NCBI GenBank assembly: GCA_022822785.1
Contig: JAJEAL010000053.1
Location: 1-64,000 of the forward strand
From: Candidatus Poribacteria bacterium
GTDB lineage: Bacteria > Poribacteria > WGA-4E > PCPOR2b
Length of the DNA stretch: 64,000 bases
Direction of reading: 5' to 3'
The position numbers and the translations under genes are program-made. Shown piece by piece: positions 1-64,000 of the stretch. The notes beneath the pieces were generated by a model that saw only the letters and a program-made list of their open reading frames with translations, was not told the DNA's origin and did not search any database. Numbering within the stretch: the stretch's first letter is position 1; each line of letters starts with the position of its first letter.

Positions 1-192
1 GACAACGGCTATGCCGAAAGGCTTATCCGGACCCTCAAGGAGGAAGAGGTCCATCTCAATGAATACGACGATATTATAGAAGCCAAACACCGAATTGGGC
101 ATTTTATTGAACAGGTCTATAACCACAAAAGACCCCATTCGGCGTTAGGCTATTTGACACCCGTTGAATTTGAACAAAAATACTTGGATTAA
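1..192 (+). CDS. IS3-family transposase OrfB, C-terminal part (5' end outside window)
   Basis: The frame is open from base 1 to a TAA at 190-192 and encodes the last 63 residues of an rve-type integrase. It shows NGYAERLIRTLKEEE followed by YNHKRPHSALGYLTP, the C-terminal signature of IS3-group transposases; the Glu in AERLIRTLKEEE is the likely third residue of the DDE triad. The protein catalyses strand transfer of the element. Its sequence differs clearly from the OrfB of the IS at 3025-4335, so it belongs to a different IS. The element end appears to lie at about 231. Family call is secure; whether the element is intact cannot be seen. Confidence 0.9.
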   Translation, partial: DNGYAERLIRTLKEEEVHLNEYDDIIEAKHRIGHFIEQVYNHKRPHSALGYLTPVEFEQKYLD

Positions 193-231
193 AGTCCATG
201 ATTTGTGGCCCAAATTAGCGATGGCACTTCA
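1..231 (+). mobile_element. Right end of an IS3-like insertion sequence (partial)
   Basis: The transposase tail (1-192) is followed by 39 bases and then by sequence coding, on the minus strand, for an unrelated protein start. The proposed end at 231 reads inward on the minus strand as TGAAGTGCCATCGC, fitting the 5'-TG...CA-3' ends of IS3 elements. The other end is outside the window, so inverted repeats and target duplication cannot be checked here. Confidence 0.6.
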
Positions 232-341
232 ATAAAACCACAATCATATACCGCAAATACCATTGCATCAAACAACTGCTTATAAGCCGAATCAAATGGA
301 CAGTTGAGAAAAACGTTATCGTTATAGTAGGCTGATCTCAT
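232..341 (-). pseudogene. N-terminal fragment of a VFLNCPFD-type protein, cut by an IS
   Basis: Starting at the ATG at 341 the minus strand encodes about 36 residues containing NVFLNCPFDSAYKQLF and then VFAVYDCGF. This matches the start of a widespread family of uncharacterised bacterial proteins that begin (V/F)FLNCPFD..Y..LF and continue with VF.V.DCGF. Homology stops at the IS boundary near 231 and the frame then runs on to a stop at 189. The gene is therefore interrupted by the IS and probably inactive. The biochemical role of the family is not established; a nucleotide-binding fold is sometimes suggested. Confidence 0.6.
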
Positions 342-421
342 AATTTCCTAAATCAGTTTCACTTGCTCTATGGTTTCTTCAAGATTGAATTCTTTCTAAA
401 CAGAGAAGCCGAAGATCCATC

Positions 422-796
422 CTAACATTCTTCGATGGTGCGATCATATTCACCTTTATAGCGGTAAGCCCTACCACGACAGATATAGGGTTCAACATTA
501 TTGGAATCCGTTTCTATCACTGTATTAGTCAGTTTTATCACTGTGTCATAGTCCTCAATCGCCCATTCATGCTCCCCTCGTGAGCGATGAACGTCTCCGC
601 TCAATAGATAGACTTGGGAAAGGAGTTCGTTGTTCCCTGCCTGTGCTTCAGCGATGCTTTGGAGTGCTATCAAAAATGCGACGGTGTCACCGTCTTTCTG
701 ATATTCTTCTTGAGAGACTTCGAGATAGACGGTTGCCTCCTCGGGGTCAGAAAGGATTCCGACTAGGTAATCTCGGTATTTTATCATTTCTCTCAT
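422..796 (-). CDS. Chimeric protein: addiction-antidote-like N-terminus plus TPR repeats
   Basis: This 124-residue protein has two parts. Residues 1-52 (YRDYLVGILSDPEEATVYLE, then DGDTVAFLIALQSIAEAQ) resemble the N-terminus of COG3636/HigA-type antidote proteins, which normally continue into a helix-turn-helix. Here the sequence switches at about residue 53 into tetratricopeptide repeats (LLSGDVHRSRGEHEWAIEDY, and RGRAYRYKGEYDRTIEEC). The DNA-binding half expected of an antidote is missing. The ATG at 796 overlaps the stop of a 16-codon upstream frame (843-793) as ATGA, with AAGGAG 13 bases before it. It may be a fusion relic or a protein-binding adaptor; function unknown. Confidence 0.6.
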   Translation of the reverse strand: MREMIKYRDYLVGILSDPEEATVYLEVSQEEYQKDGDTVAFLIALQSIAEAQAGNNELLSQVYLLSGDVHRSRGEHEWAIEDYDTVIKLTNTVIETDSNNVEPYICRGRAYRYKGEYDRTIEEC

Positions 797-954
797 TTTT
801 GTGACTCCTTCGTTTGTGTAATGCGTTCAACCGTTTCACTCATTTCCCAACCCCATCCGGTATTTGATGTCGTTGATGATGGAATCTAAGGCTTCGGGGA
901 TGAAGGCGTAATGTTGGGCAAGTACGAGATTAATTGTGAACACATTTGACGTGA

Positions 955-1002
955 TAATCGTTTACCTAATCGTTTACCTAATCGTTTACCTAATCGTTTA
1001 CT
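955..1002. repeat. Four tandem 12-bp repeats
   Basis: The unit TAATCGTTTACC occurs at 955, 967 and 979, and a fourth copy at 991 has T as last base. Being 12 bp it would keep a reading frame, but two of the three minus-strand frames contain stops. The regular spacing could serve as a protein-binding array or be a slippage-generated satellite. Confidence 0.9.
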
Positions 1003-1072
1003 TTTTGGGCACCTACCTGCTACCCCTTCCCTTTCCTACCACGGTTAATAACCCTTTATCTGTCAAATCTTT

Positions 1073-1197
1073 TATGGTGAATTAGATAAATAAGTAGACA
1101 TTAATAGTAGTAGGCACACTCCGTGTGCCGTAACTCCGCGAACCCCGATCTATCAGGACGCGTTCATAGTGTCCAAGTAATTCTAAAATCTACCATA
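1073..1197. mobile_element. MITE-like element, family 1, full copy (125 bp)
   Basis: The left end TATGGTGAATTAGATAAATA and the inverted right end (read on the minus strand TATGGTAGATTTTAGAATTA) form about 29-bp imperfect terminal inverted repeats ending near a GACAC motif. The interior holds the perfect palindrome GGCACAC-TCC-GTGTGCC. The same ends occur at 25741-25848 and 53463-53564, and partially at 15512, 37887 and 53362. TA-ended repeats suggest mobilisation by a Tc1/IS630-type transposase, which is an inference. Confidence 0.75.
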
Positions 1198-1205
1198 GTT
1201 CCTCT

Positions 1206-1268
1206 TTAACCACTTCTTTTGAGTTTTCCTCGTTTGGGCGTGTCTTTGACGATTCTTTCTCTTGCCAT
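1206..1268 (-). CDS. 20-residue basic mini-protein with strong ribosome-binding site
   Basis: ATG at 1268 is preceded by CTAGGAGGTGACTAGA, an excellent Shine-Dalgarno with good spacing. The product, MARERIVKDTPKRGKLKRSG, carries eight Lys/Arg in 20 residues. It stops 8 bases before a MITE end. In the next frame the sequence would continue as VVKEEL, so the gene may be the start of a longer small protein truncated by a one-base shift and the MITE. It lies downstream of the nuclease gene on the same strand. The strong RBS is the main support; function unknown. Confidence 0.45.
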   Translation of the reverse strand: MARERIVKDTPKRGKLKRSG

Positions 1269-1350
1269 TCTAGTCACCTCCTAGAACCATTTCAAGATAA
1301 CCTTATCAGGACGGTTTCAAATGTCGGATATTGCAAAGCGACAGTTGAGT

Positions 1351-2967
1351 CTACAAGGGAAAAAATGCCTCGCTAATCAGTGGTTTAATTCCATACCACT
1401 TCAGTCTCCAATTACTGATTGTAGCATTAAATCTAAAGACCTCAAAATGCTCTCCTTCCTTAGGCAGATACTTTCGGTCCTTCAGCCATTCCATAGCAGA
1501 TTTCAGGTTCTCTGTTACTTTTAACTTTTCTATGAGATGATTCGCTTGGATTACAGGTATTTCTGGAGATTGAACTTTAGCATGTCCTATCCAGTTCTCA
1601 GAAACAACAACTCCTTCAAGGCTATAACTGGAATCAATTTGAAGTTTTTCCAATAACGCCTCGTGATTATTTGCAAACGCCCGTTTCAACTGTAGTACTT
1701 GGGAAATGCCTTTCTCTATCTCTTCGGATTTCTCAATAATTTCACGCGCTTCTGCTGGATCAATGAACCATTTGAGTTCTAACAGTAGACACGTTTTTTC
1801 GGAATCACTTATAATAGCAAGATCAACATCTGGTAAGCCTGGCCCGCTTCTCCAAATGAACCGAAAATCTGTATCAGACAAACGAGTGGTGAAGCGTTCT
1901 CTCATAAGTCTTTCTTTTTCCAACACTAGTTTTGAGTAAATTCCTTTTTCAGATGGCAACTTATTTAAGAGCACAGTCAAATTCCGCTCCGCTGAAGAAG
2001 AAAGCCATAAGTGAGGCATAATTGCATAGGTTTCTGAATTCAGCTTAATTAAAGGCTGCAAAGAGGGATCTGGCTTTGTAATGCCTCTATTTCCATAGGA
2101 CAAGTCATCAAAGATGCTTTGTACCTTTACGTCTGATATTTGGGAATATCTAACAACCCGTCTTAGCAGTTCATTATGGGGTGGAGCGTAAATGCTATCA
2201 GCATATCCCATATAACCCTGCCCCGCAGCTATGCCCCCTGCTAGCGCACGAATAAATGCCATCGCAAAAATAGCCTCGAAAACATTGCGAAAGTCTTCCA
2301 ATGTGTAACGACTAAACTGCCATTCACTAGGCAGAGAAAACATGGCGTCAAGTGTAGGTTTCATAGCCGTTATCGTATCAGCAACTATCTTTGGATTCAG
2401 TCTATAGCGCAACCTATCGCCATGTACCCTTAGAGAATGCCCAATCGCATCTATTGGAAAATTATCAAAATTTACTGAAAATAATGCCTCTAGTGATTTA
2501 TGCGGTTTAATTAAGAGATTATATGCGTTGTACTCTACACCTTTGAAAAGATCTTCTGTTGGTTGAATCGTTGATTCCTGAAGCTCCAATCCAACCCACC
2601 CGTGACTGGCATATGTGTATGCTGAAACAAACCATCCATATTCCCTTCCTAACTCGAGTAAATCTTGAGATGCTTTATAAGTGGTATTATTATAAGCAAA
2701 TGGAACTTGACCTCCAGCTCTGCAAGCACAGTATAGCCAGTACATGGGATGCTTAAGCTCATTAACAAAATTATCCCCTATTATTGCACGGTCCTGAAAT
2801 TTTATCGGGGAAAATAACTCTCTCAACATCACTTTTTCAGTAAATGTCAACAAATACCAAGCAGCAGGCGCAAATGGAAGATTCACCAAAGGATTAGATT
2901 TGTAGTGCAGGTCTATTGCTTTTTCTATTTTTCGCAGTTCAGGTGTGAGTTTATCAGTGGGTTTCAT
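1351..2967 (-). CDS. PD-(D/E)XK-type nuclease, probable restriction/defence effector
   Basis: This is a 538-residue protein with no overall family that I recognise. A PD-(D/E)XK nuclease core is visible near residues 376-400: GLPDVDLAII supplies the Asp on one strand and CLLLELKW the E-x-K on the next, after a basic stretch (ERLMRERFTTRL). The first 330 residues are mostly helical with hydrophobic stretches and no signal peptide. The ATG at 2967 has AGGAT in AAAGGATAGGATCG upstream. It lies downstream of a helicase-nuclease and a DNA methyltransferase on the same strand, so a role in restriction of unmodified DNA is likely. The IS3 element now separates it from the methyltransferase and may affect its transcription. 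Nuclease fold moderately sure; target unknown. Confidence 0.65.
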   Translation of the reverse strand: MKPTDKLTPELRKIEKAIDLHYKSNPLVNLPFAPAAWYLLTFTEKVMLRELFSPIKFQDRAIIGDNFVNELKHPMYWLYCACRAGGQVPFAYNNTTYKASQDLLELGREYGWFVSAYTYASHGWVGLELQESTIQPTEDLFKGVEYNAYNLLIKPHKSLEALFSVNFDNFPIDAIGHSLRVHGDRLRYRLNPKIVADTITAMKPTLDAMFSLPSEWQFSRYTLEDFRNVFEAIFAMAFIRALAGGIAAGQGYMGYADSIYAPPHNELLRRVVRYSQISDVKVQSIFDDLSYGNRGITKPDPSLQPLIKLNSETYAIMPHLWLSSSAERNLTVLLNKLPSEKGIYSKLVLEKERLMRERFTTRLSDTDFRFIWRSGPGLPDVDLAIISDSEKTCLLLELKWFIDPAEAREIIEKSEEIEKGISQVLQLKRAFANNHEALLEKLQIDSSYSLEGVVVSENWIGHAKVQSPEIPVIQANHLIEKLKVTENLKSAMEWLKDRKYLPKEGEHFEVFRFNATISNWRLKWYGIKPLISEAFFPL

Positions 2968-3111
2968 AACACGATCCTATCCTTTTGTGACGGGCTCGTT
3001 TTGTATTTCAAAAACTTCTATGCCTGAACTTACCCCCATCCTTTAGACAGCGAAGTGCTATATTTAAGGTGGTAAATTAGGCTGTCTGTGTCAGGGTTAA
3101 AACGCCTGATA

Positions 3112-3954
3112 TTATTGGAAATAGACCTCGTGGGGTGTTCGATAATTGAGCGATTGATGAAACCGCTGTTGATTGTAAAAGTTGAAATAGTCTCTCAACC
3201 GACACCAAGCAGTGTGCAGTGAGTCATAATCGTTGAGATATACCTCCTCATACTTAACACTTCGCCATAACCGCTCAATGAAGATGTTATCCAAATAGCT
3301 GCCTCTGCTGTCCCAACTGATGGCAACGTTAGCCGCGTGGAGTCGATTGGTAAAGGCATCCGAAGTAAATTGACTGCCTTGGTCATTATTGAATATCACC
3401 GGTCTTGATTGGCGAAGGGCCTTATCAAGCGCGGATAAACAAAAGTATACATCGAGTGAGTTTGACAGTTCCCAAGACAACACATACCGGGAGAACCAAT
3501 CCATAACTGCTACCAGATAAGCAAACCCATTGTTCAAGCGAATGTAGGTTATATCCGTCGCCCAGACCTGGTTAGGTCTGATGATATTTAATCCCTTCAG
3601 TAAATAGGGATAGGTCTTGGACGGTTTGTTGATACCTGCGGGTTTGGACCGCGGATAAATCGCAGCCAATCCCATCTTTGTCATTAACCGAGCCACCCGC
3701 TTTCGATTGACCACATGTCCCTGAGAACGAAGCCATACCGTCAATCGAGGCACGCCGTAAAAAGGTGTCTGTGTGTACTGCTCATCTATCAGCCGCATAT
3801 AGAGCAGATTTTGTGACGATTCACCCACCGGTTGGTAATAGAATGAGGCTCTTGACAGTCCCAGTAGCTCGCATTGCCTGACAACCGACAGTGAATCACA
3901 CCCCTTTTCAATGAGGCGTCGTTTCTGCTCAACGGAGCAGTTGTGTTTTTTTTT
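3112..3954 (-). CDS. IS3-family transposase OrfB (made by -1 frameshift)
   Basis: The OrfB frame is open from the slippery A run (3954-3946) to 3112. A GTG at 3828 could also start it, but the conserved upstream part (CSVEQKRRLIEKG, then LGLSRASFYYQP) shows that the true protein begins by fusion to OrfA. The rve integrase core has the DDE triad: Asp in WATDITYI, Asp in FNNDQGSQFTSD and Glu in NIFIERLWRSVKYEE, followed by FNFYNQQRFHQSLNYRTP. The product joins and cuts the element ends. Intact; assignment secure. Confidence 0.93.
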   Translation of the reverse strand, partial: KKKHNCSVEQKRRLIEKGCDSLSVVRQCELLGLSRASFYYQPVGESSQNLLYMRLIDEQYTQTPFYGVPRLTVWLRSQGHVVNRKRVARLMTKMGLAAIYPRSKPAGINKPSKTYPYLLKGLNIIRPNQVWATDITYIRLNNGFAYLVAVMDWFSRYVLSWELSNSLDVYFCLSALDKALRQSRPVIFNNDQGSQFTSDAFTNRLHAANVAISWDSRGSYLDNIFIERLWRSVKYEEVYLNDYDSLHTAWCRLRDYFNFYNQQRFHQSLNYRTPHEVYFQ

Positions 3955-4216
3955 GAAGCCAATCCAACTCCACCTTCAACTGACCGATTTGGCGATACAG
4001 TTCATCAACCAATTGGTCGCTGTCAGTGGTTGATTTTGAGCGTTGGTTTGTAAACAGGTCGGGTAATTGGTCGAGCACCTGCTTCTTCCATTGGCTCACT
4101 TGATTGGGGTGGACACCATATTCACTCGCTATCTGAGCGATGGTTCGTTGATTTTTTATCGCCTCAATCGCGACTTCTGCTTTGAAGCGACTATCGTATC
4201 GTTTTCTGCGGCGCAT
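3929..4216 (-). CDS. IS3-family transposase OrfA (helix-turn-helix, end-binding)
   Basis: From the ATG at 4216 this encodes about 95 residues: RRRKRYDSRFKAEVAIEAIK, an HTH_8-type domain (TIAQIASEYGVHPNQVSQWK), and a C-terminal leucine zipper (QLVDELYRQIGQLKVELDWL). An upstream in-frame start at 4267 lies nearer the IS end and is less likely. OrfA binds the inverted repeats. Its last codons overlap the OrfB frame, and ribosomes slipping -1 on the A9 run at 3954-3946 would make the OrfAB transposase. Confidence 0.92.
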   Translation of the reverse strand: MRRRKRYDSRFKAEVAIEAIKNQRTIAQIASEYGVHPNQVSQWKKQVLDQLPDLFTNQRSKSTTDSDQLVDELYRQIGQLKVELDWLQKKTQLLR

Positions 4217-4351
4217 AGGGTGAAAACTCCTTTCTGTTGGCGGCGTTGCTAACCCATATTGTCCCACAGATAATCAACGATTTACCAGTCCAAAATACAC
4301 CTTAGTCTACTGTCTAAATTTTGGGGGTAATTACAGCCTGTGCTAGAATTT

Positions 4352-8104
<3,753 letters not shown>

Positions 8105-8108
<4 letters not shown>

Positions 8109-8428
8109 AAACCATCCCAAAACTGCTTGCAAAACTTTTCTGCCAACCTTTGTTTCAAATGCGATGCCCTTTGATTGTCAATTCCATCGTCTCTTTGATC
8201 AAGACGCATGGCAGCCCGAAATGTATCTTCAGGAGGGGGTTGCATTCCGACTAGCAGGCGGCAACAGGCCCCATCTCCCCCTTCCCATTCCTCAATGTGG
8301 GAGCTGAGCCCCCTCCATCCCCGCAGATTAAAATAGCCGACGCAGAAATCGGCGTGATCGGCGGTTTTGAGGGTTTCTTGAAGTGCTGGCAGCAGCTGTT
8401 GATCGATGTTATCGAAGATGCGGGGCAT
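8105..8428 (-). pseudogene. 5' remnant of a PLD-domain SNF2-type helicase
   Basis: From ATG 8428 the product begins MPRIFDNIDQQLLPALQETL and continues ADFCVGYFNLRGWRGL, then CRLLVGMQPPPEDTFR. This is the typical start of roughly 1000-residue helicases whose N-terminal domain is phospholipase D-like. Only 107 residues remain, ending KFCKQFWDGL at the exact start of the next gene (ATGA overlap, 8108-8105). The HKD catalytic motif and the whole motor are missing. It is best explained as a gene cut by integration of the helicase/methyltransferase/nuclease cassette. A repeat of family C lies just upstream. Confidence 0.72.
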
Positions 8429-8482
8429 TTGGAATTCCTTTATGGTACACCTTAGAGTTACTTGGAGACTCCTAACGCAGTG

Positions 8483-8519
8483 CCAACCCCCTAAATCCCC
8501 CTTGTCAGGGGGACTTTGG
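8483..8519. repeat. Family C palindromic repeat, copy 1
   Basis: The sequence contains CCCCCTAAATCCCCC followed by TTGTCAGGGGGACTTTGG. Related copies lie at 31190-31225, 33886-33915 and, inverted, 37931-37966. The inner arms CCCCCTTGTCAGGGGG can form a hairpin. A second small palindrome (GGGCAC...GTGCCC) is at 8543-8563. Confidence 0.8.
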
Positions 8520-8631
8520 CAAAGATTATCCATACAAAAAGAGGGCACCCACGAGGAGTGCCCCTACTGTTCTGTCTAGTTTCCTATCGCTTTCCCTTGG
8601 TCAATTTCCCGAAGGAGAACCCTGCATCTAA

Positions 8632-8871
8632 CTACGCAACAGGAGTGCCCCCAATCGGCTCGAAGCAGTCGCGGGACCGATTACAGTTCTCTGGGGAAAC
8701 GAATCGGTCATCCGGTCCGACCACCGTCATCGTGCAGTTGCACCAGTAGTTCGAGAACGGATTGGTCTCGACCAGATTTTGTAGGTTCCCGCCGTGGGTA
8801 TAGCGCGCCTTAGTACATAAGTTCTGACATATCGATTTATTCAAGAGGGACGGTCCTTTTTCTAATTGCAT
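8632..8871 (-). CDS. 79-residue cysteine-rich protein of unknown function
   Basis: ATG at 8871 has AAGGAGAACGAAC directly upstream, a strong Shine-Dalgarno, supporting a real gene. The product has six cysteines (SICQNLCTKARYTHGG, NYWCNCTM, ENCNRSRDCFEP) and no hydrophobic signal peptide. It lies 121 bp downstream of the FAD subunit of the aldehyde oxidoreductase on the same strand, separated by a palindromic repeat. It could be a small metal-binding protein or a peptide precursor; I recognise no family, and no modification enzyme is nearby. Confidence 0.55.
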   Translation of the reverse strand: MQLEKGPSLLNKSICQNLCTKARYTHGGNLQNLVETNPFSNYWCNCTMTVVGPDDRFVSPENCNRSRDCFEPIGGTPVA

Positions 8872-8925
8872 GTTCGTTCTCCTTATGATGGTATGTAGGC
8901 AGATTTTCTAAAACGGCTCATGCAA

Positions 8926-8959
8926 AGAAACCGAGTTTTGAAGAAAAAACTCGGTTTCT
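8926..8959. repeat. Family B palindrome, copy 1
   Basis: Perfect 14-bp arms AGAAACCGAGTTTT (8926-8939) and AAAACTCGGTTTCT (8946-8959) enclose a 6-nt loop. Similar palindromes are at 22951-22983 and 38024-38056, all intergenic. No T tract follows the stem, so a simple intrinsic terminator is doubtful. Confidence 0.85.
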
Positions 8960-8992
8960 CTGTGCATTTTACACTAACTGATGCGGCTCTGA

Positions 8993-9967
8993 TTAGGCGA
9001 GGCTCATCGCAGCACGGCTAATAACGTTCCGAGTTAACGGGACCTTATAGCCGTTGTCAGTCATCGGGTCTGCGTTTGCTACCGCTGCTTCACCCGCTTG
9101 TTTCGCCACCGCTGCTGTGATATGTTTACCGTTCAACGCTGCTTCCGCTTCCACCGAGCGCCACGGGATAGGAGCAACGCCACCGAGGACAACGTTAGCC
9201 TTGCTGCACGTCCCACCGTTCATCTCGAAATTAGCGGCGACGCTCACCAACGCAAAATCGAAAGAGCCACGTTCACGGACTTTGAGGTAGGTGCTCTTTG
9301 TACCCGCCTTCGGTTGAGGGACATGCACCTCGGTGAGTACCTCGTTCGGTTCAAGCACATTTTCGCGTTGCGGGTTGACGTCGGGCAGCACGAAGAAATC
9401 CGCTAACGGCATCGTTCGTTCTCCATTCGGTCCGACAATCTTGACGGTAGCGCCGAGTGCCATAAGTGCCGGTGCCGTGTCAGACGGATGGACGATATAG
9501 ACCGGACCCCCGCCGAAAATGGCGTGATACTTGTTCATCCCCTCAATGGCGTAACAGGTATCGCCGCCCTTTTTCAGACAGATGATGTCCGGATGGCGAT
9601 AATACCAGCAGCGGGGACGCTGACACAGGTTCCCGCCAAGCGTGCCAACGTTCCGAATCTGTGGCGACGCGACGGAGGCAGCAGCCTCTGCCAGAACAGT
9701 GTAATGGTGCTGAATGGTTGGGTGTGCAGCGATGTCAGCGAGCGTCACAAGCGCACCGATGGTTAAGCCCGACGAATCCGCTTTAATCTCATCCAGACCG
9801 GGGATGGATTTGAGGTTGACCACCTTCTTCGGCGTTTCAATGTACTCCTTGAGCTCGCCGAGAAGATCTGTCCCTCCTGCGATTACTTTTGTTTCGCTCC
9901 AATCGTCGCTCAATAGCGAAGAGGCCTGCTCGACATCCGCCGCGTTGACGTAAGCAAAATTTTCCAT
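8993..9967 (-). CDS. Aldehyde oxidoreductase, FAD-binding subunit (PaoB/CoxM-like)
   Basis: The ATG at 9967 (MENFAYVNAADVEQA) has AGGAGGAGATGAAAAA upstream; 324 residues. FAD_binding_5 features are present: VIAGGTDLLGELKEY and the flavin loop IRNVGTLGGNL. After it come four cysteines (NLCQRPRCWYYRHPDIICL and GGDTCYAI) that match the extra 4Fe-4S site described in PaoB and 4-hydroxybenzoyl-CoA reductase beta subunits. It would carry electrons from the FeS subunit to an acceptor. It is the third gene of the molybdenum operon, 22 bp after the Mo subunit. Confidence 0.9.
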   Translation of the reverse strand: MENFAYVNAADVEQASSLLSDDWSETKVIAGGTDLLGELKEYIETPKKVVNLKSIPGLDEIKADSSGLTIGALVTLADIAAHPTIQHHYTVLAEAAASVASPQIRNVGTLGGNLCQRPRCWYYRHPDIICLKKGGDTCYAIEGMNKYHAIFGGGPVYIVHPSDTAPALMALGATVKIVGPNGERTMPLADFFVLPDVNPQRENVLEPNEVLTEVHVPQPKAGTKSTYLKVRERGSFDFALVSVAANFEMNGGTCSKANVVLGGVAPIPWRSVEAEAALNGKHITAAVAKQAGEAAVANADPMTDNGYKVPLTRNVISRAAMSLA

Positions 9968-9989
9968 TTTTTCATCTCCTCCTACTCTT

Positions 9990-12110
9990 CTAACTGAGGG
10001 CGTTGAGGACTTTGTCCGGCGTAATCGGCAGCTCCCGGATACGGACACCGATTGCGTTATAGACAGCGTTAGCAACTGCTCCTGCCGTTGGGATTGTCGG
10101 CGGTTCACCGATTCCCGTTATTTTTCGGTCGGTATCGTAGGCGATCGACACAATCTCAGGAATCTCCATCGTGCCGGGCACTTTGTAATCCTCAAGATTT
10201 GCGTTAAGCATCTTGCCGGTTTGACCATCCATGATACGCTCCTCAAGCAACGCATAGCCCAATCCCATGATGACAGCGCCATTGATCTGGCTTTCGGTTG
10301 TCAGACGGTTGACCACCAAGCCGCAGTCTTGGATGGCGACCACCTTGATGACCTTGACAAGCCCCGTTTCCGTGTCAACTTCGACGTCGGCAAACTGTAC
10401 GCCGGCGGTATCGCCGACCCGGAGGTTTTCGTCCCACTCGCCACCTTCCGAGATGGTTTCCATACCGAGATATCCGGTCGCCTCTTTCCACGGGACGCTC
10501 AGCCTTAAGTCAGCTGCACTGTAAATTCGACCACCGGCGGCGCGTAAATCCATCGGTTCTGCCTCTATCAGTGGCGCGATATGTCCAAAGAGCTTGCGCT
10601 TGGCTGCTATCGCTGCGGTCTTTATCACGGGTGCCACAGAGCCGATTGTCTGGCTGCCCCCACTCCCGCGGGAAGGCAATCCGGGCTCCGTGTCGCCAAC
10701 CTTGACCGTAATGTCTGCGGGCTTCAACCCAAGTTCTTCCGCGACGATAATGGCGATGACCGTCCGGATACCTGTGCCGATATCTTGGGTGCCGGTGACC
10801 GCTTCGACCGCACCACTTGAGTGGATGGTTACCCGGGCTTGCGTTCCCGGCCCGCCACCGCCGCCCCACAAGCCGCAACCCATACCGATGCCACGTTTCT
10901 TAATACCTGTGCCGGAGCCAGGAACGCTGTTACGGCGATGCCAACCAATCTCCTGTGCGCCGAGGGTGTATTCCGCTTGACGAATCTTGTTTCGTCGCGG
11001 ATCGCTGTCACTATTCATACGACGGAATGCTAGCGGATCCATGCCCAGTTTCTCTGCGAGTTCGTCCATTAACGAATCCATCGCAAAAGCGCCCTGCGGA
11101 TGGCCGGGCGCACGCATCGCACGGGCGCTCCCCGCGTTGATTGCAACGGCGGACTTTTCCGTGCGATAATTCGGGACATGATAAACATAGGGACCGGTGA
11201 AACCCGCCCCCGCACCGATACCACCTGTGCCGTAGCCGCTCAGGTCATAAGCGATGAAACGACCATCTTGCGTTGCGCCGGCACGGACCTGCTGTGTCAT
11301 TGACGGACGATTACCGCCGACAAGGTGCTCCGCCTTACGGGTCAGCATTAGCTTGACCGGTGCACCCGCTTTTCGAGCGAGTTTCGCAACGGCGATCCCC
11401 TCCACTCCGGGACCAAACTTACTGCCGAAACCACCACCCATATGTTCGGAGATGACCCGCACCTGATTTTCGGGCAGCTCAAAATGTTGTGCAAGATTTT
11501 GGCGTGTGCCAAAAACCGCCTGTGTCGAAGCCCAAACGGTCAGGTTATCCCCGTCCCATTCGGCAACATTTCCATGTGTCTCCAAACAGACATGCGTTTG
11601 AACCGGCGCGTGGTAGGTCGCTTCAACCTCAACAGCCGCTTCAGCGAACCCTGCCTCGATATCCCCACGTTCATCAACCCGTGGTTCACTCTGATTGCCC
11701 ATCCAATCGTCACGGATTTGAGGTGCCCCGTCCGCTTTTGCACTTTCGACATCAACAACATAATCCAATTCATCATAATCGAATCGAATCAATCGGATCG
11801 CATCCTTTGCGATGTCGTTGGTGGTAGCGGCAATCGCAGCGATCTCCTGTCCTTCATAGCGCACCCGTTTGCCCGGCTCAATCAACAAGATAGCCGCTTT
11901 AACGCCGGGCAGCGCCTCCGCCTCACTGAGGTCTATGCTTGTGATGGTCGCATGGGCAACCGGTGACCGCAGAATGCGGCCGTAAAGCATTCCGGGACGA
12001 TTGATGTCAAACGTATACTTTGCCCTTCCAGTAGCTTTTTCAGCGCCCGACAATCGCGTGACACGTTTGCCTATTAAGCGCGAATCCCTTGCTTCTCCCC
12101 ATGATGCCAT
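9990..12110 (-). CDS. Aldehyde oxidoreductase, molybdopterin-binding subunit (PaoC/CoxL-like)
   Basis: A 706-residue protein of the xanthine oxidase family. It has an Ald_Xan_dh N-terminal domain (RLSGAEKATGRAKYTFDI), the cofactor loops EHMGGGFGSKFG and GSGGSQTIGSV, and near the end IGEPPTIPTAGAVANA, whose Glu is the conserved catalytic residue. It hydroxylates aldehydes or N-heterocycles using water as oxygen donor. It starts 3 bp after the Tat-bearing FeS subunit, so the complex is likely folded in the cytoplasm and exported together. The exact substrate cannot be read from the sequence. Confidence 0.92.
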   Translation of the reverse strand: MASWGEARDSRLIGKRVTRLSGAEKATGRAKYTFDINRPGMLYGRILRSPVAHATITSIDLSEAEALPGVKAAILLIEPGKRVRYEGQEIAAIAATTNDIAKDAIRLIRFDYDELDYVVDVESAKADGAPQIRDDWMGNQSEPRVDERGDIEAGFAEAAVEVEATYHAPVQTHVCLETHGNVAEWDGDNLTVWASTQAVFGTRQNLAQHFELPENQVRVISEHMGGGFGSKFGPGVEGIAVAKLARKAGAPVKLMLTRKAEHLVGGNRPSMTQQVRAGATQDGRFIAYDLSGYGTGGIGAGAGFTGPYVYHVPNYRTEKSAVAINAGSARAMRAPGHPQGAFAMDSLMDELAEKLGMDPLAFRRMNSDSDPRRNKIRQAEYTLGAQEIGWHRRNSVPGSGTGIKKRGIGMGCGLWGGGGGPGTQARVTIHSSGAVEAVTGTQDIGTGIRTVIAIIVAEELGLKPADITVKVGDTEPGLPSRGSGGSQTIGSVAPVIKTAAIAAKRKLFGHIAPLIEAEPMDLRAAGGRIYSAADLRLSVPWKEATGYLGMETISEGGEWDENLRVGDTAGVQFADVEVDTETGLVKVIKVVAIQDCGLVVNRLTTESQINGAVIMGLGYALLEERIMDGQTGKMLNANLEDYKVPGTMEIPEIVSIAYDTDRKITGIGEPPTIPTAGAVANAVYNAIGVRIRELPITPDKVLNALS

Positions 12111-12113
12111 TTT

Positions 12114-12758
12114 CTAGCCTCCTATCTTACGCGAAGCCGTTTTGACCGCCTCAAAGATAAAGGGATAAGTCCCACAGCGACAGATGTTGCCCGCCAATCC
12201 TTCCTTAATTTCCTCATGGCTCGGACTCGGATTCTGATCTAACAACGATTTCGCAGCCACGACAAAGCCGGGTGTACAGAAACCGCACATCAGGGCATCG
12301 TGCTGAACGAACGCTTCTTGCACCGGGTGTAACTGCTCACCGTTGGCAAGCCCCTCGACTGTGGTAATTTCCTTCCCCTCCGCTTCGAGCGCGAGAGTCA
12401 TACAGGAATAAACCGCTTTTCCGCCAACCTGCACTGTACATCCACCGCACTCACCGCGATCGCAGATAGATTTGGCGCCGGTCAGATCGACACGCTCGCC
12501 CCCTGTGTCAATGCCGTCCCGCAAGACGCTCAACAATGTGGTGCGCGATTCGACCTCAACTTCATAGGTCTTCCCATTAATATTGAGTTTGATTTCGGCA
12601 CGGGTGATTTTATCACCCATCTGCGCTTCCGCCGCTGTTTCTGCGCCCACGAGAACAGTTGGTGCAACGCTTGCGGCGACCGCGCCGGTGCCCACGCCTT
12701 TGAGGAAATTCCGCCGCGATATGGGCGTTCCCTGAGTTTGTTCTTTCTCTTTTGACAT
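12114..12758 (-). CDS. Aldehyde oxidoreductase, 2Fe-2S subunit with Tat signal (PaoA-like)
   Basis: 214 residues. The N-terminus has a twin-arginine signal (ISRRNFLKGVGTGAVAAS) followed by a hydrophobic stretch and AEAQ, so export to the periplasm is expected. Two 2Fe-2S motifs follow: CDRGECGGC plus a distal Cys, and CGFCTPG plus ICRCGTYP. Tat signals on this subunit are known in PaoABC of E. coli and related oxidoreductases. First gene of the three-gene operon; ATG at 12758 with GGAGG upstream. No PaoD/XdhC chaperone gene is in the window. Confidence 0.92.
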   Translation of the reverse strand: MSKEKEQTQGTPISRRNFLKGVGTGAVAASVAPTVLVGAETAAEAQMGDKITRAEIKLNINGKTYEVEVESRTTLLSVLRDGIDTGGERVDLTGAKSICDRGECGGCTVQVGGKAVYSCMTLALEAEGKEITTVEGLANGEQLHPVQEAFVQHDALMCGFCTPGFVVAAKSLLDQNPSPSHEEIKEGLAGNICRCGTYPFIFEAVKTASRKIGG

Positions 12759-13102
12759 GTTGTCCTCCTATATTAGCGGTCAAGCAGCGAGCAAAACTAA
12801 AAATCGGTTGCTAACGACCGGTGACCGATGAGGCACTCCAAAATTTTCCGCTGTTACGATTCAATGATGTTGAAAATCCTGAACACAATCTATCATATTT
12901 CACGGTTCCCGTCAAGCGAAAATTCTAGCTCACGCTTTGACCCAATGCTGCGATTGGTGGTATCCAGTTACATATCTTTACGCTTGGAAATTTTCTTTTC
13001 ACTTGACGCCAAAACTTGGCTGTGATAAACTGCCTTGCAACTTGCACACACTTGCTGCAAATAGTAAATTTCACGTTCGATCTTTAGAAGGGAGTTCAAA
13101 AG
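12759..13102. other. Divergent intergenic region between Mo enzyme operon and DUF1326 gene
   Basis: 344 bp between divergent start codons. Apart from a sigma-70-like promoter for the plus-strand gene (13003-13031) I see no gene, hairpin or repeat. The promoter of the Mo enzyme operon must also lie here but no clear hexamers stood out on the minus strand. Confidence 0.5.
13003..13031 (+). promoter_or_regulatory. Sigma-70-like promoter for the DUF1326 gene
   Basis: TTGACG (13003-13008) and TAAACT (13026-13031) are separated by 17 bp. It lies 72 bp before the start codon of the secreted DUF1326 protein. Confidence 0.5.
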
Positions 13103-13759
13103 ATGAAGACCAAGATTTTCACCTTAGCCGCAATCGCGCTGTTACTGACCGTCGCCGGTGCGTTGGCTACGCAACCCGAAACCGTGCAGGGCGAGTATTT
13201 GGAAGCCCGTTCCGTCAGTGTTTATGTCGGAGCGTGTCACTACGGGGCTGAGTATGTCGAAGGGGGCCGGGAGGCAACTCTCGTTTGGAATATCCATCAA
13301 GGGACCTGGAAAGGTGTCTCATTGGAGGGATTGACTGTCGTCGCAGTGGTTACGGCACAGAACAACCTTGCGCTTGACACCACCACACGCCGCAGCGTCC
13401 TGTATATCGACGCGAAGGCGACATCGGAACAGCGAACCGCTTTAACTGATCTGATGACTGTGAAACGTAATGAGACCCTCGGTGAAGTTGTGAGTACAGC
13501 GCACGTACCAATCACGTTCACAAAACAAGACGTGAAATACGATCTGCGGGTTGGGGAGGTATTAACGCTATCCGTTTCGCGCTACCCGTGCCAAAACTGC
13601 ACACAGCCGCACCAGATCTGGTACAAGCCGTTAGAGCAGCTCGATACTCCTATCGTCGGCAAATCGACCACCTATTGCTATCAAGACAAAATTCTCTCCG
13701 TCACCTGGAATTGCGGTGAAGACACAAATAACGTTTTCGTTGGCAGCTTTGCAATGTAG
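13103..13759 (+). CDS. Secreted DUF1326-domain protein
   Basis: 218 residues with a Sec signal peptide (MKTKIFTLAAIALLLTVAG, cleavage after GALA). The mature part shows the DUF1326 pattern: GEYLEARS at the start, a single early Cys in VGACHYG, then LVWNIHQGTWKGVSLEGL and later Cys pairs (YPCQNC). DUF1326 proteins often act or occur with copper or heme functions, but their role is not defined. ATG at 13103 has GAAGGGAG upstream. It is probably monocistronic: its own promoter lies upstream and a hairpin follows the stop. Confidence 0.75.
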   Translation: MKTKIFTLAAIALLLTVAGALATQPETVQGEYLEARSVSVYVGACHYGAEYVEGGREATLVWNIHQGTWKGVSLEGLTVVAVVTAQNNLALDTTTRRSVLYIDAKATSEQRTALTDLMTVKRNETLGEVVSTAHVPITFTKQDVKYDLRVGEVLTLSVSRYPCQNCTQPHQIWYKPLEQLDTPIVGKSTTYCYQDKILSVTWNCGEDTNNVFVGSFAM

Positions 13760-13767
13760 ATTATTTA

Positions 13768-13798
13768 GGTGGAAGGTGGTATCTGCTGACCTTCCACC
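13768..13798 (+). terminator. Hairpin downstream of the DUF1326 gene
   Basis: Perfect 10-bp arms GGTGGAAGGT and ACCTTCCACC with an 11-nt loop, 9 bases after the stop codon. There is no clear T tract after it, so it may be a Rho-assisted terminator or an mRNA end protector. Confidence 0.45.
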
Positions 13799-13890
13799 CT
13801 TCCTTCCCGCCCAACCCATTCCTATCCTCAATATGCATTATCTCTTTATCCTTGCATAACCGTTGTTTTAACAAATCAGAGGGAATATCA

Positions 13891-14571
13891 ATGCTAGACA
13901 ACAACGTATTTCTCGGTGAACTCACACGGAAAGAACTTGGAGAAGTCATCTCTAGTGGCACGATTAAAGGGGCGATTGTTCCAACGGGTGCTACCGAACA
14001 GCATCAAGACCATCTGGCGATGATCCACGATACCGCTAGCGTCACAGAAATTGCCAAACGGGCTGCGACCAACTTTTATCCCCACGTGCTGGTTACCCCC
14101 ACTGTCTCTATGTCGGTGTCGGAACACCACATGAAGCAGGGCGGTGCGCTGACCATACGTCCGGAGATCCATCTCGAATATGTCCATGATGTGTGCGATA
14201 GCTTGAAACGGCTGGGTGTCCCAAAAGTCATGGTGCTCAACGGGCACGGCGGCAACAAGCGAGAGAATCTTGAGCCTGTCGCTCCCGATCAGATGAAGCG
14301 GCTTGATGACATGGGTGTCACGTATGTGACTTATTGGGAGACCGCCCCCCAATCTTTCTATGAGGCGAATTTGGAGCTGGAACGGAGCGCGGGGCACGCC
14401 GGCGAGTTTGAGACCTCATTTGCGATGGTCGTTTTTCCGGAGCGCATCCGGACGGGCGAAGTCAACTACGACAACGCAAAATTAGCGACCGTGCCCAAAG
14501 GTGGACAGATTCTCGACGCCGTTGTCGCAGGCGTTTCCGAACGTATCCAACAGATGCTTGATGAAACATAA
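13891..14571 (+). CDS. Creatininase-family amidohydrolase
   Basis: The start ATG at 13891 (MLDNNVFLGELT) is preceded by AGAGGGAATATCA; 226 residues, typical for the family. Motifs: GATEQHQDHL at 33-42 (metal-binding Glu and His), D47, NGHGGN at 117-122 and HAGEFETS near 168. Members are Mn/Zn hydrolases of cyclic or linear amides such as creatinine or formamidopyrimidine-type intermediates. It is followed by a TIM-barrel isomerase. The true substrate is unknown; a link to purine or ureide breakdown is only suggested by other genes in the window. Confidence 0.9.
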   Translation: MLDNNVFLGELTRKELGEVISSGTIKGAIVPTGATEQHQDHLAMIHDTASVTEIAKRAATNFYPHVLVTPTVSMSVSEHHMKQGGALTIRPEIHLEYVHDVCDSLKRLGVPKVMVLNGHGGNKRENLEPVAPDQMKRLDDMGVTYVTYWETAPQSFYEANLELERSAGHAGEFETSFAMVVFPERIRTGEVNYDNAKLATVPKGGQILDAVVAGVSERIQQMLDET

Positions 14572-14626
14572 ATCGCTGATCAAATCGTAGGGAACGCAGG
14601 TTTGTGTTCCGCACAAGGAGGTTATA

Positions 14627-15508
14627 GTGGCGAAATATAGTTTAGCTTCGGGACTTTTCTTTCTTGACGCAGAGAGTACAGCGAGACATGATGTTGCCGC
14701 GGCGCTTGAATCGATCGCTGCCGCTGGTTTCAGTGAGACCGAGCTGATGGCTGAGGGCGATGAGTGGCAGGCACCGGGTTCACACGACGCGGGCCCGTGT
14801 CGCGAGGCGTTGGAGCGATTTAACATTTTTCCGCACACCATACACACACCCATGTCGGGCGTGAACTTGGCGAGCTCAATTGAGGAGATTCGGCGTGACA
14901 GTGTCGCCCGTATCGGGGATGCGATGCGGTATCTTGGAGAGCTTGGCGGACGGGCCGCAATTGTGCACCCAACGGGCGCCACCACCGCTGAAGAAGCGCC
15001 TTATGCGTTGGAAAATGTCGGTGCAGCGGCAGAACGTATCCACCGCTCTGTGAGTGAGTTGGTCGATGTTGCAGCGGAAACCGGGGTCCGTATCGCATTA
15101 GAGAATCTCCCGAATACGAGCATACCGTGTCGTCCGCTGAAGTCTATGGAGGAGTTACGCGCTTTCATCGCTGGTTTTCCGCCCGAACATGTAGGGCTGT
15201 GCTTGGATACGGGGCACGCCTGTATCAGTGGATTTGATCCGGCGCAGCAGGCACGGGTCGCGTCGGAGAGGCTTTGTGCGCTGCACATACAGGATGTTGA
15301 TGGAAAGGACGATTGTCATTGGGTTCCGGGGCATGGGGTCATTGACTGGTCTGCTCTTGGGGAAGCACTGACGGACATCGGCTTTGACGGCGCATGGACG
15401 ATAGAAGCGCTAGCGGGACGAACTGAGTCCACCGCGGAGCAGGTCGCTGCCGAGTGCACCGCATTATCCAAAGAGTGGGAAGCAGGTGGGATGTCGAATC
15501 CGGGATAG
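14627..15508 (+). CDS. Sugar phosphate isomerase/epimerase, xylose isomerase-like TIM barrel
   Basis: GTG start at 14627, 5 bases after AAGGAGG; 293 residues. AP_endonuc_2 type barrel features: PHTIHTPMSGVNLAS, IALENLPNT (metal Glu), VGLCLDTGHACISGFDP (Asp and His), LHIQDVDGKDD and HWVPGHGVIDW with a further metal ligand. Such enzymes isomerise or epimerise ketoses or cut inositol-derived substrates. It follows the creatininase gene by 55 bp, in a gap with a small GGAAC...GTTCC hairpin, so the two may be co-transcribed. Confidence 0.88.
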   Translation: MAKYSLASGLFFLDAESTARHDVAAALESIAAAGFSETELMAEGDEWQAPGSHDAGPCREALERFNIFPHTIHTPMSGVNLASSIEEIRRDSVARIGDAMRYLGELGGRAAIVHPTGATTAEEAPYALENVGAAAERIHRSVSELVDVAAETGVRIALENLPNTSIPCRPLKSMEELRAFIAGFPPEHVGLCLDTGHACISGFDPAQQARVASERLCALHIQDVDGKDDCHWVPGHGVIDWSALGEALTDIGFDGAWTIEALAGRTESTAEQVAAECTALSKEWEAGGMSNPG

Positions 15509-15511
15509 GTG

Positions 15512-15599
15512 TATAGTAGATCTTAGAATTAATGAGACACTCCAAATCGAACCGCATTGCACCCAGGGCCGGTAGGTGCGGTTAGAAACCGCACCTACC
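15512..15599. mobile_element. MITE family 1, partial copy with GC-rich palindrome
   Basis: The left end TATAGTAGATCTTAGAATTA and GAGACACTCC match the family, but the right end is missing and the next gene begins at 15618. The interior contains a perfect 13-bp palindrome, GGTAGGTGCGGTT (15571-15583) and AACCGCACCTACC (15587-15599), with a 3-nt loop. It may terminate transcription from upstream. Confidence 0.75.
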
Positions 15600-15617
15600 A
15601 TACACGGGGAGCGATAT

Positions 15618-17525
15618 ATGATTACAATCACGGCGACAATACCGCTTACCGGACCGCCCGCATGGGCGGTATTGGAACGGCAGCTGTTCGATCTCATGGA
15701 CCAATCGGTGCATCCGTTCTTGGAACGGTACACCCGTCCCGATGGCAGCCTGATCGGCGGCGAAGAGATCAATGGCAGCGAGGACGACTTCTACGAGAGC
15801 TTTTACAACTGGCCCCTGCTGTATCTCTTGGGCGGTGGAGACCATCTGCTAGAATTGGGGGCGCGTCAATGGAACGCTGTCACCCGGCAATTGACCCGGA
15901 TGGGACGGGTTCACAAGGAGTACGTCCGGCGAGATGATCAGTTCCATCAAGCGGAAAGTGACATCTATTTCTACCTGCTCTGTTTGGCTGACCCAAACCG
16001 CTCGGAACACCTTGAACGGGCCCAACGATTTGCCGGACTGTACATGAACGAGGATTCCGACGCCTTAAACTACGATCCGGCACACAAAATCATCCGCTCC
16101 CCCTACAACGGCAGTGACGGTCCCGACATGTCGATGTCGGAAGGACGGTCCTACAGCTATTCCCCCGGTATGGCGCGATACGGCTTGCCTCATTACGACC
16201 TTCCCGGCATCACCCAAATTGAAGACCTGAAAGATTCGATGTTGGCACAGCGCATGGGCGCAGCGATGAATCAACGCATGAGTCGTGGGGATGTGGTTGC
16301 CAACCTTGCAGTCACCAGCTTGGTCACCAACGCTTACTTGCTCACCGGCGAAGATAAATATCGGGATTGGGTTTTAGAGTACACCGACGCTTGGATAGAA
16401 CGCGCCCGTCAGAATGACGGACTGCTTCCGGACAATGTTGGACTGTCCGGTCAGGTCGGTGAATATATCGACGGGAATTGGTATGGTGGACTCTACGGCT
16501 GGACCTGGCCCCACGGGTTTTACAATATCCAGATGGCAGCCTTGGTTGCAGCGGCTAACGCTTATCTGCTAACCCAAGACGTTAGCTACCTAGACCTGCC
16601 CCGTATTCAGATGGATCGCATGGTGGCGCGTGGCGAGATTCGCGATGTCCGTCAGGAGCACATGAGCCTCGGCGAACACTGGCTCGGTCAGTTCTCAGCG
16701 TTGGGAGAACAGCACGACACCTTCCTCGTTCCGTATCGCTACGGAGATGCTGGCTGGTTCGACTACCAACCGATGTCGCCGATTTATCCGGTGTCGCTCT
16801 GGAATCTGTCGATGGCATCGGAGGATTGGGAACGGATTGAGGAGATTCGCCAGGCTAGTGGATACGATTGGAGGGCGGTGTTTTCCTTCCACAGCAAAGA
16901 AGATGCGGGGCACGAGCAGCCGTGGGTCCGTTTCCTAGCGGGTGATAACGCCACCTATCCCGAAGAAATCTTAGGGGCAAGTTACCATCAGGTCTGCCGC
17001 CGGTTGGACCTGATTCGCGGGGATGAAGAGGCAACCACCCATCGAGATCCTCACCGCTGGCAGCAAACCAACCCGGTGACAACCGAGGCGTTGATTCAAC
17101 TGACGCTGGGTGCGCCGCAACTGATTTACAACGGAGGTCTCTTGATGTCCCGCCTCCGATACTTCGACTTCAATCGAAAACGCCCCGGTCTGCCCAAAGA
17201 TGTGGCTGCCCTCGTCGAAACGCTTGAAGCGAATCGGACAGTCGTGCGGTTGGTCAATCTCAGCCCTTTGGAGACGAGAGAGGTGGTGGTTCAGGGCGGA
17301 GCGTTTGGTGAGCACCACTTTACGGACGTTCAGTATGCCCATCGTACAAGCGAGTATCCGGGAGGAATTGCGGCCTATGCCGCACCGCCCATAGCCGAAG
17401 AAACCCGGACCGCGTCCATAGACTCAAACCGTCTCCGGGTCGTGCTGCCTCCCGCGACTGAAATTACACTCGATTTGGGAACGGCCTGTTTTGTTAATCA
17501 GCCCTCCGCTGCCTTTCCTTGGTAA
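15618..17525 (+). CDS. Large uncharacterised protein, probably alpha/alpha-barrel glycosidase-like
   Basis: The start ATG at 15618 avoids coding through the upstream repeat; 635 residues, no signal peptide. I recognise no named family. The middle has regularly spaced helix-rich segments with Trp/Tyr and acidic residues (DDFYESFYNWPLLYLLGG, VHKEYVRRDDQFHQAESD, LYGWTWPHGFYNIQMAAL), resembling six-hairpin glycosidase folds. The last 120 residues look like a beta-rich accessory domain (RTVVRLVNLSPLETREVVV). Surrounding genes suggest carbohydrate breakdown. Function inferred only from fold impression. Confidence 0.6.
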   Translation: MITITATIPLTGPPAWAVLERQLFDLMDQSVHPFLERYTRPDGSLIGGEEINGSEDDFYESFYNWPLLYLLGGGDHLLELGARQWNAVTRQLTRMGRVHKEYVRRDDQFHQAESDIYFYLLCLADPNRSEHLERAQRFAGLYMNEDSDALNYDPAHKIIRSPYNGSDGPDMSMSEGRSYSYSPGMARYGLPHYDLPGITQIEDLKDSMLAQRMGAAMNQRMSRGDVVANLAVTSLVTNAYLLTGEDKYRDWVLEYTDAWIERARQNDGLLPDNVGLSGQVGEYIDGNWYGGLYGWTWPHGFYNIQMAALVAAANAYLLTQDVSYLDLPRIQMDRMVARGEIRDVRQEHMSLGEHWLGQFSALGEQHDTFLVPYRYGDAGWFDYQPMSPIYPVSLWNLSMASEDWERIEEIRQASGYDWRAVFSFHSKEDAGHEQPWVRFLAGDNATYPEEILGASYHQVCRRLDLIRGDEEATTHRDPHRWQQTNPVTTEALIQLTLGAPQLIYNGGLLMSRLRYFDFNRKRPGLPKDVAALVETLEANRTVVRLVNLSPLETREVVVQGGAFGEHHFTDVQYAHRTSEYPGGIAAYAAPPIAEETRTASIDSNRLRVVLPPATEITLDLGTACFVNQPSAAFPW

Positions 17526-17610
17526 GCGAAGACTGTCGTTATGAATAGTTTTTCGGACTATGACCGTCACACTGTTCCAGTACAAACCCTAGAAATGGAG
17601 GTGTATCGCT

Positions 17611-18480
17611 ATGCTAACACCATCGCAGATTGACGAATTCCATCGCAACGGCTTCCTCAACGGCGGTCCCGTCCTGACCGGTGAGGAACTGAAAGAACTG
17701 CGAGCGGATTTAGACAGCATCTTGGAGAAGGGCCCCGATGGCTTCTCCAACGAAGAGCCGCAGCCGGTGTTGTTCCGCAACATGTCCGGACGAGCGGATG
17801 GACCCGACGCGCTTGCTGTTTGGCAGATTGTCAATATCTGGGAAGCTGCCCCATCCTTTGAGCGACTGATTTATCATCCATCCATCGTTAAGGGGATAAG
17901 TCAGTTGACGGACGCCTCCGATCTGATGGTCTGGCACGACCAGATTCAGTACAAACCCGCTAACTACGGCGGGGCAACCCGCTGGCACCAAGATGCCCCA
18001 CTGTGGCCCATCATCCTCCCAATGACTCCTGTATCGGCGTGGGTTGCCTTGGATGATGCCGATGAGGAGAACGGTTGTATGTGGATGGTTCCCGGTAGCT
18101 ACAAATGGGGCGATCAGATGCCGTATCTTCGGACCCAACAACACCTTGAGGGGCGCGAAGAGTTCATGAACCTTCAAGGATTTTCGCCGCCCGCCGATTC
18201 TGAAATCAAGGTTGTCGAGCCACAACCCCGACCGGTCAAGAGTGGCGAGGTGTCGTTTCATCACTCACTGACATGGCATGGATCGCCGTTCAACCGATCG
18301 AATCGACCGCGCCGCGCTATTGCCATTCACTACATGACCGGAGAGTCACGTTTTGTCGCAAGTGGAGAGCATGTAATGAAGCAGTTCGTGGAACTCAAAG
18401 ACGGTGCGCCTATGGCGGAAGCCGGCGAACATTTCCCTGCTGTCTGCCGAGGTGGTGAACCCGTTGGTGCCCCCGCGTAG
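17611..18480 (+). CDS. Phytanoyl-CoA dioxygenase (PhyH) family protein
   Basis: 289 residues, start ATG 17611 with GGAGG 9 bases upstream. The iron site is visible: TRWHQDAPLWP gives His126 and Asp128, TWHGSPFNRS gives the distal His near 223, and the Arg in RPRRA would bind 2-oxoglutarate. Such Fe(II)/2-oxoglutarate enzymes hydroxylate lipids, amino acids or secondary metabolites. One of three PhyH genes in the window, of low mutual similarity. The substrate is unknown; neighbours suggest small-molecule catabolism. Confidence 0.9.
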   Translation: MLTPSQIDEFHRNGFLNGGPVLTGEELKELRADLDSILEKGPDGFSNEEPQPVLFRNMSGRADGPDALAVWQIVNIWEAAPSFERLIYHPSIVKGISQLTDASDLMVWHDQIQYKPANYGGATRWHQDAPLWPIILPMTPVSAWVALDDADEENGCMWMVPGSYKWGDQMPYLRTQQHLEGREEFMNLQGFSPPADSEIKVVEPQPRPVKSGEVSFHHSLTWHGSPFNRSNRPRRAIAIHYMTGESRFVASGEHVMKQFVELKDGAPMAEAGEHFPAVCRGGEPVGAPA

Positions 18481-18525
18481 TTGTGAACGTTGGAAAAACG
18501 TTAAGGACATAACCGGAGAATCGAT

Positions 18526-20028
18526 ATGAAAAGCAGACCGCGCATTGCCCTCGGATCCATCCTCACCGAGTGCAACGAGTTTGGGGGGGTGCCCATCGAT
18601 ATAGGGTGGTTTGAGCGTTATGAACTGTGTCGAGGTGATGAGGTCTTGCACGTTGACGCCGGTGTGGTGGGTGGCATGATGCAGGTGATGCGCGAATGTG
18701 AAGCGGATGTCGTCCCACTGATTTATGCGAGCACCTGCCCCGGCGGTCCCGTGACCGCGGCGTGCTATGCACAACTCAAGACGGAACTTCTTGACCGCCT
18801 ACGCGCCTCCCTACCTGTTGATGGCGTGTTGTTGCCGCTGCACGGTGCCGCAACCGTCGAAGATCTCGGCGATCCGGAGGGCGATCTCATCAAAGCGGTG
18901 CGTGCAATCGTCGGGGATGCGATACCGATTGTCGTCACGCTCGACCTGCACGCGCATGTCACCGCCGACATGGTTCGCTTTGCCGATGGACTGATCGCGT
19001 GGGAGACCTATCCCCACCGCGATACCTTCACCACCGGTGTGCGTGGTGCACGGCTGCTCTGCGATACCTTAGCGGGAAAATGTCGTCCAACCATGGCGAT
19101 GGCAAAGGTGCCCGTGATTACCAGCGCGATTCACGGCTCAACTGAGGGTGATGATCCTTTCGCCGATATTATGCGCGATGCCAAAGCACTTGAAAAGCGT
19201 GATGGTGTCCTATCCACGAGTGCTTTCCTTGTTCATCCCTACCTGGATCAGCCGGATATGGGCAGCGGTGCATTGGTGATTACAGATAGCGACATGAAGA
19301 TGGCGGTATCGCTCGCAAATCGGCTTGCCGAGCAGTACTGGACGCGACGGTTTGACCTTGAACCCGATATCCACACCCCAAGCGAAGCTATTGCCAAAGG
19401 CGTAGAGATAGATGGGGGGCCGGTGCTCTTGGTTGAAGCGGCGGACTGTTGTGGCGGCGGTGCAGCGGGCGATAGCGTTGCCACATTGGCGGCGTTACTC
19501 GACGCAAAGGTGACAGGGCTTTCACTCGTGCCTGTGGCGGATCCAGAAGCCGCCGCTGCGTGCCATCGCGCCGGTGTCGGTCAGGCGGTCACCGTTCCGC
19601 TAGGGCATCAACTCGATCCGCGCTGGGGCGAACCGGTGACCGTGACAGGTACCGTCACCCGGCTGACCGACGGTCGTTTCCGTTATATCGGCGGAATTTG
19701 GGACGGTGTCGAGGGGAACATGGGTCCTTCAGCGGTGTTGACAATCGGTGCGATTCAGGTGCTCATCGCCACGCACGGCACCTACGATTGGGCGGATGAG
19801 CAGTTTCGTTCTATGGATATGCGTCCGCCCGATGCGAAGTTTATCGTCGTCAAAAACCCGATGAACTATCGTCTCGCTTACGGTGACATCGCCAAGGCAG
19901 CCTTCATCCTCGACACGCCCGGCGCGACACCGGCGACGTGCCGACATCTGCCTTACACACATCTCAAGCGTCCCTACTTTCCACTCGACCCGGAGATCCC
20001 TGGGCTTACACCGACCATCCTTCAATAG
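18526..20028 (+). CDS. M81 family metallopeptidase (MlrC-like)
   Basis: 500 residues, the usual length. The N-terminal DUF1485 domain has ILTECNEFGG, LPLHGAATVEDLGDPEGDLI and the zinc ligands in VTLDLHAHVT (Asp140, His142) and WETYPHRD; the MlrC C-terminal domain follows from about residue 300 (PVLLVEAADCCGGGAAGDS, IVVKNPMNYR). MlrC of Sphingomonas hydrolyses linearised microcystin fragments, but most homologues have unknown substrates. RBS CCGGAG lies upstream. It starts 45 bp after the PhyH gene and is followed by an oxidoreductase, so an operon is likely. Confidence 0.92.
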   Translation: MKSRPRIALGSILTECNEFGGVPIDIGWFERYELCRGDEVLHVDAGVVGGMMQVMRECEADVVPLIYASTCPGGPVTAACYAQLKTELLDRLRASLPVDGVLLPLHGAATVEDLGDPEGDLIKAVRAIVGDAIPIVVTLDLHAHVTADMVRFADGLIAWETYPHRDTFTTGVRGARLLCDTLAGKCRPTMAMAKVPVITSAIHGSTEGDDPFADIMRDAKALEKRDGVLSTSAFLVHPYLDQPDMGSGALVITDSDMKMAVSLANRLAEQYWTRRFDLEPDIHTPSEAIAKGVEIDGGPVLLVEAADCCGGGAAGDSVATLAALLDAKVTGLSLVPVADPEAAAACHRAGVGQAVTVPLGHQLDPRWGEPVTVTGTVTRLTDGRFRYIGGIWDGVEGNMGPSAVLTIGAIQVLIATHGTYDWADEQFRSMDMRPPDAKFIVVKNPMNYRLAYGDIAKAAFILDTPGATPATCRHLPYTHLKRPYFPLDPEIPGLTPTILQ

Positions 20029-20053
20029 ATGGTCGGTCAGATAGGAGAATGAA

Positions 20054-21256
20054 ATGAACGACAGACGTTATCGCGCCGCTCTCATCGGTCTAGGGCGTAT
20101 CGCGGACACTATCGACGACGAGGTAATCGGCGATGGCTGGCTTGTACCGTTCAGCCACATGGGCAGTTACATGGATGTGCCCGAAGTGCAGGTGGTCGGC
20201 GCCGCTGATCTATACACGGAACAACGTGACGCATTTGGTGAGCGCTGGACCATCGAAGATACACATCTTTATGAGAATTACGAGGAGATGCTTGAGCGCG
20301 AGAAGCCCGACATCGTGAGCATTTGCACATCTGCGGCGCCACGCGCAAAGATTACGTTGGATATTGTGCGGATGGTACGTGAGGGACGGACAGGCGTGAA
20401 GTGTATCTGGGTAGAAAAGCCGATGGCGACCTCTCTGGAGGAAGCGGATGCAATGGTCGAAGGCTGCCGGGAAGCTGGTATCATCCTCATGATGAACGCA
20501 ATGCGCGCCTCCGATGTCTACTATCGCAGGGCCCGGGCACTTATCGACGAGGGTGTGCTGGGCAAGATGCTGCAAATAACCGCGCACGGTTCGGGAAATC
20601 TATCGCACATGGGTGTCCATTGGCTCGGTGCGATGTGTGTGTTGGCAGGTGAGAATGAGCGTGTCTCTTGGGTTGTGGGAGAGGTGGAGAGCGACGAAAA
20701 AGCCGCGGGCGATGCAGACCTTGCCGGTAACGCCTATCTGGCATTTGAAAACGGTGCACGTGGGTTCTGCCGTATGCTGCCAAGTGCTGCGTCAACATGG
20801 ACGCTTGACGCAATCGGTGAGCGCGGCACAATTCACCTCCGCAACGCCAACGACGGCTATGAGTTTGAGTTGTGGAAAATGGGAAAGATCTCTGACGACG
20901 CGCCCTCCACACCGGTGCGGCATATCTTTCCACGTCCCCAACGCATCTGGAGTGCCGGTGTAGGACAGGTCAAGGATGCTATCAACTGTATTGAAACGGG
21001 CAAAACGCCCAACTGCTCTGGCGATATGGGACGCCATCTGTTGGAACTCGCCATCGCTATCCGTGAATCGCACCGCCGGGGCAATGTGCGGGTAAACCTT
21101 CCGCTCCCCGATCGTAGCCTATATATCCGTTCAGCAGAAACGCTGAGCGGCGACACGCCGCGGGCAATAGCAAATCCCAACCGCCGTCAGCCAACGCATT
21201 TCCTCTCTGAGATAGCCCGGCGTGAGGGAATTGGGCGACGCCGTCCTGTTTCTTAA
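20054..21256 (+). CDS. Gfo/Idh/MocA family oxidoreductase (copy 1)
   Basis: 400 residues. N-terminal Rossmann fold (ALIGLGRIADTIDDE replaces the usual GxGxxG), cofactor-domain motif WVEKPMATSLEEADAM with the conserved EKP, and a beta-sheet C-terminal domain. Such NAD(P)-dependent dehydrogenases act on sugars, inositols or their derivatives. ATG at 20054 has AGGAGAATGAA upstream, 25 bp after the M81 gene. The last 30 residues are Arg-rich. Substrate unknown. Confidence 0.88.
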   Translation: MNDRRYRAALIGLGRIADTIDDEVIGDGWLVPFSHMGSYMDVPEVQVVGAADLYTEQRDAFGERWTIEDTHLYENYEEMLEREKPDIVSICTSAAPRAKITLDIVRMVREGRTGVKCIWVEKPMATSLEEADAMVEGCREAGIILMMNAMRASDVYYRRARALIDEGVLGKMLQITAHGSGNLSHMGVHWLGAMCVLAGENERVSWVVGEVESDEKAAGDADLAGNAYLAFENGARGFCRMLPSAASTWTLDAIGERGTIHLRNANDGYEFELWKMGKISDDAPSTPVRHIFPRPQRIWSAGVGQVKDAINCIETGKTPNCSGDMGRHLLELAIAIRESHRRGNVRVNLPLPDRSLYIRSAETLSGDTPRAIANPNRRQPTHFLSEIARREGIGRRRPVS

Positions 21257-21258
21257 CA

Positions 21259-21290
21259 TATAGTAGTAGGCATACTCCGTATGCCGTGAC
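21259..21290. repeat. Short palindromic repeat (GGCATAC-TCC-GTATGCC)
   Basis: The string TAGTAGTAGGCATACTCC followed by GTATGCCGTGAC matches the interior of the MITE at 1073-1197 (there GGCACAC-TCC-GTGTGCC). It is thus a compensated variant of the same hairpin: both arms changed together. It follows the oxidoreductase stop codon by about 4 bases. Confidence 0.8.
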
Positions 21291-21450
21291 CTCAAAAGGT
21301 GAGTAATTGCACTAATGAATAGATGGCTCTTACGCTTCACGAATCACGTTTCACATTCTGCTGATGAGCCAATAAACGAAGAAAAAGTCCTGCTAGAGTG
21401 ATAAATAGCAACCTACGTTGTGACTAATATAACTTGCGAGGAGGAATCAT

Positions 21451-22929
21451 ATGTCCGAATCCCAAACGGCGAAGCAGCCGAATCTTCTATTTATCATGCC
21501 CGATCAACTGCGGGCAGATTTCCTGAGTTGTTACGGCGCCACTTTCATCCATACACCCCATATTGACAGCCTCGCGGAGGAGGGGGTGCGCTATGAACGT
21601 GCCTACTCTGCCTCACCGATATGTGTGCCCGCTAGAGCGTCACTGCTGACAGGTCTGAACGCAATCAAAAACGGTGTAACCGACAACGGTCAGTGGTTAA
21701 GTCCTGATCTTGCTGCGTACGGGATAGAGACTTGGCCCCAAACCCTGTCCGAGCAGGGCTACTACACCGCTGCTATCGGCAAGATGCACTTCTATCCGTG
21801 GGACATCAATCTGGGATTCCAGTATCGAGTTGCCGCCGAAGACAAGCGATGGCTGGAAATCCGCGATGACTACTACCACTTTTTGAAGGAGGGCGGCTAC
21901 CGAAAACTTCATGGGAACGAACATCCGGGCTACCACGAAAATAGAGGCGCAATCATCAACAAGATTCCGTGGGGCTATTCAGTCGATCACTTCGTGGGGC
22001 AGGAGGCGTGCCGCTTTATCCGCAATTACGGCGATGAGAGCCCCTTTGCAATGATGGTCGGTTTTCCGGGACCCCACTGCCCCTATGACCCCAACGCGGA
22101 GTTTCTGGACGGTTTTGACCCCGCCGACATGCCCGACGCTATCCCAGAAGTAGAGGGAGATACGCCAAGACTCCGGCAGCAAAATATCGCGGGCAACCGT
22201 GGTGCGTGGAACGGCGTCGATTACACCGAATTTACGGAAGCGCACAAGAAAAAAATTCGTGCACATTATGCGGGGCTGGTCAAACAGATTGACTACGAAA
22301 TGGGACAAATCCTTGATACCCTGCGCGAAAAGGAATTGCTCGATAATACCATTATCATCTTCTCCAGTGATCACGGCGATTATCTCGGCGACCACAATTT
22401 CATCGGCAAAGGAACATTTTTTGAATCTAGCATCCATGTGCCGCTCTTGGTTCGCCTGCCTTGGACCGACCAATCGAAGACGTGTGAAGGTTTGGTCGAA
22501 TTGGGCGATGTGACCGCAACAATGCTACATTTCGGCGGCTGCGAAGTCCCTGACTACATGGACTCCATACCGCTACCGGAACTCGACATCCCACGCAAAA
22601 ACCGGAGGGAGCGCGTCATCGGCATGGTCGGGGGCGGCTGGATGATTTATGACGGGCGGTGGAAACTGTCTAAATACTCGACCGGCGAAGTGCTGCTCTT
22701 CGATATATCCAAGGATCCACATGAACAACATAACTTGATAAGGGATAGCCGGTATCAGGAGGAGTATACCCGACTGGACGCCGAGCTAACCCAAGAGATT
22801 ATGAATTCAGTACGCCTCTCTCATGAGAGCAAACGGGTATATTCTAAAACAACGCTCGCTGGTGACCCGACGTTCGGTAAGGAAGGGTGGCAGCGAGCCT
22901 ATCCGAAAAGTATCAACGATATCGACTAA
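21451..22929 (+). CDS. Sulfatase, formylglycine type
   Basis: 492 residues. The sulfatase signature CVPARASLLTG (Cys58 is the residue converted to formylglycine, with Arg62) is complete. Metal-binding MPDQLRADFL at the start and FSSDHGDYLGDH near 305 are also present. It hydrolyses sulfate esters of sugars or other compounds. No signal peptide is seen, so a cytoplasmic location is likely unless export is unconventional. ATG at 21451 has GAGGAGGAATC upstream. No formylglycine-generating enzyme or anaerobic maturase is in this window. Confidence 0.93.
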   Translation: MSESQTAKQPNLLFIMPDQLRADFLSCYGATFIHTPHIDSLAEEGVRYERAYSASPICVPARASLLTGLNAIKNGVTDNGQWLSPDLAAYGIETWPQTLSEQGYYTAAIGKMHFYPWDINLGFQYRVAAEDKRWLEIRDDYYHFLKEGGYRKLHGNEHPGYHENRGAIINKIPWGYSVDHFVGQEACRFIRNYGDESPFAMMVGFPGPHCPYDPNAEFLDGFDPADMPDAIPEVEGDTPRLRQQNIAGNRGAWNGVDYTEFTEAHKKKIRAHYAGLVKQIDYEMGQILDTLREKELLDNTIIIFSSDHGDYLGDHNFIGKGTFFESSIHVPLLVRLPWTDQSKTCEGLVELGDVTATMLHFGGCEVPDYMDSIPLPELDIPRKNRRERVIGMVGGGWMIYDGRWKLSKYSTGEVLLFDISKDPHEQHNLIRDSRYQEEYTRLDAELTQEIMNSVRLSHESKRVYSKTTLAGDPTFGKEGWQRAYPKSINDID

Positions 22930-22950
22930 GCAGTTTGGCTAGAGAGATGG

Positions 22951-22983
22951 AGAAACCGAGTTTTTGACAGAAACTCGGTTTCT
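22951..22983. repeat. Family B palindrome, copy 2
   Basis: Arms AGAAACCGAGTTT (22951-22963) and AAACTCGGTTTCT (22971-22983) are perfect complements, 22 bases after the sulfatase stop codon. See the copies at 8926 and 38024. Confidence 0.85.
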
Positions 22984-23037
22984 GGTGTCTTGTCAATTTT
23001 GAATAATTCACCTACACATACTACAAGGAGACTTTCT

Positions 23038-23478
23038 ATGAAATACAATGTTTTGTTTTGTGCTATGATCCTGATGGTCGGGATGATGTTATGGATGGGG
23101 TGCAGTGGAAAAACTGGCACAGAGGAAGGGATGGCAGAAGCCGAAAAGGCAGCTCCTGCAGAGATTGTGGGACAAATCACGGAGATTGACAACCACGCCA
23201 ATGTGGTAACCGATATTAAACCCGACGCATTTGCTGCGCTCGGCTGGAATCTGAATGATACTATCACTGTCGAATTTGAAGATGGCAAAAAAATCGACTG
23301 TCTATATGTGAAAAACTATGGCGACGTGCCGGTCGGGGATTATTTGGTCCGTTTCGGTGTTGACGGGAGCCTGTTAAAAGTTGCCATCAACGAAGGCTAC
23401 CTAGCGGAGATGTTGAAAATCAAGAGTCCCGGCAAGGTCGTTCTACGCAAAATGCAGGCACCGGCTAGTGATCAATAG
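23038..23478 (+). CDS. Lipoprotein with SAM hydroxide adenosyltransferase C-terminal-like domain
   Basis: ATG at 23038 with AAGGAG upstream; 146 residues. MKYNVLFCAMILMVGMMLWMGC is a lipoprotein signal with the lipid-carrying Cys near residue 22. The rest, from GQITEIDNHANVVTDI through YGDVPVGDYLVRF to VAINEGYLAEMLKI, follows the pattern of the small C-terminal domain of SAM hydrolase/DUF62 enzymes (normally ID.FGN..TNI and IAVN.G.AA). The catalytic N-terminal domain is absent. It may therefore be a ligand-binding envelope protein. Domain call rests on pattern memory. Confidence 0.6.
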   Translation: MKYNVLFCAMILMVGMMLWMGCSGKTGTEEGMAEAEKAAPAEIVGQITEIDNHANVVTDIKPDAFAALGWNLNDTITVEFEDGKKIDCLYVKNYGDVPVGDYLVRFGVDGSLLKVAINEGYLAEMLKIKSPGKVVLRKMQAPASDQ

Positions 23479-23495
23479 CTAAAAGCGACGCAACC

Positions 23496-23885
23496 ATGAA
23501 TACAAATCGACCATTCGCCGCTGCACCTGCCGCAAGTCCGGGGACAGCGTTTCGGGACCCCGACGGCATCCCTAGCGAGGGGATACGGCGTATTCCCGCC
23601 AATGCCTATGAGCCAGATCCGTGGATTGAATTGGCTTGGAACTTGAATCAGGGATGGGCGTGGCTGACCCTATACGTGACGCCGGGCGATCTGCCGATTC
23701 AACAGTGGGATCAAAAATTCTCAATCCCCGATATGCCCTATGCGGATGGTGCTGCTGTGATTCGGGGCTTAACCCATCTAGCGAATCTGCTTCACGCTAT
23801 GTATGTGGCTAACCCCGATATAGCTACATTCACCCCACAGCTAGCGAAGACCGTGCTCAATTTCCACGACTTCCTGACTAGGTAA
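23496..23885 (+). CDS. Small uncharacterised protein
   Basis: 129 residues, start ATG at 23496, 17 bp after the lipoprotein stop; no strong Shine-Dalgarno. The sequence has an Ala/Pro-rich start, a Trp-rich centre (AWNLNQGWAWLTLYVTPGDL) and a helical C-terminus (LTHLANLLHAMYVANPDI). No family recognised. The phrase AWNLNQG recalls GWNLND in the lipoprotein before it, but this may be chance. It is followed by an aldo-keto reductase 50 bp later. Confidence 0.5.
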   Translation: MNTNRPFAAAPAASPGTAFRDPDGIPSEGIRRIPANAYEPDPWIELAWNLNQGWAWLTLYVTPGDLPIQQWDQKFSIPDMPYADGAAVIRGLTHLANLLHAMYVANPDIATFTPQLAKTVLNFHDFLTR

Positions 23886-23935
23886 AGCCTTCCGTTACCG
23901 AAGTCAGATTTACACTCTCGCTCAATGAAAGTGCG

Positions 23936-24928
23936 ATGAAAACACGTATACTTGGTAAAACGGGACTCAATATCAGTGAAATCGGGCTCGGCTCTGCTTT
24001 CATGGCGGGGCAAGGGCAGGATGGTGTGAATCGTTGCGTGGATTATGCGATTGACCACGGCGTGAACTATTTCGATACGTCCGCAAACTATGGAGACGGT
24101 ACGGATGAAACTATGCTGGGTGTCGCCTTGAAGAGAAAACGGGACAAGGTTATCCTTGCCACGAAGGTGGGGTTTATAAACCCCCAACGCTACCGCTTGG
24201 ATGCACACCGCAGTGCTGACCAACTCATGGCGCAATTCGAGAGTTCCCTCAAGCGACTTCAGACTGATTGTGTGGACATTATTCAGATCCACGAGGCGGA
24301 TTTTCTGAAGTGGTGGACTGACGATATTCCCGATGACTGGAGTGCGCTCATTGAAGATGATAAAGACTACGACTTCTCTGATGCGCCAGCGGTCAAATTC
24401 CTCGCAGACGCCAAGCGTAGTGGCAAAACGCGTTTTATAGGGTTGACGGCTAAAAATGCACGCTTGTTGGGCAGAATACTGAAAGTGGTTGCGGTTGATT
24501 CTGTTATGACCGCACATCAATATAACCCTGTTTTCAGGAATGCTGTCGAGTTCCTGTTCCCGACTGCTCAAGAGTTGGGTGTAGGGGTTGTAATTGGCGC
24601 GCCGCTGATGAAAGGCTGGCTTGCTGTTCCCCAAGATGCGTGGCGAGATAACCCGCCCGATTGGATGGATGAGACCTTTGAGACGTCCTATTTCAGATTC
24701 CTTGATATTCATACGGAGACGGGTATCCCCATGGCGGAGCTCTGCATCCGGTGGATGCTTTCGGAGACACGCCAACAATCTATCGTTGTCGGGTTCAGCA
24801 ATCTCCACGAGGTAGAATTGAATCTGTCAGCTGCCCTTCGTGGAACACTCACCGACCACCTCAACGCTGCGATAGAAGAAATTGGGATTGTCCATCCCCT
24901 TATCTATCAGGGGCGGACGCAGCTCTGA
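23936..24928 (+). CDS. Aldo/keto reductase
   Basis: 330 residues with the full catalytic tetrad: Asp47 and Tyr52 in NYFDTSANYGDG, Lys77 in ILATKVGF, and His near 118 in IIQIHEADF. The C-terminal NADP-binding part has VVGFSNLHEVELNLSAA. The family reduces aldehydes or ketones of sugars. The ATG at 23936 (MKTRILGKTGLNISEIGLGS) matches the family start exactly. The next dioxygenase starts 31 bp after its stop, so they form an operon. Confidence 0.92.
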   Translation: MKTRILGKTGLNISEIGLGSAFMAGQGQDGVNRCVDYAIDHGVNYFDTSANYGDGTDETMLGVALKRKRDKVILATKVGFINPQRYRLDAHRSADQLMAQFESSLKRLQTDCVDIIQIHEADFLKWWTDDIPDDWSALIEDDKDYDFSDAPAVKFLADAKRSGKTRFIGLTAKNARLLGRILKVVAVDSVMTAHQYNPVFRNAVEFLFPTAQELGVGVVIGAPLMKGWLAVPQDAWRDNPPDWMDETFETSYFRFLDIHTETGIPMAELCIRWMLSETRQQSIVVGFSNLHEVELNLSAALRGTLTDHLNAAIEEIGIVHPLIYQGRTQL

Positions 24929-24959
24929 CCGGACGACAGAGAATGAGGAGAATCACACC

Positions 24960-25712
24960 ATGGCAGTGGATATTCAGGAAAAGGCGGAACAGATTTTGGT
25001 AGATGGGTTCTGTATCTTGCCAGATCAGTTCCCTATATCCGCTATTGAGGCGTGCAGCGAAGCATTTGCCCCAATTCTGCGCGATTATGTCACTGAGCAT
25101 GCGGATAATCCCAACCGTGGACCGGCGAGGCACTACATCCCACTCCCTTTCGAGCCACCGTTGTATAGTCCCTACTTCTTCGACGACGATACGGTTATCG
25201 CCATAGCGAGTCAGGTGCTGGGCGCAGATTTTGCCATTGATCAGTACGCGAGTGACACGCCGCTCAACGGTTCGGTGTATCAGGAAATCCATGGCGATGT
25301 CGGTCTTCTGTTTCCTGAAAGCCCAGGTTTACAGCATCCGCCTGCGATTCTTGCGGTGAACTTTCCATTTATCGATGTCACACCGGCGCACGGTCCCTTT
25401 GAAGTCGCACGCGGAACGCATCTGTTTCCGAAAGCGGAGGCGTTACGTCGGATTGAAGCTGGAGAGATTCCGCTGGAACCGCTGCTGATGAACGCCGGTG
25501 ATGTCCTCATCCGAGACCCGCGCTGTCTCCACCGAGGGACCCCCAATCGCACGGATACCCCGCGTCCTGTTGCGGTGTTTGCCTGTCTCCGTGGCTGGAT
25601 GCAGCGAGAGCACCGAGAACGGAACCCTATTCCTGAATATGTCTGGACGGGGCTTTCGGAACGTGAAAAACAATTGATGCGAAAACTGCCGAGATGTTTC
25701 CACGAATCATAG
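24960..25712 (+). CDS. Phytanoyl-CoA dioxygenase (PhyH) family protein
   Basis: The start ATG at 24960 (MAVDIQEKAEQILVDGFCIL) has GAGGAG upstream; 250 residues. The facial triad is present: QEIHGDVG gives His111 and Asp113, and CLHRGTPNRT the distal His near 190, with Arg in TPRPVAVF likely for 2-oxoglutarate. It probably hydroxylates a small molecule made or used by the neighbouring aldo-keto reductase, which is an inference from spacing only. A MITE element follows it. Confidence 0.88.
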   Translation: MAVDIQEKAEQILVDGFCILPDQFPISAIEACSEAFAPILRDYVTEHADNPNRGPARHYIPLPFEPPLYSPYFFDDDTVIAIASQVLGADFAIDQYASDTPLNGSVYQEIHGDVGLLFPESPGLQHPPAILAVNFPFIDVTPAHGPFEVARGTHLFPKAEALRRIEAGEIPLEPLLMNAGDVLIRDPRCLHRGTPNRTDTPRPVAVFACLRGWMQREHRERNPIPEYVWTGLSEREKQLMRKLPRCFHES

Positions 25713-25740
25713 TTAGCGAAGATTCGCAGGGAGGCTCATC

Positions 25741-25848
25741 TATGGTAAAGTTTAGAATTAACTGGACACTCTGTACCGGCGCAGTTGAAAACAGCACCTA
25801 CCAAACATGGGGATCGAAAGTGTCTACATATTTTGATAATTCACCATA
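25741..25848. mobile_element. MITE family 1, full copy (108 bp)
   Basis: Left end TATGGTAAAGTTTAGAATTA then CTGGACACT; the right end read inverted is TATGGTGAATTATCAAAATA then GTAGACACT. The arms match over about 30 positions with several mismatches. It fills most of the space between the dioxygenase and the next oxidoreductase gene (25868). Confidence 0.8.
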
Positions 25849-25867
25849 AATAGAAGGGAAACAGTAG

Positions 25868-27037
25868 ATGTCTAAAAAATATACCGCGGCGATTGTCGGC
25901 TGCGGATCTATCGGCAACGCCCACATGGATGGCTATAATTTGAATGACAATGTGGAGGTAGTGGCGGTCGCTGATCCGCTGTTGGTCGCCCGCGAGGAGT
26001 ATATGGAAAAATACAGTATTCCGCAGGGCTACGCCACCGTTGAAGAGATGCTAGAAAAAGCGGAGCCAGATATCGTCAGCGTCTGCACATGGCATCCGCT
26101 GCACCCGGCACCGACGATTGCGGCGGCGCAAGCCGGTGTCAAAGCCGTAATCTGCGAAAAACCGATGGCGACCAGCTTGGGCGCAGCAAACAGTATGGTC
26201 GATGCCTGTGAAGCGAGCGGCACTAAGTTGATAATCAGCCATCAGCGACGGTTTACGCCCGGTTGGGAGAAGGCGCGTGAATTGATTCAGGAGAAAGCGA
26301 TCGGCGATCCGGTCTGGGTAAACTGCAAGATCGTACAGGGATTGCTCAATTGTGGCACGCACGCGATCGACGGCTCACGTTTCGTTTTGGGGGACCCGCA
26401 AGCACTCTGGGTGATGGGTGCGGTAGAGCGGGATACGGATCGGTATGAGAGGGATACGCCGATCGAGGACAGCTGCATGGCGCTGGTGCAGATGGAAGGT
26501 AATCTGCAACTCTTTATACAGTCAGATTTGTGCACGGAAGGCGCAGCGGCGGGAGGTTTTCTCATCCGAGGCACCGACGGTATGCTCGATGTCAGCGAAG
26601 CGGGAGTCAAGCTGTTTAACGCTGACTCCAACGGTTGGAAACAGGTGCCCCTCCGTGTGGAAGCGGAGGAAATTCGCGCAATCGGTGGGGGCACCAACGC
26701 TGCACAGGTGCGTGAACTTATCGCGTGGATCGAGGGCGGTCCCGAACACCGTGGCACCGGCAAAAAAGCGCGTGCGACTGTGGAGATCATGATGGCGCTC
26801 TACGAATCCGCCCGACAGCACCGCGTGATCCACCTACCTCTACAGGAGGAGGGGCACCCCTTAGAGTTAATGGTGGAGGAGGGCAAGCTACCCGTCGAAA
26901 AGCCAGGTAGATACGATATTCGCGGCTTTCTCAAACGCGATGCGATTGACGAGAAAGCCTACGCCAAACTGCGAAGCCAAGGGATGGCCCACCACCAAAT
27001 TATGAGGACGCTAAACGAGAATAAGCAAGAAGGATAG
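25868..27037 (+). CDS. Gfo/Idh/MocA family oxidoreductase (copy 2)
   Basis: 389 residues: Rossmann nucleotide loop IVGCGSIGNAHMDGY, ICEKPMATSLGAANSM (the EKP Lys) and ISHQRRFTPGWEKARELI in the substrate domain, where His and Arg are typical. The C-terminus is extended (YDIRGFLKRDAIDEKAYAKL). ATG 25868 is preceded by AGAAGGGAAACAGT. It is followed 11 bp later by an Ldh2-type dehydrogenase, so the pair is co-transcribed and may oxidise successive intermediates of one substrate. Confidence 0.9.
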   Translation: MSKKYTAAIVGCGSIGNAHMDGYNLNDNVEVVAVADPLLVAREEYMEKYSIPQGYATVEEMLEKAEPDIVSVCTWHPLHPAPTIAAAQAGVKAVICEKPMATSLGAANSMVDACEASGTKLIISHQRRFTPGWEKARELIQEKAIGDPVWVNCKIVQGLLNCGTHAIDGSRFVLGDPQALWVMGAVERDTDRYERDTPIEDSCMALVQMEGNLQLFIQSDLCTEGAAAGGFLIRGTDGMLDVSEAGVKLFNADSNGWKQVPLRVEAEEIRAIGGGTNAAQVRELIAWIEGGPEHRGTGKKARATVEIMMALYESARQHRVIHLPLQEEGHPLELMVEEGKLPVEKPGRYDIRGFLKRDAIDEKAYAKLRSQGMAHHQIMRTLNENKQEG

Positions 27038-27048
27038 GAGGAGATGTA

Positions 27049-28056
27049 ATGAACCGTCCACCCGAAGAATCCAAACGTATCTCAGAAGCACAGCTGCGTG
27101 ATTTCGCTGGAGCATGTTTCAAAGCTGCAGGTTTATGTGGAGATCATGCGGAGCAACTCGCCCAACTGTTGACCAACTCCGACCTGCGTGGCGTGCATTC
27201 CCACGGACTCCGGCAGGTTCCCGGCTATTGTGAGAGCCTGCGAGACGGATTGATTAATCCCAACCCCAACTGCCAAGTTCTCAAAGAGACCGCTACCTCG
27301 ATCCTGATTGATGGCGATGGAGGCTTGGGGTACGCACCGATGATGATGGCAACTGAAAGTGCTATCACCAAGGCAAAGGCAAACGGCGTGGCTGTCGGCG
27401 CGACCTGTCATATCGGTCACTACGGTTCAGCGGGGCATTATGTCCGTCGGGCAATGGAGGAGGGGTGTACCGCCTTTTCCGTTCAAGGTGGTTCAAGCGA
27501 ATTTGGTCCGGCAGACTCCAACAACCGCCCTCAATCCGCCTATTGGGGCAATCCCCCGCTCTGCTTCGGGTTGCCCGGTGGGGACGAACCGCCGCTTATT
27601 CCGGACATGGCAACCTGCATCCTCGCCGACTATCAGCGCGGTAAAGAATTTGATGCTTTGCAGGAGATGATTCCCGCTGCGTTCTTCAAGTCTATGGGCT
27701 ATACCGGCGTTGCTCGGGGGCTCGGTGGACCCTTCGTCGGGACGGACAGCGCACGGGCAAAAGCGGTAAGGGAGAAATGGTCCCGCGGACAGGCCGGCGG
27801 TATGATTGTGGTAATGGATATCGGACTGTTCACAGATCCGGGGGAATTCCGGACTGGGGTTGATAACTTGGTGCGTGGGGTACGGGAAACGATGGCACCG
27901 TTGCGGGGATACGATGAGGCCACACTTCCCGGCACCCCTGAGGCCCGAAGGGAACAGGAATACAGACGCGATGGTGCGCCTATCAGCCTCGCGGATATTG
28001 AGCGACTCAACCAAACCGCCGAAGAATTTGGCTTACCACTGACGATGCGGTTGTAG
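27049..28056 (+). CDS. Malate/lactate dehydrogenase family (Ldh2) oxidoreductase
   Basis: 335 residues with the Ldh_2 pattern: SDLRGVHSHGLRQVPGY (catalytic His), LIDGDGGLGY, and a cofactor region ATCHIGHYGSAGHYVRRA. These NAD(P) enzymes have a fold unlike classical LDH and act on malate, 2,3-diketogulonate, ureidoglycolate or imines. RBS AGGAGGAGATGTA precedes ATG 27049. Ureidoglycolate dehydrogenase (AllD) is in this family and a ureidoglycolate lyase-like gene lies 1.3 kb downstream, but the substrate is not determined here. Confidence 0.9.
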   Translation: MNRPPEESKRISEAQLRDFAGACFKAAGLCGDHAEQLAQLLTNSDLRGVHSHGLRQVPGYCESLRDGLINPNPNCQVLKETATSILIDGDGGLGYAPMMMATESAITKAKANGVAVGATCHIGHYGSAGHYVRRAMEEGCTAFSVQGGSSEFGPADSNNRPQSAYWGNPPLCFGLPGGDEPPLIPDMATCILADYQRGKEFDALQEMIPAAFFKSMGYTGVARGLGGPFVGTDSARAKAVREKWSRGQAGGMIVVMDIGLFTDPGEFRTGVDNLVRGVRETMAPLRGYDEATLPGTPEARREQEYRRDGAPISLADIERLNQTAEEFGLPLTMRL

Positions 28057-28094
28057 GCTAATGTATTTACTGACTGTGGAGAATAAACCAAGTC

Positions 28095-29171
28095 ATGACC
28101 GCCAAAAACAGTGACCTCAAAAAAGTTATCGCATACACAGATGGAGCTTGTATCAATAATCCGGGACCTGGTGGCTACGGAGTCGTCCTGCTATACGGCA
28201 AACATAAAAAGGAACTATTTGAAGGGTTTCGGTTAACAACCAGTAATCGCATGGAAATCTGGGCTGCTATAGCTACACTGGAAGCCCTCAAAACCAAGTG
28301 TGCAGTAACAATATACTCGGATTCAAAATACTTGGTTGATAGTATGTCACAGGAATGGGTGTATCAATGGAAAGATAACGGGTGGAAACGGAACAAAAAC
28401 CATGTTCCGAATGCCGACTTATGGAGGCAACTATTAAAATTGTGTGAGCAGCATGAGGTTGAGTTCGTTTGGGTGAAAGGTCATGATGGCAATCCCGGTA
28501 ATGAGCGTGCCGATCAATTATCAAAGCGAGCAGCAGATCAAGAAAATTTAGTCATTGATACTATCTACGAAGAAGAGCAAGTTCAAGCGGCTTCTCCGAC
28601 TTTGTTTGAATTTGAGGGAGGCGTAACTTCCGATCAAACATTAGAACCTGATACGAGCGGTACAGTTACGGTTGAATTGGAGGGGAAGAGCTATATGTGG
28701 AATGGCAGTGCATGGCATGAAACGACGACTTTCATGAGTCCGCCAAGCATGATTATCCCAAAACTCAACAACCGTTTATCTGATGCTCTTGAGGAAGAAG
28801 ACGAAAACATAGCTGATATCCACCTTCTAATTAAACGTGCTGTCAACGCTAGAGATTGGTTACAATATAGCAGATCAGAGAAACTGGCTCGACGCATTCT
28901 TGAACTGGAACCTTCTAATCAACCAGCCTTAGCTATATTGTGTGCTACGTTACGCGCCAAAGGATTTCCCCAGAAAGCGCTCACCGAAACGGATGATTAC
29001 AAAAATTTACCGTATCCGGCACTGTTAACCTCACGGGCGGCGGCGTTGTGTGACCTAGAAAGATGGGAGGAAGCAAAGAAAACAGTAGGTCGCTCACTCG
29101 CAATTAGTCAAAGCGTAGAAGCCTACAATGTCGTTAATCGGATAAAAGCTGCAAGACCTAATCTGTATTGA
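28095..29171 (+). CDS. rnhA: RNase HI with C-terminal helical (TPR-like) extension
   Basis: 358 residues. Residues 8-148 are a complete RNase HI: Asp16 (YTDGACINNPGPGGYG), Glu54 (NRMEIWAA), Asp76 (IYSDSKYL), His130 (WVKGHDGNPGN) and Asp140 (NERADQLS). It removes RNA from RNA-DNA hybrids. The last 200 residues are foreign to RNase HI: a short beta segment (GKSYMWNGSAWHETTTF), then helices like tetratricopeptide repeats (SEKLARRILELEPSNQPALA). The gene is more AT-rich than its neighbours, which suggests transfer. Confidence 0.9.
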   Translation: MTAKNSDLKKVIAYTDGACINNPGPGGYGVVLLYGKHKKELFEGFRLTTSNRMEIWAAIATLEALKTKCAVTIYSDSKYLVDSMSQEWVYQWKDNGWKRNKNHVPNADLWRQLLKLCEQHEVEFVWVKGHDGNPGNERADQLSKRAADQENLVIDTIYEEEQVQAASPTLFEFEGGVTSDQTLEPDTSGTVTVELEGKSYMWNGSAWHETTTFMSPPSMIIPKLNNRLSDALEEEDENIADIHLLIKRAVNARDWLQYSRSEKLARRILELEPSNQPALAILCATLRAKGFPQKALTETDDYKNLPYPALLTSRAAALCDLERWEEAKKTVGRSLAISQSVEAYNVVNRIKAARPNLY

Positions 29172-29311
29172 TTCCTGTGCTCTGTGTGAAGACGAATTCG
29201 TATTATACCATTTGGACTTCCGTGTGCGGCTTTTTGTGAGCAGATTGAAATAGCTTATGTTGATTTTGGATAATCGACCGACATATGATACAAAAGAGGA
29301 GGGTTAGAACC

Positions 29312-29833
29312 ATGTGGAAAAGCTTCAAAGTCAAAGTTGAGCCGTTGACCCCCGAAGCCTTCGCGCCGTTTGGGGAGGTCATCGAAACGTTTGAGGAAGC
29401 CAAGCCAGAAATAGCAAAAGGAGGTCTTACGACAGCTGCATATCCCGTGACCGCGGCCCTTTCTGAGGCATCAGCGGGCGCCGAACTCGAAAAAACGCCG
29501 CTCTCCGAAGGGCTGCAGCGGGCGCACTTCGCCTTTCACACCGACGCGGGCCAAGCGTTCTATCCGAGCCTGCACCAGCCAACCGTGTTTTTGGTCGGTC
29601 CTATCAAGGATACGCTAGAACCTGAAGATGTTCGCGCCTTCTATTCGGATGGGAGCACAGGGGTCTGTTTGGGGCTCAAGGTGTGGCATACCATGCCTAT
29701 CTGCGTGGACGGGGACGATGTCTACCAAACAGTTCGTGGCGATCAGGATTATCATGCCCACTCGGTCGAAGTCGATTTTGACCTCGAACAAGGACTTGCT
29801 ATCGAACCGGATTTAGAAAACTATACCCCGTAG
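29312..29833 (+). CDS. allA: Ureidoglycolate lyase family protein
   Basis: ATG at 29312 with AGAGGAGGGTT upstream; 173 residues. The start KVEPLTPEAFAPFGEVIE is characteristic of the AllA family, which cleaves ureidoglycolate to glyoxylate and urea in purine breakdown. Later FHTDAGQAFYPSLHQPTVFL and VWHTMPICVDGDD correspond to the cupin-like core. Together with Ldh2, creatininase and a nucleoside-type permease it hints at ureide use, but no allantoinase or allantoicase is present. Its stop is 14 bp from the next gene, so they are coupled. Confidence 0.8.
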   Translation: MWKSFKVKVEPLTPEAFAPFGEVIETFEEAKPEIAKGGLTTAAYPVTAALSEASAGAELEKTPLSEGLQRAHFAFHTDAGQAFYPSLHQPTVFLVGPIKDTLEPEDVRAFYSDGSTGVCLGLKVWHTMPICVDGDDVYQTVRGDQDYHAHSVEVDFDLEQGLAIEPDLENYTP

Positions 29834-29847
29834 TCAGCGGAGATGAC

Positions 29848-31086
29848 ATGGACAAAATCAGACTTGGATTGGTCGGTTGCGGCGGCATGGGAACTCGGCA
29901 TCTGTACGGTTTGCGGGAGCTGGTGCAAACTCCCTTCTCCAACGTTGAACTCCGTGCCGTATGTGACATCCGCCGTGAAAATGCCGAACTTGCTGCGCTG
30001 GAAGCGGAGAAATTGATGGGCGTCCGTCCAGGGGTTTTCACCGACTTGGAGGAAATGACCCGCAGTGTGCCCGATCTCACAGCTGTAGATGTGGTGACAG
30101 ATCCATCGGTGCACCACGATGTCGTATGTCAGGCATTAGATTTGGGGCTTCATGTGATGGTCGAAAAGCCGATGGCGATTACGGTAAAGGGGTGCCAGCA
30201 GATGATCGAAGCTGCAGAGCGAAACAACCGTTATCTATCGGTCGCGGAGAACTTCCGACGAGATCCCTCTGCTCGGCTAGTTCGTTACCTGTTAGAGACA
30301 GGCGCGATAGGGACACCCTATATGGCGCTATTCCATTCGTTGAGTCCAAGTGATACTATTTTCATCACGCCTTGGCGGCATCTGAAAGAGCGCGGTGGCG
30401 CACTCCTCGACATGGCGGTTCACTTCACCCACATGGTCCGGTATCAACTCGGTGATATAGCAGAAGTCTACGGGGATGTGCGGTTGGTTGAACCCGTGAG
30501 GAGAAAACCTGACAGTATCGGTGATACCTATACCTTCTACCAGAATCGGCATCGGGCGATGCAGGCGGAGGTTCCAGCGACCGCAGAGGACACATCGTTG
30601 GCGATGTTCAAGATGGAGAACGGGATGACCGTCAACTGGCTGGTCGGTCTTAGCGGGCACGGTGGTTGCGGCGGCGAGATTATTTTCGGCGATGGCGGCA
30701 GTATCAACGGCTTTGGAACACGCGGCGGCAGCATCAGCATGCAGCAGAGAGGTCAGGAAGAGCTGACCCAAGAGGAGATCCTCGCGTCCATAGATGGATT
30801 TGCCCTAGAGCCGCTTGCAGAACATCTCTTTCCATCGGGCGTTTCTGCTGGAGACCCGGCGGTTGATTGGAAACTCATTGCACTCGAATATTACGAACTA
30901 GGAGACGCGATTCTCAACGGGAGGGAGATTGAGGTCGATGGGATATGTGGGTTGAAGGATGTGGCAGCGCTCTACGCCATATTTGAGTCAGCCAGAGCCG
31001 GGCGTACCGTACAGATAGGCGAGGTGGAGAACTGCGACGTTTATGAATATCAGGCGGACATCGACGACATCCTCTCCTTGCAATAG
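29848..31086 (+). CDS. Gfo/Idh/MocA family oxidoreductase (copy 3)
   Basis: 412 residues with the cofactor loop LGLVGCGGMGTRHLYGL, the conserved VEKPMAITVKGCQQMI and a substrate domain with ENFRRDPSARLVRYLLE and WRHLKERGGALLDMAVHFTH (His typical of active sites). ATG at 29848 has CGGAGATGAC upstream. It shares low identity with the other two copies, so these are separate lineages, not recent duplicates. Follows the ureidoglycolate lyase-like gene directly. Confidence 0.9.
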   Translation: MDKIRLGLVGCGGMGTRHLYGLRELVQTPFSNVELRAVCDIRRENAELAALEAEKLMGVRPGVFTDLEEMTRSVPDLTAVDVVTDPSVHHDVVCQALDLGLHVMVEKPMAITVKGCQQMIEAAERNNRYLSVAENFRRDPSARLVRYLLETGAIGTPYMALFHSLSPSDTIFITPWRHLKERGGALLDMAVHFTHMVRYQLGDIAEVYGDVRLVEPVRRKPDSIGDTYTFYQNRHRAMQAEVPATAEDTSLAMFKMENGMTVNWLVGLSGHGGCGGEIIFGDGGSINGFGTRGGSISMQQRGQEELTQEEILASIDGFALEPLAEHLFPSGVSAGDPAVDWKLIALEYYELGDAILNGREIEVDGICGLKDVAALYAIFESARAGRTVQIGEVENCDVYEYQADIDDILSLQ

Positions 31087-31100
31087 TGATTGTATTCGAG

Positions 31101-31225
31101 CTTAACGGGCATTCAATGTACAGCCAACCCCCCTTTAGTTCCTCCCAAACTTCTTGAGCAAGCTGCCTTAACGGACATTCAGTGTACAGCCAACCCCCTA
31201 AATCCCCCTTATCAGGGGGACTTTT
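31101..31225. repeat. Imperfect direct repeats plus family C element, copy 2
   Basis: The string CTTAACGGGCATTCAATGTA at 31101 recurs as CTTAACGGACATTCAGTGTA at about 31167; both run into CAGCCAACCCCC. The second continues into the family C palindrome CCCCCTTATCAGGGGG (to 31225). On the minus strand the region reads open for 160 codons, but this is a repeat artefact and not a gene. Confidence 0.8.
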
Positions 31226-31234
31226 TGATGTGAT

Positions 31235-32170
31235 ATGATTGAACACATTCTTGAAGCAACAGTTCGCTACGCAACACCGCTTCTGCTGGTCGCCCTCGGC
31301 GAAATTATTGCTGAACGCGCTGGAGTCATCAATATCGGGTTGGAAGGCATGATGATTTTGGGAGCGTTTACCGGCTGGCTCGGTTCGTTTTACATCCAAG
31401 GGGTGAACCCTGGGCTTGCACCGTGGCTCGGCATCCTGTTCGGCGGCTTGAGCGGCGTGATCTTAGCCAGTATCTTTGCAACTCTAGTCCTATGGCTAAA
31501 GACGGATCAGGTGGTAACGGGCACCGGTATTAACCTTCTGGCTTTCGGACTCGTCGAGGTTTTGTACCGCCGCATCTTTGGCGCAACCGGAGACGCGCTG
31601 AAGGTGGCAATCTTTCAACCACTCCATATCCCACTGCTGTCCACGATTCCGTTTATCGGTCCTATCCTATTTCAGCAAAATCTGCTTGTTTACCTGACAT
31701 TTCTCGCCGTTCCTGTTGTCTATTTTTATCTATTTCATACCCATCACGGGCTCGCCATCCAAGCCTGCGGCGAGCACCCAAAAGCGGCGGATACGGTTGG
31801 TGTCAGTGTGCTCCGGTTGCAGGCGAGATGTGTTCTCTTTGGCGGATTCATGGCGGGGCTTGCTGGTGGGTATCTCTCGTTGGTGGACGTGCCGTTCTTC
31901 AGCACCGAGATGACTGCGGGCCGGGGCTTTATTGCGCTCTCAATCGTGATCTTCGGAAAGTGGCATCCGGTCAAAGCGTGTGGCGCGGCGCTACTGTTTG
32001 GGCTTGCCAATGCCTTGCCTGACCGTTTGCAGGCGATTGCAGACCTCGGATTTATTCCCTACCAATTCTTCCTGATGCTGCCGTATGTCTTAACGCTGCT
32101 TGTGTTGGCTGGATTTGTCGGACAAGCTAGACCGCCCGCTGCGCTTGCCCTACCTTATCGCAGAGAGTGA
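31235..32170 (+). CDS. ABC transporter permease, nucleoside/simple-sugar type
   Basis: 311 residues with eight or more hydrophobic segments and the BPD_transp_2 signature AERAGVINIGLEGMMILGA, KTDQVVTGTGINLLAFGL and the EAA-like loop HPKAADTVGVSVLRLQARC. The family (YufQ/NupC-like, BmpA systems) imports nucleosides, autoinducer-2 or sugars across the inner membrane. A second permease, an ATPase and a binding lipoprotein would normally adjoin but are absent. The start ATG at 31235 has no clear RBS and lies 10 bases beyond the repeat, so upstream genes may have been lost by rearrangement. Confidence 0.85.
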   Translation: MIEHILEATVRYATPLLLVALGEIIAERAGVINIGLEGMMILGAFTGWLGSFYIQGVNPGLAPWLGILFGGLSGVILASIFATLVLWLKTDQVVTGTGINLLAFGLVEVLYRRIFGATGDALKVAIFQPLHIPLLSTIPFIGPILFQQNLLVYLTFLAVPVVYFYLFHTHHGLAIQACGEHPKAADTVGVSVLRLQARCVLFGGFMAGLAGGYLSLVDVPFFSTEMTAGRGFIALSIVIFGKWHPVKACGAALLFGLANALPDRLQAIADLGFIPYQFFLMLPYVLTLLVLAGFVGQARPPAALALPYRRE

Positions 32171-32200
32171 TGTGAGGCGTTCCCAGAATCGGCGGTCATA

Positions 32201-33616
32201 TTACCATGTCTCCGGTCTTACCGCACAGGGCACAATAATCGAATCGACCATCCCGTGCAGCACCTTTTTATCTTCGGGGCATACGGTCGCTTGAATTCCA
32301 GCGAGGCGCACCTTGTCTCCAGTTGCGAAGTAATAGGGACGAAGTAGTGCCCGGCCCGGCATCGACAGAACTTCACTCCGATCGAAATCGTAATAGCTCA
32401 TCGTCAGTCGTTCCGTTCTGTGGAATCTTTGTAGGACGTAGGGCGTTCGATCAAAGCTGGTCAGTGCGTTCTCGACGGCGCTTTCCCAATCTTCGGTAGG
32501 AAGGTCATGTCCGATTGAAACCCCACGGCTGCCCCATGCCAATTCGGAGAAGCCGGACGGTTTGAGAACCAGTTCACGCTGTCGTTGTGAGACCGGAATA
32601 ATCTGCCGCCAGTTTGTAATCGGTTGTCCATCGACCTCAAGGTTTGGGATGACAGCGTGCGGCGGCAGCTCCCGCGGATCGAGCATCCATGTCTGTGGGA
32701 TGACACTCGGTAGGAATCGATAGGTTTTCTTCCCGAGCTCTCTCTGCCAAAAAGGTTGGAGGGACGGGTGATGAAACAGGGCAAACAGCAGCTTTTCCTC
32801 AAGGTATGTCTTCGGTGGTGGGGTCATTACCACGGTTCGCCTTTTGGCGCCGTAGAGCATCAAGTCCACTTTGGGGATATTTTTCAAATCGAATAGTTCA
32901 AAGAAACGGTAGAGCACATCAATCTGGACCTGTCCCTTATCTGATTCAAGGAATAGTGCATCTTCTGTAAAGATTACGTCGCGAGGTTTGATGGTGTAGG
33001 CATCCAAACCTACCTCTTGCAGTGCCGATGCCAACCATTGCATCTCGTCCCAATAATCCGCAGATTCATCGGACACAACAATCGCCACTGTGGGATGGTC
33101 AACCTTTGCGAGTGACCTGACCATCTCCGCAAAAGCGAGTTGCATCCCGTTGCTGCCGCCAATAATATCGTAGCCAAGTTTGGCATACTGTGCTGATAGG
33201 CTGCCCGTAAATCCCATGCCCCCGGGGACAGAATCCAGCTCGGTGATGGTAAAGCCGTCGGGGGTCTGCAAGATGTCGGGACGAATCACTCCTGGTAGCT
33301 GACTCTTAAACCGATTCATCCGTCCGAGCTCTATCACTGACTCAGGCTTCCCTTGATTAAAATACTCGGCAACCCAATCCGGTTGGATACCGCGTACACT
33401 CTGCGAATATAGCAGATTAGAGGCTCTGTAGAACCGCAATAAATGCTGTCCAAGTTCCTCAAGCCAGTCTAAGTGCTCTTGAAGAATCCAAAATGGCTCC
33501 GGCGCAATCCGCCACGTTACGTTGCTATCGGGATGAACGGTTTTCTGTTCGCCGGTGAAGAGCCCCCCTTTGGGAATCTGACTGTTAATGAACTGACATT
33601 TTTCTTCAGCGTTCAA
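32201..33616 (-). CDS. Uncharacterised protein, possible ATP-grasp-like fold
   Basis: 471 residues, no signal peptide. I do not recognise a named family. Segments reminiscent of ATP-grasp ligases are GFTITELDSVPGGMGFTG, LVLKPSGFSELAWGSRGVSI (a Lys followed by a Gly-rich loop) and a C-terminal PYVLQRFHRTERLTMSYY. It could ligate an amine or acid, as glutathionylspermidine synthase-like proteins do. No SD stands out before the ATG at 33616 (TGAACGCTGAAGA). It converges with the permease gene, 30 bp apart. Confidence 0.5.
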   Translation of the reverse strand: MNAEEKCQFINSQIPKGGLFTGEQKTVHPDSNVTWRIAPEPFWILQEHLDWLEELGQHLLRFYRASNLLYSQSVRGIQPDWVAEYFNQGKPESVIELGRMNRFKSQLPGVIRPDILQTPDGFTITELDSVPGGMGFTGSLSAQYAKLGYDIIGGSNGMQLAFAEMVRSLAKVDHPTVAIVVSDESADYWDEMQWLASALQEVGLDAYTIKPRDVIFTEDALFLESDKGQVQIDVLYRFFELFDLKNIPKVDLMLYGAKRRTVVMTPPPKTYLEEKLLFALFHHPSLQPFWQRELGKKTYRFLPSVIPQTWMLDPRELPPHAVIPNLEVDGQPITNWRQIIPVSQRQRELVLKPSGFSELAWGSRGVSIGHDLPTEDWESAVENALTSFDRTPYVLQRFHRTERLTMSYYDFDRSEVLSMPGRALLRPYYFATGDKVRLAGIQATVCPEDKKVLHGMVDSIIVPCAVRPETW

Positions 33617-33750
33617 ACTCCTGCTCCTTTACGGGATTGTCGGAAGCTTCTGATTCGCTTATCCCCTTGAATCCCAATTAAATTTGTGTTCTCTACGCTC
33701 CAAAATGTTACTATAACACTCAGAAAATGGGTTGTCAACAGAAAATTGTC

Positions 33751-33780
33751 TTGACATCCTGTCGATGAGTTTGTTAAAAT
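33751..33780 (+). promoter_or_regulatory. Sigma-70-like promoter for the aro leader transcript
   Basis: TTGACA (33751-33756) and TAAAAT (33775-33780) with an 18-bp spacer. Transcription would start near 33788, about 230 bases before the leader peptide, the gap being largely the MITE. Confidence 0.55.
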
Positions 33781-33854
33781 TAGACGTCTTTTTCAAAAGG
33801 TTGCAGAAATCTCCAGCAACTGATAAGCGTATAGGCTAAGTATCGAATACTATA

Positions 33855-33994
33855 TAGGACTTACGCAGTTGAACGGTCAAAACCAACCCCCCTGCCCCCT
33901 TATCAAGGGGGTAGTTTGGCGATTCATCACCACTAGACACCGTTGCTAACGCCTGATAAATCAGGCAACTACAATCTGAAGTGCGTAACTCCTA
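33855..33994. mobile_element. MITE family 2, 140 bp, with TIRs and 6-bp flanking repeat
   Basis: Ends TAGGACTTACGCA (33855-33867) and TGCGTAACTCCTA (33982-33994) are inverted repeats matching at 12 of 13 positions. ACTATA flanks both sides (33849-33854 and 33995-34000), consistent with target-site duplication. No ORF inside; it carries a family C palindrome (CCCCCTTATCAAGGGGG). It lies between promoter and leader peptide of the DAHP synthase transcript. Confidence 0.8.
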
Positions 33995-34020
33995 ACTATA
34001 TTAGGAACCACAAGAGGATT

Positions 34021-34140
34021 ATGAAGAATTTCTGTCCATCTGCCCACATCGCACGCCAAACAACGCTGTACTTCCTTTATCTATTTTTGTTGTATTTGTG
34101 CTGCGATGGTGGGCGGGTAGGTCTCACATCTAAGATGTAG
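34021..34140 (+). CDS. Aromatic-amino-acid leader peptide (39 codons) for DAHP synthase attenuation
   Basis: ATG at 34021 after AAGAGGATT; stop at 34138-34140. The peptide is MKNFCPSAHIARQ... with a core TTLYFLYLFLLYLCC. Codons 17-26 contain three Tyr and two Phe (Tyr17, Phe18, Tyr20, Phe22, Tyr25) among Leu. Enrichment for the end products of the pathway is typical of attenuator leaders such as PheL. It precedes RNA arms and a terminator and then a DAHP synthase gene, so translation speed at these codons probably senses charged tRNA-Tyr/Phe. No domain is expected and the peptide itself need not act. Confidence 0.75.
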   Translation: MKNFCPSAHIARQTTLYFLYLFLLYLCCDGGRVGLTSKM

Positions 34141-34210
34141 AGATTTTCCCTTATTCGTTTTTTCTTTATGCCCATCATCGAAAATAGACTCGATGATGGG
34201 CGTTTTTTTT
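34042..34210 (+). promoter_or_regulatory. Transcription attenuator with alternative RNA pairings
   Basis: Four arms are visible. Arm 1 GCCCACATCG (34042-34051) can pair with arm 2 CGATGGTGGGC (34104-34114), leaving one bulged G. Arm 2 can instead pair fully with arm 3 GCCCATCATCG (34170-34180), one G-U. Arm 3 pairs with arm 4 in the terminator. Ribosomes stalled at the Tyr/Phe codons between arms 1 and 2 would hinder 1:2 pairing, allow 2:3 and suppress termination; free translation favours 1:2 and 3:4. The logic matches trp/phe attenuators. Confidence 0.7.
34170..34210 (+). terminator. Rho-independent terminator of the attenuator
   Basis: Perfect 12-bp stem GCCCATCATCGA / TCGATGATGGGC with an 8-nt loop, followed by G and eight T (34203-34210). 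It ends 22 bases before the DAHP synthase start codon, so read-through is needed for expression. Confidence 0.9.
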
Positions 34211-34232
34211 GTCTATAGGAGGCGGCGTAATA

Positions 34233-35297
34233 ATGCAGACTAACGGTACGATCGACAGAAATGTCAAAGGCTATCAAACCCTAATGAGTCCAAGGCAGTT
34301 GCTAACGGATTTGCCGAGAACAGATGCGATGACGCAGACAGTCCAACACGGCAGAACAAGTATCAGAAATATCTTGGACGGCACCGACTCACGAAAATTT
34401 GTCATTGTTGGGCCGTGTTCCATCCATGATACGGAGGCTGCCCACGACTATGCAGCAAGACTGAAAGCGATTTCGGATGCTGTTTCAGATCGTGTAGCTG
34501 TTATCGTCAGGTCCTACTTTGAAAAACCGCGCACCAATTTGGGTTGGAAAGGCTTAATCTATGACCCGCATCTAAACGGGGCAGGCAATATCAAGGATGG
34601 ATTATATATCTCGAGAAGAATATTAATGGATAATCTTGAAATCGGATTGCCGTGTGCCACTGAATACCTTGAAACTTTCACGCCTCAATATAACTCCGAT
34701 CTGGTTTCATGGGCAGCAATCGGTGCCCGAACTACTGAATCTCCACAACATAGGCAACTCGCTTCCGGGCTCTCAATGCCGGTTGGTTTCAAAAACAGCA
34801 CACAGGGCGACATCTCCGTTGCGGTCAATGCCATCCTATCTGCAAACGGTGAGCACTCTTTTCTGGGGATTGATGGGTACGGTGCCCCGTCTGTTGTGCG
34901 AACGACAGGCAATCCATATACGCACATTGTAATAAGGGGGAGCAATACAGGTACAAATTATGATTCACAAAGCGTTCAAGAGATTCAAGTGATGCTAACG
35001 GAAGCGGATCTGCCTCCAAATGTTGTGATAGATTGCAGCCACGGAAATTCAGAGAAAGATTACAGTAGACAGCCGGCTGTTTTTGAGGACATCTTGAAGC
35101 AGATTCGTGATGGAAATGATAGGATTGTTGGAATTATGCTCGAATCGAATATTAATGCTGGGAGCCAGAAAATACCTTCTGACTTAACGGGGTTCGATCG
35201 ATCCACGCTTGAATACGGTGTTTCCGTCACCGATAGTTGTATCGATTTGGAGACAACCGCGTCCTTGCTCAAGGAGGCATATAAAAATCTCGTTTGA
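34233..35297 (+). CDS. aroF: 3-deoxy-7-phosphoheptulonate (DAHP) synthase, class I
   Basis: ATG at 34233 has ATAGGAGGCGGCG upstream; 354 residues, as AroF/G/H. Motifs: FVIVGPCSIHD, VRSYFEKPRTNLGWKGLI (substrate loop), GARTTESPQHRQLASGLSMP, FKNSTQGD and IDCSHGNSEKD. It condenses phosphoenolpyruvate with erythrose 4-phosphate, the first step to aromatic amino acids. Whether it is Tyr- or Phe-inhibited cannot be told; the leader peptide contains codons for both. Expression is probably attenuated upstream. The symbol is given for the family, not for a proven isozyme. Confidence 0.94.
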   Translation: MQTNGTIDRNVKGYQTLMSPRQLLTDLPRTDAMTQTVQHGRTSIRNILDGTDSRKFVIVGPCSIHDTEAAHDYAARLKAISDAVSDRVAVIVRSYFEKPRTNLGWKGLIYDPHLNGAGNIKDGLYISRRILMDNLEIGLPCATEYLETFTPQYNSDLVSWAAIGARTTESPQHRQLASGLSMPVGFKNSTQGDISVAVNAILSANGEHSFLGIDGYGAPSVVRTTGNPYTHIVIRGSNTGTNYDSQSVQEIQVMLTEADLPPNVVIDCSHGNSEKDYSRQPAVFEDILKQIRDGNDRIVGIMLESNINAGSQKIPSDLTGFDRSTLEYGVSVTDSCIDLETTASLLKEAYKNLV

Positions 35298-35334
35298 GCA
35301 GTATGAAAGACCATTCGGTTGAGGGAATCTTCCT

Positions 35335-36096
35335 ATGGCATGGTATGAAACCTTTTTTGATGAAAATTACCTCAAGGAGTATGAGAAAGGGCTTACGCTT
35401 GAGCGAGCCCAGAAAGAGGCGGATTTCATCAACAGTACGTTGAACCTTCCGCAGCCTGCTGAAGGGGCGCGAATCTTGGATCTTTGTTGCGGACACGGCA
35501 GGCATACCGTCGAACTCGCAGCAGCGGGCTACTCGATGATTGGGCAGGATCTCTCAGCCACCTTCCTCGATCTTGCGAAAGATGCCGCTGCAGCGCGCAA
35601 TCTTCAGATTCGGTTCATCCAGGCCGATATGAGGCAGATTCCATTTGAGCGCGAGTTAGATGCCGTCATCAATCTGTTCTCGGCGTTTGGATATTTTGAC
35701 GACGATGCGGAGAATCAGAAAGTCCTCGACGCCGTTGGGAGGGCGTTAAAGCCGGGGGGTAAGTTCCTCATTGATCTTCTCAATACTCTGCGGATAATAC
35801 GCGATTTTCTCCCTCAAAGCTGGGATGAACTTTCAGATGGTACAGTTGTCCTTACTAAACGAAATTACAATATCCTGACAGGGTATAATGAAGAATGTCG
35901 CACCTATATCGCTCCTGACGGTAGCAAGCGGGAAATTCACCTAGCTTTGCGGTTGTACTTCTATCCTGAGTTTACAGAGATGCTTAACCGTGTAGGTCTT
36001 GCGCCGATTCAAGTATTCGGCGATTATGATGGCAGCGAGTACACATGGGATTCAAAGCGGATGATTGTTTTGGCTGAAAAGCAGCGTGAAACATAA
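35335..36096 (+). CDS. Class I SAM-dependent methyltransferase
   Basis: 253 residues. AdoMet motif I ILDLCCGHGRHTVELAAAGY, motif II region GQDLSATFLDLAKD, and acidic FIQADMRQIPFERELDAVIN, then LKPGGKFLIDLLN. The N-terminal WYETFFDENYLKEYEKGLT is typical of methyltransferases fused or related to ubiquinone/menaquinone types. The target is unknown; no close operon partner, but it lies 38 bp after the aro gene, so it may share its transcript. Confidence 0.88.
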   Translation: MAWYETFFDENYLKEYEKGLTLERAQKEADFINSTLNLPQPAEGARILDLCCGHGRHTVELAAAGYSMIGQDLSATFLDLAKDAAAARNLQIRFIQADMRQIPFERELDAVINLFSAFGYFDDDAENQKVLDAVGRALKPGGKFLIDLLNTLRIIRDFLPQSWDELSDGTVVLTKRNYNILTGYNEECRTYIAPDGSKREIHLALRLYFYPEFTEMLNRVGLAPIQVFGDYDGSEYTWDSKRMIVLAEKQRET

Positions 36097-36288
36097 GTAC
36101 GCGTAAAAGGAGCAGGTCAAAGAATCAAAAGGCAATCTTCTTTCACATTTTACGTTTCACGGAAGGAGGTGATGAAGGTGGGGTTGACAGCTACCGACGA
36201 ACCGGGTTTACGTGATACTGAAGACAATTTGACATCGTTAGAACAACGGACGGAACCTAGCACTATTACAAAAAAGGAGAATTACACA

Positions 36289-37824
36289 GTGTCTGAGAAA
36301 GTTTACATTTTTGATACTACCCTGCGGGATGCCGAACAAACACCCGGTGCCGCGCTAAATCTTGCAGAAAAGCTGGAAATCGCAAAGCATCTCGCAAAAC
36401 TGAAGGTCGATATTATCGAAGCCGGGTTCCCCGTCTCATCACCCGGCGATTTTGATGCGGTGACGCGGATCGCCAATGAGGTCGAGGGTCCCGAAATCTG
36501 TGCGCTTTCACGCGTGGTTGAGAAGGATATCACCGCGGCGTGGGGCGCGATTAAAGATGCACAGAAACCCCGTATTCACACATTCGTTGGTACATCACCC
36601 ATTCACCGGGAACGGATCACACGCACCTCTCCCGAAGAGACGCTGAAAATGGCGATTGACGCTGTCACCTACGCGAAGAGTCTATCCGCCGGGCACCCCG
36701 ATGCAGTTATCGAATTTTCGCCAATGGACGCCGGACGCACGGAGCCAAGCTATCTCTATGAAGTGGTCGAGGCGACAATTGCGGCGGGGGCAACAGTTGT
36801 GAATATCCCCGAAACAGTGGGTTGGACTGTGCCGGCTGAATTTGGGAAACTGATTGCGGACATCAAAACGAATGTTCCAAACGTTGATCAAGCAATTATC
36901 AGCGTCCACTGTCATAATGACCTTGGATTCGCTGTTGCCAACAGCCTTCAAGCGATTGAGAACGGGGCGAGGCAGGTTGAGTGCACAATCAATGGACTCG
37001 GTGAACGCGCTGGTAACACATCGCTCGAAGAGGTCGTGATGGCAATCCGAACCCGTCGAGATTATTACGGCGCCTACTATACCGACATCAATACGAAAGA
37101 AATCGTTCCGATTAGTCGTCGTGTTAGTCGGACAATGGGAATACCTGTCCAACCGAACAAAGCCATCGTTGGTGAGAATGCTTTTGCACACAGCTCTGGC
37201 ATCCATCAAGATGGCGTTATCAAGCAGCGGAATACTTTCGAGATTATCGATCCGGCGGATGTGGGTTGGCAGGAGAGTCAGATTATCCTCAGTCCGCGAT
37301 CCGGGCGCAACGCACTGAGGCACCGTCTGAATGCGCTCGGTTATGAGGTGGATCAAGAACAGCTCGAAAAAATCTATGAACGATTTCTCAGTGTCGCCGA
37401 TAAGAAGAAAGAGGTTCACGACGCCGACCTTGAGGCAATTATGAGGGATGAGGTCCGATCTATTCCCGAAACCTTCCAATTGGAGTACATTCAGGTGGTC
37501 AGCGGCACGAAAATTTCTCCAACGACGACGGTCGGCGTCCGCACCGAAGCGGGTGTCGTTGAGGAAGCATCCACCGGCGATGGTCCCGTCGATGCCTCCT
37601 ACAAGGCGATCGATCGGGTCGCCAAGATTCCTCTCTTACTCACGGACTATAACATCAGGGCTGTGACCGAGGGGAAGGATGCCATCGGTGAGGTCACAAT
37701 CAGGGTGCAGGACAACGGGAATGTGATTATTGGGCACGGTGCGAGCACGGACATTATTGAAGCGAGCGCGAAAGCCTATATTGATGCCATTAACAAGGTT
37801 GTCCACCTGCGCTACGACGAATAA
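36289..37824 (+). CDS. leuA: 2-isopropylmalate synthase
   Basis: The GTG at 36289 (AAAGGAGAATTACACA upstream) starts just before the conserved YIFDTTLRDAEQTPG and gives 511 residues, normal for LeuA; an alternative ATG at 36169 or 36172, also with a strong SD (AAGGAGGTG), adds a 40-residue unrelated N-terminus. HMGL barrel motifs: HCHNDLGFAVANSLQAI, GERAGNTSLEEVVMA and HSSGIHQDGVIKQ. The C-terminal LeuA regulatory domain is present (TTVGVRTEAGVVEEA). It condenses acetyl-CoA with 2-oxoisovalerate, first step of leucine synthesis. No leuCDB genes adjoin. Confidence 0.93.
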   Translation: MSEKVYIFDTTLRDAEQTPGAALNLAEKLEIAKHLAKLKVDIIEAGFPVSSPGDFDAVTRIANEVEGPEICALSRVVEKDITAAWGAIKDAQKPRIHTFVGTSPIHRERITRTSPEETLKMAIDAVTYAKSLSAGHPDAVIEFSPMDAGRTEPSYLYEVVEATIAAGATVVNIPETVGWTVPAEFGKLIADIKTNVPNVDQAIISVHCHNDLGFAVANSLQAIENGARQVECTINGLGERAGNTSLEEVVMAIRTRRDYYGAYYTDINTKEIVPISRRVSRTMGIPVQPNKAIVGENAFAHSSGIHQDGVIKQRNTFEIIDPADVGWQESQIILSPRSGRNALRHRLNALGYEVDQEQLEKIYERFLSVADKKKEVHDADLEAIMRDEVRSIPETFQLEYIQVVSGTKISPTTTVGVRTEAGVVEEASTGDGPVDASYKAIDRVAKIPLLLTDYNIRAVTEGKDAIGEVTIRVQDNGNVIIGHGASTDIIEASAKAYIDAINKVVHLRYDE

Positions 37825-37846
37825 GGTCGGAAACCCCTAAACAAAA

Positions 37847-37884
37847 AAGCCGTAGGGGCACAATATACTGCGTCTCTACGGCTT
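37847..37884 (+). terminator. Hairpin after leuA
   Basis: Arms AAGCCGTAG (37847-37855) and CTACGGCTT (37876-37884) are perfect, 23 bases after the leuA stop. A run of A precedes it and only a weak T stretch follows, so it is a probable but not ideal terminator in the plus direction. Confidence 0.6.
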
Positions 37885-37886
37885 GT

Positions 37887-37996
37887 TATGGAATAAGTAG
37901 ATATTACGAAGCCAACCTGTGCGAGTAGTCCACAATCCCCCTGATAAGGGGGATTTAGGGGATTGGGGTGTCTAAGTAATTCTAAAATCTGCAGTA
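37887..37996. mobile_element. MITE family 1, degenerate copy with inserted family C repeat
   Basis: The left end TATGGAATAAGTAGATATTA lacks part of the usual end. The right end, read inverted, is TTACTGCAGATTTTAGAATT then ACTTAGACACC, close to the family. An inverted family C repeat (CCCCCTGATAAGGGGG) is at 37937-37952. The copy lies between leuA and the family B palindrome. Confidence 0.55.
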
Positions 37997-38023
37997 ATTT
38001 CGCTCATATTATAAATCGTGTAA

Positions 38024-38056
38024 AGAAACCGAGTTTTTGCCAAAAACTCGGTTTCT
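38024..38056. repeat. Family B palindrome, copy 3
   Basis: Arms AGAAACCGAGTTTTT (38024-38038) and AAAAACTCGGTTTCT (38042-38056), 15 bp and perfect, around a 3-nt loop. The best-preserved member of the family. Confidence 0.9.
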
Positions 38057-38158
38057 CTTTGCGTTTTACTCTGTTCTATTCCATAGTCTTCCCAAAGTCG
38101 GGTGTCCTAGCTCGATAGCGTTAATGGACCAATCACGTTTCACGCTAGATATTTTACC

Positions 38159-39139
38159 TCAGCTACCCAACCGTGCCAATGGTGTTTGAACAAAGAACAC
38201 ACCCGGCCCCCCCGGCTGATTTTCGTCAAGGTCGTAAAAAAGTGTGCCAAGCGTCTCCGCGTCAATCTGCACAGTACGGGGCCAACCGCGCCCCATGATG
38301 CGTCTGCCCGGATTATGGACTTCAATTGCGCCCTCAATATCCCACGTTGCTCCATCATCGCGCGACACGATTAGTTCATAGCTAAACTCCCCATCGACAC
38401 CAACGCCGTGGACGATGTAGGTTAAGGCGATCCAACCGTTCGTCAACACGGTCAGGTCATATCCAGCGACACCGAAATGTGGAAAGACGTTCAACGCGTG
38501 CCAACTGTTGCCGTCGTCCGTTGAACGAAGGCCCCTGACCATGTTCCCCGGTACACCCACAGGCACGGGTGCGACTGTTTGCGGCGCACCGCTAATTAGC
38601 GTTCCTGTCGTGGTACGCACAATCGGCACCATACCGTGATTGCGTCCATCTCCAAAAGTCTTAATCTGATCTGCCCCCATATCATATAGCACAGTGCGGT
38701 CATAGAATGGACACACCCACGCATCGGTTGACCATTCCACGGGTGCATGGCGCATACAGGTGTAGTTGGTGTGATCGGTGATGGGATAATCCCGCGATTC
38801 GGACCACGTTTCGCCCTCGTCCGCACTGATCGAAAACTGGGGCACCCGCCAGAGTCGTTCTCCCTCTTTGTGATAGCAGGACCAGTTGAGCAGAATCCGT
38901 CCATCGCTCAATGTTGCCAACGAGCCGGGATAGATTGAACAGTTACGGATCGCGGGGATGGAGGCTGCACTGCTCCACGTCACACCGCCGTCGTTAGATC
39001 GGCTTAACAGGAGTTCCTTCCCGCCGCCGCCCTCTTTATTGTAGACGACAAGCAGGGCCCCGCTCTGCGTGACACAGATTGCCGGATGAATGTGCCCGCC
39101 GATCACATCGGCGATGCGCGTCGGTTTATCGCTGTTCAT
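38159..39139 (-). CDS. BNR-repeat sialidase-like protein (propeller 2)
   Basis: 326 residues, no signal peptide. BNR/Asp-box repeats occur regularly: SRSNDGGVTWSS, SADEGETWSES, STDDGNSWHALN and SRDDGATWDIEG, which cap blades of a six-bladed beta-propeller. Exo-alpha-sialidases and many non-sialidase sugar-binding proteins have this fold. It is the last gene of a five-gene minus-strand series. Without seeing the full catalytic Arg triad I call it sialidase-like only. Confidence 0.8.
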   Translation of the reverse strand: MNSDKPTRIADVIGGHIHPAICVTQSGALLVVYNKEGGGGKELLLSRSNDGGVTWSSAASIPAIRNCSIYPGSLATLSDGRILLNWSCYHKEGERLWRVPQFSISADEGETWSESRDYPITDHTNYTCMRHAPVEWSTDAWVCPFYDRTVLYDMGADQIKTFGDGRNHGMVPIVRTTTGTLISGAPQTVAPVPVGVPGNMVRGLRSTDDGNSWHALNVFPHFGVAGYDLTVLTNGWIALTYIVHGVGVDGEFSYELIVSRDDGATWDIEGAIEVHNPGRRIMGRGWPRTVQIDAETLGTLFYDLDENQPGGPGVFFVQTPLARLGS

Positions 39140-39220
39140 TGACTCTTCTCACCTCACGAAAGGGGTTCGGACGGAGATCTATCAACCTCATCCGTCGTTT
39201 CACTCTGTAACAGTACCACA

Positions 39221-40264
39221 CTACACAAAATCAGATTCTTGTAAGCGCATTGCAGTTTCATCCCTGAACTGCGTCGTCACCCAAAGTTCGCCGGGGTTGG
39301 GTTCAAAAATATGCGGATACGATGGGCCTCTGTCTTTCATGCGAAGAATGACGACCGGTTCAGACCAAGTCTCGCCATCATCCTCCGAAAACGCGAGCGA
39401 TACCTCTTCGCGATGCCAACTCGTCGCTACCGATGAAAAATTGTTATCACCGCCACGGAGCGGATAACTTGCCGTGCCTTCAGGGTAAAAGCGATTCCAC
39501 GCCAACGCCAATCGGCCACTGGCAAGACGGATCATCGCTGCCGGTGCGCTGCTGGCGTCAATATCGGTCGGTTTCAACACGCGCCACGACAAACCCTTGT
39601 CCGATGAATATGCCGACCAAAATTTACCGAGATTCGTGCGTATCAGTAACCACAATTGCCCATCAGACAGTTCGACCAGCGTCGGCTCCATTGCACCATC
39701 GTGGTGACCGTGTCCACCGAGATCGATGATATTGCTGTGTTGCCAGGTCTCGCCGCTATCGGCGGAAACGTAGACACAGATGCCGTGCCGGTCCGGATCG
39801 TGTAACAGCCGCTGAATCGGCACAACGATCTCACCCGTGGAGGTTTGAATCATGTGAATCAGCGCCCCGCAGTAACCGTCAAAAATCTGCTGTCGTCCGG
39901 ACCAGGTCAGTCCCTCATCTTCGCTACGAATCGTCCACACATTGAGGCTGACATCTTCGGCGGCTTGGTGGAGATTGTCATCCCAAGCCCACTTGAAACC
40001 CTCTATATCCATGTAAACGAAAACGACAATGCCCTCACGGGTCCGAACTATCACACCGCTACTGCTGGGTTTGCCGGGACCTGGTCCATCATATATCGGG
40101 CGCGGTGCCGACCAAGTCTCGCCGTTATCCGCGCTGATAACGGTTGCATTGTTTTCGGTTGTTAAGATCTTGCCATCGGCGAGTTTAATAAACGGTCCGA
40201 ACCTTTCGATCGAAAGCAGGGTACAACGCGGATCGGTCCACAGATCTTGATTTGTCTCACTCAT
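39221..40264 (-). CDS. BNR-repeat sialidase-like protein (propeller 1)
   Basis: 347 residues, cytoplasmic by lack of a signal peptide. Five Asp-box repeats: ISADNGETWSAP, RSEDEGLTWSGR, SADSGETWQHSN, SSDKGLSWRVLK and SEDDGETWSEPV. The fold is a sialidase-type propeller. Related by fold, but not closely, to the next gene downstream. A shared pathway with the GH-like and PLP proteins upstream is likely because all lie in the same direction with short gaps (38-81 bp). Confidence 0.82.
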   Translation of the reverse strand: MSETNQDLWTDPRCTLLSIERFGPFIKLADGKILTTENNATVISADNGETWSAPRPIYDGPGPGKPSSSGVIVRTREGIVVFVYMDIEGFKWAWDDNLHQAAEDVSLNVWTIRSEDEGLTWSGRQQIFDGYCGALIHMIQTSTGEIVVPIQRLLHDPDRHGICVYVSADSGETWQHSNIIDLGGHGHHDGAMEPTLVELSDGQLWLLIRTNLGKFWSAYSSDKGLSWRVLKPTDIDASSAPAAMIRLASGRLALAWNRFYPEGTASYPLRGGDNNFSSVATSWHREEVSLAFSEDDGETWSEPVVILRMKDRGPSYPHIFEPNPGELWVTTQFRDETAMRLQESDFV

Positions 40265-40332
40265 TGGATTGACTCCTTAAAAGTTGAGGCTTGGAAGCTG
40301 GCAGCGACAGCATTTTCTGTCAACGAGGCGCG

Positions 40333-41682
40333 TTATCGACCAAAGACCTCCCGAATTACCTTGAGGTTCTCGTCTCCCTCCGGGTTCAGCGTAAACAGGG
40401 CACCATCGCATTCATGGTCAACAACAGCGGTGCAGAGCTGTCGCGCCAACTCTGGATCCCCAGAAGCAGACACCGGTGGATAGAGAGGTATCCTACCACT
40501 GGTCAATGCCTTCAGCTTTGTCACCTCGCGGCGGTACATCTCCGACAGCGGTAGAGATTCCCCCTGAATCCCCGCCACCGAAAGCGGTAGTGCGAGATCC
40601 CCATAGCCAAACAGCTGATAAATCGTTTGGAGTGCTATTCCCTCGTTTAAGCCGGGCACGATTTGACACAACGCTGGTGCCCATTCGGTTGCTAGGTTGG
40701 TCACCGTTGTTGCCCAACCAACGACGCCGCCAAAGGAACTTCCGCCGGTAAGATAATCTGTCGCAGCTTCCCATTCGGCGTAGAGGTGCCCGCCCAAGAG
40801 CGCGATAGAGGGAGGAAATACATCACTACCGAACACCTTCTCCGGTCCGGCAGCACGCTGCACCGCATCTCGAAACTCACGCATCCGTTCCGCCAGAACA
40901 ACCGCACGGAATTTTAGCCACTCCAGCACCCCGTAATTGTCGCCAAGATAGGAAAGAAAATCCCAGAAATTCAGATTGACTTCCAAACCCGCGAGCAACT
41001 GCTCCTGTGTCAGATGATTCAAAGCGCGGTGAAATTGGAACAAACCCTCCTTCATTGAGTGGAAATCGTAGCCGAGTCGGAGCGCTTCGTCTTGGCATGA
41101 CTCGCACGCACACGCGAAAAGTCCGGATAGATTGGCTGGCGCAGGATAGCGCGCATGGTCTACATCAAACCCATCTATGTCATAGCGTTTGATTACGTCC
41201 ACCAAACAATCGCGAGTCCACTCGTTGATCCGCTTGCGGCTTGGGCACAGGCCGATCCCCCACTGCTTGTAGCGCATGTCGAGGGGCTTGCCGAAGATGT
41301 CCACCATAGCGTATTCTGGGTAGACATCACCCCCGTAGCTCCACAAGCCGAGGTGTCCCCAGATCTCAATGCCGATCTCACGACATGCGTCAATGACACG
41401 CAACAACGGCGTATCATCAAAACCGCCTACTGTGCCCGCCACCGGTGGATAGATACCGTCTTTTGCCTTCGGCCACAACGCCTCGCGGGATCTCCAATCC
41501 TCAAACGGTCCCCGTTGGGCAATCTCGTCCGACGCCCGGAATCCTGATGTGTGGCAAACCGAGCTTTCCGGCATAATGGTAGTCAGCCCAATTTCATCCC
41601 TGAGTTTCTTCAGTGAATCAGGGTATTGGGCAACATATTCTGTGCTACAAAACCAGATGAAACGTTGTGGATGTTCGCTCAT
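40333..41682 (-). CDS. Glycosyl hydrolase-like TIM-barrel protein
   Basis: 449 residues with no signal peptide. Barrel elements are suggestive of GHL10/GH-A-like proteins: GIEIWGHLGLWSYGGD, CPSRKRINEWTRDCL and IDGFDVDHARYPAP, where the acid pair DxD at the strand end could be catalytic. Two Cys pairs (FACACESC) could bind a metal. The sequence ends with LKALTSGRIPLYPPV and EGDENLKVI. It is co-oriented with sialidase-like propellers, suggesting polysaccharide degradation or sugar-acid metabolism. Family name uncertain. Confidence 0.6.
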   Translation of the reverse strand: MSEHPQRFIWFCSTEYVAQYPDSLKKLRDEIGLTTIMPESSVCHTSGFRASDEIAQRGPFEDWRSREALWPKAKDGIYPPVAGTVGGFDDTPLLRVIDACREIGIEIWGHLGLWSYGGDVYPEYAMVDIFGKPLDMRYKQWGIGLCPSRKRINEWTRDCLVDVIKRYDIDGFDVDHARYPAPANLSGLFACACESCQDEALRLGYDFHSMKEGLFQFHRALNHLTQEQLLAGLEVNLNFWDFLSYLGDNYGVLEWLKFRAVVLAERMREFRDAVQRAAGPEKVFGSDVFPPSIALLGGHLYAEWEAATDYLTGGSSFGGVVGWATTVTNLATEWAPALCQIVPGLNEGIALQTIYQLFGYGDLALPLSVAGIQGESLPLSEMYRREVTKLKALTSGRIPLYPPVSASGDPELARQLCTAVVDHECDGALFTLNPEGDENLKVIREVFGR

Positions 41683-41720
41683 AGTAACCCCGTTTGTTGA
41701 GTGTATTGCGGCTACAATTA

Positions 41721-42020
41721 TTATCGCTTCTTAGCTTTCCATGAAGCCTGCCAGTACTCTCCTAAATCGAGGCTCCCCTGAATTTCATTCCCATTGATGA
41801 CGCCTTCAAAACGATACCCCACATTCTGACCGTCAAACCGAACGTTTGTCTGCAGTTCCACCACATTTCCCCGCACATTTCCGCTTAACGGTTCTGTAGC
41901 GTACTGAGAGGAGTAAGTTCCGCTTAACGCCTCACCATCTTGCTCGAATCGGAGATTGTGCTGTGCCCCTCCGCAGAGGAACTGAATCTGTACATCCCAT
42001 TCACCATTCAAATCATACAT
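41721..42020 (-). CDS. Small beta-rich protein
   Basis: 99 residues, ATG at 42020 with AAGGAGTAGGACT upstream. The sequence alternates in short beta strands (GEWDVQIQFLCGG, ALSGTYSSQYATEPLSG, GNVVELQTNVRFDG) and ends EYWQASWKAKKR. It resembles a small beta-barrel or lipocalin-like fold with LxGxxxG turns. No named family recognised. It starts 12 bp after the PLP enzyme gene, so it is in that operon and may bind its product. Confidence 0.65.
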   Translation of the reverse strand: MYDLNGEWDVQIQFLCGGAQHNLRFEQDGEALSGTYSSQYATEPLSGNVRGNVVELQTNVRFDGQNVGYRFEGVINGNEIQGSLDLGEYWQASWKAKKR

Positions 42021-42031
42021 AGTCCTACTCC

Positions 42032-43129
42032 TTATTGCTGCGACGAATCGAATATCGCACCCAACCGGTCTGCTACAATCTCATCTTCGCCGTCTTCCAT
42101 CATGTAGGGCATGACCGAAATGCCACCTTCATTGCTGTGGAGCTCAATACGCGGATCTCCCGCCGACAACCGGTTTGCGACCTCGGTGCCGTTCATTCCC
42201 ACTGTCTCGGCGTCCCAATTAATCTGAAGCACTGGCGCGACATTCGATCTTCCGGGTTCGCGGATTGAAGTGGTTACGGAGTCAACATCTTTTACAGCTT
42301 CCGTTATAACATCTAATCGCCGTTCCCATTCCTTCCATTCCGCTTTATGGTTTCTACTCACCCACTGTTCCACCGCCGCCAAGAGTCCCATAATTTCCTC
42401 TTTACCGGCTTTCATTGGACGCGCCAGCGCATGATGCGGTGCACCATTGAGGAAAGCCGCCTGAAGTAAATCCTTGCGCCCCAAAACCAAGCCGGAGGCT
42501 TGCGGTCCGCGAAGACATTTACCACCGCTATAGGCAACGGCATCGGCGCCCTGTTCGAGATACCAGTTTGGCGCATCGGGACGTTCTGCTGCCGCGTCAA
42601 CAAAGGTCGGAACGCCGTGGGCGTGACCAATTTCTGCCATCTCCTTTGTCGTTATTTGACCCCGTTCTTCGGCATCTCCGAAAACAAAGAGCATCGCTGT
42701 CTGATCGTTGATGGCGGCTTCGAGTTCGGCTTTCGTATCAACCTCAATCATCTTGACGCCAACCATACGGATTGCATGGTCGTAAACATTTCGATGGCAG
42801 GTTTGGACGATAACCTCGTTTTTCATGCCGGTCGTGTCGGGGAGCCGGATCATTTTCTCAGGGTCGCTTCCGGCCACACACGCTGCTGTCACCTGACAGA
42901 GTGCCGCAGCACATCCATCAGTGACCAATCCCCATTCGCATTCCATCAATTCAGCAATTCGCGCCCCAACACATTCCATCAGTTCGTCGAGATTGACGTA
43001 GCGTTGTGAAGCGAGGACCATTGCTTCGCGGACTTCCGGAAGAATAACCGAACCGCTTATTATGGTATAAGTGCCGCGACAATTGATCAGTGGTCGCACC
43101 CCGATCGATTCATAAGTAGGACAGTTCAT
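42032..43129 (-). CDS. PLP-dependent enzyme, SelA / D-glucosaminate lyase-like
   Basis: 365 residues. Type-I aminotransferase fold as in selenocysteine synthase-like proteins: LINCRGTYTIISGSVILPEV, VTDGCAAALCQVTAA, TFVDAAAERPD (Asp pairing with the pyridine nitrogen) and AYSGGKCLRGPQASGLVLG, whose Lys would hold PLP. Relatives include D-glucosaminate-6-phosphate ammonia lyase. As first gene of a series with sialidase-like propellers it could deaminate an amino sugar acid, an inference only. ATG at 43129 has AGGAGAAAATTT upstream. Confidence 0.82.
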   Translation of the reverse strand: MNCPTYESIGVRPLINCRGTYTIISGSVILPEVREAMVLASQRYVNLDELMECVGARIAELMECEWGLVTDGCAAALCQVTAACVAGSDPEKMIRLPDTTGMKNEVIVQTCHRNVYDHAIRMVGVKMIEVDTKAELEAAINDQTAMLFVFGDAEERGQITTKEMAEIGHAHGVPTFVDAAAERPDAPNWYLEQGADAVAYSGGKCLRGPQASGLVLGRKDLLQAAFLNGAPHHALARPMKAGKEEIMGLLAAVEQWVSRNHKAEWKEWERRLDVITEAVKDVDSVTTSIREPGRSNVAPVLQINWDAETVGMNGTEVANRLSAGDPRIELHSNEGGISVMPYMMEDGEDEIVADRLGAIFDSSQQ

Positions 43130-43450
43130 AAATTTTCTCCTATGTGTATAACTTCTACTCTTTGATGTGTGCCATTTATGGGTTCAACCTATCTTCCAAA
43201 AAGCGATTTGGAAAATGGATTTCACCCGCCTCGGCTCAAACGATGAACCTATTTTAGCACAAGTTGTGCTCAAAATCGACATCAAAACTTGCGCTGTCAA
43301 CGCAGGGATTGGGGTGTTTTTTTCATAGACAAGGTTATGGATGTGTGCTAATATAGCCAGCACCGTTTTTTTCAAATTCCCAAAGGCAAATCGCCTCTGC
43401 ATAATCAGAGTGGGCGGTGGGAAACTTGCCTTTGTAATGGAAGGAAGGAT
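43130..43450. other. Divergent intergenic region with a promoter for the transporter
   Basis: 321 bp. It holds the promoter at 43326-43354 for the transporter; the promoter of the minus-strand operon was not identified. GGGGTGTTTTTTTC near 43314-43325 is a T tract without a clear stem. No gene or repeat seen. Confidence 0.5.
43326..43354 (+). promoter_or_regulatory. Sigma-70-like promoter for the Nramp-like gene
   Basis: TAGACA (43326-43331) and TAATAT (43349-43354), spacer 17 bp, 96 bp before the start codon. Confidence 0.5.
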
Positions 43451-44950
43451 ATGGATAATAGAGAAACAGTTCAGGAGCCGGAAGCAGATATCGGCAAAGT
43501 TGAGGTGCCCCCTGTCAGCGGTGTGTTTGCCCAACCGTGGTCGATAAACAAAGTGTTTGGGTTGTTCGCCGTTTTCGGTCCCGCCGCGATTGTGGCATCG
43601 GTCAGCATCGGTGCCGGCGAAACGATTGTCGTCGTCAGAGCCGGCGCGTGGGCACAGTATGGACTGCTATGGCTTGTGCTTTTGAGCTGCGTCGTCAAGG
43701 GCGTCTTCGTCACCTACCTGCTCGGACGATACACAGCGGTCAGCGGAGAGTATATCGGGCATCGGCTTGTACGGCTGCCGGGACCGCGCGGCTGGCTACT
43801 GATTGCAATCGTATTAATGGAGATGATCGGGGCACCGTTGGCGTGGGTGCCGATTGCGAAGCCGTGTGGGGATCTGTTCCACTTCTTTCTCAGCGGCATG
43901 TTGCCACCCTCCATCTCGGAAGTGAACTATGAAAACATCATCACGTGCTGCTTCATCGGCTTTGCCCTTGCGTTTGGCTTACGGCTCTCGTTTGAACGGT
44001 TAGAGAAACAGCAGCTTATCATCTGCACCATTCTCGTTGTGGGCACCATCATTGGAACCTTGATGGTGCGTCCGGATCTGGGGAAAGCATTTATCGGCAG
44101 CCTCGGCTTCGGAAAGTTACCGGAGTTTCCCGAATGGGCGCCTCAAGATGCTGTTCAAAACCCACTCCTAACGATGGCGACGGCATTCGCTTACGTCGGT
44201 GGTTCGGTGATGGGATACATTGTCTATGCCAACTGGGTAGGAATCCACCGTTGGGGGATGACTGGTCACCAAAACATTGAAGCGATTCAACAGCACGCTT
44301 TCACACACGATAAAATTGACTACCTACCTGATGACCCGGAGCAGGTCAGTCGGTTACGGAAAATTGTCGCGCCGTTGCGATGGGATGTCGGCATGGGTGC
44401 GATTGTGCTGTTCATTGTAACGGGAGCTTTCATGTTATCTGGTGCCGCTGTTCTGTATCCGCTTGAAAGTGAGTTTAAGGGATGGAGCCTGCTCACTGAA
44501 CAACGCCATGTCTGGAGTAATATTCACGGCTCGCTGATCTGGGTCTATTATATCTGTATCATCGCGGCACTTTGGGGAACTTTGCAGGCATTGCCCGAAA
44601 TTTACGCACGTGTATCGCAGGAATTCTTCCAAGCGATTTGGCCCCACCGGGAGTGGAATTATGATAAAATTCGACGCTGGGTTTGTGTCTATATCTTCAT
44701 AACCACGTTTGTCATCGTTTGGCTTAATATTCCGTTCGACATACTCACACAGATTGCCGGATTTGTCTTGGCAAACCTATCAATCGCCCTGATGATGCTT
44801 GGCGCGTTATATTTGAACTTCAAGCTGCCCGCCGCTTATCGGACGCGGTGGCCGATGTTGTTAGGCGCAATTGTGTCGGCTGCGATTCTGATAGTTTTCG
44901 CCGGAATCAGTGGATGGGGATTGATCGGGAAGTTGTTTGGGGCTGGGTAG
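43451..44950 (+). CDS. Nramp-like transporter lacking the canonical metal-binding motif
   Basis: 499 residues with about 11 hydrophobic segments after a 40-residue acidic N-terminus. The first segment GPAAIVASVSIGAGETIVV aligns with the Nramp TM1, where DPGN is expected, and here reads GAGE. TM6 reads AFAYVGGSVMGYIVYANWVG without the MPH motif. Nramp proteins import Mn/Fe with protons; lacking both motifs, it may move another ion or solute. RBS GGAAGG precedes ATG 43451. Overall family moderately sure by pattern. Confidence 0.75.
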   Translation: MDNRETVQEPEADIGKVEVPPVSGVFAQPWSINKVFGLFAVFGPAAIVASVSIGAGETIVVVRAGAWAQYGLLWLVLLSCVVKGVFVTYLLGRYTAVSGEYIGHRLVRLPGPRGWLLIAIVLMEMIGAPLAWVPIAKPCGDLFHFFLSGMLPPSISEVNYENIITCCFIGFALAFGLRLSFERLEKQQLIICTILVVGTIIGTLMVRPDLGKAFIGSLGFGKLPEFPEWAPQDAVQNPLLTMATAFAYVGGSVMGYIVYANWVGIHRWGMTGHQNIEAIQQHAFTHDKIDYLPDDPEQVSRLRKIVAPLRWDVGMGAIVLFIVTGAFMLSGAAVLYPLESEFKGWSLLTEQRHVWSNIHGSLIWVYYICIIAALWGTLQALPEIYARVSQEFFQAIWPHREWNYDKIRRWVCVYIFITTFVIVWLNIPFDILTQIAGFVLANLSIALMMLGALYLNFKLPAAYRTRWPMLLGAIVSAAILIVFAGISGWGLIGKLFGAG

Positions 44951-45009
44951 TTACTCGCCCTGCCGGTGGGCTCTGGTATCACTAGAGACCTAGCTCACGC
45001 TAATAGGAA

Positions 45010-45059
45010 GGAAGTATGGAAGGATGGGCGCAGGCAATTTTCCAACCTTCCATGCTTCC
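45010..45059. terminator. Bidirectional hairpin between convergent genes
   Basis: Arms GGAAGTATGGAAGG (45010-45023) and CCTTCCATGCTTCC (45046-45059) pair with one G-T mismatch. It lies between the stops of the transporter and the SMP-30 gene. No strong T tract, so a supporting role in termination is only likely. Confidence 0.5.
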
Positions 45060-45073
45060 AGTTGTTTCACGTT

Positions 45074-46138
45074 TCATTCTGACGGTAAATGGTAACCATC
45101 TTTCATTACCTTGATGCGGTAGAGGCTATTCCCCGATGTGACATACAGCGTTTTGCTCGCATCTCCACGACCAAACGCAACGTTGGTCGGAAGTTCCGGC
45201 GTCGTTGGGATATACGCTAGTTCCTCTCCTTCAGGCGAGTACACACAGATACCGGGTCGAGTGGTATCACGTACGGCGACATAAAGGTTTCCGTCCACGT
45301 CAACGACCAGTCCGTCTGGTCCATCCTGTGGTGCGTAGTCAACCAATACTTTCCGAAACGTGGCAGTTCCGTCTTCCGCTAAATCGTACGCCAGTAACGC
45401 CATTCGCCCTCTATGAAGCGGTGTCTCTTCGGGGATCCGACCGATGCCGGTCATACCGTTGTCGTTACTGACCACGTATATTGACTTTTGGTCGGGCGAG
45501 ACCGCCACACCGTTCGGTTTCCCTGCATCGGTGATAATGCGGTGGATCGAGCCATCGGGATCGATACGGTATACTGCCATAATCGGTTGATCTATCGGTT
45601 CATGTCCCAGATACCGGGGATCGCTGAAATAGATTCGCCCTTTTTCATCGATCGTGATGTCATTGGGTGCGTTAAAAGGTTGTCCCTCATACAGACCGGC
45701 GATGATCTCACTTTTACCTGTGGTCATGTCCGTCCGGGTGACTCGGCGTCCCCCAAAGTCGGCGCCTTCGGCGGCGATCATCCGCCCTTGGGCATCAAAC
45801 TTGATGCCGTTGGACATCCCACTCGGCGAGCGGAAAACGGAAGCGGTTCCGGTCTTTGGGTCATATCTCCAGATGTGTCCCGCCTGCATATCTGATGCAT
45901 GCGTAAAGGTAATGTCACTGAAATAGACACTACCATCCGGCGCCACAGCGGCTCCCTCTGTGAAGAACGCATCGCTGAACAATAGTTCTAGCTTTGCATC
46001 TGGGGAAATGATGCTTGCATCGCCACTCGGCATTGAAGAGTGTACATCAGCCATTACCGCGATAGTGATAGCGAAACTAACGAGTAGAACAAACGCAAAA
46101 CAGAAACATTTGGGTTGAAGCGATTGGTGACTCAACAT
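45074..46138 (-). CDS. SMP-30/gluconolactonase family protein, exported
   Basis: 354 residues with an N-terminal hydrophobic segment (FCFAFVLLVSFAITIAVMAD), so probably secreted. The SMP-30 propeller is recognised by FFTEGAAVAPDGSVYFSDI, PFNAPNDITIDEKGRIYFSD, GKPNGVAVSPDQKSIYV, PDGLVVDVDGNLYVAV and NVAFGRGDASKTLYVT. The Asn/Asp residues at PND and PNG sites bind Ca or Zn. The family hydrolyses sugar lactones such as gluconolactone. Convergent with the transporter and divergent from the dehydratase at 46287, which suggests sugar-acid metabolism. Confidence 0.85.
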   Translation of the reverse strand: MLSHQSLQPKCFCFAFVLLVSFAITIAVMADVHSSMPSGDASIISPDAKLELLFSDAFFTEGAAVAPDGSVYFSDITFTHASDMQAGHIWRYDPKTGTASVFRSPSGMSNGIKFDAQGRMIAAEGADFGGRRVTRTDMTTGKSEIIAGLYEGQPFNAPNDITIDEKGRIYFSDPRYLGHEPIDQPIMAVYRIDPDGSIHRIITDAGKPNGVAVSPDQKSIYVVSNDNGMTGIGRIPEETPLHRGRMALLAYDLAEDGTATFRKVLVDYAPQDGPDGLVVDVDGNLYVAVRDTTRPGICVYSPEGEELAYIPTTPELPTNVAFGRGDASKTLYVTSGNSLYRIKVMKDGYHLPSE

Positions 46139-46286
46139 ATTTCATTCCTTTCTTTGATGTAATATTACTATTCGGTAGCGAAAAAATTTTAGCAAATCTG
46201 CCTAACTAGGGCAACCTAAAAAATCATGGTTTCACAAAAGCGGTTCGCTACTATATGTTTACCCCAAGTGGGGAGAAAGGGCTTAA

Positions 46287-47489
46287 ATGGCTACAGTAAC
46301 AATCAAAGATGTTCAGACAATCACAACACAACCGGCTGGTTCACGGCTGATTATCGTCAAAATTATCACCTCAGAGCCGGGGTTGTACGGCTTGGGGTGT
46401 GCGACCTTTACCCAGCGATACAATGCCGTTGTAACCGCGATGGAAAAACACTTGAAACCGTTCCTGATCGGGCGCGATGTATCCCGCATCGAAGAGATCT
46501 GGCAGATGGGGATGGTGCATAGTTATTGGCGTAACGGACCTGTTTTGAGCAACGCGATTTCTGGTGCAGATCAGGCACTATGGGACATCAAAGGGAAACA
46601 GGCGGGAATGCCGGTCTACGAGCTTCTGGGCGGAAAATGCCGTGAAGCGGCTGCGGTCTACGGACATGCAGGCGGCAACTCACCCGAAGCGGTCGCTGAT
46701 AGCGTCCGACAATTTATGGAAAACGGCTACCGCTATATTCGGATTCAGATGGGCGGCTACGGTGGCGAAGCGAGTCGAATTGTTAAACCGGAAGGCGCGC
46801 CGGACGGGGCATACTTCGATCCACGGGAATACACGCAGAATATGTTGCGGATGATTGAGCATGTCCGATCCGCAGTGGGAGATGAGGCTGAACTGCTGCA
46901 CGATATCCATGAGCGGCTGCACCCTATTGATGCGGTGAAATTCGCCAAGGATGTGGAACCGTTCAACCTTTTCTTTCTGGAAGATCCACTTGCCCCAGAG
47001 GACCTGGAATGGTTCGAGAACATGCGCCAGCAGTGTTGTACCCCAATCGCAATGGGTGAACTGTTCAACAATCCCCGCGAATGGCAACCGTTAATCGCCG
47101 GTCGCCTGATTGACTTTATCCGGATGCATGTCAGCCAGATGGGTGGAATAACACCCGCGCGTCATGTGGCGGCATTCGCCAACATGTACGGCGTCCGCAC
47201 CGCGTGGCACGGTCCCGGTGACACATCGCCGGTTGGACACGCCACAAATCTACATCTCGACCTATGGGCACCAAACTTCGGGATTCAGGAATGGTGTAAC
47301 TTCCCGGAACATGTGTATGAAATTTTTCCCGGTCTGCCAGAAGTCCGTAATGGGTATATGTATCCCAGCGACAAACCGGGGTTGGGCATCGACATCAACG
47401 AGGATTTGGCGGCGAAATATCCGTGTCAGGACGAGGTTGAGTGGTGGACGCAGACCCGCTTGCCCGATGGCAGCCCGACACGTCCTTAA
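46287..47489 (+). CDS. Enolase-superfamily sugar acid dehydratase (ManD/RspA-like)
   Basis: 400 residues. N-terminal capping domain, then a barrel with Mg ligands Asp206 (LLHDIHERL), Glu232 (FFLEDPLAPEDL) and Glu258 (AMGELFNN), and TAWHGPGDTSPVGHAT near 310 with the catalytic His/Asp. The pattern fits D-mannonate/D-gluconate dehydratase-type members of the mandelate racemase family. It would dehydrate an aldonic acid to a 2-keto-3-deoxy acid. RBS GAGAAAGGG precedes. Followed by a mannonate dehydratase-like gene, reinforcing a role in hexuronate breakdown. Confidence 0.9.
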   Translation: MATVTIKDVQTITTQPAGSRLIIVKIITSEPGLYGLGCATFTQRYNAVVTAMEKHLKPFLIGRDVSRIEEIWQMGMVHSYWRNGPVLSNAISGADQALWDIKGKQAGMPVYELLGGKCREAAAVYGHAGGNSPEAVADSVRQFMENGYRYIRIQMGGYGGEASRIVKPEGAPDGAYFDPREYTQNMLRMIEHVRSAVGDEAELLHDIHERLHPIDAVKFAKDVEPFNLFFLEDPLAPEDLEWFENMRQQCCTPIAMGELFNNPREWQPLIAGRLIDFIRMHVSQMGGITPARHVAAFANMYGVRTAWHGPGDTSPVGHATNLHLDLWAPNFGIQEWCNFPEHVYEIFPGLPEVRNGYMYPSDKPGLGIDINEDLAAKYPCQDEVEWWTQTRLPDGSPTRP

Positions 47490-47545
47490 AATAGTTTTCA
47501 CGTTTCACGAATCACGTTTCACGCACTAATCAAAGGAGTTTCAAA

Positions 47546-48536
47546 ATGCACGTTGGCACACAGAACATTTCAGGAGATAACTGGGACGCTTACAAGGTAT
47601 TGCCCCAGTTAGGTGTAAATCATGTTTCATCCAACCCGCCCGGTAACTGGCTGGACTGGGATGCAGACTCTCTATCGCAGTTTAAGGAGAAATTAGCCTC
47701 CTTAGACATTTCGCTTGATATGATGATTTTGCCGTTGGCATCAGGACCTGCGAGGACCCAAGGTGCACCGCACGTTTTTCTCGGTCCTAGCCCAGAGCGA
47801 GATCGGGAACTCGACCAAATCTGCGACCTGATCCGCAATATGTCGCGGGCGGGAATTCCTGCAGGCCGGTACAATATCACGATCCTTGGGCATCTACGCA
47901 CGGAAAGACGGTTTGGACGGGGCGGCGCGAGTTTGTCATCGTTTGAGTACCATAAACTTGACCAGACGCTGGGCGATTTTGAAGACGGTCCTGCCGACGC
48001 GGACGAGATGTGGGAGCGAATCGACTACTTCCTTTCGCGGGTTGTCCCTGTAGCTGAGGAGTACAAGGTACGGTTGGCTTGCCACCCACAGGATCCGAGT
48101 ATCGGTGATCGGTTATATCGGGGCGTCGCCAGAGTCATGGGCACGGTTTGAAGGCTTCAAGAAATTCATCGAAATGCACGAGAGCCCCTACCACGGTCTG
48201 AACTTCTGTATCGGAACGATGTCGGAATCGCTGGAGAATCCGGGTGAGGAGATCTACGACGTTATCCGCTATTTCGGCGAGCGGAAGAAGTTGTTTAACA
48301 TCCACTTCCGCAATATCAAGGGCGGTCTCCTCGATTTTGTTGAGGTGTTCCCAGACGAAGGCGACGTGAATATGCTCAAGGCGTTGCGTACGCTCAAAGA
48401 GGTTGACTATCCATATATGGTGATGCCAGACCATGTGCCGGGGATTACGGGCGACAATCCCAGTGGTGTTGGGTTCGGATATTGTTTCGGTTATATCCAC
48501 GCGTTGATGCAGGCGATTAACGAACCTTCGTCATAA
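47546..48536 (+). pseudogene. uxuA: Mannonate dehydratase (UxuA-type), single-base frameshift
   Basis: The ATG at 47546 (AAAGGAG upstream) begins a UxuA-like barrel: VSSNPPGNWLDWD, GIPAGRYNITILGH, RTERRFGRGGAS and [20 protein letters not shown]. The frame stops at 48151 after MGTV, but the family continues in the next frame at [43 protein letters not shown] and MPDHVPG to a stop at 48536. The T run at 48147-48149 has one T too many. It may be a true mutation or a sequencing error. It would remove water from D-mannonate; functional only if corrected. Confidence 0.85.
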
Positions 48537-48624
48537 GCATATTCACTGTAAGGGCGAGTGCACCGCCCCATAGACATCAAAAAGTTGCAAGGCAATTTCT
48601 GGATTTTTACAGAGAGGCACTATT

Positions 48625-51600
48625 GTGACAACCCAACGGAACTCAGATGAAATTAGAACCCGCGTTCTTACAGAAAACACCGCACAAGGAGTGCTTAATC
48701 AGCTCAAGGCACTAGAATCGAACCGTGCTCATATGCGTACGCGGTGGATTTGGGAACTCTTGCAGAACGCACGCGACACCTCGGTTGATACTGATACAGA
48801 CCTTGTTGCTTCCATTGAGCACAAACCGGGAGAACTAGTTTTTCAGCATAATGGACCTCGATTCAAAATTGACGAAATAGCTCACCTCATCTATCACGGT
48901 TCTACGAAAGTCGAAGATCCTGAAACAATTGGACAATACGGTAGCGGTTTCCTCACGACACATCTTTTGTCACCAGAAATCAATATATCGGGGCAACTCG
49001 ACGACGGTCAGTCTTTCGCATTTCGCTTGAAGCGCGAAATTGGTTCCGTTCAAGAACTCAGTGAATCAATGGACAGGGCATGGGATGAATTTAACGCTTC
49101 ATCTGCAGCACCATCGTTAGGCGATTTTACTACCCGATTTAGATACCCTATCAAGGACGATGCGACTGATGCAGTCAATGATGGACTTGCAATGCTAAAA
49201 CGATGTGCTCCTTTTGTTGTCGTCTTTAATGAAAATTTTTCACGCATTGACATCGAAACTCCTGACGGGACGACAAGTTTTGAAGTAACCAAGCGCACCC
49301 TATTGTCGCAAGTTGGATTGCAGGAAATTAAGGTGTCAGAAAATGAGAATGGTAACGAGAATAGTATGGTGTATCTTATGGCAAAAAGTGAAAAGACTTC
49401 TGTTGCTATTCCTCTGGAATTAGTGGATGGTACTCAGGTATGTTTGTCAGTCAATCGCATACCTAAAATCTTCTTGGGTTTTCCAATCGTGGGCACCGAA
49501 AACTTCAGCTTCCCCGCCGTTATCAATAGTTTCAAATTTACACCAACGGAAGAACGCGATGGGATATTTCTTGGACGCAACGAAACTGACAAAGCGAACA
49601 TTGACAATCAGGTAATTATTGAAGAGGCTTGTAAATTACTTATTTGTTTGCTCCGTTTCGTGGCATCGTCTGGTTGGCACAATACATACACACTGATAAA
49701 CATTCCGCCCCTCCTTGAAACTTACTGGTTAAATCCGATATGGCTTCAAGATACCCTTAAAGAGCATCTCATTAAAAAAATCCGCCAAACTCCCGCTGTT
49801 ATTACTGAGGATGGCGATGCTAGAGCACCGGAAGAGGCTAGGCTGCCGCTGGCAGATACTGATGCAGGCGTAAAAGCCCTTTGGGACTTATTGGATGGAT
49901 GGCAGGGTGGCCGCGCGGTATTACCGAGGAGAAATGAAGCTATCGGATGGTGCAACGCTATCAAGAACTGGGCGATGATATCAGAATGCGAAGTTTCATC
50001 TTTTTATGAAGTGATCGATGGCTGCAAACTGGCATCACGCGTCGAGGAAATATCATATGATTCATCAGCTAAGTCGAGAACCCATCGTTTAAGTCTTCTC
50101 GACTTAAAAAAAGACATATCTGCGATCAATTGGTTAGACCAGTTGATCGCCTTTCTCAAAGTTAATGGATTGAGTGAAGTAATCAACCAATATCGTATTG
50201 TTCCAAGTCAGGAGGGTTTCCTTCGCACATTTCCTAACCTCCGCTGCGATCAAGACATAGCCGAAGAATTAAAAGATATTGCCGAGTTGCTGGAGTGGCG
50301 TGTCAGGCCTCAACTACGCGATAAACTGCTCACTGCCTTAGACGACGAAGTTGGTGCAGAAAGATGGGATAACGACTATATTTTTGGGCAGCTCATCAAA
50401 AGACTCCAAGAACGTGCCGAAAAGAATCCGGATGATAACTTCACGCAAGCAAGTGCGCGTCTATTCGCTTGGATTGTGGAAGAAAAAAATTGGGATCTCT
50501 TAGGCGGCTTTCCAATGTTCGCAGAGGAAATTGATTCTGACAAGCCAACAGTTATCTATCTGCCCAGAACCGCTGATGATGGTGAACGTCCGCTGGCCCC
50601 TGTTCGGGCATGGTCGGAAGATCTCCAGCGATTTTCCGACCTTTTCCCATTGACCCGTATCTTGGGGGATGATTTTTTTGAGAAAGTACCCGATTCAAAG
50701 ACGTGGCGAGTGCTAGCTGAACAAGGTTTCGTCAGAACTAATATAGTGATCACCAATGAGGTAAACTTCAACAAATTTTATCCAGACCATCCTCTGCGTG
50801 AAGAAGTATCCCACAAAACAGACGTCCCTGTCACTGTAACAGATATTGTAGGTCGTGTAGAAATCATAGAAGACGTACGTGATAGCCAATCTCGAGCTCG
50901 GCGGTTCTGGTACTTTCTTACTGAGTGGCTAGTTCAAAAGGATCGTCAGGCTCTTGAAATTAAGGAAGCTAAATGTCAGTGTGGAGAAACACACCGTTAT
51001 TTTCCAGCTGAATGGATAGAGCCATTGCGAGAACGCAATTGGGTTCGACTGGGGGACAAACGCCACCACGCTACAGCGCAGTCGCTTGCGAGTCTGCTGC
51101 GGGGTAGCGGATGGGAACTTAGCTCTCTAAATAAAAATCCCGATGCTGTCAAACTACTGGAAGCAATTGATGTGAATTTGTCTGACTTGAGACTAGAGTT
51201 TATCACAGAGAACGATGAGGAACGTAACGAGTTAGTTAACAGTATGACAGAGTTACATCATGCGACCCAAGGTAACTTGAATCAGATCCGCGCGTTGGTG
51301 CAGCATCTGAAGGAGGACCAGGAACGAAAGCACATCGTAGATGAGAATCGACGCTTGGGACAAAAGGTGGAAAAATTGGTGAAGGCGATCTTGGAAAAGG
51401 AAGGTTTCTCAGTAAAGCGCACAGGCATCGGCTCGGATTTTGAGATTTCGGAGGATATCGACGATATAACAACACTGGATATAGCTCAGGAGGGCCAAAG
51501 TTGGCTGATTGAGGTGAAATCTACGCAAACCGAGAACGACAATCAGAGTGTCCGTATGAGTTCCAAGCAGGCCCAAACTGCCGTAGAAAAAAGGGGAGAA

Positions 51601-51906
51601 TTCCTGCTCTGCGTCGTCCCAATAGGATCTGAAAATACCGAACCAGATTTAGAAACCGTCAAGGGGCATATGCGTTTCATAAAAAATATCCATCAAAAGC
51701 TCGGATCCCGCGTAGCTACATTGTGCGAATCCATCGAAGAGCAAGAGGAAGTGCTATCTAACACTCCTGACGATACCTCCTCCGGTGTTGATTTGGATTT
51801 TGAGGCAGGCAAAGCTGGGATTCGTGTTGCCAATTTCGTATGGGAAGATGAGGGATTTCAACTCAAAAACCTCGCCGAGCAGCTCAAGCAAGTCAAGACC
51901 ACCTAG
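48625..51906 (+). CDS. Sacsin-like GHKL ATPase fused to C-terminal nuclease-like domain, probable defence protein
   Basis: GTG at 48625 with AGAGAGG upstream; 1093 residues. The N-terminus is a GHKL ATPase of the sacsin/Hsp90 type: N-box WIWELLQNARDT (Glu44, Asn48, Asp51), FQHNGPRF in place of DxGxG, and YHGSTKVEDPETIGQYGSGF. The middle 700 residues are unassigned. Near residues 938-964 GSDFEISED and WLIEVKST supply the Asp and E-x-K of a PD-(D/E)XK or DUF3883-like nuclease, preceded by a coiled segment. Such proteins occur as single-gene anti-phage candidates. No partner gene is near. Confidence 0.75.
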   Translation: MTTQRNSDEIRTRVLTENTAQGVLNQLKALESNRAHMRTRWIWELLQNARDTSVDTDTDLVASIEHKPGELVFQHNGPRFKIDEIAHLIYHGSTKVEDPETIGQYGSGFLTTHLLSPEINISGQLDDGQSFAFRLKREIGSVQELSESMDRAWDEFNASSAAPSLGDFTTRFRYPIKDDATDAVNDGLAMLKRCAPFVVVFNENFSRIDIETPDGTTSFEVTKRTLLSQVGLQEIKVSENENGNENSMVYLMAKSEKTSVAIPLELVDGTQVCLSVNRIPKIFLGFPIVGTENFSFPAVINSFKFTPTEERDGIFLGRNETDKANIDNQVIIEEACKLLICLLRFVASSGWHNTYTLINIPPLLETYWLNPIWLQDTLKEHLIKKIRQTPAVITEDGDARAPEEARLPLADTDAGVKALWDLLDGWQGGRAVLPRRNEAIGWCNAIKNWAMISECEVSSFYEVIDGCKLASRVEEISYDSSAKSRTHRLSLLDLKKDISAINWLDQLIAFLKVNGLSEVINQYRIVPSQEGFLRTFPNLRCDQDIAEELKDIAELLEWRVRPQLRDKLLTALDDEVGAERWDNDYIFGQLIKRLQERAEKNPDDNFTQASARLFAWIVEEKNWDLLGGFPMFAEEIDSDKPTVIYLPRTADDGERPLAPVRAWSEDLQRFSDLFPLTRILGDDFFEKVPDSKTWRVLAEQGFVRTNIVITNEVNFNKFYPDHPLREEVSHKTDVPVTVTDIVGRVEIIEDVRDSQSRARRFWYFLTEWLVQKDRQALEIKEAKCQCGETHRYFPAEWIEPLRERNWVRLGDKRHHATAQSLASLLRGSGWELSSLNKNPDAVKLLEAIDVNLSDLRLEFITENDEERNELVNSMTELHHATQGNLNQIRALVQHLKEDQERKHIVDENRRLGQKVEKLVKAILEKEGFSVKRTGIGSDFEISEDIDDITTLDIAQEGQSWLIEVKSTQTENDNQSVRMSSKQAQTAVEKRGEFLLCVVPIGSENTEPDLETVKGHMRFIKNIHQKLGSRVATLCESIEEQEEVLSNTPDDTSSGVDLDFEAGKAGIRVANFVWEDEGFQLKNLAEQLKQVKTT

Positions 51907-51945
51907 ATTATCTGTGTCGTACTCTCAACAGACGGGAGCCTTTAT

Positions 51946-53373
51946 ATGAATAACACGATGGACTTTAGTGTCCCGTGTGGTCAGCGGCAGCTATTTCTCG
52001 ACGATGTCGGGATTGAACACCTTGAGAACCTCACCCGGACGCTGCACCAACCTACTAAAAAAGGTGCGGTGGTTCGGAGTGCGAATCCGACCCAGACAAT
52101 CCAAACGCGCGCGACACCGGCATGGGATCCGGAGGAAGAGGTCTATAAATTCTGGGTTATCGGGACGGACGAGAGTTACCGTATCAGCGCGGATGGCCTT
52201 CACTGGACGCCGGGACCCGAACCGAACATTGGGGGACCGATGGCGGTTCGTGACCCAAACGATCCAGATCCGAACAGGCGATACAAAGCCGCGCTCCTCA
52301 ACGCTGGCTTTGCGGTTTCGCCGGACGGTGTGAACTGGACGAAGTTAGATGTCCCCGCTGTGCAAAGTTCAGACGAAGGCAACTTCTCCTACAACGAAGC
52401 GGAGGGTCTGTTCATCCACACGGTGAAGCGTTCGGGTCCCTACGGCAGATCGGTCGCCATGGCAACCAGCACGGACTTTGAAAGCTGGGACGATTATGGA
52501 GTCGTTTTCCACGCCGACGACGTGGATCAGGAAATGGGCAGGGATGCCATCGAAGCACGGCTCGCCAATTCGAACCTCCGGCAGACGGAATACAACACGC
52601 CCGAACACTACAGCGTGCAAATCTACAATATGGGTGTATTTCGTTACGAAGGGATATATATCGGGTTGCCGTCCATGTACCATCACACCGGCAAAGTTCC
52701 TACCGATTGGCCCGGTTTTGACAGGCTGCGTCTGTCGCCATATATCTTGGAGTGTGTCAGACAGTACGGGGACTATACCGGCTTCTACAACATTCAGGTG
52801 ACCTGTAGCCGTGATTTGAAAAACTGGAGACGCGTTGGTGAACGCAAGCCGTTCATTGAAACCTCAACGTTGGGTGGCGGTGCTTACGATTTGCAGGGAT
52901 TACTCGGTCCATCAAACGCTGTCGTGCGAGGTGACGAGCTATGGTTCTACTACACAGGCACTAAGCAGTACGCGTTCATCACCTCCGGCGAAGTACCGGG
53001 GTATGACGACTACCATCCCGACAGCGGCGCGGTCTGTTTAGCTGTGCTGCGCCGTGATGGGTTCATCTCCCTTGGTGCTGGGAAAGAGGTTGGGGTCATT
53101 TGTACGGAGCCTTTCACCTTGAACGGCGACTCACTCTTCGTTAATGTGGATGTGCCCAACGGCGAATTGGGTGTTGAAATGCTTTCTATTGATGGCGATG
53201 CGCTTGCCACCTCCGTCCGGCTTCACGGTGATTATCCTGCTGCGCGAATTGCGTGGACTGAGGGGGATATCGCTCAATTTCTAGGACAAACTATCCGCCT
53301 CCGCTTTGCTCTGCAAAATGGACAGTTTTACTCCTACTGGTTCGGTTCAACCTCGACTTATAGTGAATCTTAG
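51946..53373 (+). CDS. Five-bladed propeller glycosidase-like protein (GH43/GH32 type)
   Basis: 475 residues, no signal peptide. Repeated blade-like motifs RYKAALLNAGFAVSPDGVNW, SYRISADGLHWTPGPE and TSTDFESWDDYG resemble GH32/43/68 propellers with SxDG.xW turns; the early VPCGQRQLFLDD and later YGDYTGFYNIQVTCSRDLKNW are typical of uncharacterised members. The C-terminal part ends in a duplicated tail region (see repeat). ATG 51946 has GGGAGCC upstream. It is likely to act on sugar polymers; catalytic residues not assignable by eye. Confidence 0.65.
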   Translation: MNNTMDFSVPCGQRQLFLDDVGIEHLENLTRTLHQPTKKGAVVRSANPTQTIQTRATPAWDPEEEVYKFWVIGTDESYRISADGLHWTPGPEPNIGGPMAVRDPNDPDPNRRYKAALLNAGFAVSPDGVNWTKLDVPAVQSSDEGNFSYNEAEGLFIHTVKRSGPYGRSVAMATSTDFESWDDYGVVFHADDVDQEMGRDAIEARLANSNLRQTEYNTPEHYSVQIYNMGVFRYEGIYIGLPSMYHHTGKVPTDWPGFDRLRLSPYILECVRQYGDYTGFYNIQVTCSRDLKNWRRVGERKPFIETSTLGGGAYDLQGLLGPSNAVVRGDELWFYYTGTKQYAFITSGEVPGYDDYHPDSGAVCLAVLRRDGFISLGAGKEVGVICTEPFTLNGDSLFVNVDVPNGELGVEMLSIDGDALATSVRLHGDYPAARIAWTEGDIAQFLGQTIRLRFALQNGQFYSYWFGSTSTYSES

Positions 53374-53527
53374 AATTAGCGAGACACCCCAACCGGTGCG
53401 GTTAGAAACCGTACCTACCAGATGGACAGTTTTACTCCTACTGGTTCGGTTCGACCTCGACTTATAGTGAATCTTAGAATTAACGGGACACTCCCAACCG
53501 GTGCGGTTAGAAACCGCACCTACCGGG
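53319..53527. repeat. 104-bp tandem duplication of gene tail plus MITE part
   Basis: The segment beginning TGGACAGTTTTACTCCTACT at 53319 is repeated from 53423, with period 104 bp. The unit includes the last 18 codons of the propeller gene, its stop codon, TATAGTGAATCTTAGAATTA and GGTGCGGTTAGAAACC. Only the first copy is coding. The copies differ at few sites, so the duplication is recent. Confidence 0.9.
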
Positions 53528-53564
53528 TGGCGAAAGTGTTTATTTATTTTTAGAATTCACCATA
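53463..53564. mobile_element. MITE family 1, full copy (102 bp)
   Basis: Left end TATAGTGAATCTTAGAATTA then GGGACACT; right end read inverted TATGGTGAATTCTAAAAATA. Interior GGTGCGGTT-AGA-AACCGCACC. The tandem partner at 53362-53422 lacks the right end. It precedes the alcohol dehydrogenase by 20 bp. Confidence 0.82.
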
Positions 53565-53584
53565 ATCTTGAAAGGGGTACAAAT

Positions 53585-54586
53585 ATGAAAGGTATTGTTT
53601 TTTTAGGTAACCGCCAATGCGCTGTCAAAGAGGTTCCCACTCCAGAGCCGGGGAATGGAGAAGTTCGGATTAAGATGAAGGTATCGGGGATCTGTGGCAG
53701 TGATCTCCACGTGTATCGACCCCCGGAACCGAGAGATTGGGTCCAGGGGCACGAATCGTCCGGGGTGGTTGAGAAATTGGGACCGAATGTAACCAACCTC
53801 AAAGTAGGCGATCGGGTGACCGTCCATCACCATCAAGGGTGTGGGCAGTGCTACTACTGTTCGCTGGGAGATTTCGTCTGGTGTCCGGATGATAAGGTGG
53901 TCAGCGGTGCGTTTGGCGAGTATGTCGTTGCCAATGAACGGAACTGCGTGGTCATGCCAGATGAGATTGACTTTATCAATGGTCCGTTTTTCGCCTGTGT
54001 CGGCACTACAGCGTATGCCGCCTTGAGGCGACTTGGGGTGGAGCAGTATTTCCCGCAGACAATCGCCGTATACGGTCTGGGACCCGTGGGGTTGAGCACG
54101 GTGTGCATCGCGAAGTCGATGGGGGCGCGGGTGATAGGGGTTGATATCATGGAGGAGCGGATTGAGGTCGCCAAGCGGTGCGGTGCAGATGCTACCGTCA
54201 ATGCCGCAATGGAAGATCCGGTTGAAGCGGTGGTTGCGTTCAGCGGCACGGAAGGGGTCGATTACGTTGTCGAAACCTCCGGTAGTGCCGGTGGACGCAG
54301 CAGCATCATCCCGTCGCTACGCCGTGAAGGGAAAGCCGCGCTCGTCGGTGTCGGTAGCGATGACAAGGTCATCAATCCTGGTGATATGGTGTATCGCCGA
54401 ATCACCCTAATGGGATCTGTCGTATTTCCGATTGGATGGCTGCGGGATTTTGTGCGGTACTGTGCACAAACCGGATTGACGTTTGCGCCTGCTGTGACGC
54501 ACCATTTCGGCGTTGATGATGGTGTCGAGGCGCTCCGCGTCGCGGATGGATCGCGATGTGGCAAAGTGATATTTGATTGGGATTAG
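53585..54586 (+). CDS. Zinc-dependent alcohol dehydrogenase
   Basis: ATG at 53585 after GAAAGGGG; 333 residues. Catalytic zinc ligands Cys37 and His56/Glu57 (GICGSDLHVY and GHESSG), structural zinc cysteines 86, 89, 92 and 100 in CGQCYYCSLGDFVWC, and the NAD-binding loop YGLGPVGLSTVCIAK. The medium-chain family oxidises alcohols or sugar alcohols (threonine or sorbitol type). It lies just after a MITE and 26 bp before a small gene, with which it is probably co-transcribed. Confidence 0.93.
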   Translation: MKGIVFLGNRQCAVKEVPTPEPGNGEVRIKMKVSGICGSDLHVYRPPEPRDWVQGHESSGVVEKLGPNVTNLKVGDRVTVHHHQGCGQCYYCSLGDFVWCPDDKVVSGAFGEYVVANERNCVVMPDEIDFINGPFFACVGTTAYAALRRLGVEQYFPQTIAVYGLGPVGLSTVCIAKSMGARVIGVDIMEERIEVAKRCGADATVNAAMEDPVEAVVAFSGTEGVDYVVETSGSAGGRSSIIPSLRREGKAALVGVGSDDKVINPGDMVYRRITLMGSVVFPIGWLRDFVRYCAQTGLTFAPAVTHHFGVDDGVEALRVADGSRCGKVIFDWD

Positions 54587-54611
54587 TGTTTAAGGAACAA
54601 GGATAAATACA

Positions 54612-54980
54612 ATGGAAATGACAGTCAAAGAATGGCTAGACGAAAGCCGAAAGAAACTTCAAGCGGGAAACTTCACGGAAGCTGACCTGCAACGATTAGA
54701 AGGGCTGCTGACTAAGCCAAGACAGATGGTGTTGTATCTCTATTCAAAGTCGACAAATATGCGTTCGGCGATTGCCGGTTGGACATGGTACGATCCTACA
54801 GTGTCTTATGAGCCCACGCTGCCATCACAGGACGCTCCGTACGATTCGGTTATCGAAGCCGTCAACGACGGATGGCGGATTGTGCAATTTCCAAGAGCGG
54901 AACTTTACCAATTTTCGGATGTTGATAACACTTATCTGGGCTATGAATTCATCTTGGAAAAATCGATTTCAGACCGATGA
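54612..54980 (+). CDS. Small uncharacterised protein
   Basis: 122 residues, ATG 54612; weak SD (AAGGATAAATACA). Helical N-terminus (TVKEWLDESRKKLQAGNF), then a mixed domain with NDGWRIVQFPRAELYQF and YLGYEFILEK. No family recognised. It lies between the alcohol dehydrogenase and a dioxygenase with gaps of 25 and 12 bp, so it is part of one operon. Confidence 0.6.
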   Translation: MEMTVKEWLDESRKKLQAGNFTEADLQRLEGLLTKPRQMVLYLYSKSTNMRSAIAGWTWYDPTVSYEPTLPSQDAPYDSVIEAVNDGWRIVQFPRAELYQFSDVDNTYLGYEFILEKSISDR

Positions 54981-54992
54981 CAGGAGGAAACG

Positions 54993-55787
54993 ATGATCGA
55001 TGTTCAACCTACCATGGATGACAATCAAGTCATGGATTTTGTCTCGAGAGGGTCCGTTGTTCTGGAGGGAGTTGTCTCCGGCGAGTTTAACGGTCAATGC
55101 GAAGCTTTGGCGGGGGGTAGAATCAACGAATTCGCGTGCACACCCGGATTTCGCAACGAGGTGCTTTTACACCCGAAGGTCGCTGGTGTTGCTCGTTCGC
55201 TGCTCGGACGAAATTTTTTTATCCCTGTAACCGCACACCACCATCTGTATGAAGAAGCACACCCTGGACAGACATGGCATTCCGATGGTCTCTCCGAATA
55301 CGGTTACGGCGTCAATCATTTGCAGTGCTATTACTACCCGCAGGACGTTACGCTTGAGGACGGTCCCACAATGGTGCTGCCCGGCTCCCATCATCGATTG
55401 GTTGACCGAGAGGCGATTGCCCATTACGGCGATATTTTAGGTCAAGTCTCCCTGACTGTTCCCGCTGGAACAGTCGTTTTGACCCACTACGGCATCTGGC
55501 ACAAAGCGGGACCAAAGTTGAATGCGAAACGTCGTGGGATGATTAAATTTTCGTATTTTCGAAATTCGCCGCCGAAGCGGGATTGGCTGATAGAATCGGA
55601 GGAGATACCGCCTTACGCCAATCGAGAGCGACACCCTTATGTCACCGAGGTCGAGTCTTATCGAGATCTCGCGTGTCGGCAGCGCACATGGAACTGGTTA
55701 TGTGGGGTGGATATAACTCCAGAAGTCAGCCACGGTGCCAAACTCTTCATCAACGCTCGTCCGCTCAGCGAAATTGCGAATATATAA
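54993..55787 (+). CDS. Phytanoyl-CoA dioxygenase (PhyH) family protein
   Basis: 264 residues; ATG 54993 with CAGGAGGAAACG upstream. TWHSDGLSEYG gives His96 and Asp98 of the iron site and GIWHKAGPKLNAKRR the distal His near 170 plus a 2-oxoglutarate Arg. Hydroxylation substrate unknown. With the neighbouring alcohol dehydrogenase and epimerase it may process a hydroxylated or sugar-like compound. Confidence 0.9.
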   Translation: MIDVQPTMDDNQVMDFVSRGSVVLEGVVSGEFNGQCEALAGGRINEFACTPGFRNEVLLHPKVAGVARSLLGRNFFIPVTAHHHLYEEAHPGQTWHSDGLSEYGYGVNHLQCYYYPQDVTLEDGPTMVLPGSHHRLVDREAIAHYGDILGQVSLTVPAGTVVLTHYGIWHKAGPKLNAKRRGMIKFSYFRNSPPKRDWLIESEEIPPYANRERHPYVTEVESYRDLACRQRTWNWLCGVDITPEVSHGAKLFINARPLSEIANI

Positions 55788-55801
55788 AAGGAGAACTTAC
55801 C

Positions 55802-56560
55802 ATGAAAGTACTAATCGTCGGCGGGGCAGGGCATGTCGGAACGATGACGCTGCCCTACATGAAATCACATCATCAGTTTCGCATCCTCGATCTTTCTCCA
55901 CCCCAAGATTCAACGGTCGAATATATCGAAGGTTCCGTGACCGACCCGGAGGTTGTCCAACAGGCGGTCAAGGGCATGGATGCGTTCATCTATATGGTCA
56001 TGCAGCGTCCCACCAGTGATTCATCATCAGCAGCGGATTTTGATGATGTCATTGCCAACTATCAAGTGAACGCAATGGGCCTCCATATTCTGCTGCACGC
56101 CGCGAAAGAAGAGGGCATCAAGCACGGTATTTACACCAGCACCTTCACCGTCCATGAACGGACACGCAGGAAGTTCCCATCTGAGGAAGATGTGCCACTT
56201 GATAACCCCGGTGTGTACGGCTTGACCAAAGGATTTGGGGAACGGATCTGTCGATACTTCTGCCGTGAACACGGTATGTCGATCATTGCCCTGCGAATCA
56301 CGGGTCCCAGGACCCGTCAGCAGTGGATCGAGCAACGCGGGCAACCCAAGTCCGATCATGTCCATCTCTGGGTGACAGATGAGGAAGACCTTGCACGGGC
56401 TTACCTTGGTGGTCTTTCCGTCGAACATACCGGCTTCGATGCCGTATTCATCGCCGGCGATGAGGAACAGCAAGAGATTAATCTGTCGAAAGCCAAGCGA
56501 TTGCTCGGTTGGGAACCGTTGACACATACTTATGTAAAAGTTGCTGAATCCGCCTCATAA
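55802..56560 (+). CDS. NAD-dependent epimerase/dehydratase (extended SDR)
   Basis: ATG at 55802 has AAGGAGAACTTACC upstream; 252 residues. Rossmann loop LIVGGAGHVGTMTL, catalytic VYGLTKGFGERI (Tyr-x-x-x-Lys) and Ser/Thr of IYTSTFTVHER. The family epimerises or dehydrates sugars or nucleotide-sugars. It follows the dioxygenase by 14 bp in the same operon. Confidence 0.9.
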   Translation: MKVLIVGGAGHVGTMTLPYMKSHHQFRILDLSPPQDSTVEYIEGSVTDPEVVQQAVKGMDAFIYMVMQRPTSDSSSAADFDDVIANYQVNAMGLHILLHAAKEEGIKHGIYTSTFTVHERTRRKFPSEEDVPLDNPGVYGLTKGFGERICRYFCREHGMSIIALRITGPRTRQQWIEQRGQPKSDHVHLWVTDEEDLARAYLGGLSVEHTGFDAVFIAGDEEQQEINLSKAKRLLGWEPLTHTYVKVAESAS

Positions 56561-56701
56561 TAACTAGCGATACAAGTTTGCAACTATTGACACGGGGAGT
56601 GAAACGTGAAACGTAATGCCTTACAGTTCACTGGTTCATTGGTTCATTCATTCCTCTTAGGTTTCAGTGGTTTACCTTCGTACTATGCTCCCTCTTTTGA
56701 C

Positions 56702-58363
56702 ATGAGTTTTCTTCTTATATGCTTCCTACCCCTTCTCATCAGCAGCTCTTCCACCGCAGCCCCACCTCAGTTTACATCGGTCACAAAGAACGCGGGAATC
56801 CACTTCAAACATCACGACGGTGGGCGTGGACAACGATACTTCGTCGAACCCCTCGGTGCCGGCGCAGCATTTCTGGACTATAACAACGATGGCTTTCAAG
56901 ACATCTACCTTGTCAACGGGGCTGATCTTCCCCCTTTTACGGAGAAGCAATTTGAGGACATTGAACCACCGCGAAACGCACTCTATCGCAACAACGGGGA
57001 TGGCACGTTTACCGATGTCGCAATGGAAGCCAGGGTCGCCGATACAGGCTACGGTATGGGGTGTGCGGTTGGAGATTACGATAATGATGGGTTTCCCGAC
57101 CTGTACGTGACCAACTTTGGGGCAAACGTCTTCTTCCGCAACAACGGGGACGATACTTTTACCGATGTCACGATGCAAACAGGCACCGGGGACCCGCGTT
57201 GGGGGGCAAGCTGCGCCTTTGTGGATTACGACAACGACGGTTTTTTAGACCTCTATGTGACAAACTATGTGAAGTACACAGTCGATTCCGATCAGGTTTG
57301 CATGGATAAAGGGGTGCGCGTCTACTGTGACCCACGCCTTTATGAGGGGGAGTTGGATATCCTCTATCACAACAACCGTGATGGCACTTTCACCGATGTG
57401 ACGGAATCCGCAGGTTTTGCTGAGGCAATGGGACGCGGACTCGCCCTCGCTTGGGGGGATTACAATGATGACGGTGATATGGATGTTTATATCGCCAACG
57501 ATGCTGACCAAAACTACCTTTACCGCAACAATAGTGACGGCACCTTTACCGATGTCAGTTTGACCGCAGGCGTTGGACTCAGCGAAGATGGAGAAGCGGA
57601 GAACGGCATGGGCGCCGACTTCGGGGATTACGATAACGATGGTCGCTTAGATCTCGTCGTAACCAACTTTCAGGATCAGACAAACACGCTCTACCGCAAC
57701 GAGGGCGATACACTGTTTACGGATGTGAGCTATGCGTCAGGAATTGGGACGATTAGCTTGCCTTACTTGGCATGGGGGGTTAGCTTTTGCGACTACGATA
57801 ACGATGGCTATCAAGATCTGTTCGTTGCCAACGGGCATCTGCATGAGAACGTGCAGGTGTTCAACCCCACCGGCTTTTATGAGCAACCCAATCTGCTTTT
57901 CCGCAACAATCGGGACGGCACCTTTGATGTGGTTGAGGATAGCTCAGGTTCCGGTATACGCTTGGAGAAGGTCAGCCGTGGCTTCGCGTACGCTGACTAC
58001 GACAACGATGGCGATCTTGACCTGCTTGTGACAAACCTGAAGGGCTCTCCGGACCTATTGGAGAATAGGGGTGGACAGAATAGGTGGTTGACCCTCAAAC
58101 TGATTGGGACGCGCAGCAATCGGGACGCGATTGGGGCACGGGTCACGGTAACAACAGGAAACCTAACACAGGTTCGGGAAGTTCGGAGTGGATCAAGCTA
58201 CCTATCGCAGAACGATATGCGGTTGCATTTTGGATTGGGGAAATATCGCCAAGTTGATCGGGTGGAGATCCGCTGGCCCAGCGGTCTGCAGGAATACCTT
58301 GAAGGAGTTAAAGTGAATCAAGCCCTCACATTGGTTGAGGGAAATGTAAGATCGAGCCGGTAG
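56702..58363 (+). CDS. Exported FG-GAP/VCBS repeat protein with ASPIC/UnbV domain (CRTAC1-like)
   Basis: The ATG at 56702 (MSFLLICFLPLLISS) gives a signal peptide; the upstream in-frame ATG at 56606 would read through a repeat. 553 residues. Many repeats with Ca-binding DYDNDGxxDLYV (such as AFLDYNNDGFQDIYLVNG, VGDYDNDGFPDLYVTN) form a beta-propeller of the integrin-like type; the C-terminal RDAIGARVTVTTGN, SGSSYLSQNDMRLHFGLG and VEIRWPSGLQEYLEGV are the ASPIC/UnbV domain. Likely a secreted adhesion or surface protein. Confidence 0.93.
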   Translation: MSFLLICFLPLLISSSSTAAPPQFTSVTKNAGIHFKHHDGGRGQRYFVEPLGAGAAFLDYNNDGFQDIYLVNGADLPPFTEKQFEDIEPPRNALYRNNGDGTFTDVAMEARVADTGYGMGCAVGDYDNDGFPDLYVTNFGANVFFRNNGDDTFTDVTMQTGTGDPRWGASCAFVDYDNDGFLDLYVTNYVKYTVDSDQVCMDKGVRVYCDPRLYEGELDILYHNNRDGTFTDVTESAGFAEAMGRGLALAWGDYNDDGDMDVYIANDADQNYLYRNNSDGTFTDVSLTAGVGLSEDGEAENGMGADFGDYDNDGRLDLVVTNFQDQTNTLYRNEGDTLFTDVSYASGIGTISLPYLAWGVSFCDYDNDGYQDLFVANGHLHENVQVFNPTGFYEQPNLLFRNNRDGTFDVVEDSSGSGIRLEKVSRGFAYADYDNDGDLDLLVTNLKGSPDLLENRGGQNRWLTLKLIGTRSNRDAIGARVTVTTGNLTQVREVRSGSSYLSQNDMRLHFGLGKYRQVDRVEIRWPSGLQEYLEGVKVNQALTLVEGNVRSSR

Positions 58364-58524
58364 GGGCGGGGTGCCCCCCCCCCTACAACGCCTGAAAATC
58401 AGATTCAATACCTTTCCCCCAATACGATTAATATAGAAAATTGCTTTGATTTTATTGAGGGAATTTGCTACACACAACTTTTTGAAGGGATTGACTTACC
58501 TATCATCTGCGGTCAGGTTCGACA

Positions 58525-59535
58525 CTATTTCTCAACTGGCTTGTCACCCTGTAATTTTGCGTTGTTCTCTTGGACTAGTTCAGCGATTGCCGGTTCAAGG
58601 GCGCGTCCCCGCACATTTGCCATGCGAATTACGCCTTCGCTGTCAATGAGATAGGTGTGCGGAATCGCATTGATCCCGTACATCATCGCCACCTGATTCC
58701 GCCAACCGTTTCCATCAAAAAACTGGGGCCAGGTAATCTTCTCTTTTTCTAGGTAACCGACTAGTGTATTCCGATTCTGATCGAGGCTGATGCCAATGAT
58801 TTGGAAGTTTGCGTCCTTATATTTCTCGTAGACCCGCTGCACGTTGGGCATTTCAACGATGCACGGTCCGCACCAAACCGCCCAGAAGTCTAGCAAAACC
58901 ACCTTGCCGCGATACTGTTCTATCGACAGGTCGTTGCCGTTGAGGTCTTTCACGTTGAAATCAATTGCTTTTTTGCCAACCAGTGCATCCGGTCGATTTC
59001 TAGGTGAGGATCTTGAAGGAATTTCGCCGGTCCGATCTGCCTTATTTAGTTCTAGTAACCGTTTCGCGGTCTTTGCAGACTCGCGTGAACTGTGTTTTGG
59101 GTGTTCAACTAGTTGACGATATGCCGCATCCGCTTTGTCGTGCTGACCGAGCCGATCGTAGGCTAATCCCATCTCCAGCAGAGCGGGTGCGAAATAGGTG
59201 GCTTTCGGATAATTCTCCACAAGTTGTTGGTAAGCCTTAACTGCTTTCTCGGTATCCCCTGCTTTAGTCAGTGCGTTGCCGAAGATGTAATAGACCTGAT
59301 CGACCCGCTTGTATTTCGGATGCTCCTCAATAAATGCACGTGATTTCTGAATCAACATCTTAATACCCGCTGGCTCGCTGTTTCGGGCAACCATTTTATG
59401 GAGCCGCTTAATCTCTTGATACCTATAGCTGGTCTTGATTGAACTCGCGTAGACAGCAGAGATGCAAAGCGTTGTGAGTATACAACCAACTGCGATGAAT
59501 AAGGGATAGCGGCTGAAGCCATTGTGAGAGCGCAT
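58525..59535 (-). CDS. TPR protein with TlpA-like thioredoxin domain
   Basis: 336 residues. N-terminal membrane anchor (LFIAVGCILTTLCISAVYA), TPR region (KAGDTEKAVKAYQQLVENYP, DRLGQHDKADAAYRQLVEHP) and from about 188 an AhpC/TlpA domain with VLLDFWAVWCGPCIVEMP (WCGPC at 221-225) and GINAIPHTYLID (cis-Pro). It is a periplasmic thiol-disulfide reductase, perhaps for heme or cytochrome assembly. ATG at 59535 has AGGAGGTATTAAC upstream. Confidence 0.92.
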   Translation of the reverse strand: MRSHNGFSRYPLFIAVGCILTTLCISAVYASSIKTSYRYQEIKRLHKMVARNSEPAGIKMLIQKSRAFIEEHPKYKRVDQVYYIFGNALTKAGDTEKAVKAYQQLVENYPKATYFAPALLEMGLAYDRLGQHDKADAAYRQLVEHPKHSSRESAKTAKRLLELNKADRTGEIPSRSSPRNRPDALVGKKAIDFNVKDLNGNDLSIEQYRGKVVLLDFWAVWCGPCIVEMPNVQRVYEKYKDANFQIIGISLDQNRNTLVGYLEKEKITWPQFFDGNGWRNQVAMMYGINAIPHTYLIDSEGVIRMANVRGRALEPAIAELVQENNAKLQGDKPVEK

Positions 59536-59607
59536 GTTAATACCTCCTGTTCGGTTTGATTGGAATTGATCCGTCCATTCCGATGGTATAGCGTAACTGC
59601 TTCACTT

Positions 59608-60210
59608 CTACTGATCGAGTGCGTGCTGATAGGAGTAATTCAGCAATAGTTTAATCTCTTCAACCTGCACGGCTTGTAAAAACGCTTTTACTGCTTCCGG
59701 GGTTGACCTATCCCCATCTGCAGCCTGACACCAGTCAACGAACCGAAAAGCATCCCAATCCTCCGTTTTTTCGATTACTTCGGCATAGTGTGCAAGTGAA
59801 TCCGATTCAGTTGAAGCTGCTTGGAGTACTGTTAACGCTCGTCCACGGAGTTCGGGGAAGGTGGGATGCACGCCAACGCGTCCAAACCAGTACTTGGCGT
59901 TACTATAGTCAGGCTCGCGGCGGTGCATAATGCCGTGCCAATAACTACCTGTCTTAGTTTCAATCCCCTGTGAGATTGTGTGTGACGCATCAAGTGCATC
60001 GTTCCAGAGCAGCAAGCCACTCTGTGTCGCGTGCCCCATCGTCGAATCATCAATAGATTGCCCATCGAAGAGTGCCTCAAGTGAAATAGTTTTAATCCGA
60101 TGGGTGAGTTCGCGGTTCCACTCTCCCGCTGGAGCGAGGGCCGGCAGGGGGTCGCGGGTTTCTAGTTCCTCTACAATGCTTGCAATTGTTGATGAATACG
60201 CAAAACTCAT
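59608..60210 (-). CDS. Uncharacterised protein
   Basis: 200 residues. Contains a recognisable block SYWHGIMHRREPDYSNAKYW followed by VGVHPTFPELR, with several His and Trp, then helices (VEEIKLLLNYSYQHALDQ). I have seen similar blocks in hypothetical proteins but no function is known. ATG at 60210 has AAAGGAGAGATTT upstream. It ends 73 bp upstream of the TlpA-like gene and follows the VOC gene by 24 bp, so the three may be co-transcribed. Confidence 0.65.
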   Translation of the reverse strand: MSFAYSSTIASIVEELETRDPLPALAPAGEWNRELTHRIKTISLEALFDGQSIDDSTMGHATQSGLLLWNDALDASHTISQGIETKTGSYWHGIMHRREPDYSNAKYWFGRVGVHPTFPELRGRALTVLQAASTESDSLAHYAEVIEKTEDWDAFRFVDWCQAADGDRSTPEAVKAFLQAVQVEEIKLLLNYSYQHALDQ

Positions 60211-60234
60211 AAATCTCTCCTTTCTATAGTCCTG

Positions 60235-60705
60235 CTAGGACTGTCTGCCCCCTTCCGCGATAGCGAGTAACTCCGCGTCTGACAGTTCCAAATCAACCGG
60301 CTCAGAGAGCGGTTGTGCTATCTTGTAAGGTGTCTTGGCATAAATCTCAACAACGTTATCGTCAGGATCGTAGCAGTAGATAGCGAGGGCGATGCCATGG
60401 CTGACAGTGCTGCGGAAACGTACCCCCTCTTCTTTCAGTCGATGATAAAACTGCTTTAGGGTTGGTAAATCTTCCACGATGAAGGACACCTGCTGAATAA
60501 CCTTTGCCCCCGCGGGTACGTCCCTGCCGGGACAGAGGGCGACCTCATGGTGCTCCTCATCTGGCTGTGCGCTGAGGAACGTGATATTACCGTCAGGGTC
60601 TTCGTCGGTAACTGTGAGTCCCAAGATACGGGTGTAAAAATCTTTGGATCGTTGTAGGTCGGTACAGTAGATGCCCACATGCCCTAGTTCTTTAACGGCT
60701 AACAT
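60235..60705 (-). CDS. Glyoxalase/bleomycin-resistance (VOC) family protein
   Basis: The start ATG at 60705 (MLAVKELGHVGIYC) follows AGGAGGAGAGAT; 156 residues. VOC metal ligands are likely in KELGHVGIYCTDL, EEHHEVALC and the C-terminal DPDDNVVEIYAK (Glu). The family includes glyoxalase I, dioxygenases and epimerases that bind divalent metals. The exact reaction is not visible. Confidence 0.88.
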   Translation of the reverse strand: MLAVKELGHVGIYCTDLQRSKDFYTRILGLTVTDEDPDGNITFLSAQPDEEHHEVALCPGRDVPAGAKVIQQVSFIVEDLPTLKQFYHRLKEEGVRFRSTVSHGIALAIYCYDPDDNVVEIYAKTPYKIAQPLSEPVDLELSDAELLAIAEGGRQS

Positions 60706-60945
60706 ATCTCTCCTCCTGTTCCTAAGACAACGAATTAATGAAAGGTCATCCCGATTAGACCGGGGTTCCGTAGATAGCAACGCTTGTTATTCCCTGCGGG
60801 TGGATGGGATTTACGACTGTTCACCCCCGAATAGAGTCATCCAAAATAGGCACCCTTAATTTAGCACACTATCCCTCGCTAAGTCAACCTGTATGATGTC
60901 TGTCGTTAGGTTCTCAGTTTTTCACTGGATCAACCACACAAAAAC

Positions 60946-60954
60946 TGATATAAT
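60946..60954 (+). promoter_or_regulatory. Extended -10 promoter for TauE-like gene
   Basis: TGATATAAT (60946-60954) is an extended -10 (TGnTATAAT) 50 bases before the ATG at 61005; no good -35 hexamer at standard distance. Confidence 0.5.
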
Positions 60955-61004
60955 CGTGACTATAGTCTTTCAATTCAACCAACGAGGAGTTGCAAAAACA
61001 ATAT

Positions 61005-61766
61005 ATGGAAAATCTTTGGGAAATCCCGTTAATTCTTGTTACCGGTGTCTGCGCCGGTTTCCTCAACACCGTTGCCGGTGGCGGTTCACTACTCACCCTT
61101 CCTATTCTCATCTTTCTCGGCTTACCGCCCGCAACCGCAAATGGGACAAACAGGGTCGCGGTTTTCGTCCAGAATGCTAGTGGCATCATGGGGTTCCGCC
61201 GCAAGGGCGTTTCTGACTTTGGTTATAGTACACTTCTTACCCTACCTGCACTCGTTGGGGCATGGCTCGGCGCGAAAATTGCCGTTGATATGAATGAAAT
61301 GATTTTCAACCGCGTTCTCGCCGGCATCATGATTGCGGTGCTCTTTCTCACCCTCTTTAATCCAACTAAGAAGTTACAAAGTGACACGGCAAATTTGAGC
61401 ATAGTCCGCAAAATTATCGGGATGCTCGTCTTCTTTTTTGTGGGTATTTACGGTGGTTTTATTCAGGCAGGAGCCGGCTTCATCATCATTGCGGCGCTGA
61501 CGCTGACAAACGGTTTCGATCTAGTACGTACTAATGCGATCAAGTTGTTTGTGGTCTTTTTTTATACCGTCAGTGCATTGTTTGTCTTCGTTCAGAGCGG
61601 AAATGTCAATTGGTCACTTGGGTTGACGCTTGCCGTTGGGAATGCGACAGGTGCTTGGATCGGTAGTCACTGGGCAGTAGACAAGGGCGATAAGTGGATT
61701 CGGGTTGTTCTTGTTGTCGCCGTTCTCGCATTTGCAATTCGGCTCTTTTGGCAAACCCTTGGGTAA
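61005..61766 (+). CDS. TauE/SafE-family membrane protein (sulfite/sulfonate exporter-like)
   Basis: ATG at 61005, with GAGGAG 15-20 bases upstream; a TTG at 60990 is closer to the SD but less likely. 253 residues, about eight membrane segments. Signature pieces: GVCAGFLNTVAGGGSLLTLP, GLPPATANGTNRVAV and the second-half repeat GIYGGFIQAGAGFIIIAAL, TNAIKLFVVFFYTV. These proteins move sulfite, sulfoacetate or related anions out of the cell. With a sulfatase elsewhere in the window, sulfur handling is conceivable but not shown. Confidence 0.9.
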   Translation: MENLWEIPLILVTGVCAGFLNTVAGGGSLLTLPILIFLGLPPATANGTNRVAVFVQNASGIMGFRRKGVSDFGYSTLLTLPALVGAWLGAKIAVDMNEMIFNRVLAGIMIAVLFLTLFNPTKKLQSDTANLSIVRKIIGMLVFFFVGIYGGFIQAGAGFIIIAALTLTNGFDLVRTNAIKLFVVFFYTVSALFVFVQSGNVNWSLGLTLAVGNATGAWIGSHWAVDKGDKWIRVVLVVAVLAFAIRLFWQTLG

Positions 61767-61796
61767 GAAAAGAGGGGACAACATTGAAGCGTACCC

Positions 61797-64000
61797 CTAT
61801 GTACTCTGACGATCTTCCTCAATTTGCGTTAGCAACTGCTCGACAGCAATATCAAGTTGACTATCTATTCCCTGTGCTGCTTCACCGAGCGGGCGATCGA
61901 CCTCAACGTCAACCGGACGGGCGGTGCCCTCCGTATTCTCACCGTCCAAGGTGGAAACCTTTAGTCGGGGCAGCCGGAAGACTGTGCCGTCTAGCAAGCT
62001 CCAACCCCAGGTCCAAATGACCGCTCCGGCTGTGGGCATTCCGACCACTTTACCCAGTCCCAATCTTTGGAATCCCTCGCTGAACATCTCCGCATTGCTT
62101 CCGGAATGTTCATTGGTAATTAAAATAACAGGCTGCTCTAAGATGCGATTGCCTGCGAGATTCGTGTCGGTCGTGCTGACTAAACCGCGATAATTCGATT
62201 GGGTATAGGCTCTCCGGTTCAAAACATCAAGGATAAAAGGCGCGATATGTCCACCGGGGTTAAATCGGACATCGATCACTACCCCTTCTTTATCGTGTGT
62301 CTCGGTGTCAAGGTCAGCGATAAAGCGGAGATACGCTTCGTAGGACATCTCACGGATGTGAACGTATCCCAGCCGTCGATTGCTCTTGTCGTGGACGTAG
62401 GCCTCATTCCACCGCACCCATTCCTTGTAACGGAGGTGTCGGTGCTGGCCGCTGTCAATCGGCTGGACGATGATTTCACGGGCGCCTTCAAGCTGGGGCG
62501 TATTGTTGAGCTTCAGGGTTACCCGTTTCCCTCTTTTGCGCTGCAGCTGCTCAGGAAGGTTGATCTCTCGGTTGAGGGCAATCCCATCAACTGCAACCAG
62601 ATACTCTCCAGTTTGTGCGGGCTCTTCTGGAAGCGTTAGTGGAGATTCAGGGGTGATTGCGGAAATTTTGAAGTGTCCATTCCTCTCCAGCGTCTCTCGA
62701 TCGAAATCTGCTCCGAGAAAACTATCCGGCGCACTGTCAGCCCAACCACCGGCGCCGAGATGGGACGCATTCAATTCCCCAACCATAAGATTCAAAAGTT
62801 CTCGGAACTCCGCCTGTGTTTGCACCCCTTGCACCATCGGGCGAAACGTCCGATGTACCTGTTCCCAATCACAACCGTGGAATTGTGGGTCGTAAAATCC
62901 ATCCCGAATCAACCGCCACGCTTCATCGAAGGCTTGCATCTTTTCGAGGTGGAAGTTGACCTGCACCTCTGCTCTCGTATCTAACGCTTTTGCCTCCCCC
63001 TCCTTCGCGCCATCTTCACCCATCCCCAGGGAGTGAATGCGGCCACCATCGGTGTAATAGAACTTTTTGCCGTTCGGTATGAAATGTACGCTGCCCTTTC
63101 CGCTAGCTGTTGCTGTCAACTGTTTGGGTAATTCATCTCGCTTATCCTCCTCAAGAGACATGCTCCATAGATTTGGCTGGCCCGTCATGGCAACGCGAAA
63201 GACGAGCGTTTTGCTGTTAGGTCGAATACTTTCAACGCGGGCGTTGAGCTTGAAATCAGTGAGAAAGCGTAACCGATGTTTAATCCCTTCAAATTCAATC
63301 TCAATAGGCTCAATCTTCTTTTTAGGTTTTTTGTCTGCTGCTTTTCTGTTCTCGGTATCCTGTTCGTTTTCTGATTCGTCCGGGCTTTCCGTTCCTGAAT
63401 CGGCTTGCTCTTTTTCACTGGATTCTGCTTCCGGTGGCAGTGGTTCGTCCGGCTGCTCCTCCTGAAATAGTCGATCGAAATCATCCTCCTTGAAAACCGG
63501 TCGAATCGGCTTTAGATCTACCCGCGCAATCTGTGATTCAGCGCGATACTGTCCTGTATTAAATGTAATAAATTTTCCGTTGGGGGACCAGATGATACTA
63601 TCCATGCCGATGTTACTCAAGAAGGTCAGCTGAGTGGGGGTATCCGCTTCGATATGTTGGACATAAAGGTTGTTGAAGAAGTTGGTATCCGTTGCGATAA
63701 AGGTTAACCACTGACTATCCGGCGACCATTCAAACTCTGTTGGCTCTGGTGCGCTTATAAACGCCTGATTAGTAATAAAAGGTCGTTTCTCCTCCGTTTC
63801 TACATTCATCAGCCAGATGTCGCCCGTGCTTCCAGCTGTATCAGAATGCAGCGGGACCTGAATATATGCAAGCCACTTCCCATCTGGTGAATACTTCGGT
63901 GCGTATTTCTGCTCCGGCGAGTCCGTCAGTTGCGTCTCCCCCCGTTCTTTGAAGTGATAATGAAAAACTTCGTTGTGCCCCGTCCGATCCGAAATGTACA
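61797..64000 (-). CDS. Tricorn-like protease (S41 family), 5' end outside window
   Basis: The frame stays open to the window edge (YISDRTGHNEVFHYHF at the first full codons), so the listed end is not the start. At least 734 residues: WD40-like PD40 repeats (SPDGKWLAYIQV, EWSPDSQWLTFIATD, IWSPNGKFITFNT), an acidic Glu/Lys-rich linker, a second propeller part, a PDZ-like domain (GEYLVAVDGIALNREINLP), and the S41 core with LGYVHIREM, GVVIDVRFNPGGHI and NEHSGSNAEMFSEGFQRLGL, whose Ser in GSNAE is the nucleophile. It would degrade peptides. Location uncertain as the N-terminus is missing. Confidence 0.92.
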   Translation of the reverse strand, partial: YISDRTGHNEVFHYHFKERGETQLTDSPEQKYAPKYSPDGKWLAYIQVPLHSDTAGSTGDIWLMNVETEEKRPFITNQAFISAPEPTEFEWSPDSQWLTFIATDTNFFNNLYVQHIEADTPTQLTFLSNIGMDSIIWSPNGKFITFNTGQYRAESQIARVDLKPIRPVFKEDDFDRLFQEEQPDEPLPPEAESSEKEQADSGTESPDESENEQDTENRKAADKKPKKKIEPIEIEFEGIKHRLRFLTDFKLNARVESIRPNSKTLVFRVAMTGQPNLWSMSLEEDKRDELPKQLTATASGKGSVHFIPNGKKFYYTDGGRIHSLGMGEDGAKEGEAKALDTRAEVQVNFHLEKMQAFDEAWRLIRDGFYDPQFHGCDWEQVHRTFRPMVQGVQTQAEFRELLNLMVGELNASHLGAGGWADSAPDSFLGADFDRETLERNGHFKISAITPESPLTLPEEPAQTGEYLVAVDGIALNREINLPEQLQRKRGKRVTLKLNNTPQLEGAREIIVQPIDSGQHRHLRYKEWVRWNEAYVHDKSNRRLGYVHIREMSYEAYLRFIADLDTETHDKEGVVIDVRFNPGGHIAPFILDVLNRRAYTQSNYRGLVSTTDTNLAGNRILEQPVILITNEHSGSNAEMFSEGFQRLGLGKVVGMPTAGAVIWTWGWSLLDGTVFRLPRLKVSTLDGENTEGTARPVDVEVDRPLGEAAQGIDSQLDIAVEQLLTQIEEDRQST

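What the first reader, a model, noticed from the sequence alone, without database searches (positions are those of the whole stretch)
34021..34210. Textbook attenuator with Tyr/Phe leader peptide controlling DAHP synthase
The leader peptide TTLYFLYLFLLYLCC has three Tyr and two Phe codons in ten. Arm 1 (34042-34051), arm 2 (34104-34114), arm 3 (34170-34180) and the 12-bp terminator (34170-34201, eight T) give mutually exclusive 1:2, 2:3 and 3:4 pairings, just upstream of a DAHP synthase gene. I infer sensing of charged tRNA-Tyr/Phe. Such control is known for phe and trp operons in enterobacteria. One caution: arm 1 lies upstream of the control codons, so the stalled ribosome would have to sit within the 52-nt loop and hinder, not cover, arm 1.
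Basis: partly seen in the sequence, partly recalled or inferred. Interest (0 to 1): 0.75.

Follow-up and report, generated by a model that had tools for sequence, protein, structure and literature searches.

The report
Leucine-plus-tyrosine attenuator of aroF-leuA operon
In a little-studied bacterial phylum (Poribacteria), a short decoy gene packed with leucine, tyrosine and phenylalanine codons appears to switch on one operon that holds the first enzymes of both the aromatic and the leucine pathways, and this switch has survived even where the aromatic enzyme behind it was swapped for a different type.

Summary
Window 34021-34210 (Candidatus Poribacteria) holds a 39-codon leader ORF, a 14-bp terminator with T8, and an 11-bp antiterminator that excludes it (0/3000 shuffles). 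(2) The operon is aroF - methyltransferase - leuA. (3) Across the order, 61 of 62 readable genomes have such a leader upstream of a DAHP synthase-leuA operon; one genus has (Leu-Tyr)4-6 runs. Outside family f1 the DAHP synthase is the other type (I-beta), so the leader stayed while the enzyme was replaced; G008 carries both. (4) Leu is 22-38% of the 16 codons before arm 2 in families f1-f3 (12-19% in f4), but 2% in Tyr/Phe leaders of DAHP synthases not followed by leuA. The trpE leader of these genomes is WHWW. Best reading: a ribosome-mediated attenuator sensing leucine and aromatic shortage together. No expression data exist. New variant of a known kind.

The parts
33751..33780 (+). sigma-70-like promoter (TTGACA-18-TAAAAT) for the operon
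   Evidence: 11 of 12 consensus matches; similar TTGACA/-10 boxes seen upstream of the G007, G008, G011 and G014 leaders. Prediction only.
34021..34140 (+). leader ORF, 39 codons
   Evidence: orthologous leaders in five other genomes of family f1 with the I-alpha enzyme
34066..34098 (+). control codons LYFLYLFLLYL (6 Leu, 3 Tyr, 2 Phe)
   Evidence: 0/3000 shuffles; matching runs in 61 genomes
34042..34053 (+). arm 1, pairs with arm 2; local to this genus and a few relatives
   Evidence: -29.7 kcal/mol, 0/200 shuffles here but significant in only 5/61 relatives
34104..34114 (+). arm 2 (CGATGGTGGGC), antiterminator 5' half, inside the leader ORF
   Evidence: 2:3 conserved 59/61, 97% of cells paired
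34119..34146 (+). accessory hairpin in the 2:3 loop, holds the leader stop codon
   Evidence: predicted in every stalled state; not tested for conservation
34168..34181 (+). arm 3, shared by antiterminator and terminator
34190..34210 (+). arm 4 and T8 tract of the intrinsic terminator
   Evidence: 98% of cells paired with more covariation than every shuffle in A4
34233..35297 (+). aroF-type DAHP synthase, class I-alpha
   Evidence: TIGR00034 434.8 bits, PRK12755 465.4 bits
35335..36096 (+). class I SAM methyltransferase in the operon, specific function unknown
   Evidence: only sub-threshold methyltransferase families; between aroF and leuA in G000, G002, G003, G005 and G008, only a remnant there in G001, absent there in G006; shortened copy in G007
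36169..37824 (+). leuA, 2-isopropylmalate synthase, last operon gene
   Evidence: TIGR00973 700 bits; behind DAHP synthase in all f1-f4 genomes read

Best explanation
A ribosome-mediated transcription attenuator that reads two pathways at once. RNA polymerase makes the leader and a ribosome translates it. If charged tRNA-Leu, tRNA-Tyr or tRNA-Phe is scarce, the ribosome stalls in the Leu/Tyr/Phe run (34066-34098). Its leading edge then lies at or before arm 2, and arm 1 is on its other side, so arm 2 pairs with arm 3 as soon as arm 3 is made, arm 4 is left without a partner, and polymerase reads through into aroF - methyltransferase - leuA. If all three are plentiful, the ribosome passes the run. 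In this genus it stops 24 nt past arm 2 and arm 1 re-occupies arm 2; in most of the order the stop codon lies inside arm 2 and the terminating ribosome masks it. Either way 3:4 forms and transcription ends at the T8 tract. Sequence, predicted structure, conservation and codon content are shown; stalling, termination and induction are inferred.
For: Window anatomy and chance tests. With arm 4 not yet made and a ribosome on any control codon tested, 2:3 is the predicted fold (34110 pairs 34174 with p 0.999); with no ribosome or one at the stop codon, 1:2 forms. A leader of this kind is present in 61 of 62 readable genomes of families f1-f4, and the exception is a contig end. 2:3 is significant in 59/61; 97-98% of cells are paired against 24-77% when slid. 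Leader translation: (Leu-Tyr) tract dN/dS 0.14 in genus g8, with Tyr kept in 120/120 and Leu in 103/120 cells. Leu tracks leuA: 22-38% of the 16 codons before arm 2 in families f1-f3, 12-19% in f4, against 2% in nine DAHP synthase leaders without leuA (no leuA next to those genes) and 7.7% in the operon's own proteins. Codon choice follows the operon in these genomes: trpE leaders have WHWW and an ilvB leader has VLFLI. Extra I-beta copies away from leuA have no leader.
Against: No transcript, ribosome-profiling or expression data exist. Leu positions in the (Leu-Tyr) run drift to Phe, Val or Met more than Tyr drifts, and Leu is weaker in family f4, so Leu could be the weaker input. In the window the stop codon lies past arm 2, so the terminating ribosome does not mask it and 1:2 must do this work, yet 1:2 is weak in some close relatives (G001, 42/200). 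G005 has lost arm 2 by a 30-nt in-frame deletion. The Shine-Dalgarno sequence is poor in some orthologues. The comparison of leaders with and without leuA is phylogenetically uneven: one phylum against nine leaders from about five lineages.
Confidence: 0.78

Rival explanations
1. A Tyr/Phe-only attenuator. Leu codons are neutral hydrophobic spacers, and leuA is simply co-transcribed.
For: Tyr is invariant (120/120) while Leu drifts to Phe/Val/Met (103/120 kept) in the (Leu-Tyr) run. Tyr/Phe leaders exist for DAHP synthase alone in several phyla and in C. glutamicum (PMC4046766).
Against: Leu is 22-38% of the run in families f1-f3, against 2% in leaders of DAHP synthase without leuA and 7.7% background. 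Other hydrophobics (Val, Ile) are at most 12%. All leader-bearing operons read contain leuA.
Confidence: 0.17
2. The leader ORF encodes a small hydrophobic membrane peptide, and the terminator is constitutive.
For: The run is hydrophobic and some leaders exceed 60 codons.
Against: The peptide is poorly conserved outside the run and arm 2. Arm 2 overlaps its codons and pairs with arm 3 in 59/61 genomes. The same genomes use Trp codons before trpE.
Confidence: 0.02
3. A translation-independent RNA switch (riboswitch, T-box or protein-bound leader) with a chance ORF.
For: The alternative hairpins alone would fit.
Against: No Rfam match at gathering score in the window, and none credible at E up to 5 around the leader. 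The ORF is under purifying selection, and the loop between the arms varies freely in sequence and length.
Confidence: 0.03

Closest known systems
E. coli/Salmonella pheA and trp leaders (ribosome-mediated attenuators; layout from own knowledge, list of operons in PMC1183508)
   Same: Leader ORF with codons of the end product, mutually exclusive antiterminator and terminator, stall-dependent read-through
   Different: Here the control codons lie between arms 1 and 2 instead of in arm 1; 1:2 is not conserved; two unrelated pathways are represented in one run
C. glutamicum aroF leader (Phe-Tyr-Phe) and leuA leader (four Leu), predicted as two separate attenuators (PMC4046766)
   Same: Aromatic codons before a DAHP synthase and Leu codons before leuA
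   Different: In Poribacteria both are fused in one leader of one operon
Multi-amino-acid leaders such as ilvGMEDA (Ile/Val/Leu) and thrABC (Thr/Ile) (own knowledge)
   Same: Several amino acids in one run
   Different: Those amino acids share a pathway; Leu and Tyr/Phe do not share committed steps
Tyr/Phe leaders of class I-alpha DAHP synthase in Desulfobacterota, Chloroflexi and Latescibacterota (found here)
   Same: Same gene family, Tyr/Phe run, terminator
   Different: Almost no Leu codons, no leuA next to the gene

Membership tests
Ribosome-mediated amino-acid transcription attenuator | Short translated leader ORF upstream of a biosynthetic operon | tested here: met
   34021-34140; dN/dS 0.14 in the control run of genus g8 and 0.12 in the window's genus (3 distinct sequences only)
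Ribosome-mediated amino-acid transcription attenuator | Run of codons for the operon's end product(s) | tested here: met
   Leu/Tyr/Phe run before a DAHP synthase-leuA operon; Leu tracks leuA
Ribosome-mediated amino-acid transcription attenuator | Intrinsic terminator between leader and first gene | tested here: met
Ribosome-mediated amino-acid transcription attenuator | Antiterminator that excludes the terminator, conserved | tested here: met
   59/61; pair counts
Ribosome-mediated amino-acid transcription attenuator | Stalled ribosome raises read-through | not testable with these tools
   Needs an experiment; folding with ribosome masks agrees
trp-type layout (control codons in arm 1, conserved 1:2 protector) | Control codons inside arm 1 and conserved 1:2 pairing | tested here: not met
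   Run lies between arms 1 and 2; 1:2 significant in 5/61
T-box or known riboswitch | Match to an Rfam family | tested here: not met
Class I-alpha DAHP synthase (aroFGH) | Score above family cut-off | tested here: met
   TIGR00034 434.8 bits against 173.2
2-isopropylmalate synthase LeuA | Score above family cut-off | tested here: met
   TIGR00973 700.3 bits against 598.7

The most novel reading that the evidence does not exclude
An order-wide cross-pathway attenuator in which one leader run acts as an OR gate for leucine and tyrosine/phenylalanine starvation over a DAHP synthase-leuA operon, kept for so long that the regulated DAHP synthase was replaced by another class underneath a conserved switch.
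Probability: 0.7. Interest if true: 0.7.

Novelty: new variant of a known kind. Interest (0 to 1): 0.6.

Why it matters
I know of no described attenuator that couples two pathways without shared committed steps, and the searches here found none. It offers a clean case of a regulatory RNA outliving its enzyme: I-beta to I-alpha replacement, with G008 (I-beta, I-alpha, methyltransferase, leuA) as a possible intermediate. The (Leu-Tyr)4-6 runs are a natural test bed for how two amino acids share one stall region. It also points to classical attenuation at several operons in an uncultured phylum.

Tried and rejected
Reading relatives in the wrong orientation first gave no leader; corrected. MFE folding of the full transcript with a ribosome mask keeps the terminator in every state because 3:4 is slightly more stable than 2:3; the relevant test is the transcript before arm 4 exists. 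The first terminator finder failed on the f3 genomes (stopped with an error) and was replaced. Arm 1 as a general part of the switch was rejected (5/61). Rfam gave nothing. A prephenate dehydratase (pheA) leader was sought and not found. Duplicate DAHP synthases were tested as leader carriers and are not. A family scan of three proteins failed on wrong coordinates and was redone with two.

Full report
WHAT IS IN THE WINDOW. The window belongs to Candidatus Poribacteria: a genome of the same genus (G002) carries a contig of the same length and match position as JAJECO010000044.1, titled Candidatus Poribacteria. The leader ORF is 34021-34140. Its run 34066-34098 reads L Y F L Y L F L L Y L, and 0 of 3000 dinucleotide shuffles of the ORF give 11 Leu/Tyr/Phe in 11. 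Energies are 1:2 -29.7, 2:3 -21.7 and 3:4 -23.3 kcal/mol; 2:3 beats 3000 of 3000 shuffles. A sigma-70-like promoter lies at 33751-33780. The operon is aroF (class I-alpha DAHP synthase), a methyltransferase of unknown role, and leuA.

RELATIVES. In the phylum (85 genomes held) only seven genomes carry this class I-alpha enzyme, all in family f1. Six of them (G000, G001, G002, G003, G005, G006) carry the leader directly in front of it; in G008 the leader stands before a type I-beta gene and the I-alpha gene follows. All seven have leuA behind it. In families f2, f3 and f4 leuA follows the other type of DAHP synthase (I-beta, TIGR01361, 386 bits), and upstream of that gene sits a leader of the same kind. 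Of 62 genomes of f1-f4 with a readable terminator region, 61 have a leader; the exception starts 128 bases before the gene. Genus g8 has runs such as GLYLYLYLYLYLYSNDRW-stop. A four-fold (Leu/Phe)-Tyr pattern occurs in g8 essentially at this one place per genome. Outside these families, G062 (f5) and G060 (f10) have I-beta next to leuA but no terminator or leader, so the gene pair seems older than the leader.

ENZYME SWAP. G007 has leader, I-beta, a shortened methyltransferase, leuA. G008 has leader, I-beta, I-alpha, methyltransferase, leuA. G000-G003 have leader, I-alpha, leuA and no I-beta gene anywhere at E 1e-30. The simplest order is insertion of I-alpha and then loss of I-beta, under a leader that stayed; this ordering is inference, no tree was built. 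I-beta copies elsewhere in G004, G005 and G009 lack a leader.

STRUCTURE ACROSS THE ORDER. 2:3 is better than at least 190 of 200 shuffles in 59 of 61 leaders. On alignments of 12 (f1, f2, f4) and 45 (f3) sequences, 97.0% and 98.1% of cells pair, against 24-77% when slid. 3:4 pairs in 98.1% and 99.4% of cells, with more covariation than all 500 shuffles in the first set. Covariation for 2:3 exceeds all 500 shuffles in the 45-sequence set but not in the 12-sequence set, where the arms hardly vary. The 2:3 arms have different sequences in f1 (CGATGGTGGGC with GCCCATCATCG) and f3 (GGTGGTGA with TCACCACC) yet keep pairing. 1:2 is significant in five leaders only. In most f3 leaders the stop codon TGA closes arm 2; in the window's genus the stop is about 24 nt past arm 2.

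MECHANISM. With arm 4 not yet made, ribosome masks on the control codons give 2:3 with near certainty, and no ribosome or a ribosome at the stop gives 1:2. The footprint assumed (12 nt ahead of the first base of the A-site codon) is from own knowledge. Arm 1 in this genus may compensate for the downstream shift of the stop codon; this is inference.

IS LEUCINE REALLY SENSED? For: 22-38% Leu in the 16 codons before arm 2 in families f1-f3, 12-19% in f4; 2% in nine DAHP synthase leaders without leuA in Chloroflexi, Desulfobacterota, Latescibacterota and others; 7.7% in the operon proteins. In the same genomes the trpE leader has WHWW and the ilvB leader of several f3 genomes has VLFLI. Against: within the g8 run Tyr never changes (120/120 cells) and Leu changes in 17 of 120, mostly to Phe (10) or Val (6). 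I put the leucine input at about 0.8 and the Tyr/Phe input at about 0.95.

KNOWN OR NEW. Separate aroF (Phe-Tyr-Phe) and leuA (Leu4) leaders are predicted in C. glutamicum (PMC4046766), and leu, ilv, thr, phe, trp and his attenuators are classical (PMC1183508). Searches of open full texts listed no attenuator joining leucine and tyrosine and no attenuation study in Poribacteria; most subscription papers were not searchable. Hence new variant of a known kind.

LIMITS. The relatives are largely metagenome assemblies. No expression data. Shuffle counts are per genome and genomes are related. The no-leuA controls were chosen by a Tyr/Phe/Trp screen, but Leu was not part of that screen.

Noticed in passing
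L205 (G000:C86, upstream of trpE at 20627), also L204, L206, L209: A trp-type leader (MQTLNRQPQFHIPSHHWHWWRCVEGSGMPLLR) with terminator stands before trpE in G000, G001, G006 and G019: classical trp attenuation in Poribacteria.
   Followed up: partly
L186-L189, upstream of ilvB: A conserved MSVIASQRVLFLI... leader with terminator before acetolactate synthase in genera g8 and g10, likely a branched-chain attenuator.
   Followed up: no
L018, L024, L035, L038, L040, L047, L070, L073, L076: Tyr/Phe leaders (for example YRYFYFYFYYAF) with terminators before class I-alpha DAHP synthase in Chloroflexi, Desulfobacterota and Latescibacterota.
   Followed up: partly
L002 (G005:C54): 30-nt in-frame deletion removes arm 2 from the leader: a natural attenuator mutant predicted to terminate always; this genome also has a second, leaderless I-beta DAHP synthase (L228).
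   Followed up: partly
window 33857-33992: About 135 bp with inverted ends (GGACTTACGCA ... TGCGTAACTCC) between promoter and leader, with CTATAT on both sides: looks like a small mobile insertion lengthening the 5' UTR. Only one copy in the window.
   Followed up: partly
window 32201-33616 (-): 471-aa divergent gene next to the operon, conserved in most of family f1, without any NCBIfam match.
   Followed up: no
window 35335-36096: Methyltransferase inside the aroF-leuA operon of family f1, degenerate in G001 and G007: possibly relic cargo.
   Followed up: no
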